From: a virus
Reading direction: 5' to 3' (one strand)
DNA length: 22,254 nucleotides
IMG/VR virus record: IMGVR_UViG_3300010354_000749
Span: 1-22,254 of that record
Shown here: in pieces, positions 1 to 22,254 of the stretch
Position numbering within the stretch: the first letter of the stretch is position 1
Layout of the letters: the number at the start of each line of letters is the position of its first letter
Program-made: the position numbers and the translations under genes
The notes under the pieces: generated by a model
The model's database searches: none
What the model saw: only the letters and a program-made list of their open reading frames with translations
Told to the model about the DNA's origin: nothing

Positions 1-753
1 GTACAGGTTGTTGAGATCGTTGATGCGGTCGATGAACAGAACCCCAGGTTCCGCCCAATCCCACGTACTCCTCATGATCTCGTTCCACAGCCCACGGGCA
101 TTCATGGTCTTGTAGCGCCGACCTTCCCACACAAGGTCGAAGGTAGTGTCGTTCTTCACCGCCTTCATGAACTCGTCAGTCACCCCTACGGACACGTTGA
201 AGTTCGTAAGGTTCGTGGTGTTCTGCTTGGCCCTGATGAACTCCTCGATGTCCGGGTGATCCACACGCAGCACCCCCATCTGAGCGCCCCTACGGTGTCC
301 CGCAGCCGCTACAGTTCCACAAACGGCATCGAAGATACGCATGAAGGACACAGGGCCACTTGCGGGGCTTCCGATCTTTGCGATCATGTCGCCCTTGGGA
401 CGGATGGTGCTAAAGTCGTACCCAATGCCACCCCCGAGGCGCATGGTCTCCGCTGCGTACTTGGCAGTGTCCATGATACCCGTCATCGAGTCGGGGATCG
501 TGGGGCTGACGAAGCAGTTGTAAGGCGTTACCTGACGAGCAGCACCCATCGCAGCCTGTACGCGGCCAGCCGGGAGGAAGCGCATGTCAAGCAGGATGTC
601 TCGGAACTTGTGGAAGTGAGCTTCATCGTCCTTGAGGGCGTCAGCGATGCGGGACATTGCCTCTCGGAAACTTTCGCCGTCTTGGCGGTACTTGAGCTGG
701 TGTATTTCTTCAGAGATTGGCAGGGTTGGTCCCTGCTTCTTTGTCTCGGTCAA
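1..753 (-). CDS. nrdJ: Class II (B12-dependent) ribonucleotide reductase, N-terminal part, truncated by the window edge
   Basis: The enzyme reduces ribonucleotides to deoxyribonucleotides using adenosylcobalamin, supplying dNTPs for phage DNA synthesis. The 251 codons present contain LPAGR (60-64), YNCF with the first redox cysteine at about 80, GGGIGYDFS (107-115) and the GPVSFMRIFD / GHRRGAQMG stretch (about 133-160), all typical of class II reductases. The C-terminal catalytic and cobalamin-binding parts lie beyond the left edge. I chose the TTG at 753: it overlaps the stop of the upstream gene (TTGA), has GGAG about ten bases upstream, and gives an N-terminus that runs straight into conserved sequence. 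The nearby ATG in another frame stops after about 20 codons. Class assignment rests on overall motif resemblance, because the cobalamin site is not visible. Confidence 0.92.
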   Translation of the reverse strand, partial: MTETKKQGPTLPISEEIHQLKYRQDGESFREAMSRIADALKDDEAHFHKFRDILLDMRFLPAGRVQAAMGAARQVTPYNCFVSPTIPDSMTGIMDTAKYAAETMRLGGGIGYDFSTIRPKGDMIAKIGSPASGPVSFMRIFDAVCGTVAAAGHRRGAQMGVLRVDHPDIEEFIRAKQNTTNLTNFNVSVGVTDEFMKAVKNDTTFDLVWEGRRYKTMNARGLWNEIMRSTWDWAEPGVLFIDRINDLNNLY

Positions 754-1031
754 AGCGTCTGTTCTCCATTCAGTTGGTTGATCCGCATTTCGGCGTATCT
801 GATGATCTTCTTGAGGTCGGTTATCTCGCTCTCTGCCTTGTCCATGCCGCTGTAGGTCTTATGACCAGCGCGGGTGGCATACTTGACGATATTTCCCCGC
901 CAGAACTCCATACCGTTTCGGATGATGAATGTGGCAGGCTCGATGGGCCACTTGGCGTAGTGGGATGGCTTGTGAATGACGTCGGCCTGCTCCATCTTCT
1001 CGTCAAACTGCTTGTCGAAATCGTCATTCAC
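750..1031 (-). CDS. DUF3310 family protein (possible nucleotide kinase-like)
   Basis: This is a 93-residue protein built around the DUF3310 pattern: HKPSHY at about 20-25, an acidic/aromatic stretch ending in FWRGNIVKYATRAG (43-56), then a charged helix with ITDLKKIIRYAE. T7 gp1.7, a dTMP/dGMP kinase, contains this domain, so a role in nucleotide metabolism is plausible but is inferred. I chose the GTG at 1031, twelve bases after the exonuclease stop. An upstream ATG at 1121 would add 30 cysteine-rich residues that are an out-of-frame reading of the exonuclease C-terminus and has no Shine-Dalgarno sequence. The stop overlaps the TTG start of the ribonucleotide reductase, suggesting translational coupling. 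Confidence 0.8.
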   Translation of the reverse strand: MNDDFDKQFDEKMEQADVIHKPSHYAKWPIEPATFIIRNGMEFWRGNIVKYATRAGHKTYSGMDKAESEITDLKKIIRYAEMRINQLNGEQTL

Positions 1032-1042
1032 TGGCGTCTCAC

Positions 1043-1831
1043 TCAAGCAGCAAGATTGGGCGTAGCAGGGATAGTGTTTGTATCGGAGGCATTCTCCGAG
1101 GATGGGCTTGGAGGTGTCCATAGCTTAACTTTCTGATTGGCAACGTCCCAATCCGAGTAACGCAGGATGCGGGCAAGCCTCGCATTTAACAGCGCATCGT
1201 CCTCGGTCAGGTTAGCTTTGCGATAGGTGTTGACGATCTTGGGCCAGTAGGGTTTTCCGGCAAGGATACTCTCAGCCTTCTTAGGGCCAATCCCAGGACA
1301 TCCTGAGTACCCATCGGTGCTGTCGCCCGTGAGTGTCTGGAAGGCCCAAAAGTAATCTGCCTCGTCCTCAGTGATGACTTTGAGTTCCCCTTGGCGATAC
1401 AAGCTACACGGAAGAGTCTGCATGTCCTTGTCGTCACTGACGACCACACACTTCCCGCTGTAGTTCGGATGTGTCGCAAGTATCCCCAAGACATCATCGG
1501 CCTCTAGGCGTGGCTTGATGATCGGATCGTAGGTTTCCTTGATCCATTCGAGCATCGCCCGAAACACGATGGGCTTGCGGGTCTCCTTGCGTTTTGACTT
1601 GTAGGTCGGCGTAAGGTCCTTGCGGAAGTTTGCGGAGTCGGACAGACACATGATGATCGACCGAGTACCTAGAGCGTTCGTTATGCCGTCTAGGGCTGTC
1701 GTGAAGAGGTCTTTTGACTCCGTTAGGTTACTGTGGAGTATCCAGTTGTCTTCGTCCCACTGGATTTCTGTCTCGGTCGCAGAACTTGAGCGATAGAGCA
1801 ACAGGTCTCCGTCAATGAGGAGTGTTGTCAT
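1043..1831 (-). CDS. 5'-3' exonuclease, FEN/T7 gp6-like
   Basis: A 262-residue flap-endonuclease-family 5'-3' exonuclease, the counterpart of T7 gp6 (300 residues), which degrades host DNA, removes RNA primers and supports recombination. Metal-binding acidic residues are visible in order: LLIDGDLLLYR at 4-14 (two Asp), EADDVLGILA around 110, VVVSDDKDMQTL around 129-140, and the helix-3-turn-helix DNA-binding segment with GDSTDGYSGCPGIGPKKA around 168-185. The ATG at 1831 overlaps the stop of the preceding small gene (ATGA). It sits in the nucleotide-metabolism end of the replication cluster, upstream of DUF3310 and nrdJ, as expected for a gene acting late in DNA replication. Confidence 0.9.
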   Translation of the reverse strand: MTTLLIDGDLLLYRSSSATETEIQWDEDNWILHSNLTESKDLFTTALDGITNALGTRSIIMCLSDSANFRKDLTPTYKSKRKETRKPIVFRAMLEWIKETYDPIIKPRLEADDVLGILATHPNYSGKCVVVSDDKDMQTLPCSLYRQGELKVITEDEADYFWAFQTLTGDSTDGYSGCPGIGPKKAESILAGKPYWPKIVNTYRKANLTEDDALLNARLARILRYSDWDVANQKVKLWTPPSPSSENASDTNTIPATPNLAA

Positions 1832-2010
1832 GCGTCACCTCCTTCGCTCGGTACGGGGAGATGCAATCCGAAATCACCAACCCAGTGAGATTCCGGCCAC
1901 GCATTGATGGCGGCGGCTATGGCCCTGTACATCGCCAGGGCATCCGGGGCCATCAGGGCTTGCCATGCCGCCTGGACGGACTCGGAAGGTACTTGGTCAG
2001 GTCGGATCAT
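1828..2010 (-). CDS. Small hypothetical protein (60 aa)
   Basis: I do not recognise this protein. It has 60 residues, starts MIRPDQVPSESVQ and contains an alanine-rich helix (AMYRAIAAAINAW). There is no membrane segment. The gene looks real because its ATG has an excellent GGGAGGTGA Shine-Dalgarno sequence four bases upstream, and it fits exactly between the stop of the upstream 54-residue gene and the exonuclease start, overlapping the latter by ATGA. It is probably translationally coupled to the exonuclease. No function is proposed. Confidence 0.65.
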   Translation of the reverse strand: MIRPDQVPSESVQAAWQALMAPDALAMYRAIAAAINAWPESHWVGDFGLHLPVPSEGGDA

Positions 2011-2013
2011 TTG

Positions 2014-2178
2014 TCACCTCCCATTGCTTTCCTCCAGCGCAGCGCGGGCTTCTGCGATAAAATCAACAACAGCCCTTAGCGCCGCCCGCAGCCGCTCAAT
2101 TTCTGCCTGTGCATCATGCTTTCCAGCGCGATACCCCTCTTCGTAAGCACGGACATCGAACTCACGATCACTCGTCAT
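2014..2178 (-). CDS. Small hypothetical protein (54 aa), predicted coiled coil
   Basis: This short gene encodes 54 residues: an N-terminal charged part (MTSDREFDVRAYEEGYRAGK) followed by a continuous helix of Glu, Arg, Leu and Ala with heptad spacing, ending ALEESNGR. It begins at an ATG that overlaps the stop of the upstream gene by 11 bases. It ends within the GGGAGGTGA Shine-Dalgarno sequence of the next gene, so it tiles the gap completely. The YEEGYRAGKHDA pattern resembles many small phage helical proteins of unknown role. No function is proposed. Confidence 0.65.
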   Translation of the reverse strand: MTSDREFDVRAYEEGYRAGKHDAQAEIERLRAALRAVVDFIAEARAALEESNGR

Positions 2179-2845
2179 CCTTGGGTGCTCCTTCAGGTCT
2201 CAGGTAATAAATGATGTCGTGGAGGTTCTTGGGATGCCCATAGACACGTCCGGTCCACTGGCTGCTGAAGATGGAACACTTGGGCGGCGTATGAACCTTG
2301 ATGCCCATGCCTTCCGCCTTGCCGATCAGGTAGCAGACGTTAGGACGCTGATAGGTGTACTCGTCACTACCGCTCATGTTGATGCCGTACAAATAGATGT
2401 CGGACACCATTGGGGTAGACACCGCCTCTCGCAGGGCCATCGCCAAGATGTACCCAATGCTGCTTTCGATGAACGGAGTGCTACCAATCGCTTCCCCGGT
2501 GTTGTTCCAGTCCTCGGCCCGCCACCTGACGATACCTTGGTCAGCCAGGTTGGCCGCTGTGACGATCTTGTGCATTGGCCCAAGCTCCATGGGCCACGAC
2601 CACATCGTATAGAGGGGCATCTCGTGGGCGATCTTCTTGAGCCTCTGGATGTGCCCATTGCCACCATGCTCCCACACGATCTCGGGGCTGTGGGCCTCGA
2701 AGGCTCGGGTAGCGTGAAGCAGCGTCTTGTTGTGGTGGGCCATACCCCAGATTTCGTCCCGGGCGTGGGCAACCGGATCAAAGGCCAACAGGCTGTCCGG
2801 GTGCGTCCCTAGTATGACGATCTTGCTAGACTGTAAGTTTGCCAC
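2168..2845 (-). CDS. Conserved-looking hypothetical protein, Rossmann-like N-terminus
   Basis: I do not recognise the family. From the GTG at 2845 the protein has 225 residues and opens with a beta strand and turn (KIVILGTHPDS) typical of a nucleotide- or sugar-nucleotide-binding Rossmann-like fold. It then contains DEIWGMAHHN, several Trp and His residues, MVSDIYLYGINMSGSDEYTYQRPN and a C-terminal YYLRPEGAPKDDE. The strand DIYLYGINM followed by an acidic turn could be a second core strand. The GTG has GGAAGAAG about six bases upstream. An ATG at 2893 would add 16 residues but overlaps the conserved glutaredoxin C-terminus by 68 bases, so I prefer the shorter form. Position suggests a role in host takeover or nucleotide metabolism, but this is not shown. 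Confidence 0.75.
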   Translation of the reverse strand: MANLQSSKIVILGTHPDSLLAFDPVAHARDEIWGMAHHNKTLLHATRAFEAHSPEIVWEHGGNGHIQRLKKIAHEMPLYTMWSWPMELGPMHKIVTAANLADQGIVRWRAEDWNNTGEAIGSTPFIESSIGYILAMALREAVSTPMVSDIYLYGINMSGSDEYTYQRPNVCYLIGKAEGMGIKVHTPPKCSIFSSQWTGRVYGHPKNLHDIIYYLRPEGAPKDDE

Positions 2846-3071
2846 GGCGTTCTTCTTCCAGAAATGGAACGAGTTGGTTGTAACCTCCGACATATTCTCC
2901 CAGCATGTAGACCTGTGGGACTGTCATGAGCAGGTTGGCGCTCATGAACTCACGAAGAGGCTTGTGGGTCGTGACGTCAAACTCGACGTACTTGTAGCCG
3001 TGTGACGAGATCAGGTTCTTTGCCTTCTCGCACCACACGCACTCAGGGGTCGTAAGGATCACAAAGCTCAT
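2826..3071 (-). CDS. grx: Glutaredoxin
   Basis: An 81-residue protein of full glutaredoxin length. The redox motif CVWC is at residues 11-14 after a beta strand (SFVILTTPE), followed by the cis-proline TVPQ (about 50-53) and the glycine pair in EYVGGYNQL (about 59-67). It reduces disulfides, using glutathione or a thioredoxin-like partner, in the cytoplasm. It lies directly after the PAPS-reductase-like gene (ATGA overlap, AAAGG Shine-Dalgarno eight bases upstream) and in the same run as the ribonucleotide reductase. Both are enzyme types that need thiol electron donors, so it may recharge one or both. Confidence 0.9.
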   Translation of the reverse strand: MSFVILTTPECVWCEKAKNLISSHGYKYVEFDVTTHKPLREFMSANLLMTVPQVYMLGEYVGGYNQLVPFLEEERRGKLTV

Positions 3072-3835
3072 ATTGAAGACCTTTCCTCACAAAATATTCC
3101 ACATTCTATGTCCATAGTTTTCAATGGTCGTCCCTTCGCGTCAGCCGGGAGTTCATCTAAGAACACCCTCCTTCCTTTATGGTAGGCCAACTTGGCCCCT
3201 AGTTTTCTGGATTGCTTTGATCGCTGTTCAAAGACAGCGGGATGTTGCTCTCTGACCAAATTCCAATACGTTGCAGAGGATGCTTTCACACACCCAATGC
3301 AGTTGGCATTAGGATATCCAAGAGAATATATGCGGGGTAGTTGTATGCCAGCCCCGCTCAAGAGAGAGAAGCAGTCTTGCTTCGTTATCTGCGCGTCTAT
3401 GAGAACTGGTAAGACGTTATCACGTTCTGTTAAAGTGAAGCGTTTGTGGCGGTGTTCCTCATCAAACGTAAACCCAAGGACATGCCAATCGACTTTGTTT
3501 GTTTGTTCCCAGTGTTGTCTAGCAGCTTTCTTAAGTTCCAGAGTACATGGCGCACCTTTAGGTCCTGCCATGAACTTTCTCTTTTCCCACACATCCACAG
3601 TGGAACATGATGGGTACTTAGGATTGGTGGCGAACTCAATCTTAACCCCTAGCCAGCCTTCCACATCTCGTAAGAATCGAAGGTTGTCTACATCTTCTTC
3701 AATTACAGGGTTATTGATGATACGAACATCACAAAGATTTCCGTATCGTTCGATGGTCTTTTTCGCCGCTACCGCACTTGCTGCACCACATGAGAACCAA
3801 ACGGCGATCACATCGCCTTCTTTTGGTTCGCTCAT
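3068..3835 (-). CDS. PAPS reductase / adenine nucleotide alpha-hydrolase family protein
   Basis: A 255-residue protein of the PP-loop ATP pyrophosphatase / PAPS reductase superfamily. The PP-loop appears as FSCGAAS at 14-20, a variant of the usual SGGxDS. It is followed by a strand and helix pattern (CDVRIINNPVIEED, 35-48) and cysteines at 97, 179 and 182 (NCIGC), and 245 and 249 (ECGIFC), which could bind zinc or an iron-sulfur cluster. Phages often carry such genes annotated as PAPS reductases, but the substrate is generally unknown; sulfur transfer or nucleotide modification are options. The coding DNA is visibly richer in A and T than its neighbours, suggesting recent acquisition. It is followed immediately by glutaredoxin, a possible electron donor. 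Confidence 0.82.
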   Translation of the reverse strand: MSEPKEGDVIAVWFSCGAASAVAAKKTIERYGNLCDVRIINNPVIEEDVDNLRFLRDVEGWLGVKIEFATNPKYPSCSTVDVWEKRKFMAGPKGAPCTLELKKAARQHWEQTNKVDWHVLGFTFDEEHRHKRFTLTERDNVLPVLIDAQITKQDCFSLLSGAGIQLPRIYSLGYPNANCIGCVKASSATYWNLVREQHPAVFEQRSKQSRKLGAKLAYHKGRRVFLDELPADAKGRPLKTMDIECGIFCEERSSI

Positions 3836-3838
3836 TCT

Positions 3839-4174
3839 TTATCGGTCATCCCCGGAACCGTGGATCATGTCCTTGGCCTTGCGCCTCTGGAGCTTTGCTA
3901 CGTTCTCCCGCGCGACATCCTCAAGGGTGAACCCACAGACATCTGCAAGCATCGCGGTATACCAAAGCACATCCCCGAGTTCGGCCTTCATGCGGTCGAG
4001 AGCAAACGGCGAGAGATCACCGACTTCGTTCTCGTATTCCTCATCGCCGCGATAGTACCTCTTCAGGATACCTGCGACCTCACCACCTTCTTCAAGCAAC
4101 CCGAAGACCATGTGCTCTGGCGTCATGCCGATGGCGGTCTTTCGTGCCTGGGTCTGGTATTCGTTCAAGTTCAT
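3839..4174 (-). CDS. MazG-like nucleotide pyrophosphohydrolase
   Basis: A 111-residue all-helical protein with the MazG signature: LLEEGGEVAGILK (about 25-37) supplies the first acidic metal-binding cluster and MKAELGDVLWYTAMLAD (about 62-78) the second ExxD pair. MazG enzymes hydrolyse NTPs or (p)ppGpp-like nucleotides to monophosphates. In phages they may clean the nucleotide pool or modulate host stress signalling. I chose the ATG at 4174, which overlaps the upstream stop by ATGA. The same frame stays open further upstream from a GTG, but that would add 74 Arg/Lys-rich residues that are a shadow of the preceding gene. Confidence 0.85.
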   Translation of the reverse strand: MNLNEYQTQARKTAIGMTPEHMVFGLLEEGGEVAGILKRYYRGDEEYENEVGDLSPFALDRMKAELGDVLWYTAMLADVCGFTLEDVARENVAKLQRRKAKDMIHGSGDDR

Positions 4175-4398
4175 AGCTTCACTTCCTTGATTGCTTTGAT
4201 CCACGGGGCTGGTATCGCTAACCGGCGGTTCGTATGTAACTCGCCGTCCATATCGGTCGAGATGTCTGCCGCGACGACGACCTCGGATTCGTTGCGATCC
4301 AAGAGCCAGCCAACGCTTGTTACGAGGTCTACTTTTGAATTTGCTTTTCCGACTTCCCATCCGCCGTCCACAACTGCGTCTACCCACTCGACCCACAC
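4171..4398 (-). CDS. Small hypothetical phage protein (75 aa)
   Basis: A short acidic protein read from the GTG at 4398 (a TTG one codon earlier is an alternative), five bases after the stop of the preceding gene. It begins VWVEWVDAVVDGGWE, a strand-rich pattern seen in many small phage proteins of unknown function, and ends IPAPWIKAIKEVKL. There is no membrane segment or catalytic motif. There is no obvious Shine-Dalgarno sequence, so translation is probably coupled to the gene before it. Its stop overlaps the MazG-like start. The frame stays open back to 4512, but that part overlaps the preceding gene and looks spurious. Confidence 0.6.
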   Translation of the reverse strand: MWVEWVDAVVDGGWEVGKANSKVDLVTSVGWLLDRNESEVVVAADISTDMDGELHTNRRLAIPAPWIKAIKEVKL

Positions 4399-4402
4399 CA
4401 AC

Positions 4403-4681
4403 TTAGGCGAAGATGTCGAGTTGATCTTCTTGGTCGTTTTCCGTGGTTTTGATTCCGTAGTGCTCTTCGAGCGCGGCAAGACCGCGTGAAGTGATCTGCC
4501 ACTGACGGCCATAGATTTCCTCCATTATGCGTGTTGAGATGAGACCCATACTCGCGGCCATAGCCACGAAGTCCGCATGTTCGCGGGCAAAGTCTGATTT
4601 GGTGGTGACTTGGCAGGTCCAGATGGTGTGGAGGACTTGCTTCAGCAGGCTATCAATGCGTTTCGGCCCAATTGCTTCCAA
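4403..4681 (-). CDS. Small winged-helix-like protein, hypothetical
   Basis: About 92 residues if translated from the TTG at 4681. The core contains two or three helices (KRIDSLLKQVLHTIW; DFAREHADFVAMAASMGLI) followed by a strand-turn-strand ending in ITSRGLAALEEHYG, which resembles a winged-helix DNA-binding domain. The C-terminus is acidic (ENDQEDQLDIFA). The frame stays open to 4807, but the extra residues overlap the DNA polymerase motifs and are probably spurious. Even the chosen start overlaps the polymerase end by 29 bases, and the start is the least certain part of this call. It could act as a small regulator or polymerase accessory factor, but nothing in the sequence decides this. Confidence 0.6.
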   Translation of the reverse strand: MEAIGPKRIDSLLKQVLHTIWTCQVTTKSDFAREHADFVAMAASMGLISTRIMEEIYGRQWQITSRGLAALEEHYGIKTTENDQEDQLDIFA

Positions 4682-6437
4682 TCTTGTACTCGGAGGCAAG
4701 GGGGCATTTGAAACTGAATCGGTGTCCAGTTTCTTCGGCCACTCGGAGGCATGTCTTTCCGACTTGCTCTTCGTAGCCTTCTTTGACTGCGATCTGTATT
4801 TCGTCATGTATCCATCCTAAGAAGGCGTAGTCGCCATCCCAGCCATGCTTGAGGCCAGAGGCTTTGAGTGCTTCGTCGATGCCTGTGATCCACCCTTTGC
4901 ACAGCACGGCTCCTGCGCTCTGGAGGAGCGTGTTCAGGGCGGCGTGAGAGGAGCGGATGGGCAGGATGCGTCCGTCGAGGCCCTTGAGATATCCTCGGGA
5001 CGCTGCGTTGCTGACGGCTTTCTTGAGGCTCGCTAGAGCGGGTGTTGCCTGGAGGAAGCGTTTTTTGAGTTCGCGTCCTTCACGGGAGCCTTTACCGACG
5101 ATCTTTCCGATCTTTTCATCCCCTGCTCCATACAGGAAGGCATAGATGAAGGTCTTGGCGTTGGCACGGGTTGGGAGACCGGCTGCTTTTTGATTAGCAG
5201 TATGAACGTCACCATCTACGACCTCTCGGGCGTAGGTTCCGTTGTCGAAGGTAGCCATGTAGTGGGCGAGACATCGAAGCTCAAGGCCACTGTAATCTGC
5301 GCCAACAGTTTTCCACCCACGGGGTGTGTAGAACAGTGCACGGCACTCCCGACCGAACTCGGCTTGTACGGAAGGGACTTGAGAAATGTTTGGGTTGCTG
5401 TGTGTAGCTCTTCCAGTAACAGCCCCGTTGGTATTGTAGCTTCCATGTACCTTCCCTTTGCGTTCCAGCTTGATCCACGCTTGGTCCCCCTCGGCCAGTT
5501 GTCCGATGCGCTTCTCCACAAGGAAGAACTCACCCAGCTTCTTGGCTTCAGGGTACTCAAGTTTGCCAAGGACATCTTCGTCGATCTTGGCTTGTCCGGT
5601 AGGTGTGTAGACCTCTGGCTTCCACCCATACTTGGCGATCAGGCACTTCTCGATGTGCTGACGGCTACCTGGGTTGAACACCACGGTCTTCATGTAGGTG
5701 CGGGTGTCCCCGGCTTGGATACCTAGTTTCTTGTTGGGCCTCTTGTAGGTGACAACACGGTCCACCTCTTCCCAAGGATCGAACAGTCCTTGGAGTTCGA
5801 CCTTCAGCTCGTCACGCCGCTGTGCAAGCCTAGCGTACAGCTCCACGGCTCCTTTGACGTCGAAGGGCCACCCATTGTCCTCGATCTTGGCACACAGCTT
5901 CGCAACGCTGTGCTCAAGGTCAACCGAGACTTGGCTGTAGTCCCAAGGCTTCAGGAACTTCCAGAGAGCAAGGGTCACACGAGCGTCATGCTCACAATAC
6001 ACCTGCATCTCAGGGGTCCATTCCTCCCAGCCACCCTCGTACTTCAGCTTGTGGAGACCGACACGCTGGCCCCACGCATCAAGGGAATGTGACCCATAGG
6101 CGTCCTTGGTGATCTGGCCTGTTGCCAGACGGAGGCCGTCCTGCTTTTCGGACTTTATGTCACTGTAGATGAGACGTGAGAGTACCAGCGTGTCAGTCAC
6201 CTTGCCGCGTGGGGTGAACCACGGGAAGAGCTTGGTGATGGCTGGGAGATCGAACTTGATTACGTTGTGGCCGATGAGTTCGTCAGAGTCTTGGAGTTGC
6301 TTTACGCCCGCGTCGATGTCGTTGGGGCCGTAGGACTCCAAGTGACCGCTATCGACATCAAGGGTCACGAGGCAGTGGATGGTTGTGATGGTGTCTAAGA
6401 GGCCGTTCGTTTCAATATCGAACACCAGCCTCGTCAA
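4653..6437 (-). CDS. DNA polymerase, family A, T7 gp5-like
   Basis: A 594-residue replicative DNA polymerase with a proofreading exonuclease, somewhat shorter than T7 gp5 (704). Exonuclease motifs are complete: FDIETNG (Asp7, Glu9), GHNVIKFD (about 56-63) and YCEHDARVTL (about 147-156). Polymerase motif A is GADYSGLELR with Asp381, motif B is RANAKTFIYAFLYG (Arg424, Lys428, Tyr432), and motif C is IHDEIQI (His544, Asp545, Glu546). The residue equivalent to T7 Tyr526 and E. coli Pol I Phe762 is Tyr432. T7 gp5 uses host thioredoxin as clamp; whether this protein does cannot be read from its thumb region here. The ATG at 6437 overlaps the upstream gene by ATGA. Confidence 0.97.
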   Translation of the reverse strand: MTRLVFDIETNGLLDTITTIHCLVTLDVDSGHLESYGPNDIDAGVKQLQDSDELIGHNVIKFDLPAITKLFPWFTPRGKVTDTLVLSRLIYSDIKSEKQDGLRLATGQITKDAYGSHSLDAWGQRVGLHKLKYEGGWEEWTPEMQVYCEHDARVTLALWKFLKPWDYSQVSVDLEHSVAKLCAKIEDNGWPFDVKGAVELYARLAQRRDELKVELQGLFDPWEEVDRVVTYKRPNKKLGIQAGDTRTYMKTVVFNPGSRQHIEKCLIAKYGWKPEVYTPTGQAKIDEDVLGKLEYPEAKKLGEFFLVEKRIGQLAEGDQAWIKLERKGKVHGSYNTNGAVTGRATHSNPNISQVPSVQAEFGRECRALFYTPRGWKTVGADYSGLELRCLAHYMATFDNGTYAREVVDGDVHTANQKAAGLPTRANAKTFIYAFLYGAGDEKIGKIVGKGSREGRELKKRFLQATPALASLKKAVSNAASRGYLKGLDGRILPIRSSHAALNTLLQSAGAVLCKGWITGIDEALKASGLKHGWDGDYAFLGWIHDEIQIAVKEGYEEQVGKTCLRVAEETGHRFSFKCPLASEYKIGSNWAETH

Positions 6438-6610
6438 GCAGCCTCCCGAATTGCCGGAAGGGTTCTGCGGATGGCATTTCGCTGTTGCTTCAGCTTTTGT
6501 ATTGCCACAGCATTCTTGTGAGTCGGATCAACTACGAAAGCCTGTCTGGCGACTTCTTCAGCGTCCACAAGCTGTCTGATCTTCTCCATCTTCTTAACGA
6601 GTTCATCCAT
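6434..6610 (-). CDS. Small hypothetical protein (58 aa), helical
   Basis: A 58-residue, highly charged, entirely helical protein beginning MDELVKKMEKIRQLVDAEE and ending RRTLPAIREAA. It contains the short turn FVVDPTHKN, so it may form a helical hairpin or coiled coil. The ATG at 6610 follows a GGGGTGTGAG sequence and lies next to the stop of the upstream gene. Its own stop overlaps the polymerase start (ATGA), so it is probably co-translated with DNA polymerase. The frame stays open to 6688, but the extension is cysteine/threonine-rich and looks like a shadow of the neighbouring gene. Function unknown. Confidence 0.65.
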   Translation of the reverse strand: MDELVKKMEKIRQLVDAEEVARQAFVVDPTHKNAVAIQKLKQQRNAIRRTLPAIREAA

Positions 6611-6611
6611 C

Positions 6612-6968
6612 TCACACCCCACGCAGGATGGCTTCGTGAATTTGCGTAGGGATGATCGTTGAGTGACACACGTTGTTGTCACGATCAATCAAGCTGACCA
6701 TAACCTTGTCAGGAGTCTTGGGGAGCGTTATGAACAGGATGCCCTCAATGGCATCAATACCATCAGGCGGCTCAGGACCACCAAAGCGCGCTAGTGTTCC
6801 TAAGTAGGATTTAGCAACGTCACGATCCCCACGGATGACATTAAAGCCATCTTTCTGGAGGTCGCTGATAAGACTCTCGACCTGGAAGCAGTCCTTGCGA
6901 GGCTGCTTTTCAGTCTTAGGCTCAGTAGTGGTAACTGCCGCAGCCAATAGGTAAGCACTAAGGACCAT
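6612..6968 (-). CDS. Hypothetical protein with signal-peptide-like N-terminus
   Basis: A 118-residue protein that I do not recognise. It begins with a short hydrophobic segment (MVLSAYLLAAAVTTT) that could be a weak signal peptide or membrane anchor, although it lacks a positively charged n-region. A basic stretch (KTEKQPRKD) follows, then an alpha/beta domain with FNVIRGDRDVAKSYLG and a beta-hairpin (ILFITLPKTPDKVMVSLIDRD). The ATG has a strong GAGGAGG Shine-Dalgarno sequence about six bases upstream, inside the end of the preceding membrane-protein gene, which it overlaps by 11 bases. A periplasmic location is possible; no function is proposed. Confidence 0.65.
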   Translation of the reverse strand: MVLSAYLLAAAVTTTEPKTEKQPRKDCFQVESLISDLQKDGFNVIRGDRDVAKSYLGTLARFGGPEPPDGIDAIEGILFITLPKTPDKVMVSLIDRDNNVCHSTIIPTQIHEAILRGV

Positions 6969-7134
6969 GTGGGTCCTCCTCGTCGATGTCGATTACTTCA
7001 ACCATGAAGCTCTCGATGAACATTGAGATTGCGGCTGGTAGAAGCGTGAGAAGCCACGACCAGTCAGTGAGGTGTCCTGCGATCTTTCCGATCACGAGGA
7101 TGTATGTGAGGAACCAGAGAGGCGAGAGGATCAA
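6958..7134 (-). CDS. Small membrane protein (58 aa, two predicted transmembrane segments)
   Basis: This short gene begins at a TTG that overlaps the primase-helicase stop (TTGA), with GGAGAG about eight bases upstream. It encodes 58 residues: a first hydrophobic segment (LSPLWFLTYILVIG, about 3-16), a short polar loop (KIAGHLTDWS), a second hydrophobic segment (WLLTLLPAAISMFI, about 27-40) and an acidic tail (VIDIDEEDPHGP). It therefore looks like a small two-pass inner-membrane protein with an acidic end. It lies within the replication cluster, not the lysis cassette, so a holin role is not implied. Functions such as superinfection exclusion are possible but unsupported. Confidence 0.6.
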   Translation of the reverse strand: MILSPLWFLTYILVIGKIAGHLTDWSWLLTLLPAAISMFIESFMVEVIDIDEEDPHGP

Positions 7135-8723
7135 AACACGCTCTCCGTCAATCGTCCGGTCTCCCGGTTGTATGTAAGGGTGCCTGCGCTTCCCACTTCG
7201 CCGGTAAATCGGTTCTTGAGGATACGCAGTTCGGTGCTGTCGGTTGTCTCTTCGTCGGGCTTCTGGAGCGCAATGCAGATGTCAGCCAACTGGGCGACGC
7301 CGTGGGAGCCTCGGAGTTGCCCGAGGTGGACCTTGGCCCCATCTTCGTGGCCCAGGTTGCCTTCAGGTCTCTTGAGGTGGCTGATGACAAACAAGGTGAT
7401 GCCAGTTTCCTGCACGAGGGTGCGGAGCTTGGTCATTGCCATGTCTATGAGCTTCCGTTCGTCACCAGTCGCAAGACCAGACACAAGGATGCTGAGATGA
7501 TCGACAACAATGTGAGTACATCCCAAGGCGCGGGCCATGTACCGGATGCGGTTGATGATGTTGTCCACATCTGTAGAACCAAAGTGGTCGTACAGAGCCA
7601 CATCACGCTCACCAAAAAGATCGTCAAACGCATTGCCAATCTCCTCGTCGCTACTGAGCGCACGGTCCACTAGGATGTTCTTGTTCAGATGAAGGCCCAC
7701 CAAGCCTTGAAGGGTCCGCTTGTTGGACTCCTCAAGCATGATGAGGCCGACCTTGTTACCCGCCGTGTGGAGGGCATAGGCAATCTCACGCACGAAAGTC
7801 GTCTTACCCATCCCAGAGCCGCTGGTGATAACCACAAGTTCTTGAGGACGGATGCCACGGGTGATCTTGTTGAGCGCCGTGAATGGGTACGGGAACCCCA
7901 TTTCGTTGTCGTGAGACAGCACAGTGGACTTTAGGTCCTGGGCCATCACAATGCCGTCTGGGCGATATGGCCTTGCGTTCCACATGGCCTGAACGATCTC
8001 ACCGGCACGACCGGCCACGAGCAGTTCGTTGGGGTCCTTCATGGGAAGGCTTGCGATCTTGACGCGGCCTACCGGGAGGATTTCAGCGACCTTTGAGGCA
8101 GCTTCACGCCCCGGCTCGTCTTGGTCGAACATGAGGACGATCTCTTCAAAGCCATCTAGATAGTCGTAAGACTTCTGAATGGCCTTGACGGCGCTTTGGG
8201 CACCGTTAGGCAGGCTTACCACGGGCCACTTGTTGCCCATGGCTTGGCTGACGGACATTGCGTCTATCTCGCCCTCGGTGATGACGATGCGCTTGCCCTT
8301 GGACCACAAGTGGTCTCCGAAGAGACCCATGGCCTTGGCGTCACCGACGACCTTGAACTTCTTGCCTGCCTTCCTGATCTTTTGGGCGACTACGTGTCCC
8401 AGACGGTCCCGGTAAGGGGCGATGTGGCAAGGCTCTCCGTTATCGTCTCCGGTTTCGTATCCGAAGAGTCGGCAGGTATCTTCGTCGAGGCGTCGATTAG
8501 CAATTGCTCCAATCGTCCCGCGAAGTAACTCGCCGTTTTGTAGTCTCCCTCCAGAATAAAGTGCAACAGAAGACCTATCTTGTCCCTCGCCTCGCTCAAC
8601 GTACTTGCATCCAAAGCAGTAAGCTCCTCCATCGGCGTAACGCGCCAGGTTGTCTTTAGAACCGCAAGATGGACACGGTTCGTGGTGTAGGAATTTTGAT
8701 TCAGTCAGTTCGGCAACTGTCAA
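7131..8723 (-). CDS. DNA primase-helicase, T7 gp4-like
   Basis: A 530-residue bifunctional enzyme that unwinds DNA and makes primers at the fork, close to T7 gp4 (566). The N-terminal zinc ribbon has CPSC (about 16-19) and CFGC (about 37-40). The TOPRIM primase domain has VITEGEIDAMS and, further on, LMFDQDEPG. The RecA-type helicase domain has Walker A GSGMGKTT (about 310), LIMLEESN, Walker B-like HIVVDHLS and a distal FVISHLKRP segment. I chose the TTG at 8723 because AAGGAG lies six bases upstream and the overlap with the methyltransferase is only 23 bases. An upstream start at 8768 would add 15 residues derived from the methyltransferase end. The stop overlaps the next gene's TTG. Confidence 0.96.
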   Translation of the reverse strand: MTVAELTESKFLHHEPCPSCGSKDNLARYADGGAYCFGCKYVERGEGQDRSSVALYSGGRLQNGELLRGTIGAIANRRLDEDTCRLFGYETGDDNGEPCHIAPYRDRLGHVVAQKIRKAGKKFKVVGDAKAMGLFGDHLWSKGKRIVITEGEIDAMSVSQAMGNKWPVVSLPNGAQSAVKAIQKSYDYLDGFEEIVLMFDQDEPGREAASKVAEILPVGRVKIASLPMKDPNELLVAGRAGEIVQAMWNARPYRPDGIVMAQDLKSTVLSHDNEMGFPYPFTALNKITRGIRPQELVVITSGSGMGKTTFVREIAYALHTAGNKVGLIMLEESNKRTLQGLVGLHLNKNILVDRALSSDEEIGNAFDDLFGERDVALYDHFGSTDVDNIINRIRYMARALGCTHIVVDHLSILVSGLATGDERKLIDMAMTKLRTLVQETGITLFVISHLKRPEGNLGHEDGAKVHLGQLRGSHGVAQLADICIALQKPDEETTDSTELRILKNRFTGEVGSAGTLTYNRETGRLTESVF

Positions 8724-9471
8724 CTGTTGCTCCTTGTAGACTGTTATGGCGCAAAAGTGCCGTTCCAATCAGTTCTGGAAACTGTGGGATGACGGCGTTT
8801 CCAAGTTGCTTAAGGCGGTCCAATCGACCGGGAAACCCATCAACCAATCTACCCACGCTGGGTTCAATTGCCCACCAGCCTCGGTCTGCTTCGGCAAGCT
8901 CAATTTTACAGCGTGTGTCAGCATAAACTGCATGTTGCCCCGTATGCTCCCTGCTGCGTCCTCGTTGGCACTCGGGGTAGGCCACAATCCAGATGCGATC
9001 TCTCTGTTTGTGGGGTGCGCCAACGGCGGAAGCGGGTATACAGTGCCACTCCGCATCATACCCGATCTCAGCGAGGCCCCCGAGGACGACTTCCAATCCG
9101 CGAGAGCGAAGGGCTGAGACGTTTTCGATGATCGCGTACTGCGGCCTCGTTTCCTTGATGATGCGGAGCATTTCAAACCAGAGACCGCTTCGCTCCCCTG
9201 CGAGTCCTGCGCCCTTCCCTGCGGTGCTGATGTCTTGGCAGGGGAAGCCTCCGGTGACGACATCAGGTCTAACTCCAATTGCGTTGAGTGTTTCTGCATT
9301 GATACCTTTGACATCATCAAAGACCGGAATATCCGGCCAGTGTTTCTTGAGGACCTTCTGAGCCTTCTTGTCGATCTCGCAGAACGCTACGGTCTCAAAA
9401 CCGCCTGTTCTCTCAAGACCAAGAGAAAAGCCCCCGATCCCTGCAAAGAGGTCGAGGACTTTCAGCTTCAA
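8701..9471 (-). CDS. dcm: DNA (cytosine-5-)-methyltransferase, orphan
   Basis: A complete 256-residue C5-cytosine methyltransferase that transfers a methyl group from S-adenosylmethionine to cytosine in DNA. Motifs in order: I DLFAGIGGFSLGLE (7-20), IV GGFPCQDIS with catalytic Cys78, VI ENVSAL (116-121), VIII QRDRIWIVAY (156-165) and IX-X VGRLVDGFPGRLDRLKQLGNA (about 206-226). The target-recognition region between VIII and IX is very short, so the recognised sequence cannot be guessed. No cognate restriction enzyme is seen. It probably protects phage DNA from host restriction or modifies the genome for regulation. It overlaps the upstream HTH gene by ATGA and the downstream primase by 23 bases. 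Confidence 0.95.
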   Translation of the reverse strand: MKLKVLDLFAGIGGFSLGLERTGGFETVAFCEIDKKAQKVLKKHWPDIPVFDDVKGINAETLNAIGVRPDVVTGGFPCQDISTAGKGAGLAGERSGLWFEMLRIIKETRPQYAIIENVSALRSRGLEVVLGGLAEIGYDAEWHCIPASAVGAPHKQRDRIWIVAYPECQRGRSREHTGQHAVYADTRCKIELAEADRGWWAIEPSVGRLVDGFPGRLDRLKQLGNAVIPQFPELIGTALLRHNSLQGATVDSCRTD

Positions 9472-9692
9472 TGCGTGGCCCTCGCCAACACATACTTGGC
9501 ATAGGGCTTCTCGTTCTCGTCACGCATGATCGTCGTGACCACGTTGAAGCCTTCACGCCGAAGCTCGTAGACACGAGCGGCAAGGCGAAAGATGCCGTAG
9601 ACACCGAGGGCTTCCAGCGGTGTGATGCTCCGGTGACGCTCAAGATGACGCAGCACCTTTCGGGCCTGCGGACTTACCTTTAGTTCGCGCAT
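9468..9692 (-). CDS. Helix-turn-helix protein (HTH_39-like)
   Basis: A 74-residue protein matching the phage helix-turn-helix pattern often called HTH_39: SITPLEALGVYGIFRLAARVYELRREG is recognisable as ITPLEAL at about 23-29, GIFRLAARV at 33-41 and YELRREGFNV at 42-51. It is followed by a strand pair (VVTTIMRDENEKPYAKYVL). It probably binds DNA, but targets are unknown. The ATG at 9692 lies within the end of the endonuclease gene (53-base overlap), and the stop overlaps the methyltransferase start by ATGA. Its location suggests a small regulator of the replication region or a partner of the methyltransferase. Confidence 0.75.
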   Translation of the reverse strand: MRELKVSPQARKVLRHLERHRSITPLEALGVYGIFRLAARVYELRREGFNVVTTIMRDENEKPYAKYVLARATH

Positions 9693-10095
9693 TCTCGTTT
9701 ATCCAAGTTATTGGGATTTCTTTTTCGCAATACGTGAAGCCGTACTTCCCGCACCAGTCGGAGTAGGAAGTAGGTGAACCTTTGTAGAGTCGGTTGGATG
9801 CGTTCTGAAAACAGAAGCGAATGTCGAGTTCGGGATGCTGCGCCTTGATCCACAGATGCTTGGCGCGGTCTTTGGCCTCGAAGCGGCCCTTCGCTTCCAC
9901 AATGATACCGTTGGGTAGCCGGAAGTCTGGGAGGTACTTTGCTCTCCTCGCGGGGACCTCGTACTCGACCTTGAAGGTCTCGTATTCGTAGGATACCCCG
10001 TGGGCCTCCAGACTAGCGGCTACCCTGGCTTCAAAACGTGATCTGTAACGTGACTCTAACTGAGGCTTGTGGCGGCGCTTAGATGTCCAGCCCAT
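9640..10095 (-). CDS. Endonuclease I, T7 gp3-like Holliday-junction resolvase
   Basis: About 151 residues, close to T7 endonuclease I (149). It cuts branched DNA and helps degrade host DNA and resolve concatemers. The catalytic residues are all present with the T7 spacing: Glu22 (FEARV), Asp57 (LPDFRL), Glu67 and Lys69 (IIVEAKGRF), each two positions later than T7 Glu20, Asp55, Glu65 and Lys67. The C-terminus contains two cysteines and aromatic residues (SDWCGKYGFTYCEKEIP). I chose the ATG at 10095 (MGWTSKRRHK), which overlaps the ssDNA-binding gene by only 17 bases. The frame is open to 10152 but those residues look spurious. Confidence 0.93.
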   Translation of the reverse strand: MGWTSKRRHKPQLESRYRSRFEARVAASLEAHGVSYEYETFKVEYEVPARRAKYLPDFRLPNGIIVEAKGRFEAKDRAKHLWIKAQHPELDIRFCFQNASNRLYKGSPTSYSDWCGKYGFTYCEKEIPITWINENARTKGKSAGPKGAASS

Positions 10096-10597
10096 TACCT
10101 TCGGCGGCATCAAACATCGAGCCGTTGTCGGAGCCATCAAACTCCGAGGCATCGAAGCTGCCTTCCATCTCGTCGAACATAGCGTTAGCGCCGTCCACGA
10201 GGTCGATGATCTGGACCTGCTTCATCTGAAGGCTAAGGCCAGTGTCGTAGGGAAACACGATGCCGCCGATGCGGAGCTTCGAGCCAGCACCTACCCGCAG
10301 GTCCACCTTCTTTACTTCGTTACGCTTGGCATCGAAGATCAGGGGCTTGAACTTGGACTTGGCGACAAACACGAGCATCGAGGGATCGTCCTTGTCCTCC
10401 TTGAAAGGGAGTTTATCGACCTTCAGTTCCTTTGCGAGGGTCTTAAGCTGCTGAACAAGCGGCTCTGCTTCCTTCTTGGGTATGAGTACCTGCACCTTGA
10501 ACTTGTTGTCAGCATACTTCCCCGTCGAGTCCGGTGTGGTGATGTGGGGGTAGCGTGCGATACCAAGGGGGCTTACGAAGGGAATCTTCTTAGCCAT
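10079..10597 (-). CDS. Single-stranded DNA-binding protein, T7 gp2.5-like
   Basis: A 172-residue protein resembling T7 gp2.5, which coats ssDNA and coordinates polymerase and primase-helicase. It has an OB-fold-like strand pattern (KFKVQVLIPKK; SMLVFVAKSKFKPLIFD; SKLRIGGIVFPYD) and an acidic C-terminal tail (DGSDNGSMFDAAEGNGLDI) containing an aromatic residue, the feature gp2.5 uses to contact its partners. Position directly before endonuclease I matches T7 gene order (2.5 then 3). I chose the ATG at 10597 (MAKKIPFVSP), with AAGGA about ten bases upstream and an eight-base overlap with the previous gene. ATG 10606 is a near alternative. Confidence 0.88.
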   Translation of the reverse strand: MAKKIPFVSPLGIARYPHITTPDSTGKYADNKFKVQVLIPKKEAEPLVQQLKTLAKELKVDKLPFKEDKDDPSMLVFVAKSKFKPLIFDAKRNEVKKVDLRVGAGSKLRIGGIVFPYDTGLSLQMKQVQIIDLVDGANAMFDEMEGSFDASEFDGSDNGSMFDAAEGNGLDI

Positions 10598-10868
10598 TCG
10601 TGGTGTCATCCTTGTCAATAATGCTGTATGCAGCCTTCTCAAGGTTACGAGCGATGTCAAAAGCTGCCTGTGGGGACAAAATGACACCTACGTAGTCTTC
10701 GGTGTCTTCGCCTTCACACCTGTAGATCAGGTCAAGGGAAACGTACTTATCAAGAGGGGCATCAGGGTCCACCGTGATCTTGAGGCGAAAGCCGTTGCCA
10801 TACTCGTTCTCTTCTTCGATGATGCGCCGCAAAACGCGGTCTTGGTGCATCTTCTGTGGTTCAGTCAC
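10590..10868 (-). CDS. Hypothetical protein (92 aa)
   Basis: A 92-residue acidic protein that I do not recognise. It starts at GTG 10868, with AAGGAG eight bases upstream, and its start overlaps the stop of the preceding gene by one base. The sequence alternates beta strands (FRLKITVDPD; KYVSLDLIYRC; DYVGVILSP) with a C-terminal helix (QAAFDIARNLEKAAYSII), suggesting a small alpha/beta fold. It lies between RNA polymerase and the ssDNA-binding gene, where T7 carries genes that inhibit host enzymes. An inhibitor role is only a positional guess. Confidence 0.65.
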   Translation of the reverse strand: MTEPQKMHQDRVLRRIIEEENEYGNGFRLKITVDPDAPLDKYVSLDLIYRCEGEDTEDYVGVILSPQAAFDIARNLEKAAYSIIDKDDTTNG

Positions 10869-11194
10869 TAATGGAACTCCTTGGATGGCATCAGTGAGAG
10901 TTGTCTCTCGACCTCGATGCCGATGATGGTTGGATCAAGTCCCACGCTCTGCATGAGAGCTAGGTGGGACATACGGAAGCCAGAGAAGCGAAGGCCATAG
11001 GCCGTCATCTGCTCCACCAAGTCCCGAATGTTGGGGTCAGGGTGCTCTAGCCACTCGCGGTAATCAGGCGAAGGCGTAGAGCGAGTTGATAACTTGGGTG
11101 AGGTCGAGGTTCCCTCTGGCGGGGACCTCTGGGGTTTTGGTTTTGTCTTCGAGTGCCTTTTCGGTTTGATACCTAATCTCCTCAAAAGGGTCAT
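10868..11194 (-). CDS. Hypothetical protein (up to 108 aa), start uncertain
   Basis: The convincing part of this protein is the C-terminal 65 residues or so (DYREWLEHPDPNIRDLVEQM, then TAYGLRFSGFRMSHLALMQ and a helix ending LSLMPSKEFH), which looks like a small helical phage protein. The open frame reaches an ATG at 11194, but that start overlaps the conserved RNA polymerase C-terminus by 131 bases and gives a Lys/Pro/Ser-rich leader. The only later starts are TTG 11017, GTG 11014 and ATG 11005, the last with GGTGGAG closely upstream, giving 45 to 49 residues. Neither choice is ideal; the 3' end and frame are better supported than the start. Function unknown. Confidence 0.5.
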   Translation of the reverse strand: MTLLRRLGIKPKRHSKTKPKPQRSPPEGTSTSPKLSTRSTPSPDYREWLEHPDPNIRDLVEQMTAYGLRFSGFRMSHLALMQSVGLDPTIIGIEVERQLSLMPSKEFH

Positions 11195-13592
11195 AGTTCT
11201 CGTACATCTCCACGAAGGCTTCGCGGATGATCTGGAAGAACTTTGTGGTGTTACCGGCGTGGGTTCCGAAACTGTCGTGGATGAGGCTGAAGGAACTGAT
11301 GTCCTGTTCCTGTGAGGCCAGCACGGTCAGCATGAGGTGGCTTGCATCAAGCGAATGGATGATGTTTGGAGCTACTGCGCTCTTGGCCTTGTCCTTGTTG
11401 ATGTGCTCGTTGGGACGGACCCTGATACGCGCACGGAGAGCCTTGAGAACATCATCACCGTCCACCTTGTCATCAGACTTGGCGTTCACCACAGGGACGC
11501 TCTGATCGTACAGGAAGAGTTTGACCGTCTTCATGTCCCAATCAGTGTACTTGTGGAGCACAGGGAGGCCGATGGGAGTGACCCACGATAACCCTTTGCG
11601 CTCGTGAGCGAGAACCTGGGCGCACCTCTGGAAGAACTTCATGCCTTCCGAGGCGTCCTTGACGATCTCGTTCACAGCTCTCCACACTACCTTGGCGATG
11701 TAGAGTGATGCCTTGAAGCCATTGTCCAAGCCGTAAGGGTGATCGACTAGCTGTCCCTCAAGAACCTTAAGAGCCAACGGCTGCATCAGGTCCTCTCGTT
11801 GCTGCTGGGCGAACCCGAACTGCTCAGAGGAATACGCAAAGGTCATTACGTTGCGCTTGACCAGTGACCTCGTGACACCGTTAGCCAGCACGACCGTGGC
11901 AATCTGCTCACCTTTGGCCGCATCTGCTTCCACGATGCCCTTGGCGCGGTCACAGACAGCCTGATAGACGTCCGCAGGCTGGTCAGATGGCGTAAGGCAC
12001 ACCAAGGCTCCTTCAGGACTCCTGAGAGCCGCTGAGTAGTGCTGGAGGCCCGAGTTGGAGCCGTCCAAAGCCACCGCGATGTGACTTACGTGGTCAAAGC
12101 CATCCTTCAAAAACCCAGCATAGTCCAAACACGCTGCAAGGAACTGGAAGGGAGCATCGGCTTTGCCCCAGAGGTCGAAGTTTTCGTAGGGGTTCGTAGC
12201 GATCCTTACGATCAAGTCGTGGTTGGCCGTTACCCACTCCACTCGATAGTCCAGCGACTTCTTGGAGAGCTTGTCGAAGTCCCCACAGTTGGCGAGGTGG
12301 ACCGCAAGCCAATAAGCCCCTTCGTCACCGAGGGGGATACCCTCCGCAAACTCAAGAAGCCCTTTGATGTGATCCGCTCTCTGCTGGTTGAAGTGGGGAA
12401 CGGGATAGACACGTCCACGGAAGTCCAGCGAGTGCGGGATGTAGAACCCGTGGACGCTGGCGAGTTCGTCAGCTACCGCGAGGTCCTGAAGCATCACCAC
12501 GCGCTCTCCGTCGATCCCCCGGTTGCGTTCCGCGATCTTGGAGACCCTAATCCGCCACGCCTTCTTCTCGTTGTCAGTCAGAGTTTCCCACGTCTCGGGA
12601 CGCGCTGGCTTCTTCAGGTGGAACCGTTGCGGGAAGCTGTCGAGAGTCACCCCTCGGTCCCATGCCCACTTGACAACCTCAAGCATCGGCTGGTTGATCC
12701 GCCATCGCGTACCTTGGATGGCGTTCAGAGCCTCAAGGCACGGCTGCATCACTCCGCTGGCAATCGCTTGCTTGACCATCGCCTTGTGCTCTCGGTTCCA
12801 GGTACGGACCAAAGGCACGTTTCGGCTTAATGACTCGGAGAGGTAACAGCCTGTGTCGAAGGACACCCAAGGCTTCGGGGGGACAACCATTGGCTTGTAG
12901 ACGGGGTACATCCACGCCTCCAGTCCCGTGAGTTCGTCAAGCAGGCTTGAGCCGTCTTGGGTCAACCCTATGCGCCGCTCAGGCTCCTTGTTGGCATGGA
13001 CCGAGTACAGCATGAACACCCCCGCACAGCCTTGGAGGACTGCGTTGACCAGAGGTGCCCCTATGTTGGCTCGGACATCGTTGGTCAGCGGATCGGGCTG
13101 ATAGCCCTCCTTGGCCGCTGTGGCGCGAATGGCCTTGCGCCTGTACCCGATGTTGCCGTGGGTCTTCATGGCGCGTTCCACAAGGCGTTCGTAAAGCCCA
13201 CTGTCGCGGCTTTTGAGACCCTGCGCCCACAGTTCGTTCTCAACCATACGGCCTGCACTGATGCACACCTGAGACACTGTGGACTGACGGCCAAGGCCGT
13301 TGAACACAGCCGAAAGAGCTATCAGTGCTAACGTATCGACCTCAAGGTCTTTGAGATAACCATAAGCAACTGGAGACTTCCCTTTGCCAGAGTTTGAGGC
13401 TGTCTCTAGGTAATACGTAAGTTCACTTACGACATCCTTAAGACAACCTTTAATGATCTTCTTTGAGGTAGAAGTAGAATCATTCCCTTGGTCTTCCTTA
13501 AGTCTCTCTTGTTGTCTTAAGTATCTTTCGTATCCCTCCTGCAAACTCTGTGTTTCGAGATGTATCTGACGTTCCTGTAGATCAAAAGACAT
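11064..13592 (-). CDS. DNA-directed RNA polymerase, single-subunit T7-like
   Basis: An 842-residue phage RNA polymerase, complete and near T7 size (883). It transcribes middle and late genes from phage promoters without host subunits. Landmarks: LDFRGRVYP (389-397), metal-binding VALDGSNSGLQHYSA with Asp510, the fingers segment NGVTRSLVKRNVMTFAY with Lys579 and Tyr587, and LIHDSFGT with His772 and Asp773. The C-terminus ends SLYAFA, like the T7 'foot' FAFA. The specificity-loop region (about 675-695) differs from T7, so promoters will differ. ATG 13592 has AAGGGG about eight bases upstream. It is the first gene after attP and its terminator. Confidence 0.98.
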   Translation of the reverse strand: MSFDLQERQIHLETQSLQEGYERYLRQQERLKEDQGNDSTSTSKKIIKGCLKDVVSELTYYLETASNSGKGKSPVAYGYLKDLEVDTLALIALSAVFNGLGRQSTVSQVCISAGRMVENELWAQGLKSRDSGLYERLVERAMKTHGNIGYRRKAIRATAAKEGYQPDPLTNDVRANIGAPLVNAVLQGCAGVFMLYSVHANKEPERRIGLTQDGSSLLDELTGLEAWMYPVYKPMVVPPKPWVSFDTGCYLSESLSRNVPLVRTWNREHKAMVKQAIASGVMQPCLEALNAIQGTRWRINQPMLEVVKWAWDRGVTLDSFPQRFHLKKPARPETWETLTDNEKKAWRIRVSKIAERNRGIDGERVVMLQDLAVADELASVHGFYIPHSLDFRGRVYPVPHFNQQRADHIKGLLEFAEGIPLGDEGAYWLAVHLANCGDFDKLSKKSLDYRVEWVTANHDLIVRIATNPYENFDLWGKADAPFQFLAACLDYAGFLKDGFDHVSHIAVALDGSNSGLQHYSAALRSPEGALVCLTPSDQPADVYQAVCDRAKGIVEADAAKGEQIATVVLANGVTRSLVKRNVMTFAYSSEQFGFAQQQREDLMQPLALKVLEGQLVDHPYGLDNGFKASLYIAKVVWRAVNEIVKDASEGMKFFQRCAQVLAHERKGLSWVTPIGLPVLHKYTDWDMKTVKLFLYDQSVPVVNAKSDDKVDGDDVLKALRARIRVRPNEHINKDKAKSAVAPNIIHSLDASHLMLTVLASQEQDISSFSLIHDSFGTHAGNTTKFFQIIREAFVEMYENYDPFEEIRYQTEKALEDKTKTPEVPARGNLDLTQVINSLYAFA

Positions 13593-13691
13593 CGACGGCC
13601 CCTTGTTTTCTGCGTAACTCTACCTTTTAGCTTTTTAATGTAGTGTCAGGTACTTAGCAGGCTAGTGTTGACAATCGGTAACTGTAGACTC
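13593..13691 (-). other. RNA polymerase leader region, promoter not identified
   Basis: This short AT-richer gap separates the attP-side terminator from the RNA polymerase start. It holds the AAGGGG ribosome-binding site and a CCTGACACTACATTA stretch at about 13650-13636 whose TGACACTA core matches the SP6-type promoter core. No convincing sigma-70 promoter with a good -35, spacing and -10 was found on the minus strand. Expression of the polymerase gene presumably begins here, but the site cannot be fixed by eye. Confidence 0.3.
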
Positions 13692-13714
13692 AAAAGGGGG
13701 TGTGTTATCCCCCC
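13692..13714 (-). terminator. Putative rho-independent terminator between integrase/attP and RNA polymerase
   Basis: Read on the minus strand, five or six G, an eight-base A/C-rich loop and five C are followed directly by TTTT, giving a GC-only stem with a short U-tract. The 5' arm overlaps the integrase stop codon. It would end transcripts coming from the integrase side, or, after integration, from the host tRNA-Leu promoter, before the RNA polymerase gene. The stem is short, so efficiency is uncertain. Confidence 0.6.
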
Positions 13715-14934
13715 TCCATGTACGGTTCAGATTGCTCTAAGGTCTTGAGATCGCTCAGAAGATTGGCGGAACCTAAATCCTGCGTGTCTGCCAATTTCAC
13801 CACGCCCGCAATGCGTATCGCCGGTATCGCAACCTTCGGGGGAGGCAGAGGGCAACGGGATGTGCCTTTCGCCGTCCTTGGGTTGCTGGCGGTAGGCGCA
13901 GCGATGTCGGGAATGGCCCTGTACCCCACCGTGGGGGATGTGTCTAGTACCCCGTGGAGGAAGTTTTCCGCCTGTGAAAAAGCCCCACTTAGCATCGAGT
14001 CTGACACCTGGGCATAGCGGATCGTCGTCTCGATCCTTTTGTGTCCAAGCCACTGTTGTACTAGGCGAAGGTTCACGTTTGCTTGGACTAATCTTGTCGC
14101 GCAGGTGTGACGGGTGACGTGGAAGGTAAACCACGGGTCCCCCTCCAGACCCATCGCCGCTCGGGCCTTCTCCCACTGATACCTCAAGACATGCTCGGTC
14201 GGCATTCCGACATCCAGAAGCCACATCAGGTCCTCATAGGTCCGTGGGCCAATAGGGACAGAGCGTGGCACCTTGGTCTTGGTCTTCCACAGCCTTACCC
14301 ACCCCGGCTCCACCTGCGTCCGCTCAAGGCTCAGAAGCTCTCCACGCCGCATCCCCGTGGCGATGGCTACGCGGGTCAGCACCGAGACCTCATCGGACAA
14401 CAGCGAGAGGAGCTTCGGTTCCTCGTCTTCGGTGATCCACCGGATGCGTCCTTGGTCCTCGTCCTGCCACGGGAACACCGGAAGCTCGGTGAGCCAGCGC
14501 CGGTCCCTGCCCCACGTCAGGAGCTTGTGGAGCGCACTGAGGTACTTGTTAATGGTCGAGGTCTCCAAGCCCTCGTCAGCAAGCGTAGCGACCACCCTGT
14601 CCAGACGGTCGGTCGTGATGCCGTCCAGAAGCGTCTCAGGACCACACAGGGCGACCATGCGATCCAGACGGGTCTCGGTCAGCTCCCGGCTACGCTTGCC
14701 CTTCCACAAGGCTCCCTCGGCCCGCGCAACGAGGTCCTTGAGACGCTTGGGGACACCTCGGGTATCCTCACGGGTCTTGGCAGTCTCGGGGAAGGCTTGC
14801 AGCCACGCGGACTCTGCCTTGCGGGCTTCCTCAATGGTGTCGAAGCGGCCCCGCGCCCGCTTGCCGTTGACCTGCACCTCCACGCGCCAGCGGCCCGTGG
14901 GCTTGCCGTACTTCTTGTCAGCGTAGATCGCCAT
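13705..14934 (-). CDS. int: Tyrosine site-specific integrase
   Basis: A 409-residue tyrosine recombinase that would integrate the phage into the host chromosome. Catalytic residues are complete: Arg196 (TGMRRGEL), Lys219 (WKTKTK), His272-x-x-Arg275 (FHVTRHT), His298 (WLGHKRIETT) and nucleophile Tyr307 (IRYAQVSD). The N-terminus has an arm-binding-like strand region (RWRVEVQVNGKRARGRF) and a SAM-like core-binding domain (about 65-150). The enzyme proper ends near 330. The last 30 or so codons (AGVVKLADTQDLGSANLL onward) are a translation through the tRNA-Leu-derived attP core, so the natural C-terminus would change on integration. ATG 14934 overlaps the regulator gene by 17 bases, implying one operon. 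Confidence 0.95.
   Translation of the reverse strand: MAIYADKKYGKPTGRWRVEVQVNGKRARGRFDTIEEARKAESAWLQAFPETAKTREDTRGVPKRLKDLVARAEGALWKGKRSRELTETRLDRMVALCGPETLLDGITTDRLDRVVATLADEGLETSTINKYLSALHKLLTWGRDRRWLTELPVFPWQDEDQGRIRWITEDEEPKLLSLLSDEVSVLTRVAIATGMRRGELLSLERTQVEPGWVRLWKTKTKVPRSVPIGPRTYEDLMWLLDVGMPTEHVLRYQWEKARAAMGLEGDPWFTFHVTRHTCATRLVQANVNLRLVQQWLGHKRIETTIRYAQVSDSMLSGAFSQAENFLHGVLDTSPTVGYRAIPDIAAPTASNPRTAKGTSRCPLPPPKVAIPAIRIAGVVKLADTQDLGSANLLSDLKTLEQSEPYMEGG
13768..13809 (-). other. attP: attP core: 5' half of a tRNA-Leu(UAG) gene
   Basis: Forty-two bases on the minus strand read as the 5' half of a bacterial tRNA-Leu: acceptor strand GCGGGCG, D-arm with GAAATTGGCAGACACG, and the anticodon loop TTTAGGT (anticodon UAG) with the first three bases of the returning stem (TCC). 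After that the sequence no longer pairs with the 5' stem, and no variable arm, T-loop (TTCGA) or acceptor 3' strand follows, so this is not a complete tRNA gene. A partial tRNA next to an integrase is the classic mark of attP. The cyanopodovirus P-SSP7 has a similar integrase plus tRNA-Leu match. The exact core ends need the host sequence. Confidence 0.85.
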
Positions 14935-15280
14935 GGTGGTTCATCTTCTGTGCAATGTTGTTGATGAGGAAACGACCGCGCTCGGAGAGTGTGTATTGGT
15001 TCTTCCGCAGTTCCATCGGGTCTTGACGACATTCGATCAACTTGTACCCCGGCTCCATTCGACGGTTTCGGGGTCCCAAGTCAATCAAATGGCGGCTCAT
15101 TGTGGGCGTTTTGGTCTTTGAAACCTCCACGAGTTCTTTGAGGCTCGTGCCTTCGTGCATGGCGACCGACAAAAAGGCCAGTATTTGCTGGACCGGCATC
15201 GTCGGGCTGATCTTCTTGAACTCTTCCAATACTGTGTAAAGTCTGTGAAGATCACTGTGATTTGAGTTAGGTTGCGACAC
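14918..15280 (-). CDS. Winged-helix transcriptional regulator (MarR-like)
   Basis: A 120-residue DNA-binding protein. The domain runs from a helix (LYTVLEEFKKIS) through MPVQQILAFLSVAMHEGTSLKELVEVSKTK, where the recognition region TPTMSRHLIDL has the MarR-type pattern, to a wing and YTLSERGRFLINNIAQ. I chose GTG 15280 because GGAG lies six bases upstream and a promoter ends near 15307. The ATG at 15307 would add nine residues but sits on the promoter and has no ribosome-binding site. It is the first gene of the lysogeny operon, overlapping integrase by 17 bases. It may repress its own promoter or control integrase and lysogeny; this is inference from position. Confidence 0.82.
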   Translation of the reverse strand: MSQPNSNHSDLHRLYTVLEEFKKISPTMPVQQILAFLSVAMHEGTSLKELVEVSKTKTPTMSRHLIDLGPRNRRMEPGYKLIECRQDPMELRKNQYTLSERGRFLINNIAQKMNHHGDLR

Positions 15281-15306
15281 TTGAAACTCCGTTTCTAGAC
15301 AAAGCA

Positions 15307-15335
15307 TTGGTACAGAAACATTCTACAGGTGTCAA
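15307..15335 (-). promoter_or_regulatory. Putative sigma-70 promoter for the regulator-integrase operon
   Basis: On the minus strand a perfect -35 TTGACA (15335-15330) is followed by 17 bases and TACCAA (15312-15307), a weak -10. Transcription would start near 15300 and give a leader of about 20 bases carrying GGAG before the GTG start at 15280. It lies directly after a strong terminator, as expected for an independent host-type promoter. The poor -10 suggests a weak or regulated promoter. Confidence 0.5.
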
Positions 15336-15339
15336 CTGT
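15325..15339. promoter_or_regulatory. Putative operator palindrome overlapping the -35 box
   Basis: The 15-base sequence ACAGGTGTCAACTGT reads ACAG-x-TG-n-CA-x-CTGT, a near-perfect inverted repeat with a single mismatched pair. It completely covers the -35 hexamer of the promoter just upstream of the regulator gene. A dimeric winged-helix protein bound there would block RNA polymerase, so the site is a good candidate for autorepression by the regulator encoded at 15280-14918. Confidence 0.5.
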
Positions 15340-15341
15340 CC

Positions 15342-15370
15342 AAAAACACCGATCCCCGTTGGGGGACCGG
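15342..15370 (-). terminator. Rho-independent terminator after the lysis genes
   Basis: On the minus strand CCGGTCCCC, a four-base loop and GGGGATCGG form a nine-pair stem (one G-T pair), followed by TGTTTTT. It lies just downstream of the outer-spanin stop and just upstream of the promoter of the lysogeny operon, separating late lysis transcription from the regulator-integrase module. Confidence 0.85.
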
Positions 15371-15377
15371 CGTTGCG

Positions 15378-15578
15378 TTACTTGCATAGCGCCTTGTAGG
15401 CGGCATTGTGGGACTTGACCTCCTTGATGGTCTGGTCAGTGTCTTCCTTAGACCACGAGATTGGCCTCATGGTCATGCAGGTTGACTTAATCCCGTTTCC
15501 AGCCATCGTTGTCGCGCAACCTGTCAGCAGGAGCACGCTCAACAGCAGCACGGGCGCGGCTAGTTGCTTCGATAGCAT
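15378..15578 (-). CDS. Outer-membrane spanin (Rz1-like lipoprotein)
   Basis: A 66-residue predicted lipoprotein: MLSKQLAAPVLLLSVLLLTGC carries a basic start, a hydrophobic core and a lipobox with Cys21, giving a mature chain of 46 residues. The mature part has the pattern seen in many small phage lysis proteins, with a cysteine, RPISWSKEDTD, a helix with KEVKSHNAAY and a terminal cysteine (ALCK). It would sit on the inner face of the outer membrane and pair with the inner spanin to fuse the membranes at lysis. Its first part overlaps the inner-spanin gene in another frame, the usual Rz/Rz1 arrangement. ATG 15578 was chosen because it starts the signal peptide. Confidence 0.78.
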   Translation of the reverse strand: MLSKQLAAPVLLLSVLLLTGCATTMAGNGIKSTCMTMRPISWSKEDTDQTIKEVKSHNAAYKALCK

Positions 15579-15729
15579 CTTGGGTTTCCTTGTAGGATCG
15601 AATGGTGTTTCGTGAGTTGGCGTCCGACCGCCCTTTGGCGTAGATTGCCCCGATAGCCACAAAGACGACCCCAAGCAGGGCCGCGAACTTGTAGATGGGC
15701 GATAGTGCCGCGTTGAGGAGCCAGGTCAT
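15487..15729 (-). CDS. Inner-membrane spanin (Rz-like)
   Basis: An 80-residue protein with one N-terminal transmembrane segment (IYKFAALLGVVFVAIGAIYA, about 12-31) and a charged periplasmic helix (KGRSDANSRNTIRSYKETQD, then AIEATSRARAAVERAPADRL). It ends in a polar tail (RDNDGWKRD). This is the architecture of Rz-type i-spanins, although shorter than T7 gp18.5. ATG 15729 overlaps the endolysin stop by ATGA; the frame is open upstream to 15819 but that part lies inside the endolysin gene and looks spurious. The outer-spanin gene overlaps its last 92 bases in another frame. Calling it a spanin relies on this nested pairing plus topology. Confidence 0.75.
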   Translation of the reverse strand: MTWLLNAALSPIYKFAALLGVVFVAIGAIYAKGRSDANSRNTIRSYKETQDAIEATSRARAAVERAPADRLRDNDGWKRD

Positions 15730-16439
15730 ACGCCCTCCTGACGGCTCTTCCAGACGCGCTCCTTGATTATCCAGAAGGCCGCAAGGATACCTGCGAGGCT
15801 CACGGCCACGAGTATCCACTTGACGTCGATACCAAAGAGCTGAACGGTATCCGATACGTTTGCAGTAATCTCACGGACAACCCCTGTACCCGCCGCAACC
15901 GCCGCACCTGTGGCAGCGATGTTGGTAGTTGAAGCAACCGGGGGCTTTCCCTGTGATGGCGTGATGTCTGTTGAGAAGTGCGGAACCTCGTTCGGTTCGT
16001 CTTTCATAAACAGATCAGCTTCGGCACTTCTGCGGTCCACAAGACCCTTGAGTACCTTACCCCCGCCCTTGTTCCAAAGAGCCAAACGAGCCGGAACGAG
16101 ATCAAAACGCTTCTCGTTGACTGCCTTAAGAACGGAAGACTTCAGTAGGTTTCCTGGGCCTACGTTGTAGGTAAAGCTGACAAGGGCTGAATACTGCTCA
16201 TCGTTGAGGTCTACCTTGACGGCCTTCCTAACGGCGTCCTCGTACTTCTTGAGGTCAGCTTTTAGGATGCGTTCACCTTCATCGCGGCTGAACTTTCTGT
16301 TTGGCTCGTACTTGGGGGAACCAGCAGCCTCGGTGTGACCGTAGCAGCACGTCCAAACACCAGCAGGGCATTTGTACCAATGGTCCCTGAAGCCCTCAAA
16401 CCTCTTGATGAGGTCGAGACCTTCCTGCGTAAGTTTCAT
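15726..16439 (-). CDS. Endolysin: GH24 lysozyme with a C-terminal membrane segment
   Basis: A 237-residue muramidase that cleaves peptidoglycan at lysis. The catalytic triad follows the GH24 rule E-8-D/C-5-T: Glu15 (RFEGF), Cys24 (YKCPAG) and Thr30 (GVWTCCYGHT). The lysozyme body ends near 145 (LVDRRSAEADLF), after LVSFTYNVGPGN (87-98). A Pro/Ser/Thr-rich linker and an Ala/Gly stretch (about 150-190) lead to a hydrophobic segment (WILVAVSLAGILAAFWII, about 208-225) and a basic end. There is no N-terminal signal or SAR sequence. The C-terminal segment could anchor the enzyme to the membrane or act in pore formation. ATG 16439 has AAGGAAAG about nine bases upstream. Confidence 0.93.
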   Translation of the reverse strand: MKLTQEGLDLIKRFEGFRDHWYKCPAGVWTCCYGHTEAAGSPKYEPNRKFSRDEGERILKADLKKYEDAVRKAVKVDLNDEQYSALVSFTYNVGPGNLLKSSVLKAVNEKRFDLVPARLALWNKGGGKVLKGLVDRRSAEADLFMKDEPNEVPHFSTDITPSQGKPPVASTTNIAATGAAVAAGTGVVREITANVSDTVQLFGIDVKWILVAVSLAGILAAFWIIKERVWKSRQEGV

Positions 16440-16443
16440 GTGG

Positions 16444-16557
16444 TTATCTTTCCTTGGGTCCCAGCTTCTTCTTGTGGTTCAGCGGAGGAGCCTTTGAACG
16501 GCGCTTTGTTACCTTGCGGTACGGCTTCTGGGTCGCTGTAAGTTTGCTCTTGCTCAT
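16444..16557 (-). CDS. Small basic peptide in the lysis cassette (37 aa)
   Basis: A 37-residue, very basic peptide (MSKSKLTATQKPYRKVTKRR and a second half ending LNHKKKLGPKER). It starts at an ATG overlapping the holin-like stop (ATGA), with GGGGA about eight bases upstream, and ends four bases before the endolysin start. The tight fit and good ribosome-binding site support it. The sequence is low in hydrophobic residues, so it is not a holin. A nucleic-acid-binding or regulatory role is possible but nothing shows it. Confidence 0.55.
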   Translation of the reverse strand: MSKSKLTATQKPYRKVTKRRSKAPPLNHKKKLGPKER

Positions 16558-16769
16558 CGGATATTCCCCAGGAACGGGAGAAACTTCACAAGAAGCCCGC
16601 CGACAACGCTGGAGAACCCAGCGACCGCCAAGAGAGTGCGCCAAGAGCCTTTTGCTTCACTGAGTGTCGATGAGATTGTTCTGAGTTCCGTCCTGACCTC
16701 TGAAAGTGACTCCTCAAGGTGTCGGAGACGGGCGGTCATCTCGCCAATTTCGCGCTCGTAATCGGACAT
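16554..16769 (-). CDS. Holin-like protein, coiled coil plus C-terminal transmembrane segment
   Basis: A 71-residue protein with an N-terminal coiled coil (YEREIGEMTARLRHLEESLS and on through EVRTELRTISSTLSEA) and a single C-terminal hydrophobic segment (TLLAVAGFSSVVGGLLVKFL). This topology is that of XhlA-like and related alphaproteobacterial phage holin-type proteins. It probably sits in the inner membrane and helps release or activate the endolysin encoded just downstream. The start is ATG 16769 or the TTG one codon earlier, both preceded by GGAG. The start overlaps the tail-fibre stop. The holin label is from topology and position, not from a recognised catalytic or family motif. Confidence 0.65.
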   Translation of the reverse strand: MSDYEREIGEMTARLRHLEESLSEVRTELRTISSTLSEAKGSWRTLLAVAGFSSVVGGLLVKFLPFLGNIR

Positions 16770-17914
16770 CAAAAGTCACTCCAAGTAGCACCTGCCAATG
16801 GGAGAAGCGCAGCCCACCCGTTTTGTCCGCTACCGTTATCCTTAAGATAAAATTTGGGGTGAGAACCACTGTCCGTCCTGATGAACAGAGAACCTACAGG
16901 AGCCGATACAGAACCTTCTGGAGTACCTGATCCAGTGGTTACGGTTGGCCCAGCAGTGAAGGTGATGTCAGGAAGCGTGAGCGTCCCTGTCATCGTATCG
17001 CCCGTGTCACTGACCTTCCCATCCAGAGAGGTCTGAAGGTTCGTCACGTCACTGATGGCGTGGGTATGAGAAGACGCAGCCTTGCCGTCCAGAGTCGTCT
17101 GGAGGTTCGTTACATCGCTGATGGCGTGGGTATGAGAAGACGCAGCCTTGCCGTCCAGAGTCGTCTGGAGGTTCGTTACATCGCTGATGGCGTGAGTGTG
17201 ACTTGAGGCCGCGAACGAGGACGCAGAGTAGCCTGAGTCCTTGATGACCTTACCAGTGGTCCCATCGAAGGCCGCAAGTCGGCTATCGACGGCGCTGGCT
17301 GGGCCGGTCACATCCCCAGAACCAGAAGGTACATCAATCGTCAGTGTACCCGCTGAATCATTGTAGGTAAGCGTAACGCCAGTACCTTGAACAAGAAGGG
17401 AAGACACACGGTCATCCACAGCCTCAGAGAAGTCTGTGACTTCGCTGGCCGTGTGGGTGTGCGAGGATGGCGTAAAGGTGCTTGGGATGCCCGTGAGGTC
17501 ACTGTAAGCACCCGTGGTGGCGACCGTTGCTAGGTCTCCCGGCTGGACTGCGGATGCAGCCAGAGTTCCTTGAGCCGCCGTAGCGAAGTCCGTGGTGTCT
17601 GAAGCAGCCGCAGTACCGGCATCAGTTATGTCAGCAAGTACGTGCGTGTGTACCAGAGCAGCCTTGCCATCCAAAGCCGTCTGGAGACCAGTGGTGTCGG
17701 CAATAACGTGGGTATGTGACGTATTGGCCTTACCAGCGAGTGATGTGTCAACCTGAGACTTAGTATAATAACGCGCATCACCCCTGGTATCGTTGTGATA
17801 CTGAGTATGGTCGTCGTCTGCCAGCCCACTCAACAGGCCGTGGTCATCCACAGTAAATTGTGACGGATCGCTAGGCGGCGTACCCGTCTTGTTGAAGAAG
17901 CTGGAGTCAGCCAT
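16769..17914 (-). CDS. Tail fibre-like protein with HTH-motif repeats
   Basis: A 381-residue structural protein. The N-terminus has DDHGLLSGLADDDHTQYH, a pattern often found in phage fibre and collar proteins. Five or so [SH]-H-T-H motifs (residues 66-69, 88-91, 151-154, and in each of the repeats) match the metal-binding HxH sites of trimeric tail needles and fibres. Residues 237-300 are three 22-residue repeats (SSHTHAISDVTNLQT plus T/S-LDGK). The C-terminal region has GSLFIRTD and a YLKDNGSGQNGW module seen at podophage fibre ends. It overlaps the adaptor stop by one base. Receptor binding is likely, but no receptor-binding tip domain is recognisable. Confidence 0.8.
   Translation of the reverse strand: MADSSFFNKTGTPPSDPSQFTVDDHGLLSGLADDDHTQYHNDTRGDARYYTKSQVDTSLAGKANTSHTHVIADTTGLQTALDGKAALVHTHVLADITDAGTAAASDTTDFATAAQGTLAASAVQPGDLATVATTGAYSDLTGIPSTFTPSSHTHTASEVTDFSEAVDDRVSSLLVQGTGVTLTYNDSAGTLTIDVPSGSGDVTGPASAVDSRLAAFDGTTGKVIKDSGYSASSFAASSHTHAISDVTNLQTTLDGKAASSHTHAISDVTNLQTTLDGKAASSHTHAISDVTNLQTSLDGKVSDTGDTMTGTLTLPDITFTAGPTVTTGSGTPEGSVSAPVGSLFIRTDSGSHPKFYLKDNGSGQNGWAALLPLAGATWSDF
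17015..17206 (-). repeat. Three tandem 66-base repeats within the tail-fibre gene
   Basis: The region encoding the 22-residue HTH repeats is a DNA-level tandem repeat with a 66-base period. The units at about 17059-17124 and 17125-17190 are essentially identical, including silent positions, while the unit towards 17015 has diverged at several bases. The identity points to recent duplication and to possible length variation by slippage or recombination. Confidence 0.9.
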
Positions 17915-18516
17915 TAGTACCCCCCGAGGTCGTATGCGGGCTGAACGGAGCCACCACCCTCTGCGCTGTATGCTTGTTCCTGAAGCTCTTGAGCTGACAT
18001 CATGTAACGCTGCTCAAAGAGGTCCTTGCGCTCGTCAAGAAAGTAATCGGCAGCAAATGTGAGACCACCGTACACAATCAGGTCAGGCGCGATGACACTT
18101 AGTGTCGTCTCTGTGCTGTCATCAGTGAACTCTGTGAACTCACCGTAGTAATACAGGGTCAATACCTTGCCCTGCGTTGGTGTAGGCTTAAATTTGAATG
18201 TGGAGCCTACCCTAGTCCAATATTCCGGTGTGCCAGAAGCATCCTGATCTAACTCAAGCCAGCGTTGGACAGGCAAAAAGTTAACCTTCGTCCCATCACA
18301 ATCAAACGTGATGACCTCAATAAGATCGTTGGGAACCGTAATGCCGTTGAAAGATGTTCCAACAGTTGTAGAAGTTGACTGTTCGTTTGCGGGGGTGCGA
18401 AGGACACGCTGGGAACGTGCGAGACCCTGAGAGATGAAGGTGTCGGCCAGCGCATTGGTGCAGTCAGAACGATTCAGGATGTTCTTGAACTGCGTCCTGA
18501 GTTCACCATAGTTCAT
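17914..18516 (-). CDS. Head-tail adaptor protein, SU10-type
   Basis: A 200-residue protein that probably binds below the portal and starts the tail. The N-terminus MNYGELRTQFKNILNRSDCT, followed by ADTFISQGLARSQRVLRTPANE, is the helical start of the phage SU10-type adaptor family. A beta-rich middle follows (EVITFDCDGTKVNFLPVQRW; TFKFKPTPTQGKVLTLYYYG) and a C-terminal helical stretch (ADYFLDERKDLFEQRYMMSAQ). It does not look like T7 gp11. Genes on either side are a small unknown and the tail fibre. ATG 18516 lies just after the preceding stop. Confidence 0.78.
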   Translation of the reverse strand: MNYGELRTQFKNILNRSDCTNALADTFISQGLARSQRVLRTPANEQSTSTTVGTSFNGITVPNDLIEVITFDCDGTKVNFLPVQRWLELDQDASGTPEYWTRVGSTFKFKPTPTQGKVLTLYYYGEFTEFTDDSTETTLSVIAPDLIVYGGLTFAADYFLDERKDLFEQRYMMSAQELQEQAYSAEGGGSVQPAYDLGGY

Positions 18517-18521
18517 GAGGC

Positions 18522-18827
18522 TTAAACCTTCTTTTCAGTAGCGATGAATGCCGTCAGGTCCTCGTCGCGGAGTTTCTTCATGATGGCTTTGAGGTCTTCA
18601 CGGTAAATGTCGAAGCCCTCCCGAAGCCACTTCTCGACGACCACAACGGGGATCGAAGCAACTTTGTGAAACTCGTTTGCACGGGCCTTGGAGGAGAGGC
18701 GGTCTTCTTTGAGACCGTCAAGGAAGTCGGAGGTAATCTCTTGGTCCTTGCGGATTGTAAGTCCCGCAAGCTCATGTTCGGCGTCCGTGATCTGCCACGA
18801 GACGTCCGTTAGGAAGTCCTTGGTCAT
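18522..18827 (-). CDS. Hypothetical protein between capsid and adaptor (101 aa)
   Basis: A 101-residue, mainly helical, charged protein (SWQITDAEHELAGLTIRKDQ near the start; VEKWLREGFDIYREDLKAIM and KKLRDEDLTAFIATEKKV near the end). I do not recognise the family. Its place between major capsid and adaptor suggests a virion or head-completion role. The start codon ATG 18827 has only a weak upstream purine stretch. The 127-base gap before it holds a small hairpin. Confidence 0.7.
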   Translation of the reverse strand: MTKDFLTDVSWQITDAEHELAGLTIRKDQEITSDFLDGLKEDRLSSKARANEFHKVASIPVVVVEKWLREGFDIYREDLKAIMKKLRDEDLTAFIATEKKV

Positions 18828-18954
18828 CGAAATGTCCGGTATGTTGGGGAAAGAGGCAGGAAGGGGGCGCGAGGTCAGCCCAAGGAGAGCACAAAGCTGC
18901 CCCGCGACTCTTGACCCGACTTATGATGTCGGCCCTTCCGCCAATTCAGATGAA
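18828..18954 (-). other. Gap after the capsid gene with a small hairpin
   Basis: The gap contains CCGAC/GTCGG arms (18916-18932, seven-base loop) that can form a five-pair hairpin, without a following U-tract, and an AATTCA/TGAATT palindrome at 18943-18956 next to the capsid stop. It may be a partial terminator, an RNA-processing site or a phage promoter region. No standard promoter was recognised. Confidence 0.35.
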
Positions 18955-19866
18955 TTAGGTAAGGTTCTTGATCTTACCCGAACCCTTCTGGTTCATGTGC
19001 TTCAGCGAATACTCGCCAACAAGCAGGTGCTTCTCGTTATCCCCGTCCTTCGCCAGCATGGTGCGGCTCCACGGACGCAGCACAGCCTTGCGCCACATAT
19101 CCGGGTCCAGCATGAGGGCGTGGTCGGACTTCAGGAAGCGGTTGATGACAACCTTCAGCTCACCGAACGGCGAGACATAGAGGTCCACAGCGTTCACGAG
19201 GGTCTTGGAGCCATCGTTGATCGTGCGATAACGGCCCGAGGCACCCGTGAAGGCAGCAACGAGCTTGGCATCAGCAGGCTTCACCATCAGGATCGACGGG
19301 TCGCCACCCTCGTTGTAGAGGGTCTGGTGCAGCGTCAGCACGTTGGCTTCGGTCAGCGGACCAGCCTGGTCGCCGGTCGTACCCGTGGACGAGTCGGTCG
19401 TCACGGTCGTCGTGGCGCTGATCTGATAGATAGCCGAAGCCATCTTGCGGGCAGTCGTGGAGTTACCCGTCACCGCAGCCTGGTCGAGACCGACCATAGC
19501 GTGCTCAAGGTCACGGTTAAGCTCTTCGCCAGCCTTCGAAAGCTGATAGGCGGTTTCCTTGGCGCGGCCATAGGTCTTGATGACGTCAGCGGTCGCAGAG
19601 ACCTTGATCGTCTTCTCAAGAATCTGAGCCACGTTTGAGCGGAGCGTGGTAGCAGACAGCGTGGCGTCAGAGGCGGTGAAGCCTTCAACCTGCGCGTTAA
19701 CCTGAACGCTGCGAAGCGAATCTTCCTGCCAATCGAACGCACGAGCAGAAATCTTCTCGGACTTCAGGCTGGACGAGAACGGGGTCTTGGTGGGCGAGAT
19801 GTTGCTGATGATGTCGCTGACATCTTCGGCCTTACCTACCTGGTCGTAAGTGGTATACGTAGCCAT
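18955..19866 (-). CDS. Major capsid protein, SU10 family (HK97 fold expected)
   Basis: A 303-residue protein that matches the SU10 major-head-protein family (DUF5309-type) at its N-terminus: TYTTYDQVGKAEDVSDIISN, then SPTKTPFSSSLK and FDWQEDSLRSV. A long helix (YQLSKAGEELNRDLEHAMVG), the LTEANVLTLHQTLYNEGGD segment with ILMVKPADAK, and a C-terminal WRKAVLRPWSRTMLAKDGD follow, all typical of this family. It forms the icosahedral shell. The scaffold-like gene lies immediately upstream, as usual. ATG 19866 has AAGAAGAAG about nine bases upstream. T7 gp10 is not closely similar by eye. Confidence 0.9.
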   Translation of the reverse strand: MATYTTYDQVGKAEDVSDIISNISPTKTPFSSSLKSEKISARAFDWQEDSLRSVQVNAQVEGFTASDATLSATTLRSNVAQILEKTIKVSATADVIKTYGRAKETAYQLSKAGEELNRDLEHAMVGLDQAAVTGNSTTARKMASAIYQISATTTVTTDSSTGTTGDQAGPLTEANVLTLHQTLYNEGGDPSILMVKPADAKLVAAFTGASGRYRTINDGSKTLVNAVDLYVSPFGELKVVINRFLKSDHALMLDPDMWRKAVLRPWSRTMLAKDGDNEKHLLVGEYSLKHMNQKGSGKIKNLT

Positions 19867-19907
19867 TTGTTATGGTCTTCTTCTTAGTTGGTTGATGTTG
19901 GGGCTTG

Positions 19908-20921
19908 TTATTCGTCGCCCACACCCCATCGAGACAGGAATGCGTTGGCGGCGTCATCGCGTGAGCCAGAAGAGCGGAGTTTCTGGAGAGCTTTCTTGCC
20001 ATCCGTCTTTGCGAAACGCTGGGTTTCAGCAGACGCCTTGGACTTAAGCACCTTTGTTGGAGCCTTGGCTTTCTTCACAGTAGCCACATTCTTTCCAGCG
20101 TCATAGGTCATGGCCTTCCACAGTGCCTTGATGATTATGGGGTCAACAATGTTGTTGACGACATCCTTTGGCAAACCGCTTCTGACGGCATAGTCTCGGA
20201 TGTTGTCGTAGGTTTCCTGGGACCAGTTGGGGATACCCTGTTCGGGGTCCTGAAGGGTCTGAATGGCAACCTTCGCCTGCTCACGGATCATCTGCTGGCG
20301 CTGGGATTCAAGGTTCTGGACGAACCCTCCTAACTCATTCTGTAGGAACTGGACGTCTTCGTAGGCTCGTCCCGCTTCGTTCCGAAGAGCCGCGAACTCT
20401 TCGTTGGACAGCGATTTGGAGGCTACGAGCATGTCGATGTCGGCGTATGGCTTGTAACGCTCAACAGCCTTCTCATAGAGACGCTGGAGGCCAACAAGGT
20501 GCATTGCGCCTTGATCTTCCACTTCCTTGCGCTTCTGCGCGACTTCTTGAGACTTCTTGGTGAGGGATGCTTCCTGACCGTACAGGCGCTTGAGGTCCTT
20601 TACGGATGCCTGAAGCTCTTCGTCGCCCACCTTGATCCGAACCACCGCTTCGTCGTCATCGACGTACTTAGGGTCGGCCTTGGGCTTAACGGGAGTCTCT
20701 TCAGGGTCCTCAGAGTCCTCATCGACTTCTTCGGTCTGGTTGTCCTCGTCCGATGCCTCGACGGTCTCAAGCTCGTCATCAGCCTCGGTTGCCCCTTCAT
20801 CGTCGTCGGATAGCTCCTCGGGAGCGTCCGATTTCCAACGATTCAGGAATGCTTCTTCAGCGTCACCCGGAGAGAGTGCGCCGGTATTCGTGGTATCCTC
20901 GTCCATAGGGATGGAGGTCAT
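19908..20921 (-). CDS. Scaffold-like head assembly protein
   Basis: A 337-residue protein just before the capsid gene. The N-terminal third is strongly acidic (residues about 36-78 are mostly Asp, Glu and Ser/Thr). A short strand region with VRIKVGDEELQASVKDLKRL follows, then long helices rich in Gln, Glu, Lys and Arg (EVAQKRKEVEDQ; FLQNELGGFVQNLESQRQQM) and a basic C-terminus (KKAKAPTKVLKSKASAE). This is the usual make-up of phage scaffolds, with a basic capsid-binding end. The motif AFLxRW occurs at both ends (24-29 and 327-332). ATG 20921 lies three bases after the preceding stop. Confidence 0.82.
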   Translation of the reverse strand: MTSIPMDEDTTNTGALSPGDAEEAFLNRWKSDAPEELSDDDEGATEADDELETVEASDEDNQTEEVDEDSEDPEETPVKPKADPKYVDDDEAVVRIKVGDEELQASVKDLKRLYGQEASLTKKSQEVAQKRKEVEDQGAMHLVGLQRLYEKAVERYKPYADIDMLVASKSLSNEEFAALRNEAGRAYEDVQFLQNELGGFVQNLESQRQQMIREQAKVAIQTLQDPEQGIPNWSQETYDNIRDYAVRSGLPKDVVNNIVDPIIIKALWKAMTYDAGKNVATVKKAKAPTKVLKSKASAETQRFAKTDGKKALQKLRSSGSRDDAANAFLSRWGVGDE

Positions 20922-20923
20922 AA

Positions 20924-21220
20924 TTACATTGTGTCCTTAATGGGCGCATCTTCATCGTCGTCGTTGACCATCGCCTCGATGTTGTCCTTAGTGGCAACAC
21001 GAGACTTGAGAAGGCCAACGATTTCGTTGAGTGCGGCGTGCATCATGTAAAGCCGTTCGCGGTTCTGTGTGTCGGGTAGACCCGATGACAGAATAGAATT
21101 TGCGATCTGCTCACTGAGCGTATTGATTGACTTGACGAACGTGTCGTTCTGAAGGAGGTACTGTGCCTGGATACCAAGCTCTACAAGTACCTTCTCTTCG
21201 CCACTTAAATTGCGGGACAT
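20924..21220 (-). CDS. Hypothetical protein in head module (98 aa)
   Basis: A 98-residue, mostly helical, acidic protein (SGEEKVLVELGIQAQYLLQN; SINTLSEQIANSILSSGLPD; NEIVGLLKSRVATKD), ending in an Asp/Glu-rich tail (MVNDDDEDAPIKDTM). I do not recognise the family. It is placed between the portal-proximal genes and the scaffold. The ATG has AAAGGAG six bases upstream, a strong site. Its TAA is two bases before the scaffold start, so the pair is probably coupled. A head-assembly role is inferred from position only. Confidence 0.75.
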   Translation of the reverse strand: MSRNLSGEEKVLVELGIQAQYLLQNDTFVKSINTLSEQIANSILSSGLPDTQNRERLYMMHAALNEIVGLLKSRVATKDNIEAMVNDDDEDAPIKDTM

Positions 21221-21238
21221 TGCTCTCCTTTGGGCGCG

Positions 21239-21775
21239 TCACATACCACCCCGATAGCGGGGATCGGCGTAACGCATCATGTTGTAGGGGTTGTAATTAG
21301 GGACTGACGGCATGGGCCTTGCGCGGGCCATCATCAGCGCGTTCTCTGGTACTTGGTAAAGCCCAAGACCAGAAGACTGACCTTTTTCCAGCATTGCGCG
21401 TAGCATAGGGTTCTGCTGGCTTAACCTGTCAGCAAGAGCCTTCTTCATTTCATCGTCAGTTTTTGAAGGACTCTTTATAAAGGCTCCGGTGTTTGGGTCG
21501 AACACCAAGTTTCCTGGGCCTTTGCCGTTTTCATCAGAACCATTTCCTGAGTTCTGATAACCATTCGAGTAGTAATTTGTGCTTGTTGGTATGAACTTGT
21601 TACCAAACAGGATGCCAGTCTGGCCCTCTCTGTTCGTACCAGCCACAGCAAGACCCGTACCTCCAAGCAGATCGACAAACCTGCCTGGGCCACGAGTACC
21701 CATGCCCATGCCCTGACTCAGCGCATAGATCATATCCGCCGCGCGCGTCGCGGCTTCTTTATTGGAAATACCCAT
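21239..21775 (-). CDS. Hypothetical protein in head module (178 aa)
   Basis: A 178-residue protein that I do not recognise. The N-terminus is a helix (NKEAATRAADMIYALSQGMG) followed by Gly-rich sequence and a strand (LLGGTGLAVAG; GILFGNKFIPT). The middle is low in complexity (YYSNGYQNSGNGSDENGKGP), and the C-terminus is rich in Met, Pro, Tyr and Arg (MMARARPMPSVPNYNPYNMM). Such Gly/Asn/Pro-rich proteins next to portal genes are often minor virion or scaffolding components. The ATG has AAGGA seven bases upstream and follows the portal stop by ten bases. Confidence 0.72.
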   Translation of the reverse strand: MGISNKEAATRAADMIYALSQGMGMGTRGPGRFVDLLGGTGLAVAGTNREGQTGILFGNKFIPTSTNYYSNGYQNSGNGSDENGKGPGNLVFDPNTGAFIKSPSKTDDEMKKALADRLSQQNPMLRAMLEKGQSSGLGLYQVPENALMMARARPMPSVPNYNPYNMMRYADPRYRGGM

Positions 21776-21785
21776 ATCAAGTTCC

Positions 21786-22254
21786 TTACGAGTTCGGGCT
21801 TACGATCTGCGTCTGCTTGGTTTCTGTAGGCTCGTTCGCCTTGAGCATCTGAAGTTCAGTCTTGGCGATCTCAGCGCGGCTCTTGGAGTCAAACTCCTTC
21901 CGCTCGATCTCACGCTGCTGCACCATGAGGTTAATCATGGTCTTCATGCGCTCCATGTCCTGCGACATCTGATCCATCTTGGCGTCATTCGCTGCCTTAG
22001 CTTCGGACACCATGACCTGACGTTCCTGAAGCTCCATTTGCTTCTTCTGAAGTTCAATTTGAAGCATCTGCATTTCGTCAGGCTGCGGAGGCTGAACCTG
22101 CTGCGGCGGTACCAGAAAGTCATTGACGTTCTTCACGCCTGAGTTCTCAAGGAACGCTCGAAGCATATTGTAACGCTGTTCCAATCCGTACATCGGCTGG
22201 ATACCGGGGTCAGCGGTGAGCATCTGATGAAGCGCAAGATACTTCTTGGCTTCA
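21786..22254 (-). CDS. Portal protein, C-terminal part, truncated by the window edge
   Basis: Only the last 155 or so residues are present, entering in frame from the right edge (EAKKYLALHQMLTADPGIQP). The segment KYLALHQML, PMYGLEQRYNMLRAFLENSG and NVNDFLVPP is followed by a Gln/Glu-rich coiled coil (MLQIELQKKQMELQERQVMV onward to REIERKEFDSKSR). This is the C-terminal region found in P22/SU10-like podovirus portal proteins, where a long helical barrel follows the crown. Its place two genes before the scaffold supports this. The body of the protein lies outside the window, so the assignment is by tail region and context. An ATG at 22223 is internal, not the start. Confidence 0.65.
   Translation of the reverse strand, partial: EAKKYLALHQMLTADPGIQPMYGLEQRYNMLRAFLENSGVKNVNDFLVPPQQVQPPQPDEMQMLQIELQKKQMELQERQVMVSEAKAANDAKMDQMSQDMERMKTMINLMVQQREIERKEFDSKSRAEIAKTELQMLKANEPTETKQTQIVSPNS

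Follow-up and report, generated by a model that had tools for sequence, protein, structure and literature searches.

For a long time T7-like phages were regarded as strictly lytic. Yet two of them, P-SSP7 and S-TIP37, have been shown by PCR to integrate at tRNA-Leu; S-TIP37 requires both int and attP to do so, and the two phages integrate without stable lysogeny (PMC8776855). In the genome of P-SSP7, as read here, the order is regulator, int, tRNA-Leu 5′ half and RNA polymerase in the same orientation, the core being the 5′ half of a tRNA-Leu(UAA)-type gene that ends in the anticodon loop. HTVC105P, a Pelagibacter phage (Pelagivirus), likewise carries a tRNA-Leu 5′ half between int and the RNA polymerase gene (RNAP). 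In the temperate-like Autographiviridae phage LUZ100 of Pseudomonas a MarR-int operon is expressed from a host promoter, with a terminator after int and RNAP next (PMC10134795). Elements that target tRNA genes usually employ the 3′ part of the gene; use of the 5′ part is documented but rarer (PMC6563490).

The DNA analysed here (the window) is a linear virus record, a linear fragment of 22,254 bases, and it has the marks of the P-SSP7 type. Its T7-like genes include those for a single-subunit RNA polymerase, a DnaB-type primase-helicase and PolA, together with a lysozyme and a major head protein, and one strand, the minus strand, carries in order a transcriptional regulator, int, the putative attP and RNA polymerase, as in P-SSP7. 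The tyrosine integrase of 409 amino acids is encoded at 13705–14934 (minus strand; Pfam PF00589, 8.8e-22; phrog_1, 3.1e-53). Its catalytic part ends near residue 325, and the reading frame runs on through the core. Directly upstream lies a small transcriptional regulator (14918–15307, minus strand; phrog_9665 transcriptional regulator, 3.3e-25) that is conserved beside int in the relatives and takes the position of the MarR-like regulator in P-SSP7, LUZ100 and HTVC105P. The first gene past attP is the T7-like RNA polymerase (11064–13592, minus strand; PF00940, 7e-97; phrog_414, 3.7e-213). A C-5 cytosine DNA methyltransferase (PF00145) is found among the replication genes at 8701–9471 (minus strand).

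The core itself is GCGGGCGTGGTGAAATTGGCAGACACGCAGGATTTAGGTTCC at 13809–13768 on the minus strand, 42 nt that correspond to tRNA-Leu(UAG) from position 1 to the third base of the returning anticodon stem. The last part of it, GGATTTAGGTTCC (13768–13780, minus strand), comprises the anticodon loop with 3 bp of stem on each side and is the likely crossover zone. The initial annotation had placed an attP core inside the integrase reading frame as the 5′ half of tRNA-Leu, and comparison with related phages bears this out. Three IMG/VR relatives (L087, L088 and L089) have the identical 42-mer in the equivalent position; their integrases are ~46–51% identical to that of the window (they are labelled L025, L071 and L053 in that alignment). 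When the DNA of the four phages is aligned the invariant run is exactly the 42 columns of the core, while the flanks are unalignable. Thus the core is not a chance match. Moreover, joining the half in the window to the Leu(UAG) 3′ half of a close integrase relative, L091, generates a perfect tRNA-Leu(UAG) fold of 85 nt. The window yields no complete tRNA with either ARAGORN or Rfam, in keeping with its carrying only a half. A nucleotide search of phages with positions 13500–15500 returned a single match, of 43 bp to a faecal contig, and this was rejected as it is a complete tRNA-Leu of other sequence. Ten relatives in the attP form have a tRNA-Leu 5′ half at this location between int and RNAP. 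The pair L087 and L088 differ at 64 of the first 330 integrase codons and at none of the 41 codons 343–383, a stretch that corresponds to the core plus ~80 nt before it; this hints at a constraint on the DNA beside the core.

Relatives of the integrase were found in Novosphingobium, Sphingomonas and Polymorphobacter by scanning bacterial genomes with the integrase alignment. Prophages are present in four isolates of the Sphingomonadales, Polymorphobacter arshaanensis, Sphingomonas desiccabilis, S. asaccharolytica and Sphingomonas sp. BK580, with integrases that are 38–41% identical to that of the window. Each genome contains two copies of the tRNA-Leu(UAG) 5′ half, spaced by 42.6, 44.3, 44.8 and 45.2 kb in the four. 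At attL host sequence leads into the tRNA 5′ half, and the phage RNAP gene follows 256–449 nt on, in the same direction. At attR int is followed by the phage 5′ half and then the host 3′ half, giving a complete tRNA. Joining the flanks in silico generated an intact, canonical tRNA-Leu(UAG) in all four lysogens. A second Leu(UAG) gene was sought in each lysogen genome and none was found, the other matches having the anticodon CAG. The host site is a single unbroken match in 38 of 40 other Sphingomonas genomes (this set, like those searched for the 42-mer, is a partial sample of the taxon), one of them being 96% identical over all 405 nt, and the S. asaccharolytica lysogen matches this unbroken site in two pieces only, which overlap at 161–205, the 5′ half. 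In S. desiccabilis nucleotide 16 of the tRNA is the host C in attL but the phage T in attR, and the identity of attL and attR ends again at nucleotide 41. The crossover therefore occurred between nucleotides 16 and 41 of the tRNA, and because nucleotide 16 of attR is the phage T the rebuilt tRNA carries phage sequence. It had been proposed that integration would place, downstream of int, a host tRNA whose 5′ half comes from the phage, and these four natural prophages show just that. Their split sites are exactly as predicted, while the host tRNA of the window phage itself was not found, there being no match to the exact 42-mer in 385 alphaproteobacteria, nor with up to one mismatch in 398 Pseudomonadota. 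AGTCyGCAATyGCAGACT-like palindromes are repeated within 60 nt after the attL core in the three Sphingomonas prophages (L168, L169 and L174) and are possible integrase arm sites or operators; none was seen in the window, and a search for repeats near the start of its RNAP gene, as possible operator or arm sites, revealed nothing convincing.

It is highly probable that 13809–13768 is the attP identity block of a temperate, or at least integration-capable, T7-like phage that integrates into tRNA-Leu(UAG) and supplies the 5′ half. The integrase would recombine the anticodon arm of the host tRNA-Leu(UAG) gene with the phage copy. After integration the complete tRNA would lie downstream of the regulator and int genes at attR, with the host promoter and the orphaned 5′ half upstream of the phage RNAP gene at attL. 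The junctions, the rebuilt tRNA, the sole Leu(UAG) gene found and the geometry come from the relatives, and the core, the gene order and the hairpin discussed below from the window; from these we infer that the window phage would integrate in the same way in its own host. Could the half instead be a functionless remnant of a host tRNA captured in the past, in a phage that is now strictly lytic? T7-like cyanophages with such sites gave no stable lysogens (PMC8776855), and the tRNA-Leu near int in LUZ100 was taken as a relic by its authors (PMC10134795). However, exact retention of 42 nt across phages with ~50% identical integrases requires selection, the integrase reading frame of the window is intact with its catalytic residues conserved, and relatives are found integrated at the tRNA 5′ half. 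A relic is therefore very unlikely. Phages do carry tRNA genes for translation or counter-defence, and the 5′ half is transcribed in the direction of int, so it might serve such a purpose rather than integration, for example in mimicry or repair of cleaved tRNA. But half a tRNA is no tRNA gene, it adjoins int, and the junctions of the relatives fall within the 5′ half, making this explanation extremely improbable.

The identity block is also read as protein in the window. It spans integrase codons 376–389, translated as AGVVKLADTQDLGS, and 20 further residues follow; these last 20 codons and the stop (13705–13767, minus strand) are the part that could be exchanged on integration. The initial annotation expected the final 30 or so residues to change. 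Such an exchange is seen in Polymorphobacter, where comparison of the int 3′ ends shows that the frame ends 63 nt after base 1 of the tRNA in the reconstructed attP but 123 nt after it in attR, making the latter form 20 amino acids longer; the part beyond the core in the window is 20 residues, not about 30. Integration, in replacing these 20 residues, might act as a functional switch, with attP and attR forms of the integrase differing in activity or stability. The swap is real by sequence in that one natural lysogen, and the int frames of 10 of the 20 members with 5′-half polarity enter the tRNA. The other 10 stop before the core, by 22–35 nt in S. desiccabilis, S. asaccharolytica and BK580. 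Moreover, the reading frame across the core differs between relatives, giving GVVKLAD or GVAELVDA in the window, L075 and L097, and GRG..GRxAxFR in L087, L088, L089, L122 and L043. The tails of the integrases are unconserved, and residues 317–409 of that of the window are predicted to be disordered (pLDDT < 50 in a structure model based on an alignment of only seven sequences). A functional switch is thus very unlikely. With half of these relatives stopping early, others using another frame and a tail predicted to be disordered, the change is unlikely to matter. Most likely the extension of the integrase frame across the core is a by-product of int being packed against its own site.

Integration has potential consequences for transcription on both sides of the site. 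In the three Sphingomonas a host promoter motif TTGCTC-N15/16-TATAGA lies 23–26 nt before the tRNA and after integration faces the RNAP gene; such promoters do not stand out singly against background, and were accepted only since the three share the motif at this distance. Between the core and RNAP of the window there is a terminator-like hairpin (13687–13715, minus strand), AGGGGGG-ATAACACA-CCCCCT followed by TTTGAGTC, with the int stop codon inside it. In our own scan none of 100 shuffles was as good, and a stricter terminator scan did not flag it. A terminator-like hairpin occurs in this interval in 12 of 18 sites examined, including the window and all four lysogens. Thus the idea that the host tRNA promoter would point into the phage agrees with the attL geometry of the four relatives, but with a hairpin usually placed before RNAP transcription from this promoter is unlikely to extend far. 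Before the phage-borne 5′ half no promoter scored clearly above shuffles, bar weak ones in Polymorphobacter and L093. Because most members have no convincing promoter there, the rebuilt tRNA may depend on read-through from regulator and int; it would be transcribed from the phage side, by such read-through or from a weak promoter within int. In LUZ100 read-through of the terminator after the MarR-int operon has been proposed as the start of RNAP synthesis (PMC10134795). Since the att site sits between the regulator-int operon and RNAP, integration would remove this input, unplugging RNAP from the phage operon; a terminator would then separate RNAP from the host promoter.

Integration might then act to switch transcription. 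Before it, in the free phage, transcription of the regulator-int operon would run on toward RNAP through a leaky terminator. On integration that link would be cut and the only tRNA-Leu(UAG) of the cell would come to lie at the end of the regulator-int operon, the lysogen needing the lysogeny operon of the phage for an essential tRNA while the host promoter idled into the terminator. We regard the full switch as possible, though on balance doubtful. The 5′-half geometry nevertheless offers a testable answer to how integrase-bearing T7-like prophages keep the RNAP gene quiet, as integration would change the upstream context of RNAP and move an apparently single-copy host tRNA behind the lysogeny genes of the phage. 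A gene on the host side of attR (L195–L197) has tRNA-Leu(UAG) immediately before it, in the Sphingomonas lysogens as in their congeners. Its protein starts with MQTVETLNEGLKRAY and may be trigger factor; integration may also part this gene from the tRNA promoter.

How fixed is the polarity of the site? The view that a 5′ half is unusual for a tRNA att site is true in general (PMC6563490), but in this group of phages it is the usual arrangement. Between int and RNAP, where the 5′ half stands in the window, L091 (5500–5700) and L092 instead have a tRNA-Leu(UAG) 3′ half, and GGATTTAGGTTCC is common to both polarities at Leu(UAG). In the Novosphingobium relatives L076, L077, L079 and L096, int is followed by the 3′ half of tRNA-Cys. 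On the integrase tree, at least three changes are needed between the 3′ half and other states. The sharing of GGATTTAGGTTCC by both polarities is consistent with an integrase whose substrate is the symmetric anticodon arm, such that either half could then be carried by the phage. The element in L079 measures only about 6.4 kb, with a complete tRNA-Cys at 731 as its boundary. In L111 the 5′ half of tRNA-Leu(CAA) comes after int at 5676, and about 370 nt beyond it, at 6044–6127, the tRNA-Leu(CAA) is complete; in L103 the same integrase is followed directly by the complete tRNA. A second element in one site is a possible reading. In another T7-like phage, the Desulfovibrio phage ProddE (L181), an apparent tRNA 3′ half lies antisense to int at ~2280–2340, beside a CI-like repressor, and is thus of the usual polarity. 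Named isolates with mapped junctions are now at hand, and the flips between 5′ and 3′ halves among relatives allow a natural comparison.

Set against other integration strategies, the locus differs in several respects. In the integration-dependent immunity of mycobacteriophages attP lies within the repressor gene, and integration changes the repressor; in the window it is int, rather than the regulator, that contains attP. Lysogeny that depends on tRNA is marked by a core of ~10 bp, a tRNA that is not rebuilt and a complete tRNA of the same isotype on the phage (PMC10865867). Here the core is 42 nt, the tRNA is rebuilt in the relatives, and the 22-kb window has no tRNA gene. L002 (IMG isolate 2718218194) is the only phage with a complete tRNA-Leu between int and RNAP, an 85-nt tRNA-Leu(UAG) at 5149–5233; it is identical to that of Sphingomonas hosts, so that integration would leave two complete genes. 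Elements that recombine with the 5′-distal part of a tRNA gene were described by Zhao and Williams (2002), as cited in PMC6563490. From what is cited there, such elements replace the target's 5′ part, so that the usual orientation is reversed. The same is found here: the window carries the 5′ part, and in the four relatives the intact gene is on the int side with an orphan promoter at the other end. What differs is that the element is a T7-like phage, with its RNAP gene on the side of the orphaned promoter. In the literature searched, the key early papers on P-SSP7 and on reversed elements being outside its scope, we found no statement on the 5′-half polarity or its effect on RNAP.

A tRNA-Leu attP downstream of int is already known in T7-like phages, and the window phage joins the P-SSP7 type. 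LUZ100 is the more distant in arrangement, having a complete tRNA-Leu upstream of int on the opposite strand and no Leu half that we recognised between int and RNAP. HTVC105P shares with the window the order of MarR regulator, integrase, tRNA-Leu 5′ half (UAA in its case) and RNAP, but its int is annotated to stop before the core and its integrase is only about 29% identical. Compared with P-SSP7 and S-TIP37, the window is distinguished by the anticodon UAG, by an int frame that enters the core, and by alphaproteobacterial relatives that exist as prophages in isolates.
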